A stretch of DNA of 64,000 bases from an uncultured Mordavella sp. GTDB taxonomy: Bacteria > Bacillota > Clostridia > Lachnospirales > Lachnospiraceae. Both the position numbers and the translations under genes were made by a program. Shown piece after piece: positions 1-64,000 of the stretch. Every line of letters begins with the position of its first letter. Positions within the stretch are counted from its first letter, which is position 1. The DNA lies in assembly GCA_902406105.1 (NCBI GenBank), contig CABPCP010000004.1, forward strand, positions 1 through 64,000, in the 5' to 3' direction. The notes under the pieces are model-generated. The model worked only from the letters and a program-made list of their open reading frames with translations, did not search any database and was not told the DNA's origin.

Positions 1-493
1 CCAGCAGGATCGCAGGCTTCGATGCCAGTGCCCTGGCGATGGCTACCCGCTGCTGCTGTCCGCCGGAAAGCTGGGAAGGCAGGCTGAACGTCTTTTCCTT
101 CAGCCCCAGGATCTCGATGATCTCCTCTACGTATTCCCGATCCACCTTGTTGCCATCCAGTTCCACCGGAAGTACGATATTTTCATAAACATTCAAAACC
201 GGCACCAGGTTATAGCTCTGGAATACAAATCCGATCTTCCGCCGCCGGAAAATAGTAAGCTGTTCTTCTTTTAAACTGGAAATATCCTTTCCATCCACTT
301 CCACTTTCCCGGCTGTGGGATAGTCCAGACCGCCCAGCATATGGAGCAATGTAGATTTCCCGCTTCCGGAGGTTCCCACTACTGCAAGAAATTCTCCCTG
401 TTCTACAGACAGGTCCACTCCATCCAGGGCCTTAACAAGAGTATCACCGCTTCCGTAGTATTTTTTCAATTGTCTAGTCCTTAAGATACTCAT
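1..493 (-). CDS. ABC transporter ATP-binding protein (MacB/BceA-like), partial
   Basis: ATPase subunit of an ABC exporter of the MacB/LolD/BceA class; it would energise a membrane permease that lies outside the window. The visible 164 residues show Walker A (GTSGSGKST, about residues 41-49), the Q-loop (VFQSYN) and the signature LSGGQQQRVAIARAL. The Walker B end and C-terminus are cut off by the window edge. The start is the ATG at 493, preceded by GGAGG eight bases upstream. It lies downstream of a response regulator and kinase, an arrangement usual for antimicrobial-peptide sensing and detoxification modules. The substrate cannot be told from this piece. Confidence 0.9.
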   Translation of the reverse strand, partial: MSILRTRQLKKYYGSGDTLVKALDGVDLSVEQGEFLAVVGTSGSGKSTLLHMLGGLDYPTAGKVEVDGKDISSLKEEQLTIFRRRKIGFVFQSYNLVPVLNVYENIVLPVELDGNKVDREYVEEIIEILGLKEKTFSLPSQLSGGQQQRVAIARALASKPAILL

Positions 494-510
494 ATCTTTT
501 TCCTCCTTCT

Positions 511-547
511 GAAAAAATGGCCTTATAGAAAAATTTTCTATAAGACC
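511..547 (-). terminator. Hairpin with T-run between kinase and ABC gene (terminator or attenuator)
   Basis: An 11-bp perfect inverted repeat (CTTATAGAAAA and its complement, one-base loop) extended by GG/CC. On the minus strand it is followed by six T residues. It sits between the kinase stop (604) and the ABC start (493), only about 20 bases before the ABC ribosome site, leaving no room for a promoter after it. It may therefore attenuate read-through into the transporter gene. Confidence 0.6.
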
Positions 548-603
548 AATCTTTCCAGAGTCTTTCCCAAATCTAACAGTATCGAAAGATTCTTGCAGCC
601 GTA

Positions 604-1470
604 TTAAGATCTGTTTTGGCCGGAATCTCTCCGAGGCAGATACAGGCCAAACACACTGCCTTCCCCTTCCGTGGAACGGACTTTGATATAACCGTTTTCC
701 CGCGCCAGAATCTCCCGCGCCAGATAGAGTCCTACTCCCACACCATCGTCCTGCTGCACCTGTTTGCCCCGATAAAACCTGCCAAAAATCTGAGCCCGCT
801 CCTCCTCCCGGATTCCTATGCCTTCATCTTCCACTTCAATACAGACGTAGAATTCAAAGACACGGACCCGTATCTGGATCCTGCTGCCAGAAGGGGAATA
901 CTTGACTGCGTTATCTAAAATATTTCCCAAGGCTTCTCCCGTCCATTTCCGGTCATAGGCACAGATAACGTCCGGCTGCTCCTCACACGCTAAATGGATC
1001 TCTTTCTTGGCTGCTTTTGCCTGAAAGGCAGCGATCACATCCTCCAACAAAGGTTCCAGTCTCTGTTGTCTTGGCACGACTTCCAGCATATTCGACTCTA
1101 AACGGGACATTTTGACCAGGGACTGGATCAAAAATTCCAGCTTTCCCGTGTGGGACAGGATCTGCTCTGCCAAAAATCTTTCCTCTTCTCCTTCTGCCTT
1201 TTCCGCCAAAAGCCCAGCATACAGGAGAATATTCGCAAGAGGCGTGCGGGTCTGGTGGGCGATATCAGAAACCAGGGAACGCATATTTTCCCGTTCTTTC
1301 CTGATCTGTTCCACATCCTTCTGCGTCGAAGTCACATACTGTTTCCAACGGCTTTCCAGGCGGGAAAGCTCAGTCTCGTCAAACCGGGATTCCTCAAAGT
1401 TCCCGTCCATGGCGCTGGTGAGCATCTCGTCCAGCCGCTTCATGGTTTTTCCTGCTCCGATCTGTATCAT
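604..1470 (-). CDS. Sensor histidine kinase without visible membrane segment
   Basis: Two-component histidine kinase of about 288 residues, partner of the adjacent OmpR-type regulator. HisKA H-box SDIAHQTRTPL carries the phospho-accepting His near residue 72. The HATPase_c domain shows the N-box (GNILDNAVKYSP, about 182-193), a DEGIGI G1 box and a GVGVGLYL G2 box. A longer reading from 1512 exists, but the ATG at 1470 overlaps the regulator's TGA as ATGA, the usual coupled arrangement, so 1470 is preferred. Neither reading contains a transmembrane helix, so the protein looks cytosolic and must sense directly or through a partner such as the ABC transporter. Confidence 0.88.
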   Translation of the reverse strand: MIQIGAGKTMKRLDEMLTSAMDGNFEESRFDETELSRLESRWKQYVTSTQKDVEQIRKERENMRSLVSDIAHQTRTPLANILLYAGLLAEKAEGEEERFLAEQILSHTGKLEFLIQSLVKMSRLESNMLEVVPRQQRLEPLLEDVIAAFQAKAAKKEIHLACEEQPDVICAYDRKWTGEALGNILDNAVKYSPSGSRIQIRVRVFEFYVCIEVEDEGIGIREEERAQIFGRFYRGKQVQQDDGVGVGLYLAREILARENGYIKVRSTEGEGSVFGLYLPRRDSGQNRS

Positions 1471-2183
1471 ACGCTTTCTCCCGTATCCTTCCTGCCCGGA
1501 TTCTTTTCCCATACATATCCAATGCCATAGACCGTCTGGATGGGGCAGCGTTTCTGCCGTCCCTCCAGCTTCCGGCGTAGCCGGTTCACCGCCACGCTCA
1601 AAGCATTCTCATCTACATACCCGGTCCCTTCCGGCCAGATCATTTCCGCCAGTCCTTCTCTGGACTGGATCTGTCCCGGATGCCGCACCAGGCAGCGAAG
1701 GAGTTTCTGTTCTGTCTTGCTAAACTCTATCTCTTGATCATCCACCCAGAACTGCATCTTCGTAAAAAGAAACTTGTACCGGCTGTCCGTGTACACTTCT
1801 TCCCCCACTGCGGCCGTTTCCACTTGGATGCGCGTGCGCATTCGTTCCACTCTGGCCCGCAGCGCCATCAGGCTGAAAGGCTTTGTGATATAATCATCCG
1901 CTCCCAGGGCAAATCCCGTCACTTCGTCTGTCTCCAGATCATTCGCTGTCAGAAGCAGCACAGGGATCTGCGAGTTCTGCCGGATCTCTCTTAAGAACCC
2001 ATACCCGCTTCCGTCTGGCAGGTTCACATCCAGGAGCACCATATCGATCTGCTCCCTGCGCCAGACAGTCCGGGCCTCCTCTATTGTATATGCCTGGAAG
2101 AACGCAGTGCCTCCTTCCTTTAATGCCAGCGCCACGCCTTGATTTAAACCAGGATCATCCTCCACAATGAGAATCTGATACAT
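1467..2183 (-). CDS. OmpR/PhoB-family response regulator
   Basis: DNA-binding response regulator of 238 residues. The receiver domain (about 1-115) has the acidic pair D9/D10, phospho-acceptor D52 in LLDVNLPDG, the conserved T in LLLTAND (T79) and K101 in TKPF. The C-terminal half is a winged helix ending IQTVYGIGYVWE, typical of Trans_reg_C. It follows the deacylase gene by 14 bases, with AAGGAG as ribosome site, and overlaps the kinase by 4 bases. Expected role is control of the adjacent ABC transporter genes; this is inferred from gene order. Confidence 0.93.
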   Translation of the reverse strand: MYQILIVEDDPGLNQGVALALKEGGTAFFQAYTIEEARTVWRREQIDMVLLDVNLPDGSGYGFLREIRQNSQIPVLLLTANDLETDEVTGFALGADDYITKPFSLMALRARVERMRTRIQVETAAVGEEVYTDSRYKFLFTKMQFWVDDQEIEFSKTEQKLLRCLVRHPGQIQSREGLAEMIWPEGTGYVDENALSVAVNRLRRKLEGRQKRCPIQTVYGIGYVWEKNPGRKDTGESV

Positions 2184-2197
2184 ACGTTTTACTCCTT

Positions 2198-2740
2198 TTA
2201 CAGATCCACGATCCTTGGTCTGTGATGGGTGTAGGGCAGAAATTTCTTCAAAAGATCCTGGGTTTTGAATTTCAAATGGGTGGTATTGATTCCCGTGTTA
2301 CATACAAACCACTCTGCTTCCGCCACTTCTTTATCGATAATGAGCTGCACATAGTCGTCCTGATCATTCAAAAGCCCTACCACACTGGCCGATCCAGGCG
2401 TACATCCGATATACTCCATCATATGTTCCGGAGAGGCGAAAGACATACGGGAAACTCCCATCTTTTTGCTGAAAGAAGACGTATCAAAAGCCTTATCGTC
2501 CGGCATCAGAAGCAGGAAGAAAGTTGTTTTCTTCCGATTGCACAGGAACACATCCTTGCGCACCGGCGCCTGCAGCACCTCACCAATTTCCGCACATTCC
2601 TCCATAGACGCCGCCGGGTCATTGTCCACCCGCTCAAACGGGATCCCCAATTTCTTGAACACCTTGTAAACCTCCTGTTCCAGGGGAGCACGTTCCTTCA
2701 CATCCTCCGGCACCGTCGTCGTGATCTCACTGATATACAT
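2198..2740 (-). CDS. YbaK/ProX-type prolyl-tRNA deacylase-like protein
   Basis: Protein of 180 residues with a YbaK/aminoacyl-tRNA editing domain, related to PrdX/ProX proteins that hydrolyse Ala-tRNA(Pro) in trans. Visible hallmarks are the segment around VRKDVFLCNRKK, the KKMGVSRMSFASPEHM region and GCTPGSASVVGLLND, which is the conserved G-x-x-P-G-S-x-S core. The ATG at 2740 is chosen over the one at 2755 because GGAGG lies eight bases before it. It is first in a short operon with the response regulator and kinase; the functional link is unclear. Confidence 0.85.
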   Translation of the reverse strand: MYISEITTTVPEDVKERAPLEQEVYKVFKKLGIPFERVDNDPAASMEECAEIGEVLQAPVRKDVFLCNRKKTTFFLLLMPDDKAFDTSSFSKKMGVSRMSFASPEHMMEYIGCTPGSASVVGLLNDQDDYVQLIIDKEVAEAEWFVCNTGINTTHLKFKTQDLLKKFLPYTHHRPRIVDL

Positions 2741-2839
2741 CCTAAATTCCTCCATTTTCCCGTAAATTCATACTCACAAAATATTATAGAGCAGAAGCAT
2801 TTTTCTGGCAAGCCGTCATTTGGGTACAGGGCAAAACGC

Positions 2840-2882
2840 AATTTGGGACGTAGCCTTTTTGCATTTTACTACGTCCCAAATT
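2840..2882 (-). terminator. Terminator hairpin after the fumarase beta gene
   Basis: A 14-bp perfect inverted repeat (AATTTGGGACGTAG and its complement) with a 15-base loop, two bases after the fumarase beta stop codon. No long T-run follows on the minus strand, so it may equally stabilise the 3' end of the mRNA. It marks the end of the 13-gene succinate operon. Confidence 0.6.
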
Positions 2883-2884
2883 GA

Positions 2885-3439
2885 CTATTTCTCCGCCAGA
2901 TAGGCTTTTCTGCCTTCTTCGTACAGATTGTTTCCTTCGCTGTCGATGATGACTACCAGCGGCATGTCTTCTACATACAGCCTGCGCAGGGCTTCCGCTC
3001 CCAGGTCTTCATAGGCCCCCAGTTCTGCTTTCTTGATGCATTTGGCCAGCAGCGCTCCCGCGCCGCCAATAGCTCCAAAGTATACGCCGCTGTATTTTTT
3101 CATGGCTTCGACCACTTCTGGAAGGCGGGCGCCTTTGCCGATCATGCCTCTGGCTCCCACGGACATCATGGTAGGCGCGTAGGCGTCCATCCGGCCGCTG
3201 GTGGTGGGCCCGGCGCTTCCAATCACCTGTCCAGGTTTCGCCGGTGTTGGTCCTACATAGTAGATGGTGGCATCTGTTGGATCAAAGGGCAGTTCTTCTC
3301 CCTTTGCCAGCGCCTCGCACATCCGTTTATGCCCGGCATCTCTTGAGGTATAGATGGTCCCTGTAAGGAGTACCTGGTCTCCCGCGTGAAGGGTTTTGGC
3401 TAATTCTTCTGTAAGGGGTAAGGTAATCTTTCTTGCCAT
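2885..3439 (-). CDS. fumB: Fumarate hydratase class I, beta (C-terminal) subunit
   Basis: Beta subunit, 184 residues, of a two-subunit oxygen-sensitive [4Fe-4S] hydro-lyase (fumarase or L-tartrate dehydratase family). It supplies the Fumerase_C domain with the conserved SAGPTTSGRMD motif (residues 75-85) and the GARGMIGKG segment. It starts directly after the alpha subunit stop and is the last gene of the operon. Tartrate dehydratase is the alternative family member, but neighbouring malate dehydrogenase and fumarate reductase favour malate/fumarate interconversion. The symbol denotes the split class I beta subunit, not E. coli FumB. Confidence 0.9.
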   Translation of the reverse strand: MARKITLPLTEELAKTLHAGDQVLLTGTIYTSRDAGHKRMCEALAKGEELPFDPTDATIYYVGPTPAKPGQVIGSAGPTTSGRMDAYAPTMMSVGARGMIGKGARLPEVVEAMKKYSGVYFGAIGGAGALLAKCIKKAELGAYEDLGAEALRRLYVEDMPLVVIIDSEGNNLYEEGRKAYLAEK

Positions 3440-4282
3440 TTATATCACCTCCGATTTGTGGCGCGTCACATGACAGTTGATGTTGACCGCGCAGGGCATT
3501 CCCGCAATATGAGTGGGCAGCGTCTCTATGTTCAGACCGATCGCCGTGGTCTTTCCGCCAAATCCCTGCGGTCCGATCCCCAGTTCATTGATCTTCTCCA
3601 GCATTTCTTTCTCCAGATCTGCGTAAAACGGATCCGGATTGGAGGAGTCTAAGGGCCGCATCAGAGCTTTCTTGGCAAGCAGGGCGCATTTGTCAAAAGT
3701 GCCTCCGATCCCTACTCCTACCACCATGGGCGGACATGGGTTGGGACCTGCCGTCTCCACTACTTCCAGGATAAAATCTTTGATCCCCTGCAGACCGGCA
3801 GACGGTTTAAACATACGGATCTGGCTCATATTCTCACTTCCGAATCCTTTTGGTCCCACCGTCACTTTGATCTGTTCGCCGGGAACGATCTCTGTGTAAA
3901 GCATAGCCGGCGTGTTATCTCCTGTATTTCCCCGGCGGACCGGATCTCCTACTACAGATTTGCGCAGATAACCTTTGTCATATCCCCGGCGGACTCCTTC
4001 GTCTACCGCTTCTCTTAAATCTCCGCCTGTCAGGTGTACGTCCTGTCCGATTTCCAGAAATACACAGGCCATTCCTGTATCCTGGCAAATCGGAACATTT
4101 TCCGCATCCGCGATCTCATAGTTCTCGATAATGTTATCCAGAACTCCTTTGGCGATCTCACCGTCTTCTTGAGAACGGCAGTTCTGGATCGCGCATTTCA
4201 CATCTTCCGGAAGATGATTGTTGGCTTCGATACAGAGCCGCTCGATCACATCCGTCAGCGCGCTCACATTGATTTCACGCAT
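3440..4282 (-). CDS. fumA: Fumarate hydratase class I, alpha (N-terminal) subunit
   Basis: Alpha subunit, 280 residues, carrying the [4Fe-4S] cluster of a class I fumarase. Likely cluster ligands are C66 (PICQDTG), C183 (NPCPP) and C199 (FDKCA), matching the family spacing; GFGSENMSQIRM is also conserved. It is separated from the upstream carrier gene by a 170-bp repeat element but lies in the same orientation. Within the operon it would dehydrate malate, made by the first gene, to fumarate for the reductase. Activity is an inference from family and context. Confidence 0.9.
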   Translation of the reverse strand: MREINVSALTDVIERLCIEANNHLPEDVKCAIQNCRSQEDGEIAKGVLDNIIENYEIADAENVPICQDTGMACVFLEIGQDVHLTGGDLREAVDEGVRRGYDKGYLRKSVVGDPVRRGNTGDNTPAMLYTEIVPGEQIKVTVGPKGFGSENMSQIRMFKPSAGLQGIKDFILEVVETAGPNPCPPMVVGVGIGGTFDKCALLAKKALMRPLDSSNPDPFYADLEKEMLEKINELGIGPQGFGGKTTAIGLNIETLPTHIAGMPCAVNINCHVTRHKSEVI

Positions 4283-4358
4283 ATATATTCACTCCTTTCT
4301 TTTTCCTTTCACATCTTAATTATTCAGCACCTCATGGCATTCGCAAAGGCGCATACTC

Positions 4359-4528
4359 AACAGCTCAGATGCGCCTCCCTCCGCATTCGCAAAGTTGCGC
4401 CTTCCGGCGCTTCCGGCGGCTTTCGCCGCCCTTTGCTCATTCGTCCGGCGCTCACTCCATACATAGGACCGCTCGCATGATCATGCAAGCATGATCCTCG
4501 CTCACGCTCCATGTATGGCTGAACTGTT
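4359..4528 (-). repeat. 170-bp intergenic repeat element, copy 1
   Basis: Element bounded by imperfect inverted ends AACAGCTCAG and CTGAACTGTT. It contains internal hairpins such as GGCGGC-tttc-GCCGCC and a near-palindrome around CATGCTTGCATG. It shares ATGGAGTGAGCGCC, ATGAGCAAA, a GGCGG..AAGCCGC hairpin and both termini with the element at 16834-17041. It begins exactly at the stop codon of the carrier gene, whose TAA is partly formed by the element's end. It fills the whole carrier-fumarase gap. Confidence 0.75.
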
Positions 4529-5690
4529 ACAGGAATATCCCAATAAACTGGCAGGCTAATACTACGAATACCAGGGCCACGGGATATGTAGCCGCATAAG
4601 CGCTTGCCACATCGTCGGTCTCGGTCACCCGGATCAGGGTTCCCAGCGCCGGCGTACTGGTCATCCCGCCGCAGATAGATCCTAATGTGTTGAACAGACT
4701 TAGTCTCAATACTTTTGCCGCAAAGAAATACCCGATAAGCATTGGTATCAGTGTAATAAGCGCTCCATAGATAAACAGTACCAGTCCTTCTTCCCGCAGG
4801 ATCTCAACAAATCCGGCTCCGGCCTGTACGCCGGCTCCGATCAAAAACAAAGCCAGTCCAAATTCCCGAAGACATTCTAACACATGTTTTTCTACTTTCA
4901 TACTTAATTTTCCGACTTTCCCAAAATGCCCCAGGATCAGGCCCGCGATCAGCGGCCCGCCGGATGTGCCCAGAGAGAATTCCGCTCCGCCGGGAAGGGG
5001 GATCACAATATTCGCCAGAATGATCCCCAGCACAATGGCCAGCGCAAAGGGGAAAAATCCCATACTGTCCGCGTAAAACAATTCTTCCTTCTTTGTCTTA
5101 TGGAACTCTTCATCTCCCACATTCTGAGCCGCCTCAAACCTGGCCCGCTCCGCCGCCATATCTGTCTTCAAAAACTTGGGAACAAGCTGGACAAACAGCA
5201 CCACGCCCACCACGCCAAAGGGATAGGCAATGCCATATCCTACCGAAGCGTTTGACGACCCGGTGGCGTCAATGGCCGCCGCAAGCCCAGGCGTACTGGT
5301 CAGCGCTCCCGACATCATACCCACGCTGATGTCGGAGGGCACGCCGGCAAATTCTATAATAGCCACTGTAGTCAGCGCTCCCGCCGCAATAATGATAACT
5401 CCCAGCAAAATATAGGACTTTGCGTTCAGTTTAAAATTACGGAAAAACTTAGGTCCGGCGATAAATCCTACGCTCGTCACAAAACAGATCAATCCCAGCT
5501 CCCGCACCAGATCTGGTACTTCAAATCCAAAATGGCCAAATACCAGGGCTACCAGCAGGACGCCCGCCGTTCCCAGCTCTACGCCGCGGATCTTGATGCT
5601 TCCCGCCAGATACCCAATAAATGCCACCAGAAATACGATCATCAACGTATTTCCCAATATACTTTCCTGAAACCAGGTTATGATTCCCAC
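4527..5690 (-). CDS. AspT/YidE-family carrier, probable C4-dicarboxylate (succinate) exporter
   Basis: Membrane carrier of 387 residues with two Asp-Al_Ex repeats, each marked by a TSTP motif (GALTSTPGLAAA and GGMTSTPALGTL), about ten hydrophobic helices, and a hydrophilic loop around 185-215. It lacks the central TrkA_C domains of larger family members. Known relatives include the aspartate:alanine exchanger AspT and the succinate exporter SucE of corynebacteria. Its position between fumarate reductase and fumarase genes makes succinate, fumarate or aspartate the likely substrate, and succinate export the best inference. The stop codon abuts the 170-bp repeat. Confidence 0.82.
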   Translation of the reverse strand: MGIITWFQESILGNTLMIVFLVAFIGYLAGSIKIRGVELGTAGVLLVALVFGHFGFEVPDLVRELGLICFVTSVGFIAGPKFFRNFKLNAKSYILLGVIIIAAGALTTVAIIEFAGVPSDISVGMMSGALTSTPGLAAAIDATGSSNASVGYGIAYPFGVVGVVLFVQLVPKFLKTDMAAERARFEAAQNVGDEEFHKTKKEELFYADSMGFFPFALAIVLGIILANIVIPLPGGAEFSLGTSGGPLIAGLILGHFGKVGKLSMKVEKHVLECLREFGLALFLIGAGVQAGAGFVEILREEGLVLFIYGALITLIPMLIGYFFAAKVLRLSLFNTLGSICGGMTSTPALGTLIRVTETDDVASAYAATYPVALVFVVLACQFIGIFL

Positions 5691-5800
5691 TGCCTCATCC
5701 CTTCCCTTCTGTCTTCTTCCGCCCCGCGTATCCCAAGGGACCTTCGCAATCCCGCCGGATACGCTTTGTTGTCAGTCACGTTTTTGTTACTATTCACAGA

Positions 5801-7402
5801 TCATCTCTCATGTCTTGCGTAATGAGGAAGCAGAAGCGGAGAAACATCTCCTGTGTCCAGCCCGGCTGCCTTCAGTTCTTCCGCGTAAGTTTCAATATGA
5901 TCCAGGTTCATAGTTCCAAGCTGCACGTCTTTTGCTTTCGCCGCCGCTTTTTTCCCCGCGTTGCGGCCGAACACGATGATATCCAAAAGAGAGTTCCCCA
6001 TGAGACGGTTTCTTCCGTGGATTCCTCCCACCGCTTCTCCTGCTACCAGAAGATTATCGATGGTCTTGGTGAATCCATCTCCATTGATCTCCAGACCGCC
6101 ATTCTGGTAATGCAGCGTCGGATAGACCAGGATCGGAACTTTCCGCATATCAATATCATACCGCATATACATACGGAGCATAGCCGGGATCCGTTTCTCA
6201 ATGGTCCCCTCGCCGCCGATCATCTCGATCATAGGTGTATCCAGCCACACGCCGCTTCCGATCGGGGTTGTCACGCCTTTGCCTCTGGCCGTACATTCCC
6301 GGATAATAGAGGCGGATGACACATCGCGGGTCTCCAACGGATGCATGAAAGCTTCCCCATCCACATTTACCAGCATAGCTCCCAGAGAACGGACCTTCTC
6401 TGTTACCAGCGCGCCAAAGATCTGGGAGGGGAATGCCACTCCCGTAGGATGATACTGGATGGTATCCTGGTAGAGAAGGGGCACTCCTGCCCGGTATCCC
6501 AGGATCAGTCCGTCTGCCGTGGCTCCATAGTGGTTCGAGGTTGGGAAATTCTGATAGTGCATCCGGCCTGCGCCCCCTGTGGCGATCACCACGGTCTTGG
6601 CTCTTGCCACCAGATAATCATCGGTCTCCACATTCTGGAGCACCGCTCCGGCCACCTGTCCTTTCTCATCTTTCAACAGCTCCACTGCCGCTGTAAACTC
6701 CGCTACCGGAATCTTCCGGTTTAATACTTCATCCCGAAGAGTCCGCATGATCTCCGCCCCGGAATAATCTTTGCAGGCGTGCATCCGCTTCCTGGAAGTT
6801 CCTCCCCCGTGGATGGTGATCATCCTTCCGTCTTCGTCTTTATCAAACATAACGCCCAGATCATTCAGCCACTGGATCGCATCCGGCGCCTCCATCACCA
6901 GTTTGCGCAGCAATTCCGGCCTAGCCGCGAAATGTCCGCCGCCAAAGGCATCCAGGTAGTGCTGTACCGGCGAGTCGTTTTCCTTATCCGCCGCCTGGAT
7001 TCCGCCTTCCGCCATCATGGTGTTGGCATCCCCGATCCGCAGCTTGGTCACGATCATCACGTCCGCTCCGGCCTCATGGGCCTCGATGGCCGCGGAGGCT
7101 CCTGCTCCGCCTCCGCCGATCACCAATACGTCTACATCATAATCAATCTTGGTAAGATCTACCTGGTCTTTCAAAAGCCGGCTGTTGGAATGCAAGTAAT
7201 GCACCAGCTCTTCCGGCGCTTTCTGTCCTTTGTTGGGACCGATCTTGATCTCTTTAAATGCCTCCTGCCGGTAATCCGGATGGAATTCTTTCAGAAGGAC
7301 ATCCTTTTCCTCTGCCGTCATCCGCCTTGGCTCTGTCTTCATCCGTTCCGCTCTGGTAGCCTCGACTTTTTTCACAGATTCCATCATTTCTGGTGTAAAC
7401 AT
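5801..7402 (-). CDS. Soluble fumarate reductase flavoprotein subunit (FrdA/TfrA-like)
   Basis: FAD subunit of a fumarate reductase/succinate dehydrogenase, 533 residues. The dinucleotide fold starts late (VIGGGGAGAS, residues 94-103) behind an unusual N-terminal extension of about 88 residues. Catalytic elements match the family: QYHPTG (316-321), Arg in TARGKG (373), LHYQNGG (His 431) and HGRNRLMGNS (462-471). The His that binds FAD covalently in membrane FrdA/SdhA (SHT) is replaced by Asn127 in ANTMMAEGG, so FAD should be non-covalent. It is followed by no anchor subunit. It pairs with the next upstream iron-sulfur gene and is inferred to take electrons from HdrBC. Confidence 0.9.
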   Translation of the reverse strand: MFTPEMMESVKKVEATRAERMKTEPRRMTAEEKDVLLKEFHPDYRQEAFKEIKIGPNKGQKAPEELVHYLHSNSRLLKDQVDLTKIDYDVDVLVIGGGGAGASAAIEAHEAGADVMIVTKLRIGDANTMMAEGGIQAADKENDSPVQHYLDAFGGGHFAARPELLRKLVMEAPDAIQWLNDLGVMFDKDEDGRMITIHGGGTSRKRMHACKDYSGAEIMRTLRDEVLNRKIPVAEFTAAVELLKDEKGQVAGAVLQNVETDDYLVARAKTVVIATGGAGRMHYQNFPTSNHYGATADGLILGYRAGVPLLYQDTIQYHPTGVAFPSQIFGALVTEKVRSLGAMLVNVDGEAFMHPLETRDVSSASIIRECTARGKGVTTPIGSGVWLDTPMIEMIGGEGTIEKRIPAMLRMYMRYDIDMRKVPILVYPTLHYQNGGLEINGDGFTKTIDNLLVAGEAVGGIHGRNRLMGNSLLDIIVFGRNAGKKAAAKAKDVQLGTMNLDHIETYAEELKAAGLDTGDVSPLLLPHYARHER

Positions 7403-7413
7403 GGTCGTCCCTC

Positions 7414-8088
7414 CTATTTCTCAATCTCTCTTGTGTTATAAAGCTCCTGCATCTCTTCGATCGGCTTTTCCATGATCTGTTCGATCAGGCTGTCATAGGC
7501 TCCCTCGTGGATCTCCTCCACCCGCTTCTTGAGATGCTCCGCTTCCGGCGCGATGTATTTTCCTGTCAGTCTTCTTGCCAGAACGCCTACCATCGGATGG
7601 GAGATTCCCGCCGGACACCGGACGGAACAGCATCCGCAGCCGATACAGTCAAAGGATTCCTCCGCGCATTTCTCAAATTCCCCACGCTGGGCGTAAGCGA
7701 TATACTGCATCACATTCAGATCCTGCGGACAGGCTTTCGTACAGGCATTGCAGCCAATACAGCTGTAGATCTCCGGATACAGTTCCATCATCACCCGCTG
7801 CTCCGGGCGGATCTCATCGATCTCATAGGTCCGCTTGTCTGTAGGGAAATAAGGAATACTGGCCACGTACATGCCTTCCTCCACCTGGGTCTGGCAGGAC
7901 AGGCCGGTCTTCAGCTCATTCTTCCCCTTGATCCTATAGATCGTGGCACAGGCGCCGCAGAATCCGTGGCGGCATCCGCAGCCTCTCTTCAAGGTGTACC
8001 CGGCGTACTCCATCGCTGTCATGATGGTCAGGTCAGCGGGTACGGTGTATTTCTTTCCGAAAAAATATACATTTACCATCTTTTCCAT
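7414..8088 (-). CDS. Fumarate reductase iron-sulfur subunit (FrdB/TfrB-like)
   Basis: Iron-sulfur subunit of 224 residues. An N-terminal plant-type [2Fe-2S] domain has Cys 37, 39, 44, 47 and 65 (GCGCRHGFCGAC). Two four-Cys motifs follow, CIGCNACTKACP (110-121) and CIGCGCCSVRCP (148-159), suggesting two [4Fe-4S] clusters. Methanogen TfrB carries an additional HdrB-like CCG domain at its C-terminus; here that part is missing and a separate HdrB is encoded in the operon. The ATG at 8088 is preferred over 8133 because AGGAAAGG precedes it; a GGTGC-agc-GCACC hairpin sits just before that site. It would relay electrons to the flavoprotein. Confidence 0.9.
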   Translation of the reverse strand: MEKMVNVYFFGKKYTVPADLTIMTAMEYAGYTLKRGCGCRHGFCGACATIYRIKGKNELKTGLSCQTQVEEGMYVASIPYFPTDKRTYEIDEIRPEQRVMMELYPEIYSCIGCNACTKACPQDLNVMQYIAYAQRGEFEKCAEESFDCIGCGCCSVRCPAGISHPMVGVLARRLTGKYIAPEAEHLKKRVEEIHEGAYDSLIEQIMEKPIEEMQELYNTREIEK

Positions 8089-8107
8089 GAGTGTTTGTTC
8101 CTTTCCT

Positions 8108-8120
8108 GGTGCAGCGCACC
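8108..8120 (-). promoter_or_regulatory. Small hairpin directly upstream of the frdB ribosome site
   Basis: A perfect 5-bp stem with 3-base loop (GGTGC, loop, GCACC) ends one base before the AGGAAAGG ribosome site of the iron-sulfur subunit. It lies in the only sizeable untranslated gap (8089-8254) between flxA and frdB. The rest of that gap shows no ORF or clear promoter. The hairpin may protect a processed 5' end or tune translation; function is a guess. Confidence 0.3.
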
Positions 8121-8254
8121 AAACTTCTGTCACTTCTGTCCACCCAACCTCGATTCCGCTTACGCTCCGTCTCGGTTAAGTTTCACATGTCTATAAAGCT
8201 GGCCCATTTCCCTGGCAGCGCCATCTGAAGCCGCCCGGACACTGCGTTAGTACT

Positions 8255-9109
8255 TTAGTATTCATCCGGCATTTCATCTACTTCATCGCAGCGGAACACA
8301 GGGCCGTCTTTGCACACATATTTTGATCCGATGTTGCATCTTCCGCATTTCCCAACGCCGCACTTCATCCGCAGTTCCAGGGTGGTATACACCTGTTCTT
8401 TGGAAAATCCAAGTTCTTCCAGGCCCGCCAGCGTAAACTTGATCATGATCGGAGGACCGCACACCAAAGCCGTCTTATTCACGTCAAATCCAAGCTCTTT
8501 CACATAGTTGGGCACGAATCCCACATGGCCGTCCCATCCTTCTTCCTCCCGGTCAATAGTCAGGTAGACATTTACGCCTTCTTTTTTCATCCATACTTCC
8601 TGGATCTCTTTCAGCTGGACCAGATCCTCGGCGGAACGGGATCCGTAGACAATATCCACGCTGCCGTACTTCTCCCGGTTATCCAGCACATAATTGATCA
8701 CGGAACGCAGAGGCGCAAGTCCGATCCCTCCGGCGATAAACAGAAGATTCTTGCCTAACAGCTTATCTTCTACTGGAAAATGATTGCCGTAAGGTCCCCG
8801 GACTGTGATCTCGTCTCCCACTTCCAGACTGTGGAGATAGTCTGTCAGCATCCCGCATTTCTTGATGCTGAACTCCTGATACTCCTGGTTAGTCGGAGAA
8901 GATGTGATAGAAAACATGCCCTCGCTGATCCCAGGCGCGCATAACATGGCGCATTGGCCCGGCATATATTCAAATAATTTGCCTCCCTCCGGCGCGTTGA
9001 CCCGGAAAGTCTTCACATCCGGCGTTTCCTCCCGGATATCTGTAATGACCCCCACCTTGGGGATCAAGGTGTCTAACTCATAATTTTTATGACAGGTACA
9101 TTCACACAT
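8255..9109 (-). CDS. flxA: FlxA-like NAD(P)H:flavin oxidoreductase (FAD, [2Fe-2S])
   Basis: Electron-input subunit of the Flx complex, 284 residues. An FAD-binding ferredoxin-reductase domain is followed by an NAD-binding domain (FIAGGIGLAPLRSVI) and a C-terminal four-Cys [2Fe-2S] motif (CGVGKCGRCN plus a later C), as in dihydroorotate dehydrogenase electron-transfer subunits and AsrB. Established Flx proteins oxidise NADH and pass electrons to HdrA. An ORF from 9187 exists, but the ATG at 9109 has GAGGAGG just upstream and starts 5 bases after the previous stop. AsrB or hydrogenase gamma subunits are the nearest alternatives; flanking FlxD and HdrABC argue against them. Confidence 0.88.
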   Translation of the reverse strand: MCECTCHKNYELDTLIPKVGVITDIREETPDVKTFRVNAPEGGKLFEYMPGQCAMLCAPGISEGMFSITSSPTNQEYQEFSIKKCGMLTDYLHSLEVGDEITVRGPYGNHFPVEDKLLGKNLLFIAGGIGLAPLRSVINYVLDNREKYGSVDIVYGSRSAEDLVQLKEIQEVWMKKEGVNVYLTIDREEEGWDGHVGFVPNYVKELGFDVNKTALVCGPPIMIKFTLAGLEELGFSKEQVYTTLELRMKCGVGKCGRCNIGSKYVCKDGPVFRCDEVDEMPDEY

Positions 9110-9114
9110 GCCTC

Positions 9115-10161
9115 TTACGCCTCCTCTTCCTGAAATGCTTTCACAACCTTTACGATGTTCAAGGCTGCCGGACATTTCTCCACGCATCGGCCGCAGCCTA
9201 CGCAGGAGTACATCCCGTCATTATTGGCCGGGAAATACACCAGCTTGTGCATAAACCGCTGGCGGAACCGCTCTTTCTGAGTGGTCCGGTTATTTCCGTG
9301 AGCCATCATGGTAAAATCTGAATACATGCAGGAATCCCAGCAGCGGTATCTCTGCACGCCATGTCCGGTATCATAATCTTTGATGTCATAACACTGGCAG
9401 GTGGGGCAGACAAAGGTGCAGGTCCCGCAAGCCAGACAGGGTTTATACAGCTCTTCCCACAAAGGAGACTCAAATTTCTCCATCAGCACGTCCCCATTCC
9501 AGCCTTCCAGCGAAAGATGGGAATAAGGAAGTTTATCAATGATATTCCGGATCTTCTGCTGTTCTTCTTCCACCTGGGCTTTGGCTTTCGTTTCTTCCGC
9601 TCCTTCCAGCTTCTCCAGAAGATCCGCCGCCAGATCCGTCAGAGCCTCTCCCTTTTCCGTCTCCGGCTTCCAGTACAGGGTATCCCCGGTCATCCAGGTC
9701 ACCACATCTGCCGTGGGATCCGCCGCGTCAATGCCAAACACCTTGCAGAAGCAGGTCTCTTCCGGTTCCCGGCAGGCCATAGCTACGATCGTCCCATGGT
9801 CTCTCCTGGCCGCGTAAAAGGTATCGATGGGATCCGATAAAAATACCCGGTCCAGCACTTCTACTCCCTTGATATCGCAGGCTTTCATGCCAAACACCAC
9901 AAAATCCTGTTCTTTTAACGCCTCCGGCTCTACCGTGATCTTCTTTCCATTCCGGATACAGGTGTATAGGTTCTCACTCTGGGGAAAGAACACGTCTTTT
10001 GGGGACTTTACGCTTTTCAGCGTCTCCAGGTCCACCTGCCCTTCCTCGCTCCAAGGGCCGAAATTCACCTGTCCCGCGCTTTTTAACGGCAGGTACAATT
10101 CCTGGGCCGCGGCGATCTTCTGAAATAAGGAGGGTAAATTTTCTTTCTTGATCTTGTACAT
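9115..10161 (-). CDS. 4Fe-4S dicluster protein, FlxB/AsrA-like
   Basis: Iron-sulfur protein of 348 residues. The N-terminal two thirds resembles AsrA/hydrogenase beta-type subunits (KACDIKGVEVLDRVF, with MACREPEETCFC Cys pairs). The C-terminal third has CLACGTCTFVCPTCQC and CVGCGRCVEKCP motifs for two [4Fe-4S] clusters. It lies between FlxA and a second iron-sulfur protein, the position of FlxB/FlxC in flxABCD-hdrABC clusters, and is inferred to shuttle electrons between FlxA and HdrA. Which letter applies cannot be decided by eye, so no symbol is given. Confidence 0.85.
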   Translation of the reverse strand: MYKIKKENLPSLFQKIAAAQELYLPLKSAGQVNFGPWSEEGQVDLETLKSVKSPKDVFFPQSENLYTCIRNGKKITVEPEALKEQDFVVFGMKACDIKGVEVLDRVFLSDPIDTFYAARRDHGTIVAMACREPEETCFCKVFGIDAADPTADVVTWMTGDTLYWKPETEKGEALTDLAADLLEKLEGAEETKAKAQVEEEQQKIRNIIDKLPYSHLSLEGWNGDVLMEKFESPLWEELYKPCLACGTCTFVCPTCQCYDIKDYDTGHGVQRYRCWDSCMYSDFTMMAHGNNRTTQKERFRQRFMHKLVYFPANNDGMYSCVGCGRCVEKCPAALNIVKVVKAFQEEEA

Positions 10162-10164
10162 ACG

Positions 10165-11139
10165 CTATCTCCTTTCCGCCACGATTCCAGGCTCTGCATC
10201 GTCAAATTGGTAACTGGTCAGGGGGCCTTTTTCCTCAAGATCGGCGCCCGCCTGGTATTCTCCGTAGAGTTCATCGATATCTTTGATAAACTTCCGGTTA
10301 AACAAATGAAGGGGAATCCCCTGGGGACATACTCTGCTGCATTCTCCGCAGTCTGTACATCTTCCCGCCACATGGAAAGCCCGGATGATGTGGAACATCT
10401 TTTCCTCAAAAGAATCCACGTTGGCTTTCTGGGCGCTGTCAAATTTATTGCTGTCAAAGACACATTTGCGGCAGCTGCAGGCCGGGCAGACATTCCGGCA
10501 GGCGTTGCACCGGATACATTTGCTAAGCTCCTTCTGGAAGAAGGCGAATTTCTCTTCCGGGCTCATGGCCTCGATCTTCTCCACCTCCGCGAAACGGTCT
10601 CCGTCTGTAGTCTCTTTGGACTCTCCTATGATCTCATCATAGATCATATGGTCCTTGCCTTTACAGACGTGACACCGCTCCAGCATAGCCTCCTGATAGG
10701 TACAGGTCTTCTCCCCGTAAAGGGTCTGGATCGTCAGGTCTTTTGCCTCATCTTCAAGCTCTGCTCCCTGGATGTCCTGGATTCCTTTGATTCCCATCCC
10801 GCGGATCTTCTCAATGTCCAGTTTCCCTTTACAGCCCACACCGATGATATAGGCTTTCTCCCGGTCTACCCGGTGCTCCTTCATAAGCTGCTGGAAACTG
10901 TAAGTATCGCAAGGCTTTAAACACACCAGGGTCTTTCCCTCCAGCTTGGACGCCTCGATCATATATTTACTTAGATTCGCTCCGCAGAATCCATTGTATA
11001 CAAAATCCGCAAAGTCTTCTTCCTTCTCAAAATAAGCTGGTTCTGGATTATAAGGCAGGTCGCCGGCTTTCCATCCCAGCACTCTGGCCACTTGCCCGTC
11101 TGCCAGAAGTTCTTTCGCGCGGTTTATTAACTCCTGCAT
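10165..11139 (-). CDS. 4Fe-4S protein, FlxC-like
   Basis: Iron-sulfur protein of 324 residues. The N-terminal part (GFCGANLSKYM, LVCLKPCDTYSFQQLM, GVGCKGKLDIEKIRGMG) resembles FrhB/hydrogenase-beta type domains. It is followed by a CIRCNACRNVCPACSCRKC motif and a CTDCGECSRVCPQGIP motif, enough for two [4Fe-4S] clusters with extra Cys. It overlaps flxD by 13 bases and precedes the FlxB-like gene by 3 bases, so translation is tightly coupled. It is assigned to the Flx complex by content and position; letters B and C may be swapped. Confidence 0.85.
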   Translation of the reverse strand: MQELINRAKELLADGQVARVLGWKAGDLPYNPEPAYFEKEEDFADFVYNGFCGANLSKYMIEASKLEGKTLVCLKPCDTYSFQQLMKEHRVDREKAYIIGVGCKGKLDIEKIRGMGIKGIQDIQGAELEDEAKDLTIQTLYGEKTCTYQEAMLERCHVCKGKDHMIYDEIIGESKETTDGDRFAEVEKIEAMSPEEKFAFFQKELSKCIRCNACRNVCPACSCRKCVFDSNKFDSAQKANVDSFEEKMFHIIRAFHVAGRCTDCGECSRVCPQGIPLHLFNRKFIKDIDELYGEYQAGADLEEKGPLTSYQFDDAEPGIVAERR

Positions 11140-11570
11140 CTCAAATCCTCCAATCTTACGTTTTTCCCAAGAGACTGAATCTTCTCTACAAATTCATGCA
11201 TGGTCTGGGAGAATTTCACTCCTTCCGCCGCAGATACCCACTCCACGCGAGTCCGTCCGCTTTCCACGCCGATATAATCCAGCATGGAGAACAACAGCGT
11301 CATCCTTCTCCTTGCGTAATAGTTTCCGGAGGTATAGTGACAGTCTCCCGGATGACACCCGCAGATGATCACTCCATCCGCTCCCCGCTCAAAAGCCCTT
11401 AAGATAAACATGGGATTCACACGGCAGGAACAGGGAACCCGGATGATCTTCACATCGGCGGAATAAGACAGACGGCTGCTTCCTGCTAAGTCCGCGCCTG
11501 CGTAACTGCACCAGTTGCAGCAGAACGCCACGATCTTCGGTCTAAATTCTTCTTTTGCTTCTATCGACAT
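11127..11570 (-). CDS. flxD: FlxD/MvhD-like electron-transfer protein
   Basis: MvhD/FlxD family protein of 147 residues, the link between an electron-donor module and HdrA. It shows the family cysteine pattern CCNWCSY (C17, C18, C21), CSC (C47, C49) and CGCHPGDC (C70, C72, C77), which binds a [2Fe-2S] cluster in MvhD. It overlaps hdrA by 10 bases and the following gene by 13. With flxA and two dicluster proteins it completes a Flx set; no hydrogenase large subunit is present, so NADH rather than H2 is the likely donor. Confidence 0.92.
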   Translation of the reverse strand: MSIEAKEEFRPKIVAFCCNWCSYAGADLAGSSRLSYSADVKIIRVPCSCRVNPMFILRAFERGADGVIICGCHPGDCHYTSGNYYARRRMTLLFSMLDYIGVESGRTRVEWVSAAEGVKFSQTMHEFVEKIQSLGKNVRLEDLRCRS

Positions 11571-13549
11571 ATCGCATCCACCTCCGCTAGAATCTGTCTA
11601 TTTGAGAATCCCTGCAGGTCCATAGCGCCAGACGGACAGGTAACGGTACAAGCGCCGCAGCCCTGGCAGAGCGCGTCGTTGACCACCGCCAGTCTCCTTA
11701 CCTCCCGGATTCCATGATCGTTCACCTCTTTTTCTTCGTAGGTGATGGCTCCATAGGGGCATACATTCGCGCACTGGGAACAGCCGTTGCACAGCAATTC
11801 ATCGGAATGTGCCGTACATGGGTTGGTCAAAAGCTTATCTTTGGCCAGAAGCCCGATGGCTTTCACCGCCGCCGCTCCTGCCTGGGATACCGTCTCAGGA
11901 ATGTCCTTTGGCCCCTGGCATACGCCGGAAAGGAAAACACCCGCTGTGGGAGATTCCACCGGACGGAGTTTTGCGTGGGCTTCCGTCAGGAAATTATTGG
12001 TATCAATACTTGCCGTCAGCATGGTAGCGATCTTCCGTACGTCTGGATTTGGCTCAATGGCCGCCGCCAGCACTACCATATCTGCTTCTTTTAGGATCTG
12101 TTTATTATCCAGCAGGTCCGCTCCCTGTACCAAGAGTTTCCCATCCGGCTGCGGAATGACTTTTCCCACCTGGCCTTTGATATAATCTACCCCGTATTCT
12201 TCCACTGCCCGGCGATAGAACTCATCAAAGTTCTTGCCTGGGGTCCGCACATCAATGTAGAATACGGTCACATGGACATCCGGGTATTTGTCCCGGATCA
12301 GCATAGCGTGCTTTGCCGTATACATACAGCAGATCTTAGAGCAGTAGCTCTTTCCTCTGTGGTCCGCGCACCGGCTTCCTACGCACTGGACAAATACGAT
12401 CTCCTTGGGTGCCTTTCCATCGGAAAGCCGCTCCAGATGGCCTCCTGTTGGGCCCGCCGCGTTCATGATCCGCTCCAGCTCCAGGGATGTGATCACGTCT
12501 TTGCTCTGGCTGTAAGCGTACTCGTCATAATCATCCAGCTTGATCATATCGAATCCGGTGGCCACTACAATAGCGCCGTACTTCTCTGTAATGATCTCGT
12601 CTTCCTGTTCATAGTCGATAGCGCCGGCCTGGCACACCTTGGAGCAGACGCCGCATTTCCCCGTCTTAAATTTGATGCAGGCCTCCCGGTCGATCACCGG
12701 GACATTGGGAATGGCCTGGGCAAACGGCGTATAAATGGCGCTGCGGTTGTTCAGGCCCCGGTTAAACTCGCTGGGCGTCTTTTTGCTTGGACATTTCTCC
12801 TGGCATACCCCGCATCCGGTACACTTGGACATATCCACACTTCTCGCCTTCTTGCGGATATCCACCGTGAAATCTCCCACAAATCCGGATACTTTCTCTA
12901 CTTCGCTGTATGTATAGATATTGATATTGGGATGTGCGTTTGCCTCTACCATCTTCGGCGTCAGGATACAGGCGGAACAGTCCAGGGTGGGGAAGGTCTT
13001 GTCAAGCTGGGACATCCTTCCTCCGATGCTGGGGGTTTTCTCCACAATATCTACCGGATATCCCGCATCCGCAATGTCCAAAGCAGTCTGGATCCCCGCG
13101 ATCCCGCCTCCGATCACCAGAGCCCGTTTGGTCACCCGGCTCTCCCCTGGTTTCAGCGGAGTGTTTAAGTTTACTTTCGCTACCGCCGCCCGCATAAGGA
13201 TCACCGCTTTTTCCGTAGCCTCTTCCATATCCTTGTGGATCCAGGAACAGTGCTCCCGGATATTGGCGATCTCTACCATATAGGGATTTAACCCTGCTCT
13301 TTCCGCCGCGTTCCGGAAGGTGGTCTCGTGCATCCTGGGAGAACAGGAACAAACTACGATGCCGCTTAAGTTCTTCTCCTGGATCGCCTCCCGGATCTTC
13401 TCCTGACCGGCCTCTGAACACATATATTGATAATCCTCCGCATGAACCACGCCCGGCTCATGGAGGGCCATTTCTACTACTTTCTTTACGTCTACCGTTG
13501 CCGCGATATTGGTACCGCAATGACAGACGAATACTCCGATCCTAAGCAC
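11561..13549 (-). CDS. hdrA: Heterodisulfide reductase subunit A-like bifurcating flavoprotein
   Basis: HdrA family, 662 residues, expected site of flavin-based electron bifurcation. Order: N-terminal HdrA segment with Cys-rich FVCHCG and CSCSPRMHE; FAD-binding GGGIAGIQ (147-154); inserted ferredoxin domain (CTGCGVCQEKCP from 243, and CGVCSKVCQAGAI); FAD/thioredoxin-reductase-like core with CVGSRC and YCSKICC; C-terminal ferredoxin domain with CNGCSQCANVCP (from 587) and CQGCGACTVTCP (from 628). Length matches full HdrA. In known complexes it splits electrons from FlxD/MvhD between HdrB and ferredoxin. The high-potential acceptor here is inferred to be fumarate, through HdrBC and FrdAB. Confidence 0.94.
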   Translation of the reverse strand: MLRIGVFVCHCGTNIAATVDVKKVVEMALHEPGVVHAEDYQYMCSEAGQEKIREAIQEKNLSGIVVCSCSPRMHETTFRNAAERAGLNPYMVEIANIREHCSWIHKDMEEATEKAVILMRAAVAKVNLNTPLKPGESRVTKRALVIGGGIAGIQTALDIADAGYPVDIVEKTPSIGGRMSQLDKTFPTLDCSACILTPKMVEANAHPNINIYTYSEVEKVSGFVGDFTVDIRKKARSVDMSKCTGCGVCQEKCPSKKTPSEFNRGLNNRSAIYTPFAQAIPNVPVIDREACIKFKTGKCGVCSKVCQAGAIDYEQEDEIITEKYGAIVVATGFDMIKLDDYDEYAYSQSKDVITSLELERIMNAAGPTGGHLERLSDGKAPKEIVFVQCVGSRCADHRGKSYCSKICCMYTAKHAMLIRDKYPDVHVTVFYIDVRTPGKNFDEFYRRAVEEYGVDYIKGQVGKVIPQPDGKLLVQGADLLDNKQILKEADMVVLAAAIEPNPDVRKIATMLTASIDTNNFLTEAHAKLRPVESPTAGVFLSGVCQGPKDIPETVSQAGAAAVKAIGLLAKDKLLTNPCTAHSDELLCNGCSQCANVCPYGAITYEEKEVNDHGIREVRRLAVVNDALCQGCGACTVTCPSGAMDLQGFSNRQILAEVDAICR

Positions 13550-13555
13550 CTTCTA

Positions 13556-13945
13556 TCACCTCCTGTATCTTCTGAACGCGCTGACTAAGAGCTGCTGCGG
13601 GGTTTCCGGATCTAACAGTTCCGGGATTTCATCCGGGGTCAGGTAGTCCCCGCCTTTTTCCCGTTCTACGATCTGTCTTGCCGCATCGATCAGCTTGCCC
13701 GGTTTTACATCCCTGGGACACCGCTGCACGCAGGCAAAGCAGGAAAGACATTTCCACAAAGACCTAGACTGCACCAGTGACTCGATATCTTCATTGATCA
13801 CATAAGAAACAAACTGATGAGGCTTGATATCCATCTCGTTATAGGACGGACAGGTAGCGGAGCATTTGCCGCATTTCATACATTTCAGCGGATTCACGCC
13901 GCTGATCTCCTGGATCAGTTCTGCTTGTTTTTTCTGGTCTTTCAC
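13556..13945 (-). CDS. hdrC: Heterodisulfide reductase subunit C-like ferredoxin
   Basis: HdrC family, 129 residues, with two [4Fe-4S] motifs: CMKCGKCSATCPSYNEMD and CLSCFACVQRCPRDV. In HdrABC it wires HdrA to HdrB. The start codon overlaps the HdrB stop as ATGA, and the stop lies 6 bases before hdrA, so the three genes are translationally coupled. The order hdrB-hdrC-hdrA is collinear with the flx genes. Confidence 0.93.
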   Translation of the reverse strand: MKDQKKQAELIQEISGVNPLKCMKCGKCSATCPSYNEMDIKPHQFVSYVINEDIESLVQSRSLWKCLSCFACVQRCPRDVKPGKLIDAARQIVEREKGGDYLTPDEIPELLDPETPQQLLVSAFRRYRR

Positions 13946-14745
13946 TGCTTTTTCACCTCGTCTTTCACTCCCAGGGCCTCTGCCAGAAGTTCTGTAAAAT
14001 AATAAACCGGCAGATCCTCTTCCAGATTTTTATTCAGATTATACATACAGAGAGGACAGGCGGTGATCAGCATATCCGCGCCGAATCCTTCCGCGCTGTC
14101 CCCAATCTTTCTGCACATCTCTTTTGCCATATCTTTTTCTTTCAGCGATATGTAACCGCCGCAGCACTCATTCCTGTATGGATAGATTACCGGCTCTGCT
14201 CCGATCGCCCGTATAAAATCTTCCATGATCTTAGGATTCTCCGGATCGTCAAATGCCAGGATCTTTCCCGGTCTCAAAAGCAGACATCCGTAATAAGCGC
14301 CGATCTTCTTTCCTTCCAGTGGATGCACCACCTTTTCTTTCAGAACGTCAAATCCAATCTCGTCCCGGAGCACCTCCAGGAAATGCAGGACTTTCGTCTC
14401 ACCCTGATAGGGTTCTGCCAGTTCTCCCGCCATATAGTTGTTGGCCTTGGTGCGGATCTCTTCTACGTTGCGCATATCATCGTTGACTCTCTTGATCACA
14501 TGATGACAGGCGGAACATAAAGTGACCAGATCCTGGCCTTTTTCTTTCGCGTCGTTTAGTGCCCGGACGGAAGCAAGCTTCGTTGCGATCTCATCTGTCC
14601 CCAGGGGATACACGCCGCCGCAGCACTGCCATTCCTTGATCTCCTCCAGCTCAAATCCCAGAGCCTGGGCGGAAGCTCTGGCATAAGAATCCAGAGCCTC
14701 CGCTTTATTTTTCAAGGTACAGCCGGGATAATAACTGTATCTCAT
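13942..14745 (-). CDS. hdrB: Heterodisulfide reductase subunit B-like CCG-domain protein
   Basis: HdrB family, 267 residues, with both complete CCG domains: C9, C41-C42, C77 and C80, then C154, C194-C195, C230 and C233. In methanogens these bind two non-cubane [4Fe-4S] clusters that reduce CoM-S-S-CoB. Gut Clostridia do not make that heterodisulfide, so another acceptor is needed. The separate TfrAB-like pair in the operon is the obvious candidate, because methanogen TfrB carries an HdrB-like domain fused to its iron-sulfur part. This makes hdrB plus frdB a split version of that arrangement (inference). Confidence 0.93.
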   Translation of the reverse strand: MRYSYYPGCTLKNKAEALDSYARASAQALGFELEEIKEWQCCGGVYPLGTDEIATKLASVRALNDAKEKGQDLVTLCSACHHVIKRVNDDMRNVEEIRTKANNYMAGELAEPYQGETKVLHFLEVLRDEIGFDVLKEKVVHPLEGKKIGAYYGCLLLRPGKILAFDDPENPKIMEDFIRAIGAEPVIYPYRNECCGGYISLKEKDMAKEMCRKIGDSAEGFGADMLITACPLCMYNLNKNLEEDLPVYYFTELLAEALGVKDEVKKQ

Positions 14746-14769
14746 ATTGGTTCCTCCTTATCCCTCTTC

Positions 14770-15714
14770 TTAGATCTCAATCTGAGCGATCACATCTTTT
14801 AATACATTTGCGCTGTTCCGAAGCTTTTCCACCTCTTCGTCCGTCAGCCGCACCGGTATCCTGCCCTGTACTCCTTTAGGCCCTACCAGAGTCAATGTAC
14901 TTAAGGCCACATCTTCAATCCCGTATTCTCCGTGCATCATACTGGAAACGGTAGCTACAGAATCCGAAGCGGCGAGCACAAGATTACAAAGCTCACAGAC
15001 CGCTACTGAAACAGCATAGAACGTTGCTCCCTTTTTAGCGATCACCTGTCCGCCAGACTTATGCACATATTCTTCCATAGCGTCTTTATCCAATTTTTCT
15101 ATGCCTACCTTGTCGGCCATCGCCTCATAGTACGCATCCAGATTCATACTGGCAATGTCCGCGCTGGACCACGGAACAAAAGAAGAATCCCCATGTTCCC
15201 CATACACATACGCATGGATATTCTTCTGAGCCACATGAAAATGTTCAGACAGGCCATAACGCAGCCTGGCCGTATCCAAAACAGTTCCAGAACCAATGAT
15301 CTGGTTCTCTGGGAGACCCGAAATCTTGGTAAACACATAGGTCAGAATATCTACGGGGTTGCTGACAATAATATAGATCGCGTTAGGCGCCGCTTTCACG
15401 ATCTGAGGCGTGATCTGTTTGATGATATTCACATTAGTCTGGGTAAGCTCGATCCTGGTCTGTCCAGGTTTCCTCGCAATACCAGATGTGATGATCACAA
15501 TATCAGATCCGACCGCGTCTTCATATTCTCCCGCAATGATAGATACCGGATTACGGAAGCAGGTCCCCTGCTTGATGTCCATGACCTCACCCTCGACCTT
15601 GTCCTTATTAATGTCGATCAGGACGATCTCAGATGCGATATCTTCCCCTGACAGCTTATAAGCTATCGTAGCTCCAACACTTCCTGCGCCAATAATCGTA
15701 ATCTTGCTGCTCAT
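14770..15714 (-). CDS. mdh: Malate dehydrogenase of the LDH/MDH family
   Basis: NAD-dependent 2-hydroxyacid dehydrogenase of the lactate/malate superfamily, 314 residues. Features are GAGSVGATIAYKL (9-21), acidic D34 for NAD, the catalytic pair D147/R150 (LDTAR) and H174 (GEHGDSS). The substrate-specificity loop reads ARKPGQTR. R81 occupies the position called 102 in LDH, which is Gln in lactate and Arg in malate dehydrogenases, so oxaloacetate/malate is favoured. Automatic tools often call such proteins lactate dehydrogenase. It is first in the operon, 25 bases before hdrB, and its promoter carries a Rex-like site. Confidence 0.87.
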   Translation of the reverse strand: MSSKITIIGAGSVGATIAYKLSGEDIASEIVLIDINKDKVEGEVMDIKQGTCFRNPVSIIAGEYEDAVGSDIVIITSGIARKPGQTRIELTQTNVNIIKQITPQIVKAAPNAIYIIVSNPVDILTYVFTKISGLPENQIIGSGTVLDTARLRYGLSEHFHVAQKNIHAYVYGEHGDSSFVPWSSADIASMNLDAYYEAMADKVGIEKLDKDAMEEYVHKSGGQVIAKKGATFYAVSVAVCELCNLVLAASDSVATVSSMMHGEYGIEDVALSTLTLVGPKGVQGRIPVRLTDEEVEKLRNSANVLKDVIAQIEI

Positions 15715-15760
15715 AGTTCACCTATTCCTTTCTTCTGTTAAATTTTTCACTATACTAGGA

Positions 15761-15789
15761 ATGATATCATATCGTTAATTATTTGACAA
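15761..15789 (-). promoter_or_regulatory. Promoter of the mdh-hdr-flx-frd-fum operon with Rex-like operator
   Basis: On the minus strand a -35 TTGTCA (15784-15789) and -10 TATCAT (15761-15766) are separated by 17 bases. The 18-mer at 15772-15789 reads TTGTCAAATAATTAACGA. It matches the clostridial Rex site TTGTTAA-N4-TTAACAA at 12 of 14 defined positions and covers the -35 box. Rex releases DNA at high NADH/NAD, so the operon would be induced when NADH accumulates. A second perfect palindrome, ATGATATCAT, covers 15761-15770. The rex gene is not in this window. Confidence 0.65.
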
Positions 15790-15855
15790 GGTAATTTACA
15801 GACATTTTTCAAAATTTTTGTCTTGATCTTTTTTATTCTTTTTCCATATAAACAG

Positions 15856-15918
15856 ACAAAAAAAAGACTCTCTTGCAATCCCTTCCATTTTAAACCGTCT
15901 GGGTCTCACAAGATCGTC
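15856..15918 (-). terminator. Probable terminator after lgt
   Basis: Imperfect stem (GAC..CTTG with CAAG..GTC) with a long apical region, followed on the minus strand by eight T residues. It lies 22 bases after the lgt stop and separates lgt from the mdh operon promoter. Confidence 0.5.
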
Positions 15919-15940
15919 TCTTTTTTAATTTTTTATAAAA

Positions 15941-16816
15941 TTAGTATCGGCCGGACGCGTACTCTTCTTTCACTCTCTTCCTCTTCCACACAATCAATCC
16001 CAGCGCCGCCAAAGCCGTCACTCCCGCCAGAATCTGAGAGACCGCGAGGCTGGTCCCCGGAATCAGGAGCTGGTCTGTCCGAAGACCTTCGATCCAGAAT
16101 CTTCCGATCCCGTATCCCATCAGATAGATCAAGAAGACTTCTCCGTCAAACTTCTTATATCTCCGGTAAATCAGCATTACAGCCAATACCATCACACACC
16201 AAAGGGATTCGTAGAGAAACGTTGGATGGGCCTGGATATAGGCGACTCCGTCAACGTTCTCAATATGTTCCCGCATAAGCTTTGAAATATCACTTCCCCG
16301 GACCGCATCTATCGGCAGCCTCATGGCCAGCAGACCATCCGTATACTCTCCGAAGGCTTCCCGATTGAAGAAATTCCCCCAGCGGCCGATCGCTTGTCCC
16401 GCCGCAAGTCCAAGGCCCGCCGTATCAAAGATCAACGGCGCGGACAGTCCTTTCACTTTAGCAAACACAAGCACCGTAAGAACCGCCGCGATGATCCCGC
16501 CATAGATGGCAAGACCTCCTTCCCGGATCTGGAAAATACTCTTCCAATCATCTTTATAGATGTCCCAGGAAAAGATAACATAATAAAGCCTGGCTCCAAT
16601 GATCGAGAAAATAACCGCAAAGATGGAAAGATCATAGTAGTCTTCTGGATTCTGTTCCGTACGTTTCGCTTCCCGGACCGTTAAAAAAAAGCCTGCCAGA
16701 ATTCCGCAGGCAATGAGGATACCGTAAAAAGTGATATCAAACCCAAATAAAGTAATGTGGTCTCCAACTGAGGACAGGTGAATTCCAAGGTTTGGGAAAT
16801 CAATTGACTTGTGCAT
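15941..16816 (-). CDS. lgt: Prolipoprotein diacylglyceryl transferase
   Basis: Membrane enzyme of 291 residues that transfers diacylglycerol from phosphatidylglycerol to the lipobox Cys of prelipoproteins. The Lgt signature GRWGNFFNREAFG is present, together with about seven hydrophobic helices and the C-terminal GIGRFWIEGLRTD segment. An in-frame ORF extends 46 codons upstream to 16954, but that part is translated repeat DNA. The ATG at 16816 has GAAAGGAG eight bases upstream and is the true start. Confidence 0.94.
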   Translation of the reverse strand: MHKSIDFPNLGIHLSSVGDHITLFGFDITFYGILIACGILAGFFLTVREAKRTEQNPEDYYDLSIFAVIFSIIGARLYYVIFSWDIYKDDWKSIFQIREGGLAIYGGIIAAVLTVLVFAKVKGLSAPLIFDTAGLGLAAGQAIGRWGNFFNREAFGEYTDGLLAMRLPIDAVRGSDISKLMREHIENVDGVAYIQAHPTFLYESLWCVMVLAVMLIYRRYKKFDGEVFLIYLMGYGIGRFWIEGLRTDQLLIPGTSLAVSQILAGVTALAALGLIVWKRKRVKEEYASGRY

Positions 16817-16833
16817 GACGCTCCTTTCTTCTC

Positions 16834-17041
16834 CACAGTTCAGACGCGCCTGCCGCGCGCTTCTGCTTCCACAGTTCAGACGCGCCTGCATACATACTCG
16901 CAAAACACGCCCCTTACGGGGCTCTGCTGCGGCTTCCGCCGCTGTTTTGCTCATATGCTGGCGCTCACTCCATGCGCAAGCCTGGCCGGAATCTCATGCA
17001 AGCATGGATTCCCTCCCAAACTTGCCCATGGCTGAACTGTT
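16834..17041 (-). repeat. 170-bp intergenic repeat element, copy 2, with duplicated end
   Basis: Second copy of the element at 4359-4528. The core (16870-17041, 172 bp) has ends ACAGTTCAG and CTGAACTGTT and shares ATGGAGTGAGCGCC, ATGAGCAAA, the AGCGGCGG/AAGCCGC hairpin and CATGCTTGCATGA with copy 1. The lgt-proximal end is duplicated: the 22-mer TCCACAGTTCAGACGCGCCTGC occurs at 16832-16853 and 16868-16889, 36 bases apart. As in copy 1, the element begins at a stop codon, here that of ychF. No transposase is encoded. Confidence 0.75.
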
Positions 17042-17042
17042 G

Positions 17043-18143
17043 TTATACATTAAACCGGAACAGCATGATGTCTCCGTCCTGGACCACGTAGTCTTTTCCT
17101 TCCAGGCGGATCAATCCTTTTTCTTTGGCCGCGTTGTGGCTTCCGCAGGCGATCAGATCATCGTAGGATACCACTTCCGCACGGATAAATCCACGCTCAA
17201 AATCGGTGTGGATCTTACCTGCCGCCTGAGGCGCTTTCGTCCCTTTTGTAATGGTCCATGCCCTAACTTCCGGTTCCCCGGCTGTCAGATAACTGATCAG
17301 GCCCAAGATATGGTAGCTTGCTTTGATCAGCTTTTCAAGACCAGACTCCTCTAATCCCAGATCTTCCAGGAACATTTTCTTTTCATCATCGTCCAGCTCC
17401 GCGATCTCCTGCTCGATCTGGGCGCAGACTACAAATACTTCGCTGTTTTCTTCCTTTGCGTGTTCCCGCACTGCCTGTACCCCGGCATTTCCGGCTCCAT
17501 CGTCAGCCAGATCATCTTCCGCCACATTAGCCGCGTAGATCACCGGCTTATAAGTTAAGAGATTATAGCTCTTAAGCCATTCCTCTTCTTCCTCATCCTG
17601 GGCGCCGTCAAAGATCTTGGCCAGTTTTCCCTCTTCCAGATGAGCCTTGATCTTCTCTAAGAGAGCCAGCTCTTTGGCCGCGGTCTTATCATTTCTGGCC
17701 ACTTTTGCCGTCTTAGCGATCCTCCTCTCCAGGATCTCCAGATCAGAGAAGATCAATTCCAGATTAATGGTCTCAATATCTCTCAAAGGATTGATGCTTC
17801 CATCCACATGAACAATATTGCTGTCTTCAAAACAGCGGACTACATGGACGATAGCATCTACTTCCCGGATATTGGCCAGAAACTGGTTTCCAAGGCCTTC
17901 TCCTTTGGAAGCCCCTTTCACCAATCCCGCAATATCTACGAATTCAATAGCGGCCGGGATGATCTTCTTGGTATGATACATCTCTCCTAATACGTTCAGC
18001 CTTTCATCCGGCACCGTCACCACTCCCACATTAGGGTCGATGGTACAGAAGGGATAATTGGCTGACTCTGCTCCCGCCTTGGTCAGCGAATTAAATAACG
18101 TGCTCTTTCCTACATTCGGCAAACCTACAATTCCAAGTTTCAT
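17043..18143 (-). CDS. ychF: Redox-regulated ATPase YchF (Obg family)
   Basis: Conserved P-loop NTPase of 366 residues that binds ATP in preference to GTP and associates with ribosomes. Walker A is GLPNVGKST near the N-terminus, followed by the [11 protein letters not shown]3 segment, a coiled-coil region and a C-terminal TGS domain ending DIMLFRFNV. Length is typical. The stop codon directly abuts the repeat element before lgt. Confidence 0.96.
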
Positions 18144-18204
18144 CTATCGTTACTCTCCTTTGTTATATTTTCCCAGACAAACACCGGGCTTGCGGTCAGC
18201 CTGT

Positions 18205-18864
18205 CTATTTCAGATCCCTTGTCTCCATCAGGATCACAACTCCGTCCGGCGCCGAGATGGTTACCTCATCTTCTTCAAACTGATTGCTGACACACAGACT
18301 ATCATAAGGGGTCAGTATATGATCTGTCAAAGGATATTTTGCCCCCTTGATATTAAACCCATAAATCTTCTCGCCCAATGGAAACACAGAGAAATACGGC
18401 CCATAAGCCTCCGATCTCTTCAGCGTGATCTCACCATGGAACAGCTGGATCTGGTTCTGCTCATCCAGAATCTTCGTTTCAATCCCTGCTTTCAATGGGA
18501 TCATAAGGGACTGGACATTTGCCCACAGATGATCGATCCTGCCTCCGGTGGCGCCCAGGATCAAAAGTTCCTTGCAGCCAAGCGTAACAGCCAGCCGGAT
18601 CGCGATCTCGGTATCCGACGCGTCTTTTACCGGATTATACTCCCGGATGGGCACATCCGTCTGATTGCGGTAGTAATCCCCGATCTCTTCGCTCACACTG
18701 TCGAAATCCCCTACAATATAGCTGGGCATGATCTGATGCCGGTAAAGGAATTCCATCCCTTTGTCCACTCCGATAATATAGCCGCTTTCTTCCTCTCCAA
18801 GGATTGACAGCACAAACTCTTCGTTTAGTTTTCCCCCGCTTACGATTACAATTCTCTTACTCAT
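18205..18864 (-). CDS. thiN: Thiamine pyrophosphokinase
   Basis: Thiamine pyrophosphokinase of 219 residues, transferring pyrophosphate from ATP to thiamine to make TPP. Conserved elements are IGVDKGMEFL, the metal-binding VGDFDSVS and the GATGGRIDHLWANV motif. It overlaps rpe by 8 bases and closes the cell-wall/translation gene cluster in the usual Clostridia order. Confidence 0.94.
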   Translation of the reverse strand: MSKRIVIVSGGKLNEEFVLSILGEEESGYIIGVDKGMEFLYRHQIMPSYIVGDFDSVSEEIGDYYRNQTDVPIREYNPVKDASDTEIAIRLAVTLGCKELLILGATGGRIDHLWANVQSLMIPLKAGIETKILDEQNQIQLFHGEITLKRSEAYGPYFSVFPLGEKIYGFNIKGAKYPLTDHILTPYDSLCVSNQFEEDEVTISAPDGVVILMETRDLK

Positions 18865-19519
18865 AACTGTTCAATATCTCCATAAATGCCTTGGTGTTGT
18901 CTCCAGGATCGCCTTTAAATACCGCTGAGCCTGCTACAATGATATTAGCTCCCGCATCCAGGACGTCCCTCACATTCGTCAGATAGATCCCTCCATCCAC
19001 CTGGATGTCTACCTTAAGGTTTCTCTCTTCGATCATGTCCCGTGCCCTGCGGATCTTATCCAGAGATTCTGGTATGAATTTCTGGCCTCCAAATCCCGGA
19101 TGCACACTCATGACCAGCAGCATCTCAATGCTGGAAAGGAATGGCTCCGCCTGGTCTACATCTGTCTCCGGACAAATAGAGAGTCCCGCTTTCATGCCGC
19201 AGTCATGGATTCTCTCCAAAGTCTCCCTAACATCCCGGCATGCTTCCAGATGGACTGTCACAATGTGGGCGCCCGCTTCCTGAAACGCTTCCACATATCG
19301 GATTGGCTCCTGCACCATTAAATGAGCGTCCATTACCTGGTCTGTGGCATTGTGTATAGACTTCAGCACTGGCATCCCAAAAGAAATACTGGGTACAAAC
19401 ATGCCGTCCATCACGTCGAAATGCAGATAACGGGCTCCATTTTCTTCTGTGGCCTTCATCTGTTCTCCAAGCGCCTTGAAATCTGCCGACAAGATCGACG
19501 GCGACAAAATATACTCCAT
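18857..19519 (-). CDS. rpe: Ribulose-phosphate 3-epimerase
   Basis: TIM-barrel epimerase of 220 residues interconverting ribulose-5-phosphate and xylulose-5-phosphate. Typical motifs are LSPSILSADF at the start, HFDVMDGMFVP, DAHLMV, VMSVHPGFGGQKF and QVDGGI, including the metal-binding His and Asp residues. It sits 4 bases after rsgA. Confidence 0.96.
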   Translation of the reverse strand: MEYILSPSILSADFKALGEQMKATEENGARYLHFDVMDGMFVPSISFGMPVLKSIHNATDQVMDAHLMVQEPIRYVEAFQEAGAHIVTVHLEACRDVRETLERIHDCGMKAGLSICPETDVDQAEPFLSSIEMLLVMSVHPGFGGQKFIPESLDKIRRARDMIEERNLKVDIQVDGGIYLTNVRDVLDAGANIIVAGSAVFKGDPGDNTKAFMEILNSYE

Positions 19520-19523
19520 AGCC

Positions 19524-20402
19524 TTAGTACCTCCTCCTGTCCTTTAATTCCTGATATATGTCCTGATAATCCGCGTAGCGGACTGGATGGATCTTCCCTT
19601 GTTCTACCGCCTCTTTTACCGCGCAGTCCGGCTCATGGATATGGTCGCATCCCTGGAAGCGGCACTGGCCTTCAAAATCGCGAAATTCCGGAAAATAATA
19701 TTTCAGATCTTCTTTCTCCAGCTCAGGAAGATATAAAGAGCTAAATCCCGGTGTATCCATGATATAAGAGTCCTCATTGATAGGAAACAGCTCTGCGTGC
19801 CGCGTGGTGTGTCTCCCTCTTGCAATCTTGCGGCTGACCGCTCCTGTCTCCATTTTTGCCTCCGGCTGTAGAAGGTTGATAAGAGAAGACTTTCCCACCC
19901 CGGAGGGCCCGGCGATCACCGTCGTCTTTCCCCTTAACAGCTCCATCACCTGATCAATGTTGCTCTTTTCTTTCACACTGATAAAAAGACAGGGGTACCC
20001 GCAGCTTTCATAAACTTCCCGCAGCTTATCGATTTCCTCTTCTTTCCCGATATCTTCTTTATTAAAACACAGTACGGCGGGAATCTCCTGGATCTCCATC
20101 ATGACCAGAAAACGGTCCAGCAGATGGAAATGAGGACTTGGCTTAGCCACGGCAAATACCACCAGCGCCTGATCTACGTTGGCGGACGCCGGACGGATCA
20201 ATTCATTCTTCCGAGGAAGGATCTCAGTAATATTCCCAGATTTTTCTTCCTCATCCAGAATCTCTATCTCCACATCATCCCCCACCAGAGGTTTGATCTT
20301 CTCCTTCCGGAAGATTCCTTTTGCTTTACATTCATAAACACCGGATTCTACTACATCCACGTAGTAGAATCCGGCAATTCCCTTTATGATCTTTCCCTGC
20401 AT
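19524..20402 (-). CDS. rsgA: Ribosome small subunit-dependent GTPase A
   Basis: Circularly permuted GTPase of 292 residues acting in late 30S maturation. It has an N-terminal OB fold, G4-like FNKEDI, then G1 GPSGVGKSSLIN and G3 DTPGFSS, and a C-terminal zinc motif (CRFQGCDHIHEPDC). It lies between prkC and rpe, the standard location in Firmicutes. Confidence 0.96.
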   Translation of the reverse strand: MQGKIIKGIAGFYYVDVVESGVYECKAKGIFRKEKIKPLVGDDVEIEILDEEEKSGNITEILPRKNELIRPASANVDQALVVFAVAKPSPHFHLLDRFLVMMEIQEIPAVLCFNKEDIGKEEEIDKLREVYESCGYPCLFISVKEKSNIDQVMELLRGKTTVIAGPSGVGKSSLINLLQPEAKMETGAVSRKIARGRHTTRHAELFPINEDSYIMDTPGFSSLYLPELEKEDLKYYFPEFRDFEGQCRFQGCDHIHEPDCAVKEAVEQGKIHPVRYADYQDIYQELKDRRRY

Positions 20403-20432
20403 ACCTTTCCGCTGTCCTTATATTGTATCATC

Positions 20433-22508
20433 TTACTGCTCGCCTTCTCCGCCGTCTCCGCTATCGGAAGATTCTTCCGGGCCAAGACTCAGAACATAGG
20501 TTACTGTACTTCCTTTCGATAAACTTCCAGATCCGGGACTCTGAGAGATGATCATGCCAGCGGCGTAATTATTGCTGTACTCTTCTCCCTGTTTTCTTGC
20601 GTTTATTCCATTCTCATCTGCCCACTCCAACAGGGACTCCTCATACTGTCCCGCAAAATTCTGCACAGATACCTTTTCTTCCGGTTTTGGTCCGTTGCTG
20701 ACCACCAGATCGATGGAGGTTCCTTTTGATACCTTCTCGCCGCCTCCGATGCTCTGGGAGATTACCAGTCCTTTGCTGACACTGTCGTCATACTGATAGG
20801 TTACTTTGCCAATGGTAAGCCCCGCATTCTTGAGGGTGCTCTGGGCCGTGGAGTCTTTCTCGCCTTTTACATTGGGAACTGAGATCTTCTCTTCACCTCT
20901 GCTGACCTGCATGATGATCTCAGTATCCTTGCCCACTTTGGAACCTGCCGCCGGAGTCGTCTTGATAACTTCGCCCTCAGCATAATCGCTGCTGTAGATA
21001 AATTCTGAAGTTCCTACCGTCAGGCCTTCCCCTTCCAGTGTCTTCTGGGCGCTTTCCTCGTCCATTCCGGAGACATCCGGAACGGTGATCTCTTCTCCTA
21101 CTAACTTCGAGCTTACCACAACTTCTACCGTTGTGTTCTTCTCTACCCGTTCTCCCTCTTCTGGATTCTGTTCACAGACAAGTCCTTTTTCATATTTTTC
21201 CGATTCCTCATAAGTAACTGTAATTCCAAGGCCCTTTTTATTCAAAGCTTCTTTTGCCTCTTCCTCTGTCATACCCACAACATCCGGGACTTTCACTTTG
21301 CTCTCTGACTCTTCCGCTGTGATTCCAGGCCCCCAGGTCTTAAAGATTCCTGCCGCCCGGCCGATGGCAAAGATAATAATGAAGACAATGATCACAGCCA
21401 CAACGATCATCAAGATCTTCATGACTTTATTCATCCTTGGATTTACTTCCTCGCTGCCTTTGCGTCCTTTGCCGTAATCGTCTTCTTCTCCGTATTCGTC
21501 TAAACTATACTCGTCTTCCCCGTATTCGTCGTCTCCGTATTCGTCGTCTTCCCCATATTCATCTGCATCGTATTCGTCTTCATCATACTCGTCCTCATCG
21601 TAATTGCTTCGGATATCATCCAATTCTTCATCCGTGATGATAACCGTATCCGCATTTCTAAGAGGCGGGATGATAACAAAATCTCCCTCCGGGTCTACCA
21701 GGGAACGTTTGAGATCCCGGATCAGATCGTCTGTATTTTTATATCTTCTCTCCGCATTCTTCTGGGTACATTTCAAGATAATCTGTTCCAGACTGTATGG
21801 AATGTCTGGAACCAGCTCCGATGGAGGCGTGATCTCCTCCTGAAGGTGCTTAATAGCCACGGATACCGTAGAATCCCCATCAAAAGGCACTTCTCCTGTC
21901 GCCATTTCAAAAAGTGTGATACCGATGGAATAAATATCGCTTTTGGCATCACTGAATCCGCCTCTGGCCTGTTCCGGGGAGGTATAGTGGACCGACCCCA
22001 TAGCGTTCGAGCTGATGGTGTTGGAATTCACAGATTTGGCAATTCCAAAATCAGTTACCTTTACCTTTCCATCTTTCGAGATGATCACATTCTGGGGCTT
22101 GATATCCCTATGGATGATTCCGGCGGCATGAGCCGCTCCGATACCGGTACACATCTGGATCGCGATGCTGATCACCTCTTTGTGGGATAATCGGCCTTTT
22201 CTCTCAATATATTCTTTCAGGGTAATGCCTTCTACCAGTTCCATGACCATGTAGTACAATCCCCTGTCCTCTCCCACATCATATACGTTTACAATATTGG
22301 GATTCATAAGTCCGGCCGCGGACTGTGCCTCAGATCTGAATTTCCTTACGAAATCTTCGTCTTCCCGGTATTCTTTCTTCAGCACCTTGATGGCTACATA
22401 ACGGTTCAGCTTCGTGTCCTTCCCCTTATAGACGTCCGCCATCCCCCCCGCGCCGATCTTACTTAACACCTCATATCTTTTTCCAAGAAAAATCCCGTCT
22501 TTTACCAT
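20433..22508 (-). CDS. prkC: Serine/threonine protein kinase with PASTA repeats
   Basis: PASTA kinase of 691 residues that senses muropeptides or lipid II and controls growth and spore exit. The kinase domain (about 10-265) has the GAGGMADVY loop, Lys41, catalytic HRD at 133-135 and DFG at 153-155. One membrane helix covers about 363-383, followed by four extracellular PASTA repeats (about 398-675). The juxtamembrane segment (about 303-345) is unusual: eight short Asp/Glu/Tyr-rich repeats of the type DEDEY, GDDEY and GEDEY. It overlaps the cognate phosphatase gene by 7 bases. Confidence 0.96.
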   Translation of the reverse strand: MVKDGIFLGKRYEVLSKIGAGGMADVYKGKDTKLNRYVAIKVLKKEYREDEDFVRKFRSEAQSAAGLMNPNIVNVYDVGEDRGLYYMVMELVEGITLKEYIERKGRLSHKEVISIAIQMCTGIGAAHAAGIIHRDIKPQNVIISKDGKVKVTDFGIAKSVNSNTISSNAMGSVHYTSPEQARGGFSDAKSDIYSIGITLFEMATGEVPFDGDSTVSVAIKHLQEEITPPSELVPDIPYSLEQIILKCTQKNAERRYKNTDDLIRDLKRSLVDPEGDFVIIPPLRNADTVIITDEELDDIRSNYDEDEYDEDEYDADEYGEDDEYGDDEYGEDEYSLDEYGEEDDYGKGRKGSEEVNPRMNKVMKILMIVVAVIIVFIIIFAIGRAAGIFKTWGPGITAEESESKVKVPDVVGMTEEEAKEALNKKGLGITVTYEESEKYEKGLVCEQNPEEGERVEKNTTVEVVVSSKLVGEEITVPDVSGMDEESAQKTLEGEGLTVGTSEFIYSSDYAEGEVIKTTPAAGSKVGKDTEIIMQVSRGEEKISVPNVKGEKDSTAQSTLKNAGLTIGKVTYQYDDSVSKGLVISQSIGGGEKVSKGTSIDLVVSNGPKPEEKVSVQNFAGQYEESLLEWADENGINARKQGEEYSNNYAAGMIISQSPGSGSLSKGSTVTYVLSLGPEESSDSGDGGEGEQ

Positions 22509-23245
22509 ATACTCACCTCATCTGCCAGCGGTTCCGCCATAACAACCCCGATGTTATCTCTCCCGCCATTGCTGTTTGCTTTCTCGATCAACATAAGCAC
22601 CGCCTCCACAATATCTCTGGCGCCCTTAACAATGTCAAACATATCTTCATCTTCTACCATATTGCTGAGTCCATCGGTACACATTAAGATAATGTCGCCT
22701 TTCTTCAGCCGGTATTCGTAAATATCGGCTTCCACGTCTTCTTTCACGCCAATGGCTCTTGTGATAATATTCTTATCTGGATGATTCTTCGCCTCTTCTG
22801 CCTTGATGCCGCCCAGTCTCACCATTTCCTCTACCAGGGAATGATCCTTGGATATCTGGCGGATCTTTTCATTGATCAGATAGAGCCGGCTGTCTCCTAC
22901 GTTGGCAAAATAGAGCGTATTTCCAATGACCGTTCCCGCTACCAGGGTTGTCCCCATCCCTTCCAGTTTTACGTCTGAATGGGCCGCTTTGATCAGTTCA
23001 TGGTTTGCCTTCGTAACAACACCTCGCAGAATTTCTTCCGGTTTGTCCAGTGAGGTATTCTCTAATTCTTCTCTTAAGATTTTAACCGTGTATTTGGAAG
23101 CGAAATCCCCCGCTTTATGTCCGCCCATTCCATCGGCGACCACAAGAAGATTCGGGAATGGCCCAATGGGTTTATCCGTCACATATACATAATCCTGATT
23201 GATTTCCCGCTTTCTTCCCACATCGGTTTTTGCGTATAATTTCAT
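22502..23245 (-). CDS. prpC: PP2C-type Ser/Thr phosphatase (Stp1/PrpC)
   Basis: Metal-dependent protein phosphatase of 247 residues, reversing PrkC phosphorylation. PP2C motifs include VVADGMGGHKAGDFAS, GTTLVAG, ANVGDSRLYLI, LMCTDGLSN and GGRDNIGVV, holding the metal-binding Asp residues. It overlaps prkC and follows rlmN without a gap. Confidence 0.96.
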   Translation of the reverse strand: MKLYAKTDVGRKREINQDYVYVTDKPIGPFPNLLVVADGMGGHKAGDFASKYTVKILREELENTSLDKPEEILRGVVTKANHELIKAAHSDVKLEGMGTTLVAGTVIGNTLYFANVGDSRLYLINEKIRQISKDHSLVEEMVRLGGIKAEEAKNHPDKNIITRAIGVKEDVEADIYEYRLKKGDIILMCTDGLSNMVEDEDMFDIVKGARDIVEAVLMLIEKANSNGGRDNIGVVMAEPLADEVSIW

Positions 23246-24292
23246 CTAGCTCTCCTTCTGACCGGCTTGGTACCGTCTCCTCAACTGGCCGCAGGCCCCG
23301 TCGATATCGGAGCCTCTTTCCCTTCTTATAGTAACATTTATTCCGTTTTTTTCAAGTTTATTTTTAAATTCCTGGGCATTTTTCCCATCCGGGCGCTGAA
23401 AATCTCTCTCTTTGATGGGATTCACCGGAATCAGATTCAAATGGCAGTTTCTTGGCTTTAAAATCCTGGTCAATTCCCGGATATCAGACTCTGTGTCATT
23501 GACCCCTTTTACCAAACTGTATTCAAAAGTGATCCTCCGTCCCGTTTTCGCGAAATACTCGTCACAGGCTTCCAGCACTTCAGAAAGCTGGTATTTCTTC
23601 GCCACAGGCATAAGCTTCTGACGCTTTTCCTGGGTGGACCCGTGCAGGGACAAAGCCAGAGTGATCTGAAGCCCTTCCTCTGCCAGACGGTGGATCCCCG
23701 GAACGATGCCGCAGGTGGACGCGGTAATATTGCGCTGGCTGATATGCAGGCCGTTCGGGTCTGCGGCCATATGGATAAATTTGACAAAATTCTCATAATT
23801 ATCCAGCGGCTCTCCTGTTCCCATCACCACAATATTGGAGACTCTTTCCCCGGTGATCTTCTGGATCTGGTAAATCTGGCGCAGCATCTCAGAGGGAGTC
23901 AGATTCCTCTCCAGGCCCCCGATGGTGGATGCGCAGAACCGGCATCCCATCCTACAGCCTGCCTGGGATGAGATACAGACAGAATTCCCATAATTATATT
24001 TCATCAGCACGCTCTCGATCCGGTTTCCGTCTTTCAGTTCAAACAAGAATTTCTCTGTAGGATCCTTCTGGGAAATCTGGCGGGCCACAAGATCCATCCT
24101 GCGGATCTCATAAAGATCACTCAGCCTTTCCCTCAGATCTTTGGAAAGGTTGGTCATCTCCTGGAAATCACCGGCTAATTTCTCATGAAGCCAGGCATAG
24201 ATCTGCCTGGCCCGGAAAGGCTTCTCTCCCAGGCTTTGTATTTCCTTTGTCAATTCCTCCAAGTCATAGGAGACAATATCTTTCTTATCCAT
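23246..24292 (-). CDS. rlmN: 23S rRNA (adenine2503-C2)-methyltransferase RlmN
   Basis: Radical-SAM methyltransferase of 348 residues acting on 23S rRNA A2503 and tRNA A37. The cluster motif is CRMGCRFCAS (C-x3-C-x2-C). Other family parts are MGTGEPLDNYENF, the S-N-P segment around ALSLHGST and the C-terminal Cys in GACGQLR. The ATG at 24292 overlaps the rsmB stop by 8 bases and has AGAGGA upstream; the longer ORF to 24337 is not needed. Confidence 0.96.
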   Translation of the reverse strand: MDKKDIVSYDLEELTKEIQSLGEKPFRARQIYAWLHEKLAGDFQEMTNLSKDLRERLSDLYEIRRMDLVARQISQKDPTEKFLFELKDGNRIESVLMKYNYGNSVCISSQAGCRMGCRFCASTIGGLERNLTPSEMLRQIYQIQKITGERVSNIVVMGTGEPLDNYENFVKFIHMAADPNGLHISQRNITASTCGIVPGIHRLAEEGLQITLALSLHGSTQEKRQKLMPVAKKYQLSEVLEACDEYFAKTGRRITFEYSLVKGVNDTESDIRELTRILKPRNCHLNLIPVNPIKERDFQRPDGKNAQEFKNKLEKNGINVTIRRERGSDIDGACGQLRRRYQAGQKES

Positions 24293-25598
24293 GGCTCTTC
24301 CTCTGCAATACCGCAATATAGAATCCGTCTCCCCCATCGATTCCAGGCAGCATCTGCTTGGCCTTCTTCAACTGGAAATCCGGATGGTTCAAGAGAAACC
24401 AAGCGGTGTTTTCTTCATTTTCTTCTCTATGTATGGTGCAGGTACTGTAGACCAGGGTGCCGCCGGGCTTCACGTAAGCCTCCACCGTGGAAAGGATCTT
24501 TCTTTGAAGTTTCGCAAGCTCTTCCTGCTTCTTAGGCGTCATTTTGTATTTCAGATCCGGCTTCTTTCCCAGCACTCCAAGACCGGAGCAGGGCAGATCT
24601 GCCATTACAATGTCCGCTTTTCCTTCCGCCTCCCGGTCAAATACAGTAGCATCCCACTTGACTGCCCGGATATTTGCAAGACCGGTCCGTTCTATATTTT
24701 CCTCTAAAAGTCCGATTTTGTAGTCTGTCAGATCCCTTGCCTCCACACTCCCTGTCCCACGCAGTATTTCCGCCAGGTGGATGGCTTTTCCGCCCGGCGC
24801 CGCGCACACATCGATGATGTGATCGCCTTCTTTTGGTTCCGCCCACAGAACCGCCTGCATAGAACTGATATCCTGCACATAGAACAGCCCCTGCCGGAAG
24901 CTTTCCAGTCCGGCCACATGGTCGTACCCGGTCAGATAGAGCGCGCAGGGAACAAAAGGATCCGCTTCTGCCCGGACGCCTTCCTGTTTCAGACGTTGGA
25001 TCAGCTCTTCCCGGGTGATCTGGTTTATATTGCAGCGGACGCAAAGAGGCCTTTCTTCCAGAAACGCCTTTCCCATGCGCTCTGCCGTCTCCATTCCATA
25101 CTCTCCGAGCCACTGTTCAGAAAGCCAGCTGGGCAGTGAATAGCGGACAGAAAGATAGCCTTCCGGATCTGTTTCCCTGGACGGATAGGCTACAGAGTCA
25201 ATCTTGCGGCTTATACTGCGCAGGACTCCGTTCACAAACCCTTTAAGTCCGGCAAATCCTTTTCGCCCCGCCAGTTTCACGGCCTCGTTGCATACAGCGC
25301 TGTTTGGGACCTTGTCCATATATTTAATCTGATAGACGCTGCTCCTTAAGATCGCCCGGATCACCGGTTTCATTTTGTTGACTTTCACGTTGGAAAAATG
25401 ATTGATGATATGATCGATCTCGATCATGCGCTCAAGCGTGCCGTTTACCACCCTGGTGATAAACGCACGCTCTTTTTTATCCAGATACTGATATTTGTCC
25501 AGAACTTGCTTTAACGCGATATGACTGTATTCCCCGTCTCTGGTGATCAATAGCAGAGTGTCGAGGATCAGTTCTCTGCTGTCTTCCCCTCTTCTCAT
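24285..25598 (-). CDS. rsmB: 16S rRNA (cytosine967-C5)-methyltransferase RsmB
   Basis: RNA methyltransferase of 437 residues. An N-terminal NusB-like domain (about 1-140) is followed by the SAM-binding fold (DVCAAPGGKAIHLAE). The two catalytic cysteines lie in DLPCSGLG and YSTCTIH. It belongs to the conserved def-fmt-rsmB-rlmN order. Confidence 0.96.
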   Translation of the reverse strand: MRRGEDSRELILDTLLLITRDGEYSHIALKQVLDKYQYLDKKERAFITRVVNGTLERMIEIDHIINHFSNVKVNKMKPVIRAILRSSVYQIKYMDKVPNSAVCNEAVKLAGRKGFAGLKGFVNGVLRSISRKIDSVAYPSRETDPEGYLSVRYSLPSWLSEQWLGEYGMETAERMGKAFLEERPLCVRCNINQITREELIQRLKQEGVRAEADPFVPCALYLTGYDHVAGLESFRQGLFYVQDISSMQAVLWAEPKEGDHIIDVCAAPGGKAIHLAEILRGTGSVEARDLTDYKIGLLEENIERTGLANIRAVKWDATVFDREAEGKADIVMADLPCSGLGVLGKKPDLKYKMTPKKQEELAKLQRKILSTVEAYVKPGGTLVYSTCTIHREENEENTAWFLLNHPDFQLKKAKQMLPGIDGGDGFYIAVLQRKSHG

Positions 25599-25625
25599 TG
25601 TCTCCCCTGTCCTCCGTCTGTTTTT

Positions 25626-26327
25626 CTAATCCCTTCTGCTGTTTGCCAGCAGGATGATACGCAGAAGCTGCAGGATCGAAGCCGCCGCTCCCGCCACATA
25701 AGTAAGCGCAGCCGCGGACAGGACCTTTCTGGTATCCCGAAGCTCGTCTTCATAGAGAAGTCCGGTGCTTCCCAGGACACGGACTGCCCGATTGGAAGCA
25801 TCAAATTCTACTGGAAGAGTCACGATCTGGAACAGGACTGCCAGAGAAAACGCAATAATTCCAAGATTCAAAAACAACAAAGAGGACTCCCCGGTAAATA
25901 AAAGGCCAATAATGATCAGCGGCCAGGCGATGGTACTCCCCAGGTTCGCGATCGGCACCAGGGCTCCCCGGAACCTAAGCGGCGCATACCCTATAGCGTG
26001 CTGGACCGCATGGCCGCACTCATGAGCCGCCACTCCGATCGCCGCTACGGACTGAGAATTATAAGTCGCATCCGACAGACGCAGCGTCTTGGTCCGCGGA
26101 TCATAGTGATCCGTCAGATTCCCTGACACATGTTCCACCCGCACATCATAGATTCCCGCGCTTCTGAGCACATATTCCGCCGCTTCCCTTCCCGTCATGC
26201 CGGAACGGCTGCGCACACGGGAATATCGATTAAACGTAGATCTCATCTTGGCCGAAGCGGCAAGACATATAATAACACCAATGATCACCAGTACATACGT
26301 AGGGTCAAAATACATTGGAAAATACAT
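25626..26327 (-). CDS. Membrane zinc metallopeptidase, YugP family
   Basis: Integral membrane protein of 233 residues with an HECGH zinc-binding motif (AAHECGHAVQHAIGY) and three or more hydrophobic helices, typical of the YugP/COG2738 family of putative neutral zinc peptidases. It sits between fmt and rsmB as in many Clostridia. Substrate and physiological role are not established for the family. Confidence 0.9.
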   Translation of the reverse strand: MYFPMYFDPTYVLVIIGVIICLAASAKMRSTFNRYSRVRSRSGMTGREAAEYVLRSAGIYDVRVEHVSGNLTDHYDPRTKTLRLSDATYNSQSVAAIGVAAHECGHAVQHAIGYAPLRFRGALVPIANLGSTIAWPLIIIGLLFTGESSLLFLNLGIIAFSLAVLFQIVTLPVEFDASNRAVRVLGSTGLLYEDELRDTRKVLSAAALTYVAGAAASILQLLRIILLANSRRD

Positions 26328-26443
26328 ATTGATTCCTCCTTATCAGGCAGTTTTCTTTTGTATAGTATATATGAAAACCACTCAGAAAAACTGAAATTCA
26401 TGAATTTTTAATAAAAATATAATTCCCAGTTCAGCCATTCTCC

Positions 26444-27373
26444 CTATCCCAGCTTCGTTCCGGTCTCGATCGGATACCCCCGCAGAAAGGCGGCCGCATC
26501 CATCCGTTTTTTCCCTGGGATCTGAAGCGCTGTTACCTTTAATTGTCCTTCCCCGGTTTCCACCAGGAATCCATCTTTTTCTACCATTACTACCGTGCCT
26601 GGTTCCGCTTTGCTTTCGCCTTCCTGGACTTTAGCCTCCCAGATCTTCATTACTTTGCCGTTCCAGCCTGTATAGGCGCTGGGCCATGGATTCAATCCCC
26701 GGATCAGCCGCTCGATCTCCTTAGCCGAACGGGTCCAGCAGATCTCTCCCATTTCCTTCTTCAGCATGGAGGCGTAGGCGGTAGGACTATCTCCCTGCTT
26801 CTCTGGGATAACTGTTCCCGCCTTCAGTCCATCCAGCGTCTCCACACAAAGTTTCGCGCCTGCCTGGGCCAGTTTATCATGAAGGCTTCCGCCTGTCTCA
26901 TCCGCCTCCAGCGGCACCTCTGTTTTCAGCAGCATATCACCCGTATCCAGCCCCTCGTCCATCTGCATGGTGGTCACTCCGGATACCTTCTCTCCGTTTA
27001 ACACTGCCCACTGGATCGGAGCCGCCCCCCGATAGCTGGGCAGAAGAGAGGCATGTACGTTGATGCAGCCGTAGGGCGTCATTTCCAGGATTTCTTTTGG
27101 CAGGATCTGGCCAAAGGCTACCACCACGATCACATCTGCCTGGTATTTCCGAAGTTCTTCTATATTCTCTTTCTCCCGGACTCTGCGCGGCTGGAACACA
27201 GGGATCCCGTATTGCAGAGCCTTCTCCTTAACGGGAGGGAACTGCATCTTCCCGCCTCTGCCTTTGGGTTTATCCGGCTGGGTTACCGCAAGGACCACCT
27301 GATGCCCCGCCTGGATCAGCGCTTCCAGCGTCCCAACCGAGAATTCCGGAGTTCCCATAAATATCACTTTCAT
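26444..27373 (-). CDS. fmt: Methionyl-tRNA formyltransferase
   Basis: Formyltransferase of 309 residues modifying initiator Met-tRNA with 10-formyl-THF. N-terminal MGTPEFSVGTLEAL, the formyl-THF binding and catalytic segment NVHASLLPSYRGAAPIQ, and the C-terminal OB domain are all present. It abuts def without a gap. Confidence 0.97.
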   Translation of the reverse strand: MKVIFMGTPEFSVGTLEALIQAGHQVVLAVTQPDKPKGRGGKMQFPPVKEKALQYGIPVFQPRRVREKENIEELRKYQADVIVVVAFGQILPKEILEMTPYGCINVHASLLPSYRGAAPIQWAVLNGEKVSGVTTMQMDEGLDTGDMLLKTEVPLEADETGGSLHDKLAQAGAKLCVETLDGLKAGTVIPEKQGDSPTAYASMLKKEMGEICWTRSAKEIERLIRGLNPWPSAYTGWNGKVMKIWEAKVQEGESKAEPGTVVMVEKDGFLVETGEGQLKVTALQIPGKKRMDAAAFLRGYPIETGTKLG

Positions 27374-27850
27374 TTATTCCTCTGCCTCCTCTGCCTGTAC
27401 GTCATGGAGGTCTCCTTCCACCAGCTCCACATACATATGGCCGTCCAGATGGTCGATCTCGTGACAGAACGCCCGCGCAAGAAGCCCTTCGCCTTCTAAC
27501 TCAATCTCTTCCATATCTTCATTCAGAGCTTTTACCTTCACATAGTTAGGACGGGTCACCGTACCTGCTTTTCCCGGAAGGCTTAAGCATCCTTCTTCGC
27601 CAGTCTGTTCTCCGGAGGTTTCCAGGATCTCCGGATTGATCAGCACGATCGGCCCTTCTCCCACGTCAATGACCACGATCCTCTTCAGGATTCCCACCTG
27701 AGGCGCCGCAAGTCCGACCCCCATAGCTTCGTACATGGTATCCAGCATATCGCCGATCAGAATCTTCGTCCGAAGATTTACCTTTGTTACTTCTTTGCAC
27801 TGTTTTGTCAGCACCTCATCTCCAAGTTCACGGATTTTACGTATTGCCAT
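27374..27850 (-). CDS. def: Peptide deformylase
   Basis: Metal hydrolase of 158 residues removing N-formyl groups from nascent proteins. All three family motifs are visible: [17 protein letters not shown] (metal Cys) and CHEIDHLDG (two metal His and catalytic Glu). The start at 27850 has AAAGGAG upstream; the reading from 27907 adds an unsupported 19 residues. Confidence 0.96.
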
Positions 27851-27878
27851 ATTTTCCCTCTCCTTTGATCCTAGTTTG

Positions 27879-30107
27879 TCAAAATGTATGCATCGGGTTG
27901 AAATCAAACTGTATCCGTATCGTCTGAAATCCCCGGTTGATCTCTATATACTGCTCCAGCAGATTCTTAGCATGGGTCAGCGCCCGATAGTCCTCGCTTT
28001 TGATATATAAGACGCGCCGGTATAGATCTCCTACCTTTCCCACATAGGGACTTGCCGGCCCAATGACCTGAAGCTGCTTCGCCTTATCAAGACGCAGCGT
28101 AAATTCTTTGAGATAATCTGCCGCCAGTTCCAGATGTTCTTCCTCTTTCCCCGTCATCAGCACCGCCAGAAGCTGGCTGCATGGAGGATATCCCATCAGG
28201 CTGCGGTAGTTCATTTCCTGCTCATAGAAACCTTCATAATCCTGGCGGGCCGCCATCTCAATACTGTAATGCTGGGGGCTGTAGGTCTGGATCACCACTT
28301 CTCCCGGCTCCTCACCCCTTCCGGCTCTCCCCGCCGCCTGAGTCAGAAGCTGGAAGGTCCTCTCTCCCGCCTGGTAATCGTCCGCGTACAAAGACAGGTC
28401 CGCCGCCAATATTCCAACCAGCGTCACCCCTGGAAAATCATGCCCCTTAACGATCATCTGGGTGCCGATCAAAATATCTGCTTCCCGGTTGGCAAAAGCC
28501 GACAAGATCTTTTCATGGCCCCCTTTTTCCCTGGTAGTATCCAGATCCATCCGCAGGACTCCCGCTCCAGGGAATTCCCTCCGCACCAGTTCTTCAATCT
28601 GCTGGGTTCCCGCTTTAAATCCGCCAATATAAGGAGATCCGCAGGACGGACAGCGTTCCCTGGCCGGTTCTTCATGGCCGCAGTAATGGCACACCAGCCG
28701 TCCTCCCCTGTGAAGGGACAAAGACACATCACAGTGGGGACACTTCACCACATAGCCGCAGGCTCTGCAGGAAACGAAACCCGCATATCCCCTCCGGTTC
28801 ATAAACAGCATCGTCTGCTGCCCTTTCTGAAGCCTCTCCTTCATCAGCTCCTTTAACCGGTCGCTTAAGATAGAGCGGTTTCCTTTCTTCAATTCTTCCC
28901 GCATATCTGTCACGTATACTTTGGGAAGGCTCTGGCCTGCCGCCCTGCTTCCCAGTCTCAGCAGCTGGTAGTCTCCCCGCTTACACCGGTAGAACGCCTC
29001 CAGAGAAGGCGTGGCAGAACCCAGCACCAGGCTGGCTCCCTCCATCTTGGTCCGCCTCTGGGCCGTCTCTCTGGCATGATACCTTGGCACCTGCTCGCTT
29101 TTATAAGTGCCTTCATGTTCCTCATCGATCACGATCAGTCCCAGATTGGAAAAGGGGGTGAAAAGAGCGGACCGGGGTCCGATCATCACATCTACCTCTC
29201 CCCGTTTCACCCGTTCCATCTGGTCATAGCGTTCCCCGGGGGATAAACGGGAATTCAGGATTGACACCCGCTCCCCGAATCTTCCGTAAAAGCGCAGGAC
29301 CGTCTGGTATGTAAGGGCGATTTCCGGGATCAGGACAATGGCCTGCTTTCCTTCCTTAAGAACTGTCCCGATCATCTCCATATAGACTTCTGTCTTCCCG
29401 CTTCCCGTGACTCCATAGAGCAGATACGTCTTCCGGAGTCCTTTTTCATAATCTGTCCGGAAGGTCTGCACCGCCTCTCTTTGCTCCTTGGTATATTCCA
29501 GAGATTGTACTTCCTGCTTTCCGCCTCTTACCGGATTGCGGAATACCTGCTCGCTTTTCACCTGAAGCACTCCCTGCTCTTCCAAAGCGCGGATCACCTG
29601 GGCTGTCACGTGAAGTTTCTTTGTGATCAGCTCATAAGGCTGTCTGGGCTGTTCTAACAGCCCGGCCAGCAGCCTGGCTCTTGCCCGCTGGTTTTTCTTA
29701 AGGTAAAGATCCAGCTTTTCTTTCCCTTCTTCTTTGGTAAGCGCAAGTTCTACCGTCCGCCGGTTTTTGCTGTTTTCCTTTTTCTTTACAGGCAGCACGG
29801 TTTTCAATGCCTGTATCATAGTGCCGCCGTAGTTTTCCTTCATCCAGGCGGCCAGCGCCACTAATTTTGATTCAATAGCTGTTTTCCCTTCCGCTTTTCC
29901 GATGATCTCTTTGATCTTCTCAGGGTCATAATCCGTCTCTTTTGAGAATCCAATAATATACCCGGAGATCTCCCTGTCATTTCTTCCGAAAGGGACTGCC
30001 ACTTCCATCCCCACTTCCAGGTCATCTTCCAGCTCCCTGGGAATCCGGTACTGAAAGATCTTATCCAGCCTTTCGTGGGTAATATCTATGATAATATCAG
30101 CGTACAT
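27879..30107 (-). CDS. priA: Primosomal protein N' (PriA helicase)
   Basis: Replication restart helicase of 742 residues. Walker [14 protein letters not shown], the DEEH box [10 protein letters not shown], and a zinc-binding Cys array ([23 protein letters not shown]) are present. The start overlaps the murE stop by 11 bases. Length and domain order are normal. Confidence 0.96.
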
Positions 30108-31572
30108 GTTCCTCCTTCAGTTCTTCCAGCACTTCCCGGATCAGCACCCGCTCATCCATATCATATTTGACCCCTTCGATCTCCTGATAAGTCTCGTGGC
30201 CTTTCCCTGCCAGGATGATCACGTCCCCTGGCTGGCCGTTCTGGATCGCGTACTTGATGGCCTCTTTCCGGTCACAGATAGAAATGTATTTCCCATCCGT
30301 CTTCTTGATCCCCGTAATGATATCATCAATGATGGCCTGTGGCTCCTCGAATCTGGGGTTATCTGAAGTAATGATCGTAAAATCTGACAGTCTTCCTGCT
30401 ACCTCTCCCATCTCGTAGCGGCGGGTCCTGGACCGGTTGCCGCCGCAGCCAAACACCGTTACGATCCGGCCCGGCTCATAATCCCGCAGAGTATGGAGCA
30501 GGCTCTCCAAGCTCATCGCGTTATGGGCGTAATCGATCATCAAAGTAAAATCATCTGATACCTTGACCATCTCAATGCGTCCCTTCACCTTGGCAACTTT
30601 CAGCGCTTTTTGGATCTTCTCCGCCGGCACGTCAAAATGCCTGCACACAGCGATCGCTGTCAGGGAATTATAAACGCTGAACTCTCCCGGGATATCGATC
30701 TCCACGTCGAAATCCATCAGCCCGGCCACATGGTACTTTACGCCCAGATATCCCGGCCTTGAAACATGTTCCACATCTACGGCCCGAAGATCCGCTTCTT
30801 TTGAAAATCCAAACGTCTCTGTCTGGCAGGTGGCGTTTCGGAACACATCCGCAAACCACTGATCATCCACATTGCCGATGCCAATCCTGCACTGCTGGAA
30901 CAGAAGGCCCTTGCAGCGCTTATAGTCCTCGAAATCCTTATGTTCATTGGGGCCGATATGGTCTTCTCCCAGATTGGTAAAGATCCCGATCTCAAATGGG
31001 ATCCCTGCCGTCCGGTGGAGCATGAGTCCCTGGGAGGACACTTCCATCACCACGCTGTCACAGCCTGCTTCCACCATCTGGGCAAAATATTTCTGGATCG
31101 TATAGGACTCCGGCGTCGTATTGCTGGCCGGGATCGCCTTGTCTCCGATCAGCGCCTCGATCGTCCCGATCAGTCCTACTTTGTGCCCTACCTCTTCCAG
31201 AATAGATTTGATCATATAAGTCGTTGTTGTCTTCCCTTTTGTTCCTGTAATCCCGATCACCTTCAGCTTTTCCGCAGGATATCCGAAATACGCGGCAGAC
31301 ATCAGGGCCAGGGCGTACCGGGTATCTTCCACCCGGATCACCGTCATTCCTTCCGGCGCCTCTACCTCCTTCTCTGCCACCACTGCGGCAGCTCCCTTTT
31401 CCGCCACTTCCTGTACATAAACATGGCCGTCCACAACGGCCCCGCTGATACATACGAATACACTGCCCTCAGATACCTTCCGGGAATCGTTGATCAGTTC
31501 CCCCACGTCGATCTGATCGCTTCCCTGTACCACTCTATATTCCAAACGTTCCAACAGCTTCGTCAGCTTCAT
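30097..31572 (-). CDS. murE: UDP-MurNAc-tripeptide synthetase (meso-DAP adding)
   Basis: Mur ligase of 491 residues adding the third stem-peptide residue in the cytoplasm. ATP loop GTKGKTTTTYM and the motif TSDNPRFEEP are visible; DNPR indicates meso-diaminopimelate rather than lysine. It opens the cluster that runs through priA to thiN and has its own promoter upstream. Confidence 0.95.
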   Translation of the reverse strand: MKLTKLLERLEYRVVQGSDQIDVGELINDSRKVSEGSVFVCISGAVVDGHVYVQEVAEKGAAAVVAEKEVEAPEGMTVIRVEDTRYALALMSAAYFGYPAEKLKVIGITGTKGKTTTTYMIKSILEEVGHKVGLIGTIEALIGDKAIPASNTTPESYTIQKYFAQMVEAGCDSVVMEVSSQGLMLHRTAGIPFEIGIFTNLGEDHIGPNEHKDFEDYKRCKGLLFQQCRIGIGNVDDQWFADVFRNATCQTETFGFSKEADLRAVDVEHVSRPGYLGVKYHVAGLMDFDVEIDIPGEFSVYNSLTAIAVCRHFDVPAEKIQKALKVAKVKGRIEMVKVSDDFTLMIDYAHNAMSLESLLHTLRDYEPGRIVTVFGCGGNRSRTRRYEMGEVAGRLSDFTIITSDNPRFEEPQAIIDDIITGIKKTDGKYISICDRKEAIKYAIQNGQPGDVIILAGKGHETYQEIEGVKYDMDERVLIREVLEELKEEHVR

Positions 31573-31606
31573 ATTTTCAGCCTCCTATTTTATCTGATTC
31601 TAAATT

Positions 31607-31634
31607 ATTATAGCATTATTTAGACACAGAGCAA
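31607..31634 (-). promoter_or_regulatory. Promoter of murE
   Basis: On the minus strand -35 TTGCTC (31629-31634) and -10 TATAAT (31607-31612) with a 16-base spacer lie about 35 bases before the murE start, in the gap after the YitT-family gene. Confidence 0.6.
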
Positions 31635-31657
31635 AGGCTAATTTGTGCCAGACTCTC

Positions 31658-32518
31658 TTACGCTTTTCCCGGGAACCCTTCTCCCACCACTTCGTTGGAT
31701 TCTAAAATGATCGTAAACGCCTCCGGATCCATCTGATGGGCCGCTTTCTTGATGGCATGGACCTCTTTGCTTCCGCAGGCGCATACGACCACTTTCTTTT
31801 TTCTGCCGGAGTAGGCGCCGGTTCCTTCCAGGATCGTAGTCCCCCGTTCAAAATCCCTGCCGATCCGGCCTGCCATACGCCGGCCTTGTTCTGTCACGAT
31901 CAGCGCCAGCCGGCCCTGTCCGCTTCCATATAAGACCCGGTTAATGACGCTTGCCAAAAGCCAGGTCGCGATCACTCCATAGATCAGCCCGTCCATATCC
32001 CGAAAGACCAGCACGCCTCCCAGGAGGATGATCACCCCGTCCTGGATAAAAGTGATGGTCCCAAGGGCCAGATGAGGCTTCACCTTCCGGATTGACAGAC
32101 TGATAAAATCCTGTCCTCCTGTGGAAGACCCCCGCAGAAAGATGAGGGCATATCCGGCGCCGCACAGCACCCCGGCGCAAAGCGCCGCCAGAAGTCTGTC
32201 TCCTGTATAGACCGGGAAAAGAGGCGCCGCGTAATCCGTCAGCGCCGATACGACCAAGGTAGATTTTACCGACTTCAGGAAAAATTCTTTCCCCAAAAAC
32301 CGATAACAGAAAACCGCCGCCGGTATGTTGAGGAGGATGATCCCAGCTCCTACCGGAAATCCCGTCAAATGGTACAGGATCACCGCAATGCCAGTGAAAC
32401 CGGCCACCGGGAAATCCGCCTGCAGGGCAAAGTTATAAAGGCCTGCGGCAATCAGTGTCCCTGCCGCCGCATCCGCCAGAAGGTCTTTCAAAAATTCTCT
32501 TTTTCTTTCTTTTTTCAT
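31658..32518 (-). CDS. YitT family membrane protein
   Basis: Membrane protein of 286 residues with five or six N-terminal hydrophobic helices (YitT_membrane) and a C-terminal DUF2179 domain (ALIVTEQGRRMAGRI ... DPEAFTIILESNEVVGEGF). Function is not established for the family. The ATG at 32518 is chosen because GGAGG lies about nine bases before it; the ATG at 32533 has no such site. Confidence 0.9.
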   Translation of the reverse strand: MKKERKREFLKDLLADAAAGTLIAAGLYNFALQADFPVAGFTGIAVILYHLTGFPVGAGIILLNIPAAVFCYRFLGKEFFLKSVKSTLVVSALTDYAAPLFPVYTGDRLLAALCAGVLCGAGYALIFLRGSSTGGQDFISLSIRKVKPHLALGTITFIQDGVIILLGGVLVFRDMDGLIYGVIATWLLASVINRVLYGSGQGRLALIVTEQGRRMAGRIGRDFERGTTILEGTGAYSGRKKKVVVCACGSKEVHAIKKAAHQMDPEAFTIILESNEVVGEGFPGKA

Positions 32519-32551
32519 CCGTCTTCCCTCCATTTCCGCGGGCTACCAGAG

Positions 32552-32594
32552 AAAAAGGCCGCGGATCATATAGAACTATGATTCGCAGCCTTTT
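32552..32594 (-). terminator. Terminator after pepD
   Basis: Long inverted repeat (AAAAGGC-GCGAATCATA with its imperfect complement) with a short loop and a TTTTT tail on the minus strand. It is placed about 32 bases after the pepD stop and before the YitT gene. Confidence 0.75.
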
Positions 32595-32625
32595 GCTGAT
32601 CTATGAGTCCAGGATCAAAAATTTA

Positions 32626-34059
32626 TCAATCCAATTCTTTTAGCAGGGCTTTCAGATACTCCCAGGTCTGGGCGATCGATTCCTTGGAGGCCCGCTCCTT
32701 GGTGGTATGCACGTTGGAAAGATCCGGTCCAAGGGAAAGGATGTCAAGCTCCGGCTTCTTATAATGCCAGTATCCACATTCCAGTCCCGCATGGATTGCC
32801 TCCAGTTTCGCCGGTTTCCCAAACATCTTTTCATAAAGCGCGCATGCCTTGTCCCGCAGCGGCGATACTTCCTCATACTGCCATCCGGGATAGTCATTTT
32901 CAAACGCCAGATCATCACAGTACTGTTCCGCCAGGACGTAGAGCTGGTCTTTCAGGAAATATTTCCTGGAGTCCACAGAACTTCTTGCCGCCAGAAGAAG
33001 CCGTAATACCTCTCCCTCTTCTTCCTGCAGGGATCCCGCGTTGATGGACGTCTCCACCAGCCCTTCCATAGTATGGGAACGGCTAATCACACCGCAGGGC
33101 AGGAGCATAAGGGCACGTATGATCCGATGCTCCAGCTCCTGGCTGTAAATGCTCTCTCCCACAAATACTTCCACCTGGGATACAGTGATCTCTATGGTAT
33201 CTGTCCCTTTCAGTTCCTCCCGGAAGATCCGCTCCATCTCCCGGATCTTCTCCATTACTTTCTCCGCATCTCCTGGGCTTACATACAAAACCGCCTGGGC
33301 CCAGGATGGGATCGCGTTGGCTTTCCCTGGAATATCTAAATGTCCCAGCCGCCACTCTCCGATTTCTTCTAATTGATAGAGCAATCTGCCTGTCAATTGT
33401 ATGGCGCTGGCTCTTCCACGGTCGATATCCAGCCCGGAGTGACCGCCTTTCAGTCCGCCGATCTCGACAGACAACCCTTTCCATCCGGCAGGAATGTGCT
33501 CCCGCTCCAGCTTCCAATACAGGCTGCTCCTTAAGGCTCCCGCGCAGCTCACATAGAAGACTCCCTGTTCTTCCGCATCCAGATTCAGAAAATATTTTCC
33601 TCTCAGATCTGAAATGTCCAGCCGTGACGCGCCCGCAAGGCCCACCTCTTCTTCCGCCGTAAAAATGAACTCCAGATCAGGATGAGGAATGTCCCCGCTG
33701 TCCATCAAAGCCATGCAAAACGCCATCCCGATCCCGTTGTCCGCGCCCAGGGAAGTTCCGTCCGCATACAGTTCCTTTTCATCCTCCAATACCTGGATCC
33801 CATTCTGATATTCATGCTTACTATCCTTGTCCTTTACGTATACCATATCCAGGTGTCCCTGCAGGATCACCGGATCTGCATCCGTCCTCTGACAGGCCGG
33901 TTTTTTGATCACCAGGCTTCCGTCCTTCTCCTGGCGCACCCATAATCCCCGGTCTTTGGCAAAGGCTTTCAGGTGATCGCTGACTGCCTGCTCATCTCCG
34001 GAAGCTCTGGGGATCGCAGAGATCTCTTTGAAATACTCGAATACTTTTTCCACGCTCAT
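32626..34059 (-). CDS. pepD: Aminoacyl-histidine dipeptidase (PepD, M20 family)
   Basis: Cytosolic zinc dipeptidase (beta-Ala-His/Xaa-His dipeptidase) of 477 residues. Metal ligands lie in LQGHLDMVYVKD (His, with catalytic Asp), GADNGIG and FTAEEEVGLAGA; the lid domain follows. The ATG at 34059 has GGAGG eight bases upstream and is preferred over 34101. It is monocistronic between two hairpins or gaps. Confidence 0.93.
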   Translation of the reverse strand: MSVEKVFEYFKEISAIPRASGDEQAVSDHLKAFAKDRGLWVRQEKDGSLVIKKPACQRTDADPVILQGHLDMVYVKDKDSKHEYQNGIQVLEDEKELYADGTSLGADNGIGMAFCMALMDSGDIPHPDLEFIFTAEEEVGLAGASRLDISDLRGKYFLNLDAEEQGVFYVSCAGALRSSLYWKLEREHIPAGWKGLSVEIGGLKGGHSGLDIDRGRASAIQLTGRLLYQLEEIGEWRLGHLDIPGKANAIPSWAQAVLYVSPGDAEKVMEKIREMERIFREELKGTDTIEITVSQVEVFVGESIYSQELEHRIIRALMLLPCGVISRSHTMEGLVETSINAGSLQEEEGEVLRLLLAARSSVDSRKYFLKDQLYVLAEQYCDDLAFENDYPGWQYEEVSPLRDKACALYEKMFGKPAKLEAIHAGLECGYWHYKKPELDILSLGPDLSNVHTTKERASKESIAQTWEYLKALLKELD

Positions 34060-34184
34060 ACTACGTACCTCCTGCTTCTTCGTATTTCTTTGTCTCATCA
34101 TAACACAGAATTCCTGACGGTAAAAATTCTACGTTTTTATACCGTCATTACCTGCTATTATACACAATGATCTCCAGATTTCAA

Positions 34185-35420
34185 CTAATGATCCGGCTTT
34201 TTTTCTTCCTCTGGAAGGCGCCCCTTTCGTATGACATTTTCCCCGTATTTCCGCCGGATCTTACTCAATGCCTGATCCAGTTTCTGCCGCTTTTGTTCCT
34301 CCATTTCCCGCTTTTTTTCTTCCTCCTGGTCCGCCTGGAAATCAAAGAGGTTCATCTGCTCCGGCTCTCCTTCTTCTGAGAGCTTGGAAGTGCGGATCCC
34401 CAGAAGGCGTACCGGCTCCCCATTCCACAGTTCCCGGAACAGTTCCATAGCCGTCTGGTGGAGCTCCTTATCCCGATTGGAAGATCTCGCAAGCTGTTTT
34501 TGGTGGGAACAGGTCCGAAAATCATGGTATTTGATCTCCACACTGATCATTCCCGCCTTATATCCTGCTTTCCGAAGCCGTCCTCCCACACTTTTTGCCA
34601 GATCCAAAAGGATCTTTCCGGCTTCTTCTTCTGTCGCCGCATCTTTGGGAAGGGTGACGGAGTTTCCAATTCCCTTTGCTTCCGCGGGTTCCGATTCTAC
34701 CGCCGAGTCATCGATCCCATTAGCAAATTCCCACAGCTTGCGCCCATGGCTCTTAAGATGGAGTTCTATCAGCTTTGGATCTATACAGGCCAGATCTCCG
34801 ATGGTTCGGATCTCCAGCTTCTCCAGCGTACTTGTACTGGAAGCCCCGGCCATATATAAGTCCCGGATGGGAAGGGGCCACATTTTCTCCTGGATCTCTT
34901 CCGGGAACAAGGTATGTACTTTGTTGGGCTTCTCAAAATCCGAGGCCATTTTCGCCAGCAGTTTATTGGAAGAGATCCCAATATTGACCGTAAATCCAAA
35001 CCTCCGCTGGATTTCGTTCTTGATCTTAAGGGCGCCGGCCACCGGAGAGGCAAACCGGGAAGCGATCTCGGTAAAATCCATATAACATTCATCCACGCTG
35101 ACCTGCTCGATCCTGGTGGTATAGGTACTCAAAAACTCCATCAGCGCTTTGCTGTACTTCCGGTAAAGAGCGTGGTCCGGCGGCTCCATCACAAGATTTG
35201 GGCATTTACGAAAGGCATTCGCCACCGGTTCCCCAGTGCGAATGCCATATTTCTTAGCCGGGACAGACTTTGCCAGCACCACACCGTGGCGGGTCTTCTG
35301 GTTTCCTCCGATGATCGAAGGGATTTCTCTCAAATCCGTCTTAGCTCCATGTTTTAGTTGTTCCACTGCCGTCCAGCTTAAATAGGCAGAATTCACATCA
35401 ATATGAAAGATGATAGCCAC
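34185..35420 (-). CDS. dinB: DNA polymerase IV (Y family)
   Basis: Error-prone translesion polymerase of 411 residues. N-terminal IFHIDVNSAYLSW holds a catalytic Asp; QVSVDECYMDFT holds the second acidic pair; helix-hairpin-helix and little-finger domains follow. The start is GTG at 35420, only two bases after the clpB stop, with AAGGAG inside the end of clpB. It is therefore probably co-transcribed with the heat-shock gene. Confidence 0.95.
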   Translation of the reverse strand: MAIIFHIDVNSAYLSWTAVEQLKHGAKTDLREIPSIIGGNQKTRHGVVLAKSVPAKKYGIRTGEPVANAFRKCPNLVMEPPDHALYRKYSKALMEFLSTYTTRIEQVSVDECYMDFTEIASRFASPVAGALKIKNEIQRRFGFTVNIGISSNKLLAKMASDFEKPNKVHTLFPEEIQEKMWPLPIRDLYMAGASSTSTLEKLEIRTIGDLACIDPKLIELHLKSHGRKLWEFANGIDDSAVESEPAEAKGIGNSVTLPKDAATEEEAGKILLDLAKSVGGRLRKAGYKAGMISVEIKYHDFRTCSHQKQLARSSNRDKELHQTAMELFRELWNGEPVRLLGIRTSKLSEEGEPEQMNLFDFQADQEEEKKREMEEQKRQKLDQALSKIRRKYGENVIRKGRLPEEEKKPDH

Positions 35421-35422
35421 GA

Positions 35423-38005
35423 CTACTGACTCCTTGCGGTTAATTTCCCATTCTGCGCATCAATGAGGATCGTCTCGCCTGCGCCGATATCGCCTTTCAG
35501 CATAAGTTTTGCCGCCAGTGTCTCCACATTCTTCTGCAGGTAACGCTTCAGCGGCCGCGCCCCATAGGTGGGGTCGTATCCTCCCTCTACCACTTGATTT
35601 TTCGCCTCCGGCGTCAATGTGATAGAGATTTCCTTGTCTGCGAGACGCCGATTCACATCCGCGATCAACAAGTCAATAATGTCATAAATATTGTCTTTCG
35701 TCAATGGCTTAAACATGATCGTCTCGTCCAGCCGGTTCAGGAATTCCGGCCGGAAGTGGGCTCTCAATTCTTCCATGACAGCCTCCTGACGTTCCGGCAG
35801 GATGGTTCCATCTTCCTGGATTCCATCCAGCAGATACGCGGAACCGATATTGGAAGTCATGATCAAGATGGTATTCTTAAAATCCACCGTCCGTCCCTGG
35901 GAATCTGTGATCCGGCCGTCGTCCAGCACCTGCAGCAGCACGTTGAATACGTCTGGATGGGCCTTCTCGATCTCGTCAAACAGCACAACGGAATAGGGCT
36001 TTCTCCTTACCGCCTCGGTCAGCTGGCCGCCCTCATCGTATCCCACATATCCCGGAGGCGCCCCGATCAGCCGTGACACGGAATATTTCTCCATGTACTC
36101 ACTCATATCGATCCGTACCATATTATTCTCGTCATCAAACAGACTTTCCGCCAGCGCTTTGGCCAGCTCCGTCTTACCCACGCCGGTAGGCCCTAAGAAC
36201 AAGAAGGAACCGATGGGTTTGGTCGGATCTTTGATCCCGGCCTTGGAGCGGATGATAGCCTCTGTCACCAATTCTACTCCCTCATCCTGACCGATGACCC
36301 GTTTGTGCAGTTCGTCCGCCAGATGCAGCGTCTTGTTCCGCTCACTCTCGTTCAGTTTCGCTACCGGGATTCCCGTCCACCGGGACACGATCCTGGCGAT
36401 TTCTTCATCCGTCACACTCTCATGGACCAGCGAGCGGTCTTCGTCTTTGACCTTTGCCTCTTCCGCCTCCAACTGTCTCTGCAGCTCTGGAAGTCTTCCA
36501 TACTGTAACTGGGCGGCTTTCTCCAGATCGTAGGACTGCTGCGCCTTCTCGATCTCTTTATTTACTTGTTCCATCTCTTCCCTAAGCTTCTGTACCCGCT
36601 CAACGCCTACTTTCTCATTGTCCCACTGGGCTTTCCTGCTGGCAAATTCTTCCCGCAGTTCTGCCAGCTCCTGCTGCAGATGGGCCAAACGGTCTTTGCT
36701 CAGCCGGTCTTCCTCTTTTTTCAAAGCCGCCTCTTCAATCTCAAGCTGCATGATCTTCCGCTGCAATTCATCCAGTTCTGTCGGCATGGAATCCAGTTCC
36801 GTCTTGATCAGAGCGCAGGCCTCATCCACCAAGTCGATGGCCTTATCCGGCAGAAACCGGTCGGAAATATACCGGTCAGACAGCGTTGCCGCCGCCACCA
36901 GCGCGCCATCGGTGATCTTAACTCCGTGGAATACCTCATACCGTTCCTTCAAGCCACGCAGGATCGAAATGGCATCCTCCACCGTTGGTTCGTCTACCAT
37001 AACAGGCTGGAATCTCCGCTCCAGAGCCGCATCCTTCTCAATATACTGGCGGTACTCGTCCAGAGTGGTAGCGCCGATACAGTGCAGTTCGCCCCTGGCC
37101 AGCATAGGTTTCAGCATGTTTCCCGCATCCATAGCGCCATCGGTCTTTCCTGCTCCAACGATCGTATGAAGTTCATCGATAAACAGGATGATCCTGCCGT
37201 CACTATTTTTCACTTCTTCCAGGACCGCTTTCAGCCGTTCCTCAAACTCCCCTCTGTATTTGGCCCCAGCTACCAGCGCTCCCATATCCAGGGAGAATAT
37301 CGTCTTGTCTTTCAGTCCTTCCGGTACATCGCCTCGGACGATCCGCTGAGCCAGTCCTTCCACCACTGCCGTCTTTCCAACGCCGGGTTCGCCGATGAGC
37401 ACCGGGTTATTCTTAGTCTTCCGCGACAAGATCCGGATGATATTTCGGATCTCGCCGTCCCGGCCAATGACTGGGTCTAATTTTTGTTCTCTGGCCCGCT
37501 CCACCAGGTCAGAGCCATATTTGTTGAGCGTGTCATAGGTCTCTTCCGGGTTATCACTGGTCACCCGCTGGTTTCCCCGGACGGTGGAAAGCGCCTGGAG
37601 GAATCCATTCCGGTCGATGCCCATCTCCCGGAAGATGGCTTTCATCTCCTTATTGGCATACTTGATCAGAGCCAGAAACAGATGCTCTACCGACACATAC
37701 TCGTCTCCCATCTGCTTTGCCTCATCTTCCGCATGGACCAAAGCGTTATTCAGGTCCTGGCCTACATACTGCCTTCCGCCCTGGACTTTCGTCCGTTTCC
37801 GCAGGGCCTCTTCCGCCCTGTTCAAGATCAGGTTTTTGTCGATCCCCATCTTCTCCATCAGCTTCAGGATCAGACTGTCGTCCTGGGTCAGTAGCGCATA
37901 AAATAAATGCTCCTGTTCAATTTCCTGGTTGCCGTACTCCATGGCCGCCTTCTCACAGTCCTGGACGGCCTGCAGTGATTTCTGCGTAAATTTATTTATA
38001 TTCAT
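35423..38005 (-). CDS. clpB: ATP-dependent disaggregase ClpB
   Basis: Hsp100 disaggregase of 860 residues. It has an N-terminal Clp repeat domain, AAA-1 with [13 protein letters not shown], the long M-domain coiled coil (about 410-520) and AAA-2 with [14 protein letters not shown] and the C-terminal D2-small domain. It acts with DnaK on aggregates. A CIRCE operator upstream implies HrcA repression. Length is normal. Confidence 0.97.
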
Positions 38006-38062
38006 AGTGTTGTCCTCCTTCTCAGAGAGAGTTGCTTACATATTTGTTCTATCAACACTATA

Positions 38063-38105
38063 ACAATATCACAGGCTGTCAGCACTGTCAAGAGGTGAGT
38101 GCTAA
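38063..38105 (-). promoter_or_regulatory. clpB promoter with CIRCE (HrcA) operator
   Basis: On the minus strand TTAGCACTC at 38097-38105, nine bases, then CAGTGCTGA at 38079-38087 form a CIRCE element; the second half has two changes from GAGTGCTAA. It overlaps a -35 TTGACA (38086-38091); with 17 bases to TATTGT (38063-38068) this makes a sigma-A promoter. HrcA would repress clpB-dinB until heat or protein stress. Confidence 0.85.
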
Positions 38106-38106
38106 T
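38091..38106 (+). repeat. Direct repeat copy A (AGAGGTGAGTGCTAAT)
   Basis: A 16-mer that includes one CIRCE half-site and recurs at 39464-39479 (15 of 16 identical) and 44223-44238 (15 of 16 identical). Copies A and C flank the whole accessory island, each followed by an A/T-rich tract. Confidence 0.6.
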
Positions 38107-38205
38107 ATTTTTTTGATTTTTTTGCAACCCCAGTAAAATCAATGGTTGCAAGCTTTTCCACTCTTGAAATCGTCATTTTTCTTAGGCTTGGCACCAATTT
38201 GACAC

Positions 38206-38286
38206 CTATTCAATCAGTTTTGCTTCCAGACGGTTACGCATATCCTCATCAACGCTAGTGTGAGGATTGCCGTATTCGTCAAAAGC
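38206..38286 (-). pseudogene. C-terminal remnant of an unidentified gene
   Basis: A minus-strand frame ending in TAG encodes about 26 residues ending EDMRNRLEAKLIE, with DEYGNPHTSVD just before. It looks like a real protein C-terminus but has no start or upstream coding sequence. The rest of the 38106-38463 gap has no ORF. Probably debris of a mobile element gene; identity unknown. Confidence 0.35.
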
Positions 38287-38463
38287 GTTTCATCTCAAAC
38301 CAGACCGTACGCTTACAGCAGGGCAGGCGGAGAGATACGGATGCCCGATTTTTACCTGCATTTCTGCAAAAATATCTTTCAATCACTCCTATCTTAAATT
38401 TGAATATAGAAAAAGCGGTTGATCTCCAAAGGAGTAACCGCTTTGTGTGGGATATGAAATTGT

Positions 38464-38793
38464 TTATTGCTTTGTATGGACGCTTAACTGTTCTTCCATG
38501 TTGCGTCCGCTGTACATGACACGAAGAATTGTTACCACCTGTTCTTCCACATCTGGAAGATAAAACACGATATAGTTATCTACCGCAACAAAACGTAAAC
38601 CTCGGCTATGCCACGGTTCTTTCCCATATCTCGGAAAGCGTTCCGGCATTTCATCTAAACTTAATATCTGTTTTTCCAAACGTTCCAGTTGCTTTCCTGC
38701 ATTTTCTGGTGACAAAAGTTCAAAAGCGATATACTCAAATATCCCTCGCAAATCTTCCTCAGCCTGTATTGATATGACTACGTTAAAAATCAT
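38464..38793 (-). CDS. RelE/ParE-type toxin
   Basis: Toxin of 109 residues of the RelE/ParE superfamily, probably an mRNA interferase or gyrase poison. Family hallmarks are VVISIQAEEDLRGIFEYI at the N-terminus, a basic FPRYGKEPWHSRGLRFVAV strand and the YIVFYLPDVEEQVVTILRVMYSGR C-terminus. It overlaps the antitoxin gene by four bases (ATGA). RelE versus ParE activity cannot be separated by eye. Confidence 0.88.
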   Translation of the reverse strand: MIFNVVISIQAEEDLRGIFEYIAFELLSPENAGKQLERLEKQILSLDEMPERFPRYGKEPWHSRGLRFVAVDNYIVFYLPDVEEQVVTILRVMYSGRNMEEQLSVHTKQ

Positions 38794-39095
38794 AAGCCAT
38801 AATCTTTGCGAATATCAGCAAAAACCGTCTTTGCATCTTTGGTTCGACCTGCTTTCATATCCGCATATCCTTTCTCCAGCTCTGCGTGCAGTTCTTCTGT
38901 TCCCAGCGTACTTATATCTGTGGGCGTTCTGTCTGGGATTTTCACTTCAAAGGGAAGTCCTCGATGTAAGATAATCTGTTTATAAAACATATTGATAGCA
39001 TTAGAAGCAGGAATACCCAGTGTGGAGAGGATTTTTTCAGCCTGCTCTTTGATTTCAGGCTCTATTCTCGCATATAAATTTGCTGACTTTGCCAT
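38790..39095 (-). CDS. RelB/DinJ-type antitoxin
   Basis: Antitoxin of 101 residues. The N-terminal ribbon-helix-helix (SANLYARIEPEIKEQAEKIL then GIPASNAINMFYKQI) is the RelB/DinJ DNA-binding fold; the C-terminal part would wrap the toxin. It precedes and overlaps the toxin gene, and its promoter holds a palindrome suited to autorepression. Confidence 0.88.
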   Translation of the reverse strand: MAKSANLYARIEPEIKEQAEKILSTLGIPASNAINMFYKQIILHRGLPFEVKIPDRTPTDISTLGTEELHAELEKGYADMKAGRTKDAKTVFADIRKDYGL

Positions 39096-39133
39096 AATAA
39101 CAACGCTCCTTTCTCGTGCATATCTTTTTCTTT

Positions 39134-39162
39134 ATTATACACAAACGTGCGCACAATAGCAA
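39134..39162 (-). promoter_or_regulatory. Promoter of the toxin-antitoxin pair with operator palindrome
   Basis: Minus-strand -35 TTGCTA (39157-39162), 17-base spacer, -10 TATAAT (39134-39139). The spacer contains the perfect palindrome GTGCGCAC (39147-39154), a likely binding site for the RHH antitoxin. Confidence 0.6.
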
Positions 39163-39192
39163 TACATTATTTCTTTTGCTCCAATGATACGG

Positions 39193-39345
39193 TTAAATAG
39201 CTCTAACGTTCTGTCCGAAATGGTCCGTTTCTCGCTTCTCTGGCTCTCCGTCCACAAAACGGATATAGTGATTGATGATAAAAAAGCCGTCCATTTCTGA
39301 ACGGCTGGAAATAGAAAAGGTATCTTTCTGCTGATTGACACCATT
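39193..39345 (-). pseudogene. Fragment of a mobile-element-type gene
   Basis: A minus-strand frame ending TAA encodes about 50 residues (QQKDTFSISSRSEMDGFF and INHYIRFVDGEPEKRETDHF) that read like a genuine hydrophilic protein tail, but no start or upstream frame is present. An overlapping 82-codon ORF in another frame (39135-39383) has unlikely composition and is not called. Identity unknown. Confidence 0.35.
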
Positions 39346-39463
39346 TTTTTATAAAATGATGATTTCTGACGAGTTAAGATCAAATCATAAAATCCGAGAA
39401 ACGTCCATAAATAGGCACTTACGACTCTCTATAAAGTTAGGCAAAGGCCGCACTGCGATAACA

Positions 39464-39479
39464 GGAGGTGAGTGCTAAT
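39464..39479 (+). repeat. Direct repeat copy B (GGAGGTGAGTGCTAAT)
   Basis: Second copy of the 16-mer seen at 38091 and 44223; it lies inside the island, between the toxin-antitoxin part and the nuclease cassette. As at the other copies, A/T-rich sequence follows. Confidence 0.5.
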
Positions 39480-39599
39480 TTTTTAAGATTTCTAGAAAGC
39501 CTGATTTTACGAGCTTTCTGAGCATTTACAACTTTTTAATTTGCTTCAAAAATGACTTACTACACCAAATTTATACCATTTCCACGAAAACTAAGAGAC

Positions 39600-39830
39600 A
39601 TGCAGGAACGAAATTGAGTTGATTTTCAGGAGCTTGCTCACGAAAAATCATGCTCAATTTGGGACCTATAAGGCAACAGCCGCGACTGAGCGAGCCTGCT
39701 CGCGAAGTGCATGGCGAGAGTTTCCTTCTGGGAGTTTTCTCACATAAGGGCAGACTTGAAATTGCACTTATAAGGCGACAACCGCGACCGAATGAACGTA
39801 GTTCATGAGGTGCATGGTGGACTGCATTAC
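39600..39830 (-). repeat. Tandem structured repeat, about 2.5 units of roughly 110 bp
   Basis: Modules share TATAAGGCRACARCCGCGACYGA followed by a hairpin and then GTGCATGG. The hairpin stems differ in sequence but stay paired: GAGC/GCTC, GCGAG/CTCGC and ATGAAC/GTTCAT. Such covariation points to selection for structure. A 95-codon ORF across the region on the minus strand is a by-product. It lies just after the integrase remnant. Confidence 0.55.
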
Positions 39831-39919
39831 ATGACCTGAACTTCATCCAGTTTGGCAATCTCCCGGGCGATCCTTTCCTGATCCGTAACGTGATTGTAAA
39901 TATCCATACTCCTACTCAT
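39827..39919 (-). pseudogene. C-terminal remnant of a tyrosine integrase
   Basis: A 30-codon frame whose last 26 residues begin MDIYNHVTDQERI. This matches the C-terminus of phage/Tn916-type tyrosine recombinases, where the Tyr of YNHV is the catalytic nucleophile. The rest of the integrase is missing. The frame starts inside the 3' end of the small regulator gene (8-base overlap), as if a deletion or insertion joined the two. It could still be translated by coupling, but cannot be active. Confidence 0.6.
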
Positions 39920-40133
39920 TTTCATCCGTATCTATAACTTCCATAATATCCGATATATCGCACTCAAGGGCATTACAAATTTTTAACAGAACCGCTGTTG
40001 TCAAATTTTCATTTTTCCCAAGCTTTGCAAGAGATGCCGTACTAATTTTACTTTTATTTCGGAGTTCGGATCTATTCATATTTTTATCAATCAATAATTT
40101 CCAGAGTTTATTATAACTGATGATCTTTGCCAT
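39912..40133 (-). CDS. Small Cro/C1-family (XRE) transcriptional regulator
   Basis: DNA-binding protein of 73 residues made almost only of an HTH_XRE fold (KLWKLLIDKNMNRSELRNKSKISTAS, recognition helix near 30-40, then LLKICNALECDISDIMEV). Proteins of this size commonly control restriction, toxin or mobile-element genes. It lies 180 bases downstream of the large nuclease gene, in the same orientation and with similarly AT-rich sequence. Its own promoter carries an inverted repeat, suggesting autoregulation. Confidence 0.88.
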   Translation of the reverse strand: MAKIISYNKLWKLLIDKNMNRSELRNKSKISTASLAKLGKNENLTTAVLLKICNALECDISDIMEVIDTDENE

Positions 40134-40163
40134 CTTTTTACTCCTATCTATTGCAAACCATTC

Positions 40164-40207
40164 TACTCTATCGTTTTGAGTATAACATAGAGCAGATTAA
40201 GCATCAA
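40164..40207 (-). promoter_or_regulatory. Promoter and operator of the small XRE regulator
   Basis: Minus-strand -35 TTGATG (40202-40207), 17 bases, -10 TATACT (40179-40184). The inverted repeat TACTC-N9-GAGTA (40164-40182) overlaps the -10 box, as expected for a self-repressing Cro/C1 protein. The end of the large gene upstream carries only a weak GGGGA..TCCCC hairpin with a T-rich tail (about 40296-40320). Confidence 0.6.
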
Positions 40208-40313
40208 TAAAATATTTGCAGACGCAGATATTATATGTACCCTTCTTAAAACTTCAGTTTTTGATAAGACCAATCTAAAGTTTATCTCAAAATCAAAAAC
40301 GGGGAAAGGTAGT

Positions 40314-43300
40314 CTATTCTCCCCTAGCACCAGAAATAATTTCTATCAATTCTGAATATGATACAATCGGAAACGCAATTTTTTTGTATCTCGACACCAG
40401 TACCTTATTCATGCACATATATGGAATTACTTTATATCCCATGTATTCAGTGAATCCCAATTGCTGGATTACTTGATCTGCATTCTCCTGTAAATAATCA
40501 ATTCTTCTCTGAAACTTTTCATCTTCCTTATGCTCATTAAAAAATCTATTCTGCTGACGATACATATCATAAAATGTAGCCACTTTTTCAATTACCTTAC
40601 ATTCCACAATCCATATAGCCTTATATTTTTTATCTATGGCAAACACATCGTAATCTCCAAGCCACTGTGGATGAGATTTATCCAATTTCCTCAATTCAAA
40701 ATTCATCTTTACAATATCAAATCTATTTTCCTCAAACGCTTTCGCCATGTCATAGACAATCTGCTTCTCATAAAAACTTTTCCACTCTACTAATAGCTGT
40801 TTTGTTCTATTCATGCCAACCTCGTGTGGTAAAATAAAATCCATTATTCCATTAAGCCAATCTTTTTTCAAATGGTCCATAGTAATAGGTGAGAATATGA
40901 TGTCTCCACCAATACTGACAAGAGGCATTAGTTCAAATCTTACATTACGTGTTCTCCTTTTCCCAATCGGAAGATAAAAATCTGTTTTTCCTCCTACTGT
41001 CTTAAGATTTTGAGAAAAAATCACTAAATAATCAAAAAGATTTCTTGCATCTTCTTCTGTAATAGCACCGTTCATTTGTACTAGAAAATCGCTCAATAAA
41101 TCTTTCATTGATGCTCTAAATACATTGCTTCCCTCGTTTTTAACTATATCCTCAGAGAAAGAATAACTAAAATATGATAATGCATCCAAAAAATTTTGAA
41201 AATCAAATCCCGTATCTTCCTTAAATACTCCCTTCACTTTTTCAAGATAATTGATATCTGTTTTTTTGTCCCTTTTTAATCCATCTGAATACGAATATAT
41301 CCTATGATGCAAATTATTTGATTCCTCATCATCTTGTTCATCTGGCAAAGTATCCACTACATACTCATCTGTTATTTCTATATAAGCTTCGTCATCCGCG
41401 AAATAGCACATATCTGCCACATCATTTAAAACAACCAGCCAATTGGCATATGCTAATAAAAGATTTATATCATCTGTGGTTGCATGTATTTCTGATTTTG
41501 AATTTAAATATAAATTAGTTTCTATCAGATAGAGTACATTTCTATCATCATGCTTTGATTTTTCTCTTTGGTCTATAATCCGATCTCTGACTTCTTTGTC
41601 TTTCTCCTCATCTAAGCCGGAATACGCTCCATATCTTTTCCAGTTAATATTAATATCATGTAATAATGTTGAATGGTAATCCAATAACATATAATGTAAC
41701 TCTTTCCACGAAAATTTTGAAACTTCTTTCTCAAAATCTTGAATCAAAGCCTTTTGCATTGCTCGTATTATTTGATTAGCCTGTTTGCCATGATATGTTC
41801 CAGGCTTAATCATATTATCGTGGCAAATATTTGCGATTCGTTTTCTAACATTATGGTAATGATAATCCTTTGGAGAAAAATTCTGCACATTATTATCCCA
41901 CCTATACTCTACGGATGTTGAAAATACTCCTATCTTCTTTTTATCAAGAGAAATAACTTGTTTTCTTTTTTCAAACATTTCTTTTAATTCAGGGTTTCTA
42001 ACTAACAATGGACAGAGAATTTCTTCTAATATATTAAATTCTATACTTCTATCTTCTGATTTTTGGATATCCCAAAAGATTTGCTGCATATCTTTAACAA
42101 CATATCTAATAATCCATTTACGATTTTGATACTGGGCGTCGCTATATAAATATGTTCGCTCTTCATGTAGAAATGATTCATGTCCCGCATGAATAGCATA
42201 CTCAATTGGCATAAATGCCATTTGTATTCCAGTATTGCAAATCGCTCTATCGTCTTCAAATATACATTTTATCGAAGCGAATCCCTCAATTATAATCTCC
42301 TCCAACAATTGTATCCATTGACGGTATTCTCCAAAATCTTCTACATCTTTATAAAAATCCACATTATTTGTCAAAAAAACATAATTATTTCTTGGCAGCG
42401 TAAAATACACACCACCAAATCCTATTCCATGTTTAGCGGTATATTCGTACGTATCGATATATCTTCTTTCAATTTTCCATGAAAATGGTTCACGAAACAG
42501 ATAATCATTAACGTGAAAAGGATAATCCATCAACTCTTCTCTAAAATAATCAACAACAGCTTCATTTTCTGTATCATATCCTATATCAATCATGTTATAT
42601 ATAATTGCGCCCTTAGCAATATATCGTCCTTGATTTTTCCATGTAAAATAAAAAGCAGCATCGCTTCCAAAACCAAAAGATCTCTCGTAATCTCCCTCTT
42701 TTGAGTAAGAGAGATACTCAAACAATTCGTCTGTATCATCCATAAAATTCAGATAATATATAACATCCAGTGCTGTACAGATTTTTCTTTTTCCCACCTC
42801 TCCCAGTGACATATGTGTCTGATTAGGATTCATAAAGCTATTATAAATTAAATATTGAATCGGTATGTCAGAAGAAATGTAAAGCCCTCTTAATCCCTTA
42901 TCATCAAATCGATTATATGTTTCAGCAATTTGAAGCGTACCACTCTTATGATAGTCCTCTATATTTTCAATTTCTTTTTCTAACTCCCCTTCTTTATATT
43001 CATCTGCATTAATCGCAACAACTACACCACGAGAAGCTTTCGCTATAAAAGTATACGTCTTTTGATCTGGATCATATTTTTGGTCCGGAAACATCATAGC
43101 TGGTGCAAACATCAAACATTTATTTGATCGATCTGTTTCAAACAAACTGTAAATCCTGTCTATTATTCCAACATTTGCCACTGAAATCTGCTGTTCAAAT
43201 TCAATTTCGTTTTCCCATATATCATATAAATCAATTAACAAAGAAACATTATATAGCGGATAAACATTATCTTCTCTACATACAAAGTGCATTTTTTCAA

Positions 43301-43934
43301 TTGCGGCTTCATCACTTTTTAATAGAGAATTGAGCTTAAGGATATCGTACTTTTTACATTCTTCTCTAAAGAATTTCTGCACCTTATAAAACAATTCTTC
43401 TGACGGAAGAACAAATCTTTTTTTAACAATACCATCGTTCTTATTTACTTCGAGGAAATAATTGATTACTCCGGATGTATACTCAAAAGCCAGTTTAAGT
43501 TCTTCTTCGTGTGAAGTCTCTTTTGCTAAAGCAGGCAAAAAATTGAGGCAGGCAAACACATTATTATGTCCAGTTCCCACTATTACACGGTAAAATCTAT
43601 CGTTATATCTAATTCTAACTTCTCCAAAATCTTCTACCGTATAATCATCCGTCATTTCAGGTTTCATAAAATCATATATTTTATCAAAGAACTTCTTAAA
43701 ATCATCAAACGTCTCGATTTTAATACTGCCCTTTTCTTCATATTCAATCAAGCTGGCATTTAATGCTAAACAAGACTCCAAAACAGATCTATTATTAATA
43801 CATAGATTAATACAATATACCGCTTTCACAAGATCATAAAATCTATATTCGTTTGTTATTTTCAATAATTTGTCTATTTTTCTTCGTATATATGGGAATG
43901 TCTCCGTTTTTATCATTTTGACCAATACCTCCAT
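40314..43934 (-). CDS. Large protein of unknown family with C-terminal PD-(D/E)XK nuclease motif
   Basis: Very large AT-rich ORF, about 1206 residues from the ATG at 43934 (a TTG at 43961 and an ATG at 43916 are alternatives; none has an ideal ribosome site). The first about 1000 residues match no family I recognise and show no Walker, helicase or membrane motif. The last 150 residues fit a restriction-endonuclease fold: Glu1056 (FYEKQIVYDMAKAF), Asp1096 (GDYDVFAID) and Glu1111-x-Lys1113 (WIVECKV), the E...D...ExK pattern. It sits with a small regulator and an integrase fragment. A defence role is inferred, not shown. Confidence 0.8.
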   Translation of the reverse strand: MEVLVKMIKTETFPYIRRKIDKLLKITNEYRFYDLVKAVYCINLCINNRSVLESCLALNASLIEYEEKGSIKIETFDDFKKFFDKIYDFMKPEMTDDYTVEDFGEVRIRYNDRFYRVIVGTGHNNVFACLNFLPALAKETSHEEELKLAFEYTSGVINYFLEVNKNDGIVKKRFVLPSEELFYKVQKFFREECKKYDILKLNSLLKSDEAAIEKMHFVCREDNVYPLYNVSLLIDLYDIWENEIEFEQQISVANVGIIDRIYSLFETDRSNKCLMFAPAMMFPDQKYDPDQKTYTFIAKASRGVVVAINADEYKEGELEKEIENIEDYHKSGTLQIAETYNRFDDKGLRGLYISSDIPIQYLIYNSFMNPNQTHMSLGEVGKRKICTALDVIYYLNFMDDTDELFEYLSYSKEGDYERSFGFGSDAAFYFTWKNQGRYIAKGAIIYNMIDIGYDTENEAVVDYFREELMDYPFHVNDYLFREPFSWKIERRYIDTYEYTAKHGIGFGGVYFTLPRNNYVFLTNNVDFYKDVEDFGEYRQWIQLLEEIIIEGFASIKCIFEDDRAICNTGIQMAFMPIEYAIHAGHESFLHEERTYLYSDAQYQNRKWIIRYVVKDMQQIFWDIQKSEDRSIEFNILEEILCPLLVRNPELKEMFEKRKQVISLDKKKIGVFSTSVEYRWDNNVQNFSPKDYHYHNVRKRIANICHDNMIKPGTYHGKQANQIIRAMQKALIQDFEKEVSKFSWKELHYMLLDYHSTLLHDININWKRYGAYSGLDEEKDKEVRDRIIDQREKSKHDDRNVLYLIETNLYLNSKSEIHATTDDINLLLAYANWLVVLNDVADMCYFADDEAYIEITDEYVVDTLPDEQDDEESNNLHHRIYSYSDGLKRDKKTDINYLEKVKGVFKEDTGFDFQNFLDALSYFSYSFSEDIVKNEGSNVFRASMKDLLSDFLVQMNGAITEEDARNLFDYLVIFSQNLKTVGGKTDFYLPIGKRRTRNVRFELMPLVSIGGDIIFSPITMDHLKKDWLNGIMDFILPHEVGMNRTKQLLVEWKSFYEKQIVYDMAKAFEENRFDIVKMNFELRKLDKSHPQWLGDYDVFAIDKKYKAIWIVECKVIEKVATFYDMYRQQNRFFNEHKEDEKFQRRIDYLQENADQVIQQLGFTEYMGYKVIPYMCMNKVLVSRYKKIAFPIVSYSELIEIISGARGE

Positions 43935-44093
43935 TATGATTTTATCCTCGATTACATCCAACTTTTTATAGAAAAAAACTCTATAAATGCTTTTTCAACA
44001 TTTAAGTAATATACTCACACTATTAAGTTTATCAAATCGCCAAGATTTCCGCATCTTTTATTTATATTTTTGCCATGCCCCTAAGCTCTTTCC

Positions 44094-44126
44094 ACTACAC
44101 CATTTCCGCAAAAAACTACACCATTT
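44094..44126 (+). repeat. Twin 12-mer ACTACACCATTT at right end of the nuclease cassette
   Basis: Two exact copies (44094-44105 and 44115-44126) 21 bases apart, upstream of the large gene. A related sequence (ACTACACCA and TACCATTTCCACGAAAACT) lies at 39559-39592 on the other side. They may be recombinase-associated arm or core sites. The remainder of 43962-44140 is AT-rich without an ORF; a possible promoter for the large gene is TTGATA-17-ATATTA on the minus strand. Confidence 0.4.
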
Positions 44127-44139
44127 GACACTTCCAGGC

Positions 44140-44191
44140 AAAAAGTCAGAGCCCGTAAATCCTTGTAAAATAAGGCTTTACGGGCTCTGAC
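44140..44191 (-). terminator. Strong terminator after the YczE-like gene
   Basis: A 15-bp perfect stem (GTCAGAGCCCGTAAA and complement), with an additional CCTT/AAGG inner stem, is followed on the minus strand by TTTTT. It lies about 45 bases after the YczE stop and insulates the island from leftward transcription. Confidence 0.85.
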
Positions 44192-44222
44192 GCCACAGGA
44201 CAAAACAATCCGCCACACGGCA

Positions 44223-44238
44223 AGAGGCGAGTGCTAAT
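44223..44238 (+). repeat. Direct repeat copy C (AGAGGCGAGTGCTAAT)
   Basis: Third copy of the 16-mer, one base different from copy A. It overlaps the stop codon of the YczE-like gene. With copy A it brackets about 6.1 kb of accessory DNA. Confidence 0.6.
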
Positions 44239-44893
44239 TTATTTTTTCTAAATTCCATTTTGACAGGATTTTCCCTATCTGTCTGGCGATCAGCCCGACC
44301 ATGACGGCCGCGGCCACCGTTCCTTCCCGTACTCCTTGGATCTGACCGGTAAATACCATGGATAACACGCAGGCTGTGACCACCAATGTCACGTCAAATC
44401 CTACTTTCATGTAACCAAATTTTACAGGAAGGACTTGACAGATAGCCAGAACTACACCTTCTCCCGCAAGTACTACCACACCGGCTTTCACTTCCAGACT
44501 GACTCCAACGGCTACCAAAAGAATCCCCGCAAGACAGAGGAGCCACTGCTGCCAGTAGCCGTGATAACCGATCCGCTGTACCGCCCACACCCCAAAGTCC
44601 GTCAAATATCCAAATAGGAAGGCAACTGGAAGCTGCATAAGCTGGATCAGATGATAATTTTTTCTCAAAATCAGGATCTGAAGCAGGATAAAGACACAAT
44701 GCATCACGATGGTTGCTTTTCCTACGGTTAAAGGACTGAACAGACTGACTGTATATGGGACGCTTGAGATGGGAGAAGTGCCCAGATCTGCCTTAATCGA
44801 AAACGCCACGCCAAATGCCATGACAGAAAGCCCGGCCAGCAGAAGCAGATAGCGCTTTATAATATAACTCGTTTCTCGGCTCAAACCAATCAT
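44234..44893 (-). CDS. YczE/YyaS/YitT-type membrane protein
   Basis: Membrane protein of 219 residues with five hydrophobic helices and the family segments VAFSIKADLGTSPISSVPY and GVSLEVKAGVVVLAGEGVVLAI. Relatives such as YczE are of uncertain function; a transport role is guessed. Its stop codon lies within direct repeat copy C, next to the island. Confidence 0.88.
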   Translation of the reverse strand: MIGLSRETSYIIKRYLLLLAGLSVMAFGVAFSIKADLGTSPISSVPYTVSLFSPLTVGKATIVMHCVFILLQILILRKNYHLIQLMQLPVAFLFGYLTDFGVWAVQRIGYHGYWQQWLLCLAGILLVAVGVSLEVKAGVVVLAGEGVVLAICQVLPVKFGYMKVGFDVTLVVTACVLSMVFTGQIQGVREGTVAAAVMVGLIARQIGKILSKWNLEKIN

Positions 44894-44971
44894 TCCTTCT
44901 TTCCTTCGTTCCCGGCGCGTCAGGCCGGTTTTCTAACTTTTCAAAATATCTCCCCTCGTTTCCTATCCCCC

Positions 44972-46258
44972 TTAAAACAGGATCTCGATCAGTGTTTTGG
45001 GCCGTCCCCCCGATGGTGTGATCTCCTTTGCGTAGACCTTCCCAAGCCCCGCATCCATGATCTTATTCATGATCCTTCTTGCGCTGCGAACCGTAACTTC
45101 CAGGCAGTCCGCAAGTTCATGGGCATCGAATACATAACTCTGCCTTGCGTCGGCGATGGCGATGATCTTTAACACAGACCTGGCGCTCAGTCCGGTCCTT
45201 GCCGCGATCTCCTGGATCTTGGGATCGGAGGAGATCAGCTCGTACTGCAGCTGCTGGTCCAGCCCAAAAGGCCCTTCGATCATATGCTCGTCATTGATGC
45301 AGTAGATCTCCTGACAGTTTCTCTTCAAAGAGTAGGCAAGGGCGTCGCGGGCGTTCATCTCAGCTCGGTACGCCGTGTTCCCCATCCCGATCCCGGCATT
45401 CATCTGGATGCCGTTCGCCTTCACATCCTGCTGCAGCTTAAGGAGCTTATTCTGATGCTTCTTTTCTCCTAAAAGTCCGGCGCTGGCGAAGATCACATAC
45501 TCTTTTCTTCCAAACTCAAAAACAGCGCCCTGGACGGATTTCACATACTGTATGATCTTCTTTTCCACTTCTGTTTTTTCCAGCATATTTCTGTAATAAT
45601 TTTCTTCCTGCTGCTCCAGATTCGTAAGCTGCAGGATCGCTACCGAGATCCGGGAATACTCCGCCCGGCTCAGAGCATATTCATTCTGCAGCTTCTCCAG
45701 AGCGTACCGGACCATCAGTCTGGTAGGGCCAAGATAGATCACGTTGTATCCTTCTTCTTTGAGTTTGGAGTAAACCCAGGCAAACGCGGTGAGCGCCACA
45801 TTCGTCCTTCCTTCATCCTGAAGATCCTTATGCCATTTGATATATTCTTCTTCATCCACTCCCGGCTGGAAGGAACTGGAATAAATGTTTCTGGCAAGTA
45901 TATGGAACGCATCCAGAAGATCTTCGATCATACGGTTTTCCACCACATCGATGCTGAACGCATCTAACTCCATCCCTTTTTTCTGCATTTCCAGGAAAGC
46001 GCCGGCTACGCTGATGATTGATTTTTCCACGGAAGTGTACGGCTTTTTAATCTCTATTTCCTCTGTCACAAAGCTTTCCACCGCGCAGCCGGAGAACAAG
46101 ATCGCATCGCACTCTTCCATACAAGTTTCCGTCACAGAAGCGCAGGCATTTACCTGCTCCTTGGGATAACACTTAACCTCTACCCCGGCATCCAGTTGTC
46201 TGATATATTTTTCGATGATCTGGCAGGAAGAATCCGGCCCAATGATTCCAATTCTCAT
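44972..46258 (-). CDS. Transcriptional regulator with degenerate nucleotidyl-cyclase-like centre and C-terminal HTH
   Basis: Regulator of about 428 residues. An N-terminal sensor-like region (MRIGIIGPDSSCQIIEKYI) precedes a middle part resembling a degenerate GGDEF-type fold (KLLKLQQDVKANGIQMNAGIGMGNTAYRAEMNARDALAYS). The C-terminus has winged-helix sequences (EIAARTGLSARSVLKII, ELADCLEVTVRSARRIM). It is adjacent to the M20 peptidase/permease cluster, separated by a terminator, and is likely its regulator. A TTG at 46270 is an alternative start; the ATG at 46258 has GGTGAG upstream. Confidence 0.75.
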   Translation of the reverse strand: MRIGIIGPDSSCQIIEKYIRQLDAGVEVKCYPKEQVNACASVTETCMEECDAILFSGCAVESFVTEEIEIKKPYTSVEKSIISVAGAFLEMQKKGMELDAFSIDVVENRMIEDLLDAFHILARNIYSSSFQPGVDEEEYIKWHKDLQDEGRTNVALTAFAWVYSKLKEEGYNVIYLGPTRLMVRYALEKLQNEYALSRAEYSRISVAILQLTNLEQQEENYYRNMLEKTEVEKKIIQYVKSVQGAVFEFGRKEYVIFASAGLLGEKKHQNKLLKLQQDVKANGIQMNAGIGMGNTAYRAEMNARDALAYSLKRNCQEIYCINDEHMIEGPFGLDQQLQYELISSDPKIQEIAARTGLSARSVLKIIAIADARQSYVFDAHELADCLEVTVRSARRIMNKIMDAGLGKVYAKEITPSGGRPKTLIEILF

Positions 46259-46333
46259 GTTTCTCACCAACTATCCTTTTCATCCGCGAACGATCCAACG
46301 GAATCTTTCTCTATTATTATAGATAGAAAGAAA

Positions 46334-46355
46334 CGGCGCGCTTTTTTGCGCGCCG
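46334..46355 (-). terminator. Terminator after the M20 peptidase cluster
   Basis: Perfect 8-bp GC stem CGGCGCGC/GCGCGCCG with a six-base loop, followed on the minus strand by a T-rich tail (TTTCTTTC), 15 bases after the M20 amidohydrolase stop. Confidence 0.75.
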
Positions 46356-46369
46356 CTGCTCTATAGATA

Positions 46370-47713
46370 TTATACGCCGGTTCCATCAAAGATTTCAACC
46401 CTGGAATTATCCTCTAAAAGCCGCAAGTATTCTGCTTTGGTATATACTGGCCGGTATTCTTCTATTACCCTTTTCGCCTCCTTCGCATCTCCATACAGCA
46501 GATCGATCAGGGTGAGCGCCAGCATCTTAGCTGGCTGCAGATAAGCTTTCACCGGATCTCCCATTCGGTAATCCTTCGAATGAAGCCCTCCGGTGATCCC
46601 TTCCGTCCAGATATGCATACACGGCTTCATCTGGGAGAGATCCCCCAGGTCTGTGGACCCGGCTGTCTTATATTCTTCCACAAAGGAATCCTCCTTCGCG
46701 CCGCCATACTGGATCATATTCTTCCGATACAGCGCCGACAGGTTCCTGTCTGTCTGCATGGGCAGATATCCCATCCGGTTCTGGATCTCCACACTTCCTC
46801 CCAGCGCCAAAGCTCCCGCTTTTAACGCCCGGTCTACCTTCGCCGATGCGTCTAAGATCGCTTCCACAGTAAATGCCCGGACCATGATCTGCATACCGGC
46901 CACGGAGGGCACCACGTTTACCAGCTCCCCTCCTTCTGTGAGTACGGCGCTGACTCTTACCTTATCTTCATCCCGGAAGGTTTCCCGGACGGCATTGATA
47001 TTATTCAGAGCAAGCTGCGCCATACCAAGGGCATTGATCCCTTCATGAGGAGCGAATCCCGCATGGGCCGCTCTTCCTATAAAACGAACCGTCTTTGTCA
47101 TAAAGCCGTTGCAGTCCGTATCAACAGTACACCGCTTTCCTTCCGGCATCTCCATCATATGGCACTGCAGGAAAAGATCGGTATCATCTAGTTTTCCGCG
47201 TCTTACAAGCTCCTGTTTTCCTCCGAAAAATCGAATCTCTCCCTGACGGATCAGGTTGTTCCGGTAATCATAATCCACACATTCCTCCGCCGGCACTGCC
47301 AGGAAATCCACGCTGCCCCCCAGTTCCTCCAGGGCTCCGGACTCCTTTAGCCCAAGCGCGCAGCCATAGAGGTTTGCGATCTGTACGTTATGGCCGCAGG
47401 CGTGGACGTTTCCTCCATTCTGGCTGTCTGGATGATCCGCGCACATAATACAGTCTAATTCTCCGATCACTCCTGCCTTAGGGCCGTCCTTTTTCCCCAA
47501 TGTCGCGCGGCAGCCAGTGTACGCCAGGTTTTTCTCCACCTCGAACCCGGCCTGTTCAAATGCTTCCTCCACCTTCTTCTGGGTCTGGAATTCTTTGTAT
47601 CCAAGTTCTGGAGTTTTGTAGATCTCCCGCCCCAGGTTAATGATCTTCTCTTGATTCGCCTCGATCGCATCCAGACATTTTTGTTTCAATTCCCGCAATT
47701 CCATCTTCGGCAT
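46370..47713 (-). CDS. M20-family amidohydrolase (AbgB-like)
   Basis: Zinc-dependent amidohydrolase of 447 residues related to p-aminobenzoyl-glutamate hydrolase subunit B and other N-acyl amino acid hydrolases. Metal-site elements are GELDCIMCADH, VHACGHNVQ and VPAEECVDYD; a dimerisation domain with FIGRAAHAGFAPHEG lies in the middle. It follows a PepT-like peptidase by six bases in a four-gene unit with two membrane proteins, suggesting uptake and cleavage of an acylated or peptide-bound amino acid. Confidence 0.88.
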   Translation of the reverse strand: MPKMELRELKQKCLDAIEANQEKIINLGREIYKTPELGYKEFQTQKKVEEAFEQAGFEVEKNLAYTGCRATLGKKDGPKAGVIGELDCIMCADHPDSQNGGNVHACGHNVQIANLYGCALGLKESGALEELGGSVDFLAVPAEECVDYDYRNNLIRQGEIRFFGGKQELVRRGKLDDTDLFLQCHMMEMPEGKRCTVDTDCNGFMTKTVRFIGRAAHAGFAPHEGINALGMAQLALNNINAVRETFRDEDKVRVSAVLTEGGELVNVVPSVAGMQIMVRAFTVEAILDASAKVDRALKAGALALGGSVEIQNRMGYLPMQTDRNLSALYRKNMIQYGGAKEDSFVEEYKTAGSTDLGDLSQMKPCMHIWTEGITGGLHSKDYRMGDPVKAYLQPAKMLALTLIDLLYGDAKEAKRVIEEYRPVYTKAEYLRLLEDNSRVEIFDGTGV

Positions 47714-47719
47714 CCGCTC

Positions 47720-48829
47720 CTATTCTCCGTCCATCATTTTGCGCATTACTTTTGCCGCTTTCCACACTTCATTGATATCCAGGGATTCTTCTACTGTGTG
47801 GACATCTCTCATACCAAGCCCCAGGATCACACTGCGGTATCCATGGCCGGCCAGCACATTGGCATCGCTTCCCCCGCCGATCACCATCAGATCCGGCTTG
47901 ATCCCTTCCGCTTCCATGGCCTTGACCGTCTCTTTTACCAGGTCACACTCCAGATCCAGGGACAGTGTCGGGTAAGCCGGCTCATGGATAAATTCACAAG
48001 AAGCGCCATACATCTTCGCCGCATCCTCACAGCATTTCTCCATATGAGCCACTTCCGCCGCCAGTTTGTCCATACTATGAGACCGGATCTCCGCGGTAAG
48101 GGCCACCTCATCTGTCACAATATTCGTAGCCGAACCGCCTTCGATCTTACCGATGTTAGACGTTGTCTCCTGATCGATCCTGCCGATATGCATGTTTCCG
48201 ATCGCCTCCGCGGCTACTTTAATAGCATTGATGCCTTTCTCCGGCTCGATCCCAGCATGAGCTTTTTTCCCGTGGAAGATGATGCGGATCGCCTCCATGC
48301 CGGGCGCCTTATAGGCGATCACTCCAGTATCTCCTGTAGCGTCCGCGATCACAAGGTCTTTACAGGCAAGGATACTAAGATCCATATGTTTCGTCCCCAT
48401 CATACTGATTTCTTCCGACGCGGTAAATACCAGATAAATATCCCTATGCTCGGCGCCCGTTTCCAGAATGTCTTCCACAGCTTCTAAGATTGCTGTGATC
48501 CCGGACTTGTCATCTCCGCCAAGGGTAGTCGTTCCGTCTGTGCGGATAATGTCCCCTTCCTGGATAGCCTTTACGTCTCTGCAAGGCTCGATCTGATCCA
48601 TGTGCGCCGCAAATCCAAGCGGAATCCCCTTCTTCGTTCCCGGAATGTATGCAACAATATTCCGCCCGTTTCCTCCATAGGCTTCTCCTGCCCGGTCTGA
48701 CTGAAAGGAAATACCCCTCTCTGCCAGATACTTCTCGATCCAGTCCGCCATCTCTTTTTCCCCCTTGGATGGACTGTAGACCCGGATCATCTCCAGGAAA
48801 CGTTCGGTAAGCCTCTCTTTTGATACCAT
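47720..48829 (-). CDS. M20/M42-type peptidase, PepT-like
   Basis: Zinc peptidase of 369 residues similar to tripeptidase T. Metal ligands lie in GFAAHMDQIEPC, TTLGGDDKSGITAILEA (bridging Asp), TASEEISMMGTKHMD and GGGSDANVLAGHGY. The start at 48829 has GGAGG nine bases upstream and lies four bases after the preceding stop; the ORF from 48865 is overlong. It belongs to the same unit as the AbgB-like hydrolase. Confidence 0.9.
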   Translation of the reverse strand: MVSKERLTERFLEMIRVYSPSKGEKEMADWIEKYLAERGISFQSDRAGEAYGGNGRNIVAYIPGTKKGIPLGFAAHMDQIEPCRDVKAIQEGDIIRTDGTTTLGGDDKSGITAILEAVEDILETGAEHRDIYLVFTASEEISMMGTKHMDLSILACKDLVIADATGDTGVIAYKAPGMEAIRIIFHGKKAHAGIEPEKGINAIKVAAEAIGNMHIGRIDQETTSNIGKIEGGSATNIVTDEVALTAEIRSHSMDKLAAEVAHMEKCCEDAAKMYGASCEFIHEPAYPTLSLDLECDLVKETVKAMEAEGIKPDLMVIGGGSDANVLAGHGYRSVILGLGMRDVHTVEESLDINEVWKAAKVMRKMMDGE

Positions 48830-48833
48830 AGAA

Positions 48834-49544
48834 TTATTCCTCCTTCTCCTCTGGACCGTCCGCAAGTTCTTTCCTGTAGATCATGCGTCCCGCAAAAATG
48901 GAACCAAATACAGCCACCAGAATCACAGCATAGGACGGGGTCCCCGGCAGGAAGGACAGGAAGCCGTTCTGCAGAAGCCAGTTCATGCCAAACGCGATGA
49001 TCACTGCCACTCCCGCAAGCTTAGGCCTGGAGATCGCGAACTGTCCGAATACCGCTCCGTAGAGGGCAGGCAGAAGGAAATTAAGCGCTCCTTTCAATCC
49101 TTCCGGCATTGCGTTGATGATCACATTTCCGCCAACAGCTCCGATGGTCAGGATCGCGATATTCACAATGATCGAAACAGCGATACCAATAGTAGAGATG
49201 ATGGACCCTTTCTCTGTTCCCATCTCTACTTCTGCCGCTTCCTGAGCAACAGAAGAACATGGCACACGCATATTGGACGTATTTCCGGAAAGGAACGTCA
49301 GGTAAGTACCTGGGATTCCGAGAATCGGGAAATAAGAAATCGGCTCTACAATGTAAAACGCTCCGCTGACGCTGATCTGGGAGATCGTTCCGGCAATGAT
49401 AGCTGAAACCGGCGGCATATACCCATAGATAACAGATATAACGATAGCCGGGAGAAAACAGGTGACAATCCCAAGCAGCATCGTGATCTTGCCCCATTTG
49501 ATGATGCTGGGCATATATGTGGTTGAATAATACTGACTGTTCAT
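48834..49544 (-). CDS. Membrane protein of unknown function, permease-like
   Basis: Integral membrane protein of 236 residues with about six hydrophobic helices and a cytosolic acidic C-terminus. The segment GIPGTYLTFLSGNTSNMRVPCSSVAQEAAEVEMGTEKGS is a striking hydrophilic loop rich in Ser and Cys. I do not recognise the family. Pairing with the DUF5058 gene and two peptidases suggests a two-component carrier for small peptides or acyl amino acids. Confidence 0.75.
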   Translation of the reverse strand: MNSQYYSTTYMPSIIKWGKITMLLGIVTCFLPAIVISVIYGYMPPVSAIIAGTISQISVSGAFYIVEPISYFPILGIPGTYLTFLSGNTSNMRVPCSSVAQEAAEVEMGTEKGSIISTIGIAVSIIVNIAILTIGAVGGNVIINAMPEGLKGALNFLLPALYGAVFGQFAISRPKLAGVAVIIAFGMNWLLQNGFLSFLPGTPSYAVILVAVFGSIFAGRMIYRKELADGPEEKEE

Positions 49545-49577
49545 TTTTCTTCCTCCTATTTCTATCCTCAGATGTGA

Positions 49578-50312
49578 TTAACCCTGCAGGCTCCAGATAT
49601 ACCCGATAAACATTCCGGTAAACATGGAGATCGCGAATGCCCACTCTCTCAACCAGGTGATCTTCTTATCTTTCGCCAGTTTCGTAAGTATCATCATTAA
49701 GATGCATCCGATGATCGTAGCAATGGCCGGAGCGCCTCCAAATTCAAATCCGCCCTCGGCATTGAAGAAATTGCCGCTTGCCAGGTTGGCGAAAGCTCCC
49801 AGCATAGCTCCCGCTGAGATGATCGGAACCATCTTAGCATTTCCTTTTGACATGATATGGTTTACTTTGTCCATCTTATCTGTAAAGATCAAGGTAAAGA
49901 TCAGCCAGCCCAAGGACCCGCAGATCATAACCCAAACTCCGCAGGCAAAAGCTGTAGGATTCAGGTTTTCCAGCGTTGTCCCCATAGCCTGGGCACCAAA
50001 TCCGGCCGCCATCGCCTCATAGTTGACGGAACCAATAAATGACAGACGCATCCAGGATACCGGCGCTCCCATAGAAACGATCAGTGAGATCATGGTTACC
50101 AGGATCACGACGGATGGTCCTATCGATGAAATAGCGCTGCTTTTGATCGCCATATTGACTTGTTCTTTAGTAAGCCCCGCCTCTTTCGCTGCTGTCAGCG
50201 ATTTTTTGAAAAAAAGCACCGACTGGAATACTACGATCCCGACGGCAATTGCTGCACCCAGCCACATCAGCGGACTGTTGGCAAGATCCATGTAGTTTAC
50301 ATTCTCCTTCAT
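49578..50312 (-). CDS. DUF5058 family membrane protein
   Basis: Membrane protein of 244 residues with about six helices, resembling DUF5058 proteins (start NYMDLANSPLMWLGAAIAVG; FIGSVNYEAMAAGFGAQAMG in the middle). Function is unknown. It is first in the unit DUF5058, permease-like, PepT-like, AbgB-like, and its upstream region carries a perfect 14-bp palindrome. Confidence 0.8.
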   Translation of the reverse strand: MKENVNYMDLANSPLMWLGAAIAVGIVVFQSVLFFKKSLTAAKEAGLTKEQVNMAIKSSAISSIGPSVVILVTMISLIVSMGAPVSWMRLSFIGSVNYEAMAAGFGAQAMGTTLENLNPTAFACGVWVMICGSLGWLIFTLIFTDKMDKVNHIMSKGNAKMVPIISAGAMLGAFANLASGNFFNAEGGFEFGGAPAIATIIGCILMMILTKLAKDKKITWLREWAFAISMFTGMFIGYIWSLQG

Positions 50313-50339
50313 GAAAGTAAATCTCCTTCCTTTTTGTTT

Positions 50340-50353
50340 AGGGACATGTCCCT
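50340..50353. promoter_or_regulatory. Palindromic operator-like site upstream of the DUF5058 operon
   Basis: AGGGACATGTCCCT is a perfect 14-bp palindrome 28 bases before the DUF5058 start. A partial repeat (GGACATATTA) lies next to it on the minus strand. It is well placed to control the peptidase/permease unit. The binding protein is unknown; the nearby regulator at 44972-46258 is one candidate. Confidence 0.5.
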
Positions 50354-50465
50354 AATATGTCCTTTATAAAGAATACTCCAGCAAGAAAGGAATGTCAATT
50401 CCCTGATTTCTTAAATTGTTCACAATTTTTCTTTCTATATTTTGTCTATTATTGACAAACTATTA

Positions 50466-50493
50466 GCGGCAGGAAGAAATATCTTCCTGCCGC
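50466..50493 (-). terminator. Hairpin terminator after the GPH symporter gene
   Basis: Perfect 12-bp stem GCGGCAGGAAGA and complement with a four-base loop, about 25 bases after the symporter stop. It ends the MFS-gcvP-like operon; the T-run is poor. Confidence 0.65.
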
Positions 50494-50518
50494 CAGTGTT
50501 AACGGGAATTATACACTT

Positions 50519-51931
50519 TTATAAGATCTTCTCAAACGCCGCGGTTGAGTATTCTTCCCCTGCGTCTTTTAATTTCTTAGCTTCCTGCATAGCCCGGAAA
50601 CGCTCTCTCGTAATCGGGTACAAGTAGACCACAAAGGCGCACAGCAGCATCAAAATCCCCGGGATAATAGAAGACATACTTTCGACCGCGTTTTTCGCGC
50701 TTTCCGGCTGCGCGGCCAATTCAGCATTATAACCGTTGATCTCCAGAATAATTCCTACTACCTGCAGAGCCGTGGCCTTTCCTAATTTGATAAAGAAGGA
50801 AAAGTAAGAAATCATAACGCCTGTCAGCATCTCTCCGCTCTTAAACTCGTAAACTTCACAGGTATCATACAAAAGATTGTAGCTTAACACCAGGAAACTG
50901 ATGATTCCAAAGTGAGCCATCGAGAACTGCACCGCCTGCATGGCAATACTGGAAAATCCGATCACTTTAAACAGGCACAGCGCCACGCCCGCAATGGACA
51001 TAAATACGATAAATACCCATTTCTTGTCGTATTTGACCGCCAGTTTTCCGATCAGCAGCGATAATATGATCCCTACGATCGTTCCAGTGGTATAGACGAT
51101 CGAGGTCTGAGCTTCCGTCGCCCCTACCACTACCAGCGCGTTGTACACCACTGTTGCGTTGCAGGTATTGAACGCAAAGTAGAATAAGAAGGAGGCCAGG
51201 ATGATCAGGATATACGGTTTGTAGACCAGCACTTTTCCAAGGTTCTTGAAGAACGGCGCGCTCTTATCCTGGGGTTTATACCGGATCTCCCAGCCTCTTG
51301 TGGATCTCCATGTGATCAGGATCGCCGCCGCCGCGATGATCCCCAGCGTCAGAGCCGCCATCATCCAGGCTCTCTTCTCCGACATTCCCCGGTTTTCAAA
51401 AGCCGTAACCAAAAGGAGGGGAAGGGCATTGGCAAATAAAAGCCCAAACGTACCAAATACCTGTCTGATCGAAGACGCCCTTGTTTTCTCATCGTTATTG
51501 GTGGTAAGCTCCGACCCCAGAGAAAGATATGGAATGTTAAATAATGTATAAGCCGTCCAGTAGAAAATCGTCATGATGATAAAGTAAGCGGCCTTTGCCC
51601 CCGCTGACAGATCTACCGCCGTAAACAGCAGCATGGTAAAGACTACGATCGGCCCTGCCGCGATCAGAAGGAACGGCCTTCTTCTTCCTGCTTTCAGGCC
51701 GCACCGGTCCGACATCGTCCCAATGATCGGATCGCTGATGGCATCCCAGATCACACCGATGAACACGATCGTTCCGGCCAAAGCGGGACGTATCCCGGCA
51801 ATATTTGTCAAAAAGAAGATCAAAAACGCTCCCACGAATTCTGTGATGATGGTATCTCCCAGATTCGCGATTCCGAAACCTACCTTTACTTTCATCGGAA
51901 GTCTTCGATCATATTTTTCTAAATTTTCCAT
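50519..51931 (-). CDS. GPH-family (MelB-like) sugar:cation symporter
   Basis: Twelve-helix carrier of 470 residues of the glycoside-pentoside-hexuronide:cation symporter family. Family marks are FGIANLGDTIITEFVGAFL, the DAISDPIIGTMSDR loop 2-3 motif and the GRRRPFLLIAAGP segment. It is the last gene of the operon with the GcvP-like pair and AcoX-like kinase. Sugar or sugar-acid uptake is the family role; the actual substrate is open, because the neighbours are not sugar enzymes. Confidence 0.88.
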   Translation of the reverse strand: MENLEKYDRRLPMKVKVGFGIANLGDTIITEFVGAFLIFFLTNIAGIRPALAGTIVFIGVIWDAISDPIIGTMSDRCGLKAGRRRPFLLIAAGPIVVFTMLLFTAVDLSAGAKAAYFIIMTIFYWTAYTLFNIPYLSLGSELTTNNDEKTRASSIRQVFGTFGLLFANALPLLLVTAFENRGMSEKRAWMMAALTLGIIAAAAILITWRSTRGWEIRYKPQDKSAPFFKNLGKVLVYKPYILIILASFLFYFAFNTCNATVVYNALVVVGATEAQTSIVYTTGTIVGIILSLLIGKLAVKYDKKWVFIVFMSIAGVALCLFKVIGFSSIAMQAVQFSMAHFGIISFLVLSYNLLYDTCEVYEFKSGEMLTGVMISYFSFFIKLGKATALQVVGIILEINGYNAELAAQPESAKNAVESMSSIIPGILMLLCAFVVYLYPITRERFRAMQEAKKLKDAGEEYSTAAFEKIL

Positions 51932-51948
51932 ATCAACACCTCTTTCCT

Positions 51949-53061
51949 TTAGGGCTCGATCCGGTACATCATACTGTCCTGGTATCCGGTGATAATCCGC
52001 ACATACCCGGCCAGCTCCTGATCCAGATCTGTATCGCCAGTATCTACCGTAAGCCTGCCTGACCCAATGTTCAAAAGTTTACTTTTGGTCGCCAGGATGA
52101 TGCAGTGATCTTTACCGATGGTTCTTAAGATTCTCGGACTGATCTGCTGATTTCCCCTCCCAAACAGATGCCCCTGTCCTCCAATGACGGTCAGCACCAG
52201 GAATACTTCCCCCTGCTGCGTCAATTCATAAATATCTTTTTCCACTGCATCTGCCTTTATCAAGACCCCATCTTTTACAATATCCATTCCCAGCAGTGTA
52301 TGGGGCAGGCCCAGTTTCTCCATCACTGGCCGGGTCGTGGTTCCAGGGCCGATCACATAATAAGCGTCCGGTTTCATTCCCGCCGCCACCTCCGCGGCCA
52401 TTCCCATTGTGTTGTCTTTCTCCGAATAGCCTCCGCTTTTCACGCTTTGCATATAACGGTGCAGCATTGGGATTTTCATATAACCATACAGTTTTGCCTG
52501 TACCCTTCCGTTCCGGAAAGCTTCTTCATCAATATCCATAACTTCTGCTTCCTCAAACCGGTTTTTACTCTCATTGCAAAAATATGTCAGGGCTTCCCCC
52601 GCATTTCCGGCATTGTATGCATATACGGCAGAATGGATCTTGACTCCGGCCGGGATCCCTATGACTGGAAGTTCCATCTCCACAGCTTCGCAGACATTTC
52701 TGGCCGTTCCGTCGCCGCCGGCAAACAAAAGAAGATCTGCCCCCTCTTCCAGGATCTCTCTTGCGATCCGAATGGTATCTTCCGCCGTCGTCTCTCCGTC
52801 TGCCAGTGTCCCAATCACATGATATGAGAAGGCTGTCTTCTTTAGAACCTCTTCCCCCATGATTCCCGGCGCTGTCAGAAAGGTCACCTTCTCTTCCAGC
52901 CCAGAGGCTTTCTCCAAAGCGTGCAGGGCTCTGACAGCAGCTTCTGGAACTGCTCCCAGACTCCTTGCTTTCTTCTGTATCTCTGCTCCGTCGCTCCCTT
53001 TTAAGCCTACCCGGCCGCCGATACCGGCGACCGGATTGACCAGGAATCCAATTTGTTTCAT
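51949..53061 (-). CDS. ATP-NAD/AcoX kinase family protein
   Basis: Protein of 370 residues with the ATP-NAD kinase fold: GFLVNPVAGIGGRVGLKGSD at the N-terminus, FAGGDGTARNV (GGDG motif), GIPAGVKIHSAVYA and GPGTTTRPVMEKLGLPHTLLG. It resembles AcoX of acetoin operons, whose function is unclear, more than housekeeping NadK. The ATG at 53061 has GAGG upstream and follows the GcvPB-like stop by 22 bases. Co-operon location suggests a role in modifying a nucleotide cofactor or small substrate of this pathway. Confidence 0.82.
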   Translation of the reverse strand: MKQIGFLVNPVAGIGGRVGLKGSDGAEIQKKARSLGAVPEAAVRALHALEKASGLEEKVTFLTAPGIMGEEVLKKTAFSYHVIGTLADGETTAEDTIRIAREILEEGADLLLFAGGDGTARNVCEAVEMELPVIGIPAGVKIHSAVYAYNAGNAGEALTYFCNESKNRFEEAEVMDIDEEAFRNGRVQAKLYGYMKIPMLHRYMQSVKSGGYSEKDNTMGMAAEVAAGMKPDAYYVIGPGTTTRPVMEKLGLPHTLLGMDIVKDGVLIKADAVEKDIYELTQQGEVFLVLTVIGGQGHLFGRGNQQISPRILRTIGKDHCIILATKSKLLNIGSGRLTVDTGDTDLDQELAGYVRIITGYQDSMMYRIEP

Positions 53062-53083
53062 ATGCTTTCCCTCTTTAGATCCT

Positions 53084-54661
53084 TTACGCATCCTTCATAG
53101 TTCCGGCTTTGATCCTCTTCTGCCACTGACGCCAGGTCACGGCAATCTTATCAAAATCATTGACTTCTTCATCCAGGAGCGCATGGATCGGCGCGTTATG
53201 GGGCGCCGTCCGGATGATCTCCGGCTCTTCGTAACATTCTCTGGAAATCTCCGTCAGAATGGCTATATATTCATCTAGGTCATCCTTGCTGTAGGACTCC
53301 GTAGGTTCCAGTGTAAATGGTTCCGGCACGATATGAGGATGGTGGGACTGCCAGTAGTGCTGCATTCCAAAATCCACCAGCCGTTTTGTCACATCCACCG
53401 TTCCAAATCCGGTATCTTCTTTCAATTTGTTCCAACTGTACCTGCACTGTTCGATCCTGCGTTTCCCAGGGGCATAATACATCTGCACTCCCCGGATCTG
53501 GCTGACCTTCTTCATCAGGTACTGGTTATTCAGGACAGAACAGATCGCGGCTTCCCGGATACCCTCGGCTCCCATCTGCTTGATCCACATATAAGTCCTC
53601 ATGACTACATGCACATTCCCCATGAAGCTCCTTACCTTCCCGATGCTCTCCGGGCAGTCGTAATCCAGATAATATTTGCTTCCATCATACTCTACCCGCG
53701 GAACCGGCAGGAACGGTTTCAAAAACTCTCTTACGCCCAAAGCTCCGCACCCCGGTCCCATGCCGCCGTGCGGAGATGAGAAAGTCTTGTGGAGGTTATA
53801 ATGGATCAAGTCAAATCCTACCTCTCTGGCTCTGGTGATTCCCATAATACCGTTTACATTAGCCTGGTCGTAATAGCAGAGCGCTCCCACTTCGTGGGCG
53901 GCATCCACATATTCTTTGATCCTTGGATTGAAGATTCCTGTATCCTCCGGATTGGTAATAAAGATGGCCGCTGTTCTCTCAGAAAGGGCCGCTTTCAATG
54001 CTTCCAATTCCGGCACTCCATCTTCGCCCGGCATCAGCGTGATCACCTTATATCCCGCTGTGGCAGGCGCTCCCGCATCACAGGGATGAGAGAAGATGGT
54101 TGTGATGATCTCGTCTCTCTTTTCATCTCCTCTGGCCTTATGATAAGCCCTTACGACACTGGCTCCCTCATAACAGGCCGCGGCGCCGCCGCCCGGATGA
54201 AAGTTGAAGGCATCCATACCGGAAATCTCGCACACCATTTCCTCCGTTTTCTTATAGATTTCCAGAATTCCCTGGATAGTGGAATCGTCCTGCAGAGGAT
54301 GCACATCCACCAGATTTTCATTTCTGGCCGCCATATGCTCCTGTACTTTCGGGCTGTATTTCATCGTACAGGTTCCCTGGCTTAAGTCCGGCGTGATATC
54401 CGCGCCCAAGACTTCCTGCGTCAGCCGCATGTAATGGCGGTTGACCCTCATCTGATGTACTTCTGGGAGGTTGGGCAGTTTTTTCCGTTTCATAGAAGCC
54501 GGGATCTTGTCGCTTCCTTTTCCAACTTTTTCTATGATCTCTTCCTCCGGTTTTGGCACCGCAATCCCCCGCTGTCCCGGAACACTCAAGTCAAAAATGA
54601 TTTCTTCGTCCCACTTTGCCTCGTGGAAACGTCTTAGATATGTATGATAATCTCTGCGCAT
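53084..54661 (-). CDS. GcvPB-like PLP enzyme subunit (divergent glycine decarboxylase P-protein)
   Basis: Fold-type I PLP subunit of 525 residues related to glycine dehydrogenase subunit 2. It keeps GTCTMKYSPK (97-105) and the PLP-lysine segment NLHKTFSSPHGG (K292). Other conserved GcvP positions differ: the usual DSAHGTNPASA region reads SHPCDAGAPATA (191-202), and the loop before it differs too. No gcvH, gcvT or lpd gene is nearby. It is probably a paralogue acting on another amino acid or amine, but glycine cannot be excluded. Confidence 0.8.
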   Translation of the reverse strand: MRRDYHTYLRRFHEAKWDEEIIFDLSVPGQRGIAVPKPEEEIIEKVGKGSDKIPASMKRKKLPNLPEVHQMRVNRHYMRLTQEVLGADITPDLSQGTCTMKYSPKVQEHMAARNENLVDVHPLQDDSTIQGILEIYKKTEEMVCEISGMDAFNFHPGGGAAACYEGASVVRAYHKARGDEKRDEIITTIFSHPCDAGAPATAGYKVITLMPGEDGVPELEALKAALSERTAAIFITNPEDTGIFNPRIKEYVDAAHEVGALCYYDQANVNGIMGITRAREVGFDLIHYNLHKTFSSPHGGMGPGCGALGVREFLKPFLPVPRVEYDGSKYYLDYDCPESIGKVRSFMGNVHVVMRTYMWIKQMGAEGIREAAICSVLNNQYLMKKVSQIRGVQMYYAPGKRRIEQCRYSWNKLKEDTGFGTVDVTKRLVDFGMQHYWQSHHPHIVPEPFTLEPTESYSKDDLDEYIAILTEISRECYEEPEIIRTAPHNAPIHALLDEEVNDFDKIAVTWRQWQKRIKAGTMKDA

Positions 54662-54674
54662 AATGTCCTCCTCC

Positions 54675-56081
54675 TTATCCGTTCACCACTTTGAGAAGTG
54701 AATCCGCCATATGATCGATCATTTCTTTGGTCACCATCTCTGTTACACACACCAGGGCACACTCGCCAAGCTCTGGATAATCTTGTGTCAAAGTGACTCC
54801 GGAGAAGATCTTCTCTTCCAAAAGACTTTGGCGGATCTCCTCAGCTGTCTTCCCGGTGCCGCTGTAATCCAGGACAAATTCTTTGAAGAAAGTTCCGGTA
54901 AATTTCAGCGCCACTCCTGGAATTTGAGAGAACCGCTGTGCAGCGTACTGGCTCTTGGTCATGATTGTATCTCCGATCTCTTCCATCCCTTTTGGTCCCA
55001 TCAGCGCCAGATACACGGCCACCGGAGCAGTCCACAGATTGTTCTGGGTTCCGGTAAATTCTTTGCCTTTTTCCCGCATCGCGTAATGGGTCCTCTCTGC
55101 CAGGACTACCGCATAGCCCACTTCCCCAGGCACAGTCGTCTCCACCACACCGTCTACCAGCTCTTTGAATTCTACAATATATTTCAGATCATCTTTGCAG
55201 GCAATGTAGCCGGCCTGGGCGCCGCCGCAGTGCAGATGGAGACCCAGTCCGTGAAGATCTCCCACGCAGATGGTGGCTCCGTAATTCCCTGGTGCTTCCA
55301 TTACGCCCAAAGTAATGGGATCCGCATAAACGATAAATTCCGCTCCAGCCGCTGCGGCCATCTCTCCGATCTTTGCTCCCTGGCTTTCAATCACACCCAG
55401 ATAATTAGGATTCTCGATCAACACTGCCGCAACTGTATCGTCTAGTTTTGACTCAAGATCAGCAAGATCCATCTCTCCCGTAAACGGGTCATACGCCACT
55501 TCCTCAATCACCAGCGCTTTTTCTTCGATTGCAGATTTTACATAATTTTGGGCGATCAGCAAATTCTGAGGCGTCATGGTCTTAGGTACTAAGATCTTCT
55601 TTCTTCCTGTGATCCGGTTTGCCATACAAAAAGAGGTGGACACCGCCTGGCCGCCGCAGTGGCAGGGAACCGTCAGAAAGTCCATTTCTAAAAGTTCTGC
55701 CATCATGCTCTGGTACTCGAAGAAGATCTGGTATTTCCCATGATCCGCCCAGGTCTCTGCCCCGTAGCAGGTCAGAAGTTCGCCTCTTCCGGCGATCTCA
55801 TCACATACAGCCGGCACAAAGTGCTGGGCGCATCCTGCTCCCATGAAATTGTCGTACTCATTGCAGTTCTTGTTTTTCGCAAGGATCTTCTCCATATGCC
55901 GCTTGATCCCAAGTTCATCCCGGATTGGTTCCGGCAGGTTCAGCAGGCCTTTGACCCGCAGCTCCTCAGGAATTTCTTCATATAGATCCATCACATCCGA
56001 GGCGCCCACTTCCCGGAGCATCTCTTCCTGGATTTCCGGCACGGAATTCGGTATGTATGGAAACACTGTTTTTTGGCTCAT
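54675..56081 (-). CDS. GcvPA-like PLP enzyme subunit (divergent)
   Basis: Partner subunit of 468 residues, related to glycine dehydrogenase subunit 1. FPYIPNSVPEIQEEMLREVG and LPEPIRDELGIKRHM match GcvPA, and the FEYQSMMAELLEMD helix is kept. Family-typical segments are altered: YTPYQPEISQG is replaced by CYGAETWADHGK, and the YDGATA segment by CHCGGQAVS. It lies 13 bases before the GcvPB-like gene, implying a heteromer. Substrate unknown; the changes in both subunits fit a changed specificity (inference). Confidence 0.8.
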   Translation of the reverse strand: MSQKTVFPYIPNSVPEIQEEMLREVGASDVMDLYEEIPEELRVKGLLNLPEPIRDELGIKRHMEKILAKNKNCNEYDNFMGAGCAQHFVPAVCDEIAGRGELLTCYGAETWADHGKYQIFFEYQSMMAELLEMDFLTVPCHCGGQAVSTSFCMANRITGRKKILVPKTMTPQNLLIAQNYVKSAIEEKALVIEEVAYDPFTGEMDLADLESKLDDTVAAVLIENPNYLGVIESQGAKIGEMAAAAGAEFIVYADPITLGVMEAPGNYGATICVGDLHGLGLHLHCGGAQAGYIACKDDLKYIVEFKELVDGVVETTVPGEVGYAVVLAERTHYAMREKGKEFTGTQNNLWTAPVAVYLALMGPKGMEEIGDTIMTKSQYAAQRFSQIPGVALKFTGTFFKEFVLDYSGTGKTAEEIRQSLLEEKIFSGVTLTQDYPELGECALVCVTEMVTKEMIDHMADSLLKVVNG

Positions 56082-56102
56082 ATTTCTTTCCTCCTCTTTC
56101 TA

Positions 56103-57347
56103 TTAGATTGCTCTCCCCGGATGTCCCTGCATCGCTTCCCTTTCCTCTCGCTTTTTCAAGGTTGTGGGATTGGTTTCTGTCAGACAGATGGACAGAACCA
56201 TCGCGATAGCGAATACGATTGCCGCAGAGAGGATAATAGTCTTAAGATCTGGGCACACATTCCCGGAGATTGCCGGAACAACCGCGCCTCCTACCGCTTC
56301 ACCCACGCCTGCGACGAAACCTCCGGCCGTAGCCTTCAGGGAGTCCGGCACAGACTCATAAGGCACGATCGAGTAGTACAGCGGCAGCGTAGAAATTGGA
56401 AGTCCGGCAATCAACGCATACACCACGATCGTTGCCTTGCTCTCTGGCATAACCGCCATTACCACCGGGGCAATGATCGCCACGCCAAACACTGCTGCCA
56501 GAACGGGTTTTCGTCCTATATTATCTGAAATCTTCGGAACCGCAAAGGCATAGATAATGGCCAGGACACCCATAGAGCTTGTAACAAAGCCCATGCCGTT
56601 AATATCCAGGCCGGCATACTCAACCCAGTAAAGCGGCGCGTAGTTCATAATGATCCAGTATCCGCCAAGCCCCATGACCGCGATCAAACCTGCCAGGACT
56701 ACATTCTTCTTCTTCAGCACCTGTCTAAGCTGTCCCTTTCTGCTGTCCAGCTGCAATTCGGATTTCCCTGTATCCCGCACGATCTTGATCATGGCAAAGC
56801 CTACCAGGAGTACCAGGATACAGATCAGTGCTGTTGAGTTCCTCCAGCCCATCCAGGTACAGAGCTGGGTCATCAGAATCGGACCGCATAAGGTTACGAT
56901 AAATTCACAGGTCGAATTCACATACCCTGTATTCTTCCCATAAGATTCCTTTGTGGATGCCGGTTCCATGATATTGTAGATCAGAACCAGGATCGGACCT
57001 AACGCCACACCAAACGCGACCCGAAAGAAGATCAGCATCCCATAGCTGTTGGCCGCAAAAGACAACCCCGCGCAAACACCCGCCGTGATCGTCAGCGGGA
57101 CGATCCACCATTTCTTATGTCCAGTCCGGTCAGAAATGTAACCTATGATCGCCGATGAGATCGCGAACGCGACCGTTGTCGCGCCGCTGATATAGCTTAC
57201 CTGGGCGTTTGTCATAGGAATGGATTCCATGATCGCGGGCATCATAAAGTTCACTGCCAGACGGTTCAGATGCAGGAATCCCCAAGTCAGAGAAAACAGA
57301 ACCACGATCCTTTTCTCATAACTTCTGTCATAGCTTTTCTCAGCCAT
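56103..57347 (-). CDS. Major facilitator superfamily transporter
   Basis: Twelve-helix MFS carrier of 414 residues. The loop 2-3 motif appears as GYISDRTGHKKWW, and NRLAVNFMMPAIMESIPMTNAQVSYISG resembles anion/organic acid or aromatic acid carriers. It is first in the operon with the GcvP-like pair and is preceded by a promoter with a 19-base spacer. It probably imports the substrate of the PLP enzyme; direction and substrate are inferred. Confidence 0.88.
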   Translation of the reverse strand: MAEKSYDRSYEKRIVVLFSLTWGFLHLNRLAVNFMMPAIMESIPMTNAQVSYISGATTVAFAISSAIIGYISDRTGHKKWWIVPLTITAGVCAGLSFAANSYGMLIFFRVAFGVALGPILVLIYNIMEPASTKESYGKNTGYVNSTCEFIVTLCGPILMTQLCTWMGWRNSTALICILVLLVGFAMIKIVRDTGKSELQLDSRKGQLRQVLKKKNVVLAGLIAVMGLGGYWIIMNYAPLYWVEYAGLDINGMGFVTSSMGVLAIIYAFAVPKISDNIGRKPVLAAVFGVAIIAPVVMAVMPESKATIVVYALIAGLPISTLPLYYSIVPYESVPDSLKATAGGFVAGVGEAVGGAVVPAISGNVCPDLKTIILSAAIVFAIAMVLSICLTETNPTTLKKREEREAMQGHPGRAI

Positions 57348-57418
57348 CGTCTTTGTTTCCCTCCTTCACTTTCTTTTTCATTCGTTCAGACATCTGCGCA
57401 TTGCCTTTCTGATATGCA

Positions 57419-57449
57419 TCTTAAACTCTGAACTTAGGTGGAAAGTCAA
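57419..57449 (-). promoter_or_regulatory. MerR-type promoter of the MFS-gcvP-like operon
   Basis: Minus-strand -35 TTGACT (57444-57449) and -10 TTAAGA (57419-57424) are 19 bases apart, the overlong spacing typical of MerR-activated promoters. The spacer contains ACCTAAGT, which also forms the centre of the inverted repeat before the adjacent merR gene. Confidence 0.65.
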
Positions 57450-57480
57450 TAGAAAAGTGTGAAAATTTTATTTATCTTTC

Positions 57481-57543
57481 CAAAAAAAACAAAAAAAACA
57501 GCACATCTTGGATTTTGTCGAATTTCAAAATTCAAGATGTGCT
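57481..57543 (-). terminator. Terminator after merR
   Basis: Stem AGCACATCTTG with its complement, plus an inner ATTTTG/CAAAAT stem, followed on the minus strand by runs of eight T residues. It lies 15 bases after the merR stop and separates it from the MFS operon promoter. Confidence 0.85.
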
Positions 57544-57558
57544 ATATTCCTGCTTTTC

Positions 57559-58446
57559 CTACAAGTTTTCCCGCTTTTTCACGGGAAAATGAATCTTAGT
57601 CAAATACTGCTCCTCGCTGAAGGTATTGCTGATATCCATCAGATAATACTCCAATGGAGGTCCTGTGATCTCATACCCATTGTCTCCGATCCATTCTTCC
57701 AGATACTGATAGGTTTTCCGGCTCTTGCTGTAAGGACCGATGTGGATCGTGCTTGCTGTAAGGAATCCGCCAAACTGGCGCAGTTCCCGACACTGGAAAC
57801 CGTCCGGCTTGATCACCGGAAGGCAGACTTCCAAATCTCCCTTTTCTTCACCGAACTGCCGTTCATACCCATCATGAAAAATGCCGATATAGGGCCCGAT
57901 CGTATACAGATTATATTGGCTCCTCAGTCGCTGAAGTTCCAGACACCGGTCGGAAAAAAGATTCTCCGCGTTCACTTCGCTGGGATAGCGGGTATACAAA
58001 ACCCACATTTCCTTCAGCGGCGCCACCTCTACCGGATAGAAATGTTCCACAGAAAACAAGGAAGTATCCGCCTCCACATCCAGGAAACTCCTGCCGTTTG
58101 TCACTCTCCGATACGCGTTCTGGGCGGATAGAAGCTTACTCTCCAGGTTTTCAATCTCTCCCTCGATCTCCCTTACTTTCTCTCGCAGACATTCCTCTAG
58201 CTGACGGTGGCTTTTCTTTTTCAAAATCTCCCGGATCTCTTCCAGAGATAATCCCAGAGATTTCAGATCGCGGATCGTCTGCGCCCGCTCTAACTGGTGG
58301 ACGGAGTAATACCTGTATCCGTTGCTTTCATTGCGGATCGCGGGGATCAAAACCTGCTCCCGGTCATAATAACGCAGAGCGGTAATACTGATCCCTGTCA
58401 GCCTTGCCAATTCACCGATCGTATACTTTTGTTTCTTTCCTTGCAT
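57559..58446 (-). CDS. MerR-family regulator with GyrI-like effector domain
   Basis: Activator of 295 residues. The N-terminal MerR helix-turn-helix (YTIGELARLTGISITALRYYDRE, about 8-30) and SNGYRYYS wing are followed by a long coiled coil (about 80-115) and a BmrR/GyrI-like ligand domain (about 135-290). Such proteins bind small amphipathic ligands and untwist promoters with 19-base spacers. The downstream MFS operon has exactly such a promoter, so it is the predicted target. It is transcribed separately, ahead of its own terminator. Confidence 0.9.
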   Translation of the reverse strand: MQGKKQKYTIGELARLTGISITALRYYDREQVLIPAIRNESNGYRYYSVHQLERAQTIRDLKSLGLSLEEIREILKKKSHRQLEECLREKVREIEGEIENLESKLLSAQNAYRRVTNGRSFLDVEADTSLFSVEHFYPVEVAPLKEMWVLYTRYPSEVNAENLFSDRCLELQRLRSQYNLYTIGPYIGIFHDGYERQFGEEKGDLEVCLPVIKPDGFQCRELRQFGGFLTASTIHIGPYSKSRKTYQYLEEWIGDNGYEITGPPLEYYLMDISNTFSEEQYLTKIHFPVKKRENL

Positions 58447-58487
58447 TAAGACCTTCCTAACAAAAACATAATATGATAAACCACGAG

Positions 58488-58513
58488 AAACCCTCTACTT
58501 AGGTTGAGGTTTT
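58488..58513. promoter_or_regulatory. Inverted-repeat operator upstream of merR
   Basis: On the minus strand AAACCTC, centre AACCTAAGTA, then GAGGGTTT form an inverted repeat of MerR-operator type, about 42 bases before the merR start. It shares the ACCTAAGT core with the MFS operon promoter, suggesting autoregulation. Further upstream TTGACA-19-TAAAAT may be the merR promoter. The gap 58447-58655 holds no ORF. Confidence 0.6.
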
Positions 58514-58655
58514 TGAAGAAACATTCCGCCCTTCTTTACCCCCTCCCGTATTTTACCATTTGTACTCTTAAGCTTGTCAATGATTTATCAAACAAAATCC
58601 TGACCAATTTTTCTTCTGTGTTTTTGTATAGAATTGACAAACGCTATATATCTAT

Positions 58656-59528
58656 TTATCTTTTCAATGAGTAGATCCACAAGGCTTTGATCTGCCCCTC
58701 CAGCCGCTCAAACTCCCATAAGTTCTCTGTATTTGCTTTGCTAAAGGGATCATTGACCTTGATCTTTCCATCCTCATACCCTGCCAGCACGATAAAATGT
58801 CCCTTGTCCGTGAAATCTCCCGGCCCTACGCTGCAGATGATCGGATGGCCCGCCTGAAGCTGACTGACAACCGCTGTTTCTTCAATCTCTCCTTCATAGC
58901 ACGTCAGGCCCCAAGCCGCGCACCCATCGCTCATCAGCTTCCAGTAGGTATTATTTTCCTCATCCACGTATCCATTTGCCGTCCCATAGGCAGCTACACT
59001 GGCGGGAGTGATGGACGCATCTCCGGTAAGGCCGCTGGCCACCATGGAAAGGCAGGTAGGCCCGCAGCCGCTGACTGCCACGATGCTGGTTCCATAGGAC
59101 GCGTATCCCCACCGCTCATCCCATTGGATCAGCTCTGGAATTTCCCCCTGGATCAAATCGTCCCCGATCGTCTGAGCAGGGGAACTGTCTTTCTTTTCTT
59201 CATAATTCGCTACGAATTCTATAGTCTCTTCGTTTTTATCCAGAAGTTCTATAACTCCGGCGGGATATCCCCGTTCCACCGCGGTCTTTTTCACCCTTGC
59301 CAGCCGTTCCCGGGGCGTCTCATCCTGAAGCGCTCTGTCTGTCTCCTGAAGCGTCCCTTTGATTCCTTCTGAACTGCTTATCGCCCCGCTGGTTTTCTGT
59401 TCTTCCGCAGAAGATCTTACTGTATATATGACCGGAATTGCCACTGCCAAAACCGCTAAAATCACGATTATAAGGATCTGTCTTTTCACCTGCTGCCTTC
59501 TTCTGGAATACTTCTTTTCTTTTGTCAT
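58656..59528 (-). CDS. Membrane-anchored C39-like cysteine protease domain protein
   Basis: Protein of 290 residues with a basic N-terminus, one membrane helix (about 17-36) and an extracellular Peptidase_C39_2 domain. The catalytic residues are visible: C155 in SGCGPTC, H244 in GHFIVLAGY and D260 in VNDPF. A Ser/Thr/Glu-rich linker spans about 40-75. Likely a surface or secreted protease; substrate unknown. It has its own promoter. Confidence 0.88.
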   Translation of the reverse strand: MTKEKKYSRRRQQVKRQILIIVILAVLAVAIPVIYTVRSSAEEQKTSGAISSSEGIKGTLQETDRALQDETPRERLARVKKTAVERGYPAGVIELLDKNEETIEFVANYEEKKDSSPAQTIGDDLIQGEIPELIQWDERWGYASYGTSIVAVSGCGPTCLSMVASGLTGDASITPASVAAYGTANGYVDEENNTYWKLMSDGCAAWGLTCYEGEIEETAVVSQLQAGHPIICSVGPGDFTDKGHFIVLAGYEDGKIKVNDPFSKANTENLWEFERLEGQIKALWIYSLKR

Positions 59529-59553
59529 ATGGACCTCTCCTTATCGGAACTCT

Positions 59554-59583
59554 ATTATACTATACCTGTTCCAAAAGAGGCAA
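59554..59583 (-). promoter_or_regulatory. Promoter of the C39-like protease gene
   Basis: Minus-strand -35 TTGCCT (59578-59583), 18-base spacer, -10 TATAAT (59554-59559), about 25 bases before the start codon. Confidence 0.6.
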
Positions 59584-59634
59584 CTTAAGGTATTCTTAAT
59601 TCTCTTTGAAGCCTTCTCCCCTCCCTCCGGCTTA

Positions 59635-59663
59635 TTGCGTTTCCGAGCGCTGAAGGCTATAAT
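59635..59663 (+). promoter_or_regulatory. Promoter of the LysR gene
   Basis: Plus-strand -35 TTGCGT (59635-59640), 17-base spacer, -10 TATAAT (59658-59663), 36 bases before the LysR start. Confidence 0.6.
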
Positions 59664-59699
59664 GGGGCTATAAGAGAAGACAGGAGGCATGGCGCGGTT

Positions 59700-60638
59700 A
59701 TGTTCCATTCTATGCATTACGTTTATGAAGTTTACAAAGAACGCAGTTTTTCCAAGGCAGCGGCTAATCTCTATATCAGTCAGCCCTCCTTGAGCGCTGC
59801 CGTCAAAAAAGTAGAAGAAAAGATCGGAGCGCCCCTGTTCGACCGCAGCGTCAGTCCGATCCAGCTGACCGAATGCGGAGAACACTATATCCGATCCGTG
59901 GAAGAGATCATGGATATCCAGAACCGATTTGAAAACTATCTGAATGACTTAAATGAATTAAAGACAGGACAGCTTTCCATCGGAGGCAGCAACCTTTTCG
60001 CCTCCTATATCCTGCCGCCCATGATCGCCCGGTTTACCAGGAAATACCCTCTAGTCAGAATCCATCTCACAGAAGCGGACACTCCTCAGCTTATGGAGCT
60101 GTTGTCCCGGGGGGCTTTAGATTTGGTCATCGACAACTGCCAGTTTCCGGAGTCTGTCTATCACCCTCATTTTCTCGCGGACGAGACCCTATTGCTGTCA
60201 GTGCCGATAGCTTTCCCTTCTAACCAGCGGCTCTCCAGGTTTCTGCTGACCCAGAAGGATATCCTGGAGGGACGGCATCTGGATCCATCCTTCCCTTGTG
60301 TCTCTTTGAGGGAATTCCGTTTGGAACCTTTCATCTTCCTTCGTTCCGGCAATGACACCCGCTCCCGGGCAGAGAAAATCTGCCAGATGGAAGGGTTCTC
60401 TCCCAATGTGATCCTTAAATTAGACCAGCAGGTGACCGCTTTCAATATCTGCCGGTACGGCATGGGCATCACCTTTGTTGGAGATACGCTTATCCGACAC
60501 ATTGCCAATGTAGATGAATGCTGCTTCTACAAACTGGACAACCCCCAGACAAAGCGGAGCATCGTCTTCTACCACAAGCAAGCCAAGTATATGACCCGAG
60601 CAATGGAAGAATTTCTCAAAATCGCCGGACAGGACTAA
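59700..60638 (+). CDS. LysR-family transcriptional regulator
   Basis: LysR regulator of 312 residues. The N-terminal winged helix reads YKERSFSKAAANLYISQPSLSAAVKKVEEKIG, followed by a type 2 periplasmic-binding-like effector domain (LSIGGSNLFASYILPPMIARF onwards). It is convergent with the 2-hydroxyacid dehydrogenase gene, with only four bases between the stops, and divergent from the C39-like protease gene. The target is unknown. The GGAGG at 59683 is slightly far from the ATG at 59700; an ATG at 59712 is an alternative. Confidence 0.9.
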   Translation: MFHSMHYVYEVYKERSFSKAAANLYISQPSLSAAVKKVEEKIGAPLFDRSVSPIQLTECGEHYIRSVEEIMDIQNRFENYLNDLNELKTGQLSIGGSNLFASYILPPMIARFTRKYPLVRIHLTEADTPQLMELLSRGALDLVIDNCQFPESVYHPHFLADETLLLSVPIAFPSNQRLSRFLLTQKDILEGRHLDPSFPCVSLREFRLEPFIFLRSGNDTRSRAEKICQMEGFSPNVILKLDQQVTAFNICRYGMGITFVGDTLIRHIANVDECCFYKLDNPQTKRSIVFYHKQAKYMTRAMEEFLKIAGQD

Positions 60639-60642
60639 GCCA

Positions 60643-61581
60643 TTATCTCTGACAGAAGAATTCTTCAATCTGTCCCTGGATGATCTCCATAAGCCTTGTC
60701 CTGGACTCAATGCTGGCCCAGCCGATATGGGGTGTGATAAACAAACGCCTGCTGTCCCGGATCCTTTGAAGCGGATTATCCGGACTCATAGGTTCCTCCC
60801 TCAGCACATCCAGCCCCGCCGCCTGGATCTCACCTGATTCCAGTGCCTCTGCCAGATCTTCTTCCACCACAATAGGCCCTCTTCCTAAATTCAGGAAAAT
60901 ACAGCTTTTCTTCATCTTCTGAAAAGCCCTGGCATCGATCAGATCTTCCGTATTCTGATCCAATGGCGCATGGACGGAAATGATATCCGAAGTCCGAAGC
61001 AGCGTATTCAGATCCACCTGATGATAGCCCTCCTGTGGCGCGCTGCCCGACGCGGAAGCGTATACCACTTCCGCTCCGAATGTTTCCGCGATCTTTGCTA
61101 CCTTTCTTCCAATATTTCCAAGCCCAATGATCCCCCACCGCTTTCCGTTCAATTCATAGAAACTTTCCGCGAAATGGGTAAAGATCGTATCATCTACATA
61201 ACGGCCTTCCTTTACATAATCATCATAATAACGCAGCTTCTCCAGAAGATAGAACAGCATGGCAAAGGTATGCTGTGCCACCGACTGAGTCGAATAGCCG
61301 GCCACATTCCTCCAGGCGATTCCCCGTCTGTCCAGGTATTCCTTATCTAAATTGTTGGTTCCGGTGGCCGTCACACAAACCAGCTTTAAGTTCTTCGCGT
61401 TTCCAATGGTGGATTCATTGACCTCCACCTTATTGACGATGACCACATCCGCGTCCGCCGTCCGCCAAGGGACCTGCTCCGACCGGGAAAATCCATATTT
61501 TACCACTTCTCCCAGCCGATCGAAACCGGATAAGTCTATATCATCACCTATCGTTTTCGCGTCCAAAAACACTATTTTCAT
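60643..61581 (-). CDS. D-isomer-specific 2-hydroxyacid dehydrogenase
   Basis: Dehydrogenase of 312 residues, related to glycerate/hydroxypyruvate reductases. Rossmann motif GLGNIGRKVAKIAE and the catalytic set Arg (NLGRGPIV region), Glu (LDVLREEPM) and His (ITPHIGWAS) are visible. The acidic residue that usually ends the second strand and selects NAD is replaced in VVYASASGS, which could allow NADP. The ATG at 61581 has GGGAGG upstream; the 77-codon extension to 61812 runs through the tRNA gene and is rejected. Confidence 0.9.
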   Translation of the reverse strand: MKIVFLDAKTIGDDIDLSGFDRLGEVVKYGFSRSEQVPWRTADADVVIVNKVEVNESTIGNAKNLKLVCVTATGTNNLDKEYLDRRGIAWRNVAGYSTQSVAQHTFAMLFYLLEKLRYYDDYVKEGRYVDDTIFTHFAESFYELNGKRWGIIGLGNIGRKVAKIAETFGAEVVYASASGSAPQEGYHQVDLNTLLRTSDIISVHAPLDQNTEDLIDARAFQKMKKSCIFLNLGRGPIVVEEDLAEALESGEIQAAGLDVLREEPMSPDNPLQRIRDSRRLFITPHIGWASIESRTRLMEIIQGQIEEFFCQR

Positions 61582-61635
61582 ACTTTTCCTCCCGCCGCTT
61601 TTGCTTTTACGCTTCCCGCAAACAAAATCATACTC

Positions 61636-61677
61636 AAAAAAGCCGCAAACGCTGACTATGCAACGCTTCCGGCTTTT
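61636..61677 (-). terminator. Terminator after tRNA-Gly
   Basis: Stem AAGCCG..AAGCG with GCGTT..CGGCTT, followed on the minus strand by TTTTTT; it lies just after the tRNA. Confidence 0.75.
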
Positions 61678-61680
61678 CCA

Positions 61681-61751
61681 AGCAGATGACGGGAGTCGAA
61701 CCCGCCTCCCCAGCTTGGGAAGCTGGTGTTCTACCGATGAACTACATCTGC
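61681..61751 (-). tRNA. tRNA-Gly (anticodon CCC)
   Basis: Complete cloverleaf on the minus strand: acceptor GCAGATG/CATCTGC, D-stem GTTC/GAAC, anticodon stem CCAGC/GCTGG with loop TTCCCAA (anticodon CCC), T-loop TTCGACT on a GCGGG/CCCGT stem, discriminator T. CCA is not encoded. A TATAAT box lies at 61762-61767 upstream. It reads GGG codons. Confidence 0.95.
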
Positions 61752-61844
61752 GTACCTGTCTATTATAGCACAGCTTTTCCATACAGAAAAGAGGGAATTT
61801 TATTTTTTTCAATTTCCCTGTGCAATATCAGACAGCAGCAGCGC

Positions 61845-62801
61845 TTATGGGATCACACGCAGGGCGTTTCTCCGCCAGATCATATCCAGCTGCCGCTCTG
61901 ATATCCCTTTTTTCTTCAGCGCTTCCCAGAGACGTTCCATGCTCCCCACCTCCGGGATATCCATAACCTCCATACCGTCAAACCCGTCAAAGTCTGTGCC
62001 GATCGCGGGAAAACTGCTGCCTCCCACGTCAATCATATGAAGGATATGATGCGTGATCTCAGAAATCCTGGATTCCGTCTCTGTACCCAGAAACGGCCCA
62101 TAGAAATTTACTCCCGCGATTCCGCCCCTGTTTGCGATCGCCCGGATCATCTCATCTGTCAGATTCCTTGGATGAGGGCATACCGCCCGGCAGTTAGAAT
62201 GGGAGGCGATCACCGCTCCCCTCGCGTGTTCCAACACGTCCCGCACAGTCCCATCAGAGGCGTGGGACACATCTACGATCATTTTCAGCTCGCTCATTCT
62301 CTCTACCATCTGGATTCCAAACGGCTTCAATCCCTGCCACATCTCTCCCGGCCGCCTGCTGTTTGGATGCCCGATACAGTTCTCGTGATTCCACAGCAGC
62401 GTTACCAGCCGGACGCCTTTCCGATACAATTCCTCCAGCCTTTCCATCTTCCCATTGAGCACGCCGCCGTCCTCCACCCCAAGAAGAGCAGAAATCTTTC
62501 CTTCTGATTCATTCCTGAGGATCTCCTTCCTGGAGCACGCGCGGGCGATTTCATCAGGAAACGCGTTGATCTGCTGATCCAGAAAACGGATCATCTCCAG
62601 GATGCGCGCGTACCCTTTCTCATACGCTCCCTTTGCCTTGTAATCCTCTAAATATGTGAAGCATGCAAAAAACTGGGCCAGCGTACCGGCTTTCTTCATA
62701 CCGGGGATATTGATACTGCATTGATTCTCCATCAGATTTCCCTCTTTATCAAGGTCCATCATCTTCCACAAAGTATCACAATGCATGTCGATCAATTTCA
62801 T
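61845..62801 (-). CDS. Membrane dipeptidase family protein (M19)
   Basis: Zinc dipeptidase of 318 residues of the renal dipeptidase family. Metal ligands are visible in IDMHCDTLW (HxD), GVEDGG (bridging Glu), DVSHAS and IASHSNCRAV (His), with the GTDFDGFDG segment near the end. No signal peptide, so it should be cytosolic. Likely substrates are L-Xaa-D/L-Xaa dipeptides. Confidence 0.93.
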   Translation of the reverse strand: MKLIDMHCDTLWKMMDLDKEGNLMENQCSINIPGMKKAGTLAQFFACFTYLEDYKAKGAYEKGYARILEMIRFLDQQINAFPDEIARACSRKEILRNESEGKISALLGVEDGGVLNGKMERLEELYRKGVRLVTLLWNHENCIGHPNSRRPGEMWQGLKPFGIQMVERMSELKMIVDVSHASDGTVRDVLEHARGAVIASHSNCRAVCPHPRNLTDEMIRAIANRGGIAGVNFYGPFLGTETESRISEITHHILHMIDVGGSSFPAIGTDFDGFDGMEVMDIPEVGSMERLWEALKKKGISERQLDMIWRRNALRVIP

Positions 62802-62875
62802 ATTCAGCCACTCCTTTGCATATTATCCTATATAATCAGTATACTCTTCAAATTCGGTTTATGAAAGGGATTTTT

Positions 62876-63595
62876 ATGACTTCAATCATCGGGATCATCT
62901 CCTGCGGCTATCACAACGGGAGACAGTTTGTCACAGACACATATATTAAAGCCGTTGAAGCGGCGGGAGGCACTGCCGTTCTCATCCCCTGCGCCAAAGA
63001 ATCATCTTTCTCTGTTTATACTGACCTTTGCGATGGATTTCTCTTCTGCGGCGGCGATGATGTCTCCCCGCTTTTGTTTGGGGAAGATCTTCTGACTGCC
63101 CAGGGCAGGACTAATTGGGACACGGATTGGTTCCATCTAAGTTTCATGCGCCATGTGCTGGAGACAAAACTTCCGGTCTTTGGAATATGCAGAGGGATGC
63201 AGATCCTTAATCTGGCTCTTGGAGGCACGATCTGCCAAGATCTTTCCCTGCGGGACGCTTCCTCCCTTCAACATATGCAGATCTCTGACAGCCGTTCCGA
63301 CCCCTGCCATAAAATCATCATTTCAAAAAATAGCATACTATATAACATTCTTGGAGAACATCAGATTGTAAATAGCTTTCATCACCAATGCGTGAGACAA
63401 CTTGGACAGAACCTCAAACCGACCGCGGTAGCTTCGGACGGAATCATAGAAGCCATTGAGTCTGCCTCCCATTCTTTTGCGGCAGGCGTCCAATGGCATC
63501 CGGAATGTATGTATCAAAGAAATAATAAAATGGGGAAACTCTTCCAATATTTTGTCCGTCAATCGGAAAGCGCGAAAAATTTAACTCTGATCTAA
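62876..63595 (+). CDS. Gamma-glutamyl-gamma-aminobutyrate hydrolase family protein (peptidase C26)
   Basis: Class I glutamine amidotransferase-like hydrolase of 239 residues, PuuD type. Nucleophile Cys lies in GICRGMQILNLALGG; the His-Glu pair is in GVQWHPE. FCGGDDVSPLLFGE is also family-typical. The ATG at 62876 has GAAAGGGA five bases upstream; starts at 62816 and 62861 are possible. It lies divergent from the M19 dipeptidase gene, and both fit peptide or gamma-glutamyl turnover. Confidence 0.9.
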   Translation: MTSIIGIISCGYHNGRQFVTDTYIKAVEAAGGTAVLIPCAKESSFSVYTDLCDGFLFCGGDDVSPLLFGEDLLTAQGRTNWDTDWFHLSFMRHVLETKLPVFGICRGMQILNLALGGTICQDLSLRDASSLQHMQISDSRSDPCHKIIISKNSILYNILGEHQIVNSFHHQCVRQLGQNLKPTAVASDGIIEAIESASHSFAAGVQWHPECMYQRNNKMGKLFQYFVRQSESAKNLTLI

Positions 63596-63663
63596 CATAT
63601 TTTCCTCTTTTTGACACATACTAATCCCGAAAAACCACAATTGTTCTTAAAGGAGGAAAGACA

Positions 63664-63846
63664 ATGTCCGAAATATCAATTTTAGATCTGCAGAACCTTC
63701 GCCACCTGATCGGGGGCTATGAGACATCCCACTGTAAAATGAACGACTATGCCGCGCAGGCAAAGGACCCGGAAGTAAAAAAACTTTTTCAGGATGCGGC
63801 AAACTGCGCAATGAAAAACAAACAGGATCTTTTAAAATTTTTGTAG
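63664..63846 (+). CDS. Small CotF-like spore coat protein
   Basis: Protein of 60 residues, helical and ferritin-like at short scale (LRHLIGGYETSHCKMNDYAAQAKD, KKLFQDAANCAMKNKQDLLKFL). It resembles half of a CotF/spore-coat domain. AAAGGAGG lies six bases before the ATG. The following gene starts 11 bases after its stop with its own GGAGG, so the two form an operon. Confidence 0.7.
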   Translation: MSEISILDLQNLRHLIGGYETSHCKMNDYAAQAKDPEVKKLFQDAANCAMKNKQDLLKFL

Positions 63847-63857
63847 GAGGAAGAACA

Positions 63858-64000
63858 ATGTTAGACGACAAAACGATGGTAGCAGATGCATTGGCCGGCG
63901 TAAATGGAGAACTTGTAAGATATGGGGAAATGATCCCTCAGACAGAAAACAAAGAATTAAAGCAGTGTTTGAAGCAGCTGCGCAATGAATGTGAAATGTC
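63858..64000 (+). CDS. CotF-like spore coat protein, partial
   Basis: The 5' end of an ORF running off the window; 47 codons are visible, starting MLDDKTMVADALAGVNGEL and continuing KQCLKQLRNECEM. The sequence has the helical pattern of CotF-family coat proteins and follows a small coat-like gene by 11 bases. The ribosome site is GGAGG. Confidence 0.65.
   Translation, partial: MLDDKTMVADALAGVNGELVRYGEMIPQTENKELKQCLKQLRNECEM

What the first reader, a model, noticed from the sequence alone, without database searches (positions are those of the whole stretch)
2885..15789. Flx-Hdr electron-bifurcating module built into a soluble fumarate reductase / succinate operon
Thirteen collinear genes encode Mdh, HdrB, HdrC, HdrA, FlxD, two FlxB/C-type proteins, FlxA, FrdB, FrdA, an AspT/SucE-type carrier and both fumarase subunits. 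Every step from oxaloacetate to exported succinate is present. FlxABCD-HdrABC is known to oxidise NADH with bifurcation to ferredoxin and a disulfide-type acceptor. Here the only acceptor enzyme in the operon is a TfrAB-like fumarate reductase that lacks the HdrB-like domain found fused in methanogen TfrB, while a free HdrB is encoded. The simplest model is a cytosolic complex: two NADH plus fumarate plus oxidised ferredoxin give succinate plus reduced ferredoxin, so that succinate formation would conserve energy without a membrane anchor. I do not know of a characterised example.
Basis: partly seen in the sequence, partly recalled or inferred. Interest (0 to 1): 0.92.

Follow-up and report, generated by a model that had tools for sequence, protein, structure and literature searches.

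The report
Electron-bifurcating fumarate reductase operon
A gut bacterium carries a 13-gene operon that appears to make succinate with a soluble enzyme complex that would save energy as reduced ferredoxin; the idea was already proposed for one thermophile, but comparison shows the same core in many gut bacteria, including spirochaetes, and in part of them ties it to an NADH-sensing switch.

Summary
Thirteen collinear genes run from mdh to fumB on the minus strand (15714-2885), behind one promoter and ahead of a strong hairpin. The core hdrBCA-flxDCBA-frdBA is not a local accident: all nine genes stand in this order in 58 of 59 of the kept genome-collection loci with enough flank (the 59th contig ends after frdB; the kept loci are the best matches) and in 8 of 8 Treponema loci examined. 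Around the fixed core the fumarate source is swapped (class I FumAB, class II FumC, in a separate lineage aspartase), and carriers differ. In the nearest complete genome the only HdrB-type protein, FlxD and FrdA found are those of this operon. A Rex-like (NADH/NAD+ sensor) operator lies on the -35 box here and recurs upstream of 24 of 33 mdh-hdrB operons (104 permuted control motifs: at most 3 of 33), but in only 7 of 46 other loci. Best reading: NADH enters at FlxA and bifurcates at HdrA to ferredoxin and, through HdrC-HdrB-FrdB, to fumarate on FrdA. Bifurcation and direct HdrB-FrdB transfer remain inferred. The idea was published for Pseudoclostridium thermosuccinogenes, so this is a new member of a proposed kind.

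The parts
15772..15789 (-). Rex-like operator TTGTCAAATAATTAACGA, 2 mismatches to the recalled consensus TTGTTAANNNNTTAACAA
15761..15789 (-). promoter-like TTGTCA-17-TATCAT, overlapping the Rex-like site
14770..15714 (-). mdh: LDH-like malate dehydrogenase with Arg at the specificity position
13942..14745 (-). hdrB: two complete CCG motifs (ten Cys conserved in 96 of 96 aligned rows)
13556..13945 (-). hdrC: two [4Fe-4S] motifs, eight Cys conserved in 96 of 96 rows
11561..13549 (-). hdrA: full-length match to methanogen HdrA of solved structure (5odc_A, E 9e-209)
11127..11570 (-). flxD: MvhD/FlpD homologue (5odc_D, E 3e-49)
10165..11139 (-). flxC: FdhB-like adaptor; closest solved folds are the FdhB-type subunits of Hdr complexes
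9115..10161 (-). flxB: sulfhydrogenase-beta-type iron-sulfur protein
8255..9109 (-). flxA: FAD/NAD(P)-binding reductase with a C-terminal DHODB-type Fe-S domain (ATG 9109; the open frame reaches 9187)
7414..8088 (-). frdB: [2Fe-2S] plus two four-Cys [4Fe-4S] motifs, no HdrB-like domain (ATG 8088; the open frame reaches 8133)
5801..7402 (-). frdA: FAD fumarate reductase subunit, catalytic His/Arg conserved, Asn at the covalent-FAD His site
4527..5690 (-). AspT/YidE-type carrier, probable dicarboxylate exporter
3440..4282 (-). fumA: class I fumarase alpha subunit
2885..3439 (-). fumB: class I fumarase beta subunit
2839..2883 (-). 16-bp hairpin right after fumB, probable end of the transcription unit
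   Evidence: z = -6.1, 0 of 200 shuffles as stable

Best explanation
The operon encodes a soluble, flavin-based electron-bifurcating NADH:fumarate/ferredoxin oxidoreductase plus the enzymes that feed and drain it. NADH is oxidised at FlxA; electrons pass FlxB and the FdhB-like adaptor FlxC to FlxD and the FAD of HdrA. There each pair splits: one electron goes through the HdrA ferredoxin domains to ferredoxin, the other through HdrC and the two non-cubane clusters of HdrB to FrdB and on to fumarate at FrdA. Net: 2 NADH + fumarate + 2 oxidised ferredoxin -> 2 NAD+ + succinate + 2 reduced ferredoxin (one-electron units). Rnf can then turn the reduced ferredoxin into an ion gradient. Mdh and FumAB make the fumarate, the AspT-type carrier probably exports succinate, and Rex represses the unit until NADH/NAD+ rises. 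Shown here: genes, cofactor ligands, conserved order, swaps of the flanking enzymes, Rex-like sites, Rnf and Rex genes in relatives. Inferred: a single complex, the HdrB-FrdB contact, bifurcation, NADH rather than NADPH, the carrier's substrate, and binding of Rex.
For: Nine-gene core in identical order in 58 of 59 loci with at least 8 kb upstream and flxA directly before frdB in 73 of 73 with at least 1.2 kb (these come from the 80 best of 517 relatives, so biased to close ones); 8 of 8 Treponema loci, seven of them picked for long contigs, with an FrdB match in 52 of 98 genomes of that genus. Of 134 fetched loci, 80 hold all nine genes: 42 carry fumAB, 26 a FumC-family gene, none both, 12 neither, 4 of these at contig ends. 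Two of the 26 (L044, L046) are aspartases by best family score; FumC was checked by family search in three others. Dcu-type carriers follow flxA in L044, L047 and L052; the protein after flxA in L046 gave no family. In G001 the only CCG protein, FlpD and FrdA found are the operon's. HdrA, HdrB and FlxD match solved methanogen Hdr complexes; the FlxC model's two best PDB matches are 8rvu_E and 7bkb_E, the FdhB-type subunits of Hdr complexes. The HdrB, HdrC and FrdB cluster cysteines are invariant. Rnf above cut-off in 14 of 16 genomes. Rex-like sites in 24 of 33 mdh-hdrB operons; Rex domain in 7 of 9 same-order genomes; a rex-like gene in the fetched stretch of 11 of 81 loci. Standard free energy about -33 to -48 kJ/mol (potentials recalled). 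In P. thermosuccinogenes the like-composed operon rises about 4-fold under CO2 limitation (not significant for all subunits), and H2 nearly abolishes succinate, which its authors read as fitting ferredoxin coupling (PMC7282089).
Against: No activity, complex or ferredoxin dependence has been shown. FrdAB of this family occurs without Hdr genes in the fetched stretch in 17 of 39 genomes, and four genomes gave no FlxD at all, so it can take electrons elsewhere. HdrB keeps both disulfide-type clusters, which a mere wire would not need. G399, a genus mate, has a second CCG protein. The FrdB model was poor (mean pLDDT 63.5), so the interface could not be tested. G001 shows no ATP-type PEP carboxykinase, so its oxaloacetate source is unknown. 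Outside the mdh-hdrB type only 7 of 46 loci have a Rex-like site. In the same P. thermosuccinogenes paper a lowered culture redox potential had the opposite effect to H2, which its authors call confusing. A 2026 study of Blautia luti models succinate formation with a plain NADH-dependent fumarate reductase (PMC12773636).
Confidence: 0.66

Rival explanations
1. Uncoupled wire: Flx-Hdr and FrdAB form one NADH:fumarate reductase, but HdrA passes both electrons to fumarate and no ferredoxin is reduced.
For: The drop from NADH to fumarate is large (about -68 kJ/mol), so coupling is not needed. The latest B. luti model assumes a NADH-dependent enzyme (PMC12773636).
Against: HdrA keeps the whole architecture of the bifurcating methanogen protein, including the C-terminal ferredoxin domains (full-length match to 5odc_A). 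A plain NADH:fumarate wire would hardly need seven extra subunits kept in order across phyla (inference).
Confidence: 0.17
2. Thiol shuttle: Flx-Hdr reduces a small disulfide or a thiol protein, and the thiol then reduces fumarate at FrdAB, as CoM/CoB thiols do in methanogens.
For: Both HdrB clusters are intact in 96 of 96 rows; FrdA's best NCBIfam match is TfrA. G399 has a second CCG protein.
Against: FrdB has no CCG domain, and in G001 and G400 no second CCG protein was found that could oxidise thiols for FrdAB. None of the 13 operon genes looks like a carrier thiol protein.
Confidence: 0.08
3. Co-transcribed but separate: Flx-Hdr serves another acceptor, FrdAB draws electrons from a different donor, and the genes are neighbours only because both re-oxidise NADH.
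For: FrdAB exists without nearby Hdr genes elsewhere, and no FlxD was found in G381, G297, G072 and G068.
Against: Order kept in 58 of 59 loci; Flx-linked FrdA falls in three places of the FrdA tree with three gene orders (55 chosen rows of 130); no other acceptor enzyme in the operon and no other HdrB or FlxD found in G001.
Confidence: 0.09

Closest known systems
'Succinate operon' of Pseudoclostridium thermosuccinogenes (PMC7282089, passages read; preprint Koendjbiharie and van Kranenburg 2019, seen only as a reference there)
   Same: A fumarate hydratase, an Flx-Hdr stretch (seven genes if its locus tags step by five), two fumarate reductase genes and a possible succinate transporter; ferredoxin-coupled fumarate reduction proposed.
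   Different: Here an mdh leads the operon, the carrier is of AspT type and the fumarase genes stand last; Rex control is proposed here. I did not compare the sequences.
FlxABCD-HdrABC of Desulfovibrio vulgaris (Ramos 2015, seen as a reference; content otherwise recalled)
   Same: Same seven-gene NADH dehydrogenase/Hdr module.
   Different: There linked to ethanol metabolism and a thiol acceptor; here joined by synteny to frdBA.
Methanogen thiol:fumarate reductase TfrAB
   Same: TfrA is the best NCBIfam match of FrdA; the TfrB model matches FrdB in its N-terminal and HdrB in its C-terminal part, a precedent for the HdrB-FrdB contact.
   Different: FrdB lacks the HdrB-like part; HdrB is separate and comes with HdrC, HdrA and Flx.
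MetFV-HdrABC-MvhD of Moorella (PMC5861303, passages read)
   Same: An Hdr module joined to a soluble substrate reductase, NADH as donor, bifurcation proposed.
   Different: Substrate is methylene-tetrahydrofolate; no FlxABC set (recalled) and no fumarate chemistry.
8-methylmenaquinol:fumarate reductase (SdhABE)
   Same: An HdrB-like subunit goes with SdhAB; SdhE and methanogen HdrB models score equally on this HdrB.
   Different: Membrane-associated and quinol-fed (recalled); here HdrBCA and Flx supply electrons and the operon has no such anchor.

Membership tests
FlxABCD-HdrABC | all seven subunits encoded together | tested here: met
FlxABCD-HdrABC | HdrA and FlxD homologous to a bifurcating Hdr complex of solved structure | tested here: met
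FlxABCD-HdrABC | NADH oxidation coupled to ferredoxin and a second acceptor | not testable with these tools
   needs enzyme assays
Proposed bifurcating fumarate reductase (P. thermosuccinogenes type) | Flx-Hdr genes contiguous with frdBA and a fumarase | tested here: met
   published order
Proposed bifurcating fumarate reductase (P. thermosuccinogenes type) | sequence relationship to the CDQ83 proteins | not tested
   the named genome was not retrieved
Thiol:fumarate reductase TfrAB | HdrB-like CCG domain fused in TfrB | tested here: not met
   no PF02754 match in FrdB
Complex II (SQR/QFR) | covalent-FAD histidine in the flavoprotein | tested here: not met
   Asn in 131 of 131 rows; position recalled
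Complex II (SQR/QFR) | [3Fe-4S] centre in the iron-sulfur subunit | tested here: not met
   two four-Cys motifs in 135 of 135 rows
Complex II (SQR/QFR) | membrane anchor subunits | tested here: inconclusive
   none among the 13 operon genes; genome-wide not searched
Fumarate reductase (chemistry) | catalytic Arg and His of the SdhA/FrdA family | tested here: met
   H318 and R338 in 131 of 131, H431 and R466 in 130 of 131 rows; roles recalled
Rex regulon | Rex operator at the promoter | tested here: met
   consensus recalled; rarer outside the mdh-hdrB type
Rex regulon | Rex binds the operator and responds to NADH | not testable with these tools
   needs a binding assay

The most novel reading that the evidence does not exclude
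The nine-gene core is a portable, soluble counterpart of fumarate respiration. It was assembled with frdBA at least twice in different gene orders, passed from Clostridia to Treponema, plugged into whatever fumarate source is at hand (FumAB, FumC or aspartase) and whatever C4 carrier, and in the Lachnospiraceae-type operons placed under the NADH sensor Rex. It makes succinate formation by a large part of the gut Clostridia an ion-gradient-forming process through ferredoxin and Rnf, worth about 0.56 ATP per succinate, which the one recent gut model that I read does not count.
Probability: 0.55. Interest if true: 0.8.

Novelty: new member of a known kind. Interest (0 to 1): 0.64.

Why it matters
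Succinate is a product and signal in the gut. If its formation in such bacteria reduces ferredoxin, their energy budget, H2 output and redox balance differ from the published picture: at 2 ions per 2 electrons and 3.6 ions per ATP (the values used in PMC12773636), each succinate would add about 0.56 ATP. Named carriers in the genome collection include Blautia glucerasea (L096) and Blautia schinkii (L116), so the enzyme can be sought in cultured species and used to test how an Hdr module is wired to a substrate reductase. The Rex-like sites give a simple, direct prediction about its control.

Tried and rejected
Own-genome search: not held; the nearest genome G001 was used as a stand-in, so statements on 'the only HdrB' hold for G001 and G400 as searched, not for the window's own strain; G399 of the same genus has a further CCG protein.

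The 'Mdh is really an LDH' idea, raised by the NCBIfam cut-offs, was set aside on the specificity residue, although one chain named LDH (1y6j) shares that Arg.

Structure of FrdB: mean pLDDT 63.5, pTM 0.41; its PDB matches (best two TM-scores 0.26 and 0.22 by query length) were treated as uninformative. FlxC: mean pLDDT 66.8; about the first 180 residues are confident, the cluster region 204-279 is not.

Rex sites: one search took mdh or hdrB as the first gene and gave 73 loci, 28 with at most 2 mismatches (24 of 33 with mdh before hdrB, 4 of 40 others). Because fumC often stands before hdrB, the others were rescanned at the first recognised gene: 7 of 46, two more being cut (for L044, L046, L047 and L052, where frdB leads, that stretch is still not the operon start). 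Treponema loci show no convincing site. The 33 loci are related, so sites are not independent events, and the rest of the loci used for the density is mostly coding.

Repeats in the operon gave nothing of note. Two further Rex-like sites in the window were not followed far. Weak partial hdrC matches (26-28% identity) in L075-L077 were not counted as HdrC. Passages of PMC7325909, PMC10579422 and PMC12578642 held nothing on such an operon.
Full report
What is in the window. The minus strand carries thirteen genes in one run: mdh, hdrB, hdrC, hdrA, flxD, flxC, flxB, flxA, frdB, frdA, an AspT/YidE-type carrier, fumA and fumB. Junctions overlap or are short up to flxA; gaps of 166, 110 and 244 nt precede frdB, the carrier and fumA. 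A promoter-like TTGTCA-17-TATCAT lies at 15789-15761 and a 16-bp hairpin follows fumB directly (z = -6.1, 0 of 200 shuffles as stable). Family searches confirm the names. Starts of frdB and flxA are better placed at ATG 8088 and ATG 9109. The mdh product scores as a lactate dehydrogenase, but carries Arg where the aligned LDHs 4m1q and 1lld have Gln, in 51 of 51 rows; by the recalled residue rule it is a malate dehydrogenase. A third aligned chain named LDH, 1y6j, also has Arg.

Cofactor ligands. HdrB keeps ten cysteines in 96 of 96 rows, that is both CCG motifs; HdrC keeps eight in 96 of 96 and FrdB keeps one [2Fe-2S] and two four-Cys motifs in 135 of 135 (rows include loci of other architectures). 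FrdB has no CCG domain. FrdA has the catalytic His and Arg of the family (131 of 131, or 130 of 131 for H431 and R466) and Asn instead of the covalent-FAD His in 131 of 131 rows (the role of the positions is recalled). Non-covalent FAD fits an enzyme that works towards succinate (inference). HdrA matches the methanogen HdrA along nearly its whole length (5odc_A, E 9e-209), FlxD matches MvhD (5odc_D) and HdrB matches Hdr subunit B. The FlxC model, confident in about its first 180 residues, has as its two best matches in the PDB the FdhB-type subunits of Hdr complexes, 8rvu_E and 7bkb_E. So the Flx side resembles the donor side of solved Hdr complexes, with FlxB and FlxA bringing in a pyridine nucleotide.

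How widely it is kept. In these, 59 have at least 8 kb upstream; 58 hold all nine core genes in the window's order and the 59th contig (L128) ends after frdB; flxA stands directly before frdB in 73 of 73 with enough flank. The outer genes vary: mdh directly upstream in 30 of the 58, carrier downstream in 39 of 60 and fumA in 40 of 60 with 6 kb downstream. Among relatives of G001 the FrdB is patchy, 9 of 61 genomes. One of the 80 loci is from a Treponema metagenome genome. In its genus 52 of 98 genomes have an FrdB match, some only at contig ends, and 8 of 8 loci examined have the nine genes in order, so contamination is unlikely. In trees of FrdA and HdrA (55 and 38 chosen rows) the Treponema rows sit inside the Clostridia, next to Ruminococcus-like and other clostridial rows, which suggests transfer of the unit.

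What changes around the core. Of 134 fetched loci, 80 have all nine genes: 42 with class I fumAB, 26 with a FumC-family gene, none with both, 12 with neither (4 at contig ends). FumC was confirmed by family search in three (L153, L159, L173). In a separate FrdA lineage (L044, L046, L047, L052) the order is frdBA-hdrBCA-flxDCBA; L044 and L046 have an aspartase before frdB, L047 and L052 show no fumarase or aspartase match, and Dcu-type C4-dicarboxylate carriers follow in L044, L047 and L052 while L046's next gene gave no family. A third order, hdrCBA-flxDCBA-frdBA, occurs in L071. Different ways to supply fumarate and to move C4 acids around one fixed core say that fumarate is the substrate. 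Three positions in the tree with three gene orders fit repeated assembly, though loss from a common ancestor is not excluded.

What speaks against a strict link. In an even sample of the phylum, 39 of 398 genomes have this FrdB type at E up to 1e-20. In one search, 6 of 39 have the nine-gene set; 11 have hdr genes with further HdrA-like proteins, flxD and a distant flxC but no flxA or flxB (two of these stretches, L058 and L069, appear cut before hdrBC); 5 have only hdrC and hdrB beside frdBA; and 17 show no Hdr gene in the fetched stretch (some contigs short). Of the 22 genomes of the last two groups, all searched for FlpD, four gave none (G381, G297, G072, G068). So FrdAB is a module that can be fed in several ways, and Flx-Hdr is one of them.

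The only partners in the cell. In the complete nearest genome G001 the searches found one CCG protein, one FlpD and one FrdA, all from this operon; the same holds for G400, while G399 has a second CCG protein. That leaves HdrB no other known acceptor enzyme and FrdAB no thiol-oxidising CCG partner in G001, which argues for direct transfer from HdrB to FrdB. TfrB, whose family model matches FrdB at one end and HdrB at the other, is the precedent. Rnf is above its cut-off in 14 of 16 genomes searched. ATP-type PEP carboxykinase was found in G399 and G400 but not in G001.

A redox switch. The promoter's -35 box overlaps TTGTCAAATAATTAACGA, two mismatches from the recalled Rex consensus. Of 33 loci with mdh directly before hdrB, 24 have such a site within 300 nt upstream: 2.93 sites per kb there, 0.0096 per kb in the (mostly coding) rest of the same loci. 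Of 104 permuted half-site palindromes none exceeds 3 of 33. In the other loci, scanned before the first recognised gene, it is 7 of 46. So the Rex link is a trait of the mdh-hdrB type, not of the core as such. Rex's DNA-binding domain is found in 7 of 9 genomes of the order; the two without it, G407 and G445 (the latter 77% complete), have no good site, but neither has G441, which does have Rex. In 11 of 81 loci a rex-like gene lies in the fetched stretch, 8 at 77-100% and 3 at 28-31% identity to the L153 gene, which itself passes the Rex family cut-off; in the Ruminococcus type the order is icd-rex-fumC-hdrB. A library search for Rex with fumarate and heterodisulfide reductase listed no such report.

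Mechanism and energetics. With recalled potentials the coupled reaction is downhill by about 48 kJ/mol at -420 mV and 33 at -500 mV for ferredoxin, and by about 17 with NADH at -280 mV and ferredoxin at -500 mV. Bifurcation is therefore feasible, not proven.

Prior work. PMC7282089 (passages read) describes the 'succinate operon' of Pseudoclostridium thermosuccinogenes with fumarate hydratase, an Flx-Hdr complex, fumarate reductase and a possible transporter, and assumes ferredoxin-linked fumarate reduction, citing a 2019 preprint that I could not read. PMC12773636 (abstract and outline, passages, and sections 15 and 18 read) measured fumarate reductase with reduced viologen in Blautia luti, found frdAB highly transcribed, and modelled a NADH-dependent enzyme; words beginning with hdr or flx do not occur in its main text. 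I did not check the B. luti genome. No biochemical proof of the bifurcating enzyme turned up in ten searches of an open-licence library that lacks most subscription papers.

Verdict. I did not see in print the spread through gut Clostridia and Treponema or the Rex link; no search was aimed at the swaps around the core, and the unread preprint may hold some of this.

Noticed in passing
L053 and L063 (G381, G072): frdBA of this family stands right after a 1144-aa protein whose start reads like pyruvate carboxylase (no family search made), in genomes where no FlpD was found; its electron donor there is unknown.
   Followed up: partly
L051:11922-16391 (minus); L061:4729-7905 (plus): Very large HdrA-like proteins (1489 and 1058 aa) with pyridine-nucleotide and Fer4 domains beside hdrABC and frdBA: possibly another NAD(P)H input to the same fumarate reductase.
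   Followed up: partly
L048:10958-11890 (minus): An FMN-binding, Fer4-containing protein between fumAB and frdBA, followed downstream by genes that look like sucCD; a further possible electron input to FrdAB.
   Followed up: partly
G301, G365, G045, G253, G277, G040 and others: Many FlpD/MvhD genes contain one in-frame TGA, which may be selenocysteine.
   Followed up: no
window 50408-50425 and 58574-58591: Two more Rex-like sites with two mismatches, about 0.1 kb upstream of an unassigned 244-aa gene and of a gene with a weak match to a transcriptional activator.
   Followed up: partly
window 4283-4526: The gap between the carrier and fumA is unusually long and holds a palindromic stretch; function unknown.
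   Followed up: no
window 14770-15714 and its homologues: Automatic annotation by NCBIfam cut-offs would call this probable malate dehydrogenase a lactate dehydrogenase, a likely source of misannotation in these genomes.
   Followed up: yes
G001: No ATP-type PEP carboxykinase match, although two genus mates have it; the route to oxaloacetate in this strain is open.
   Followed up: no
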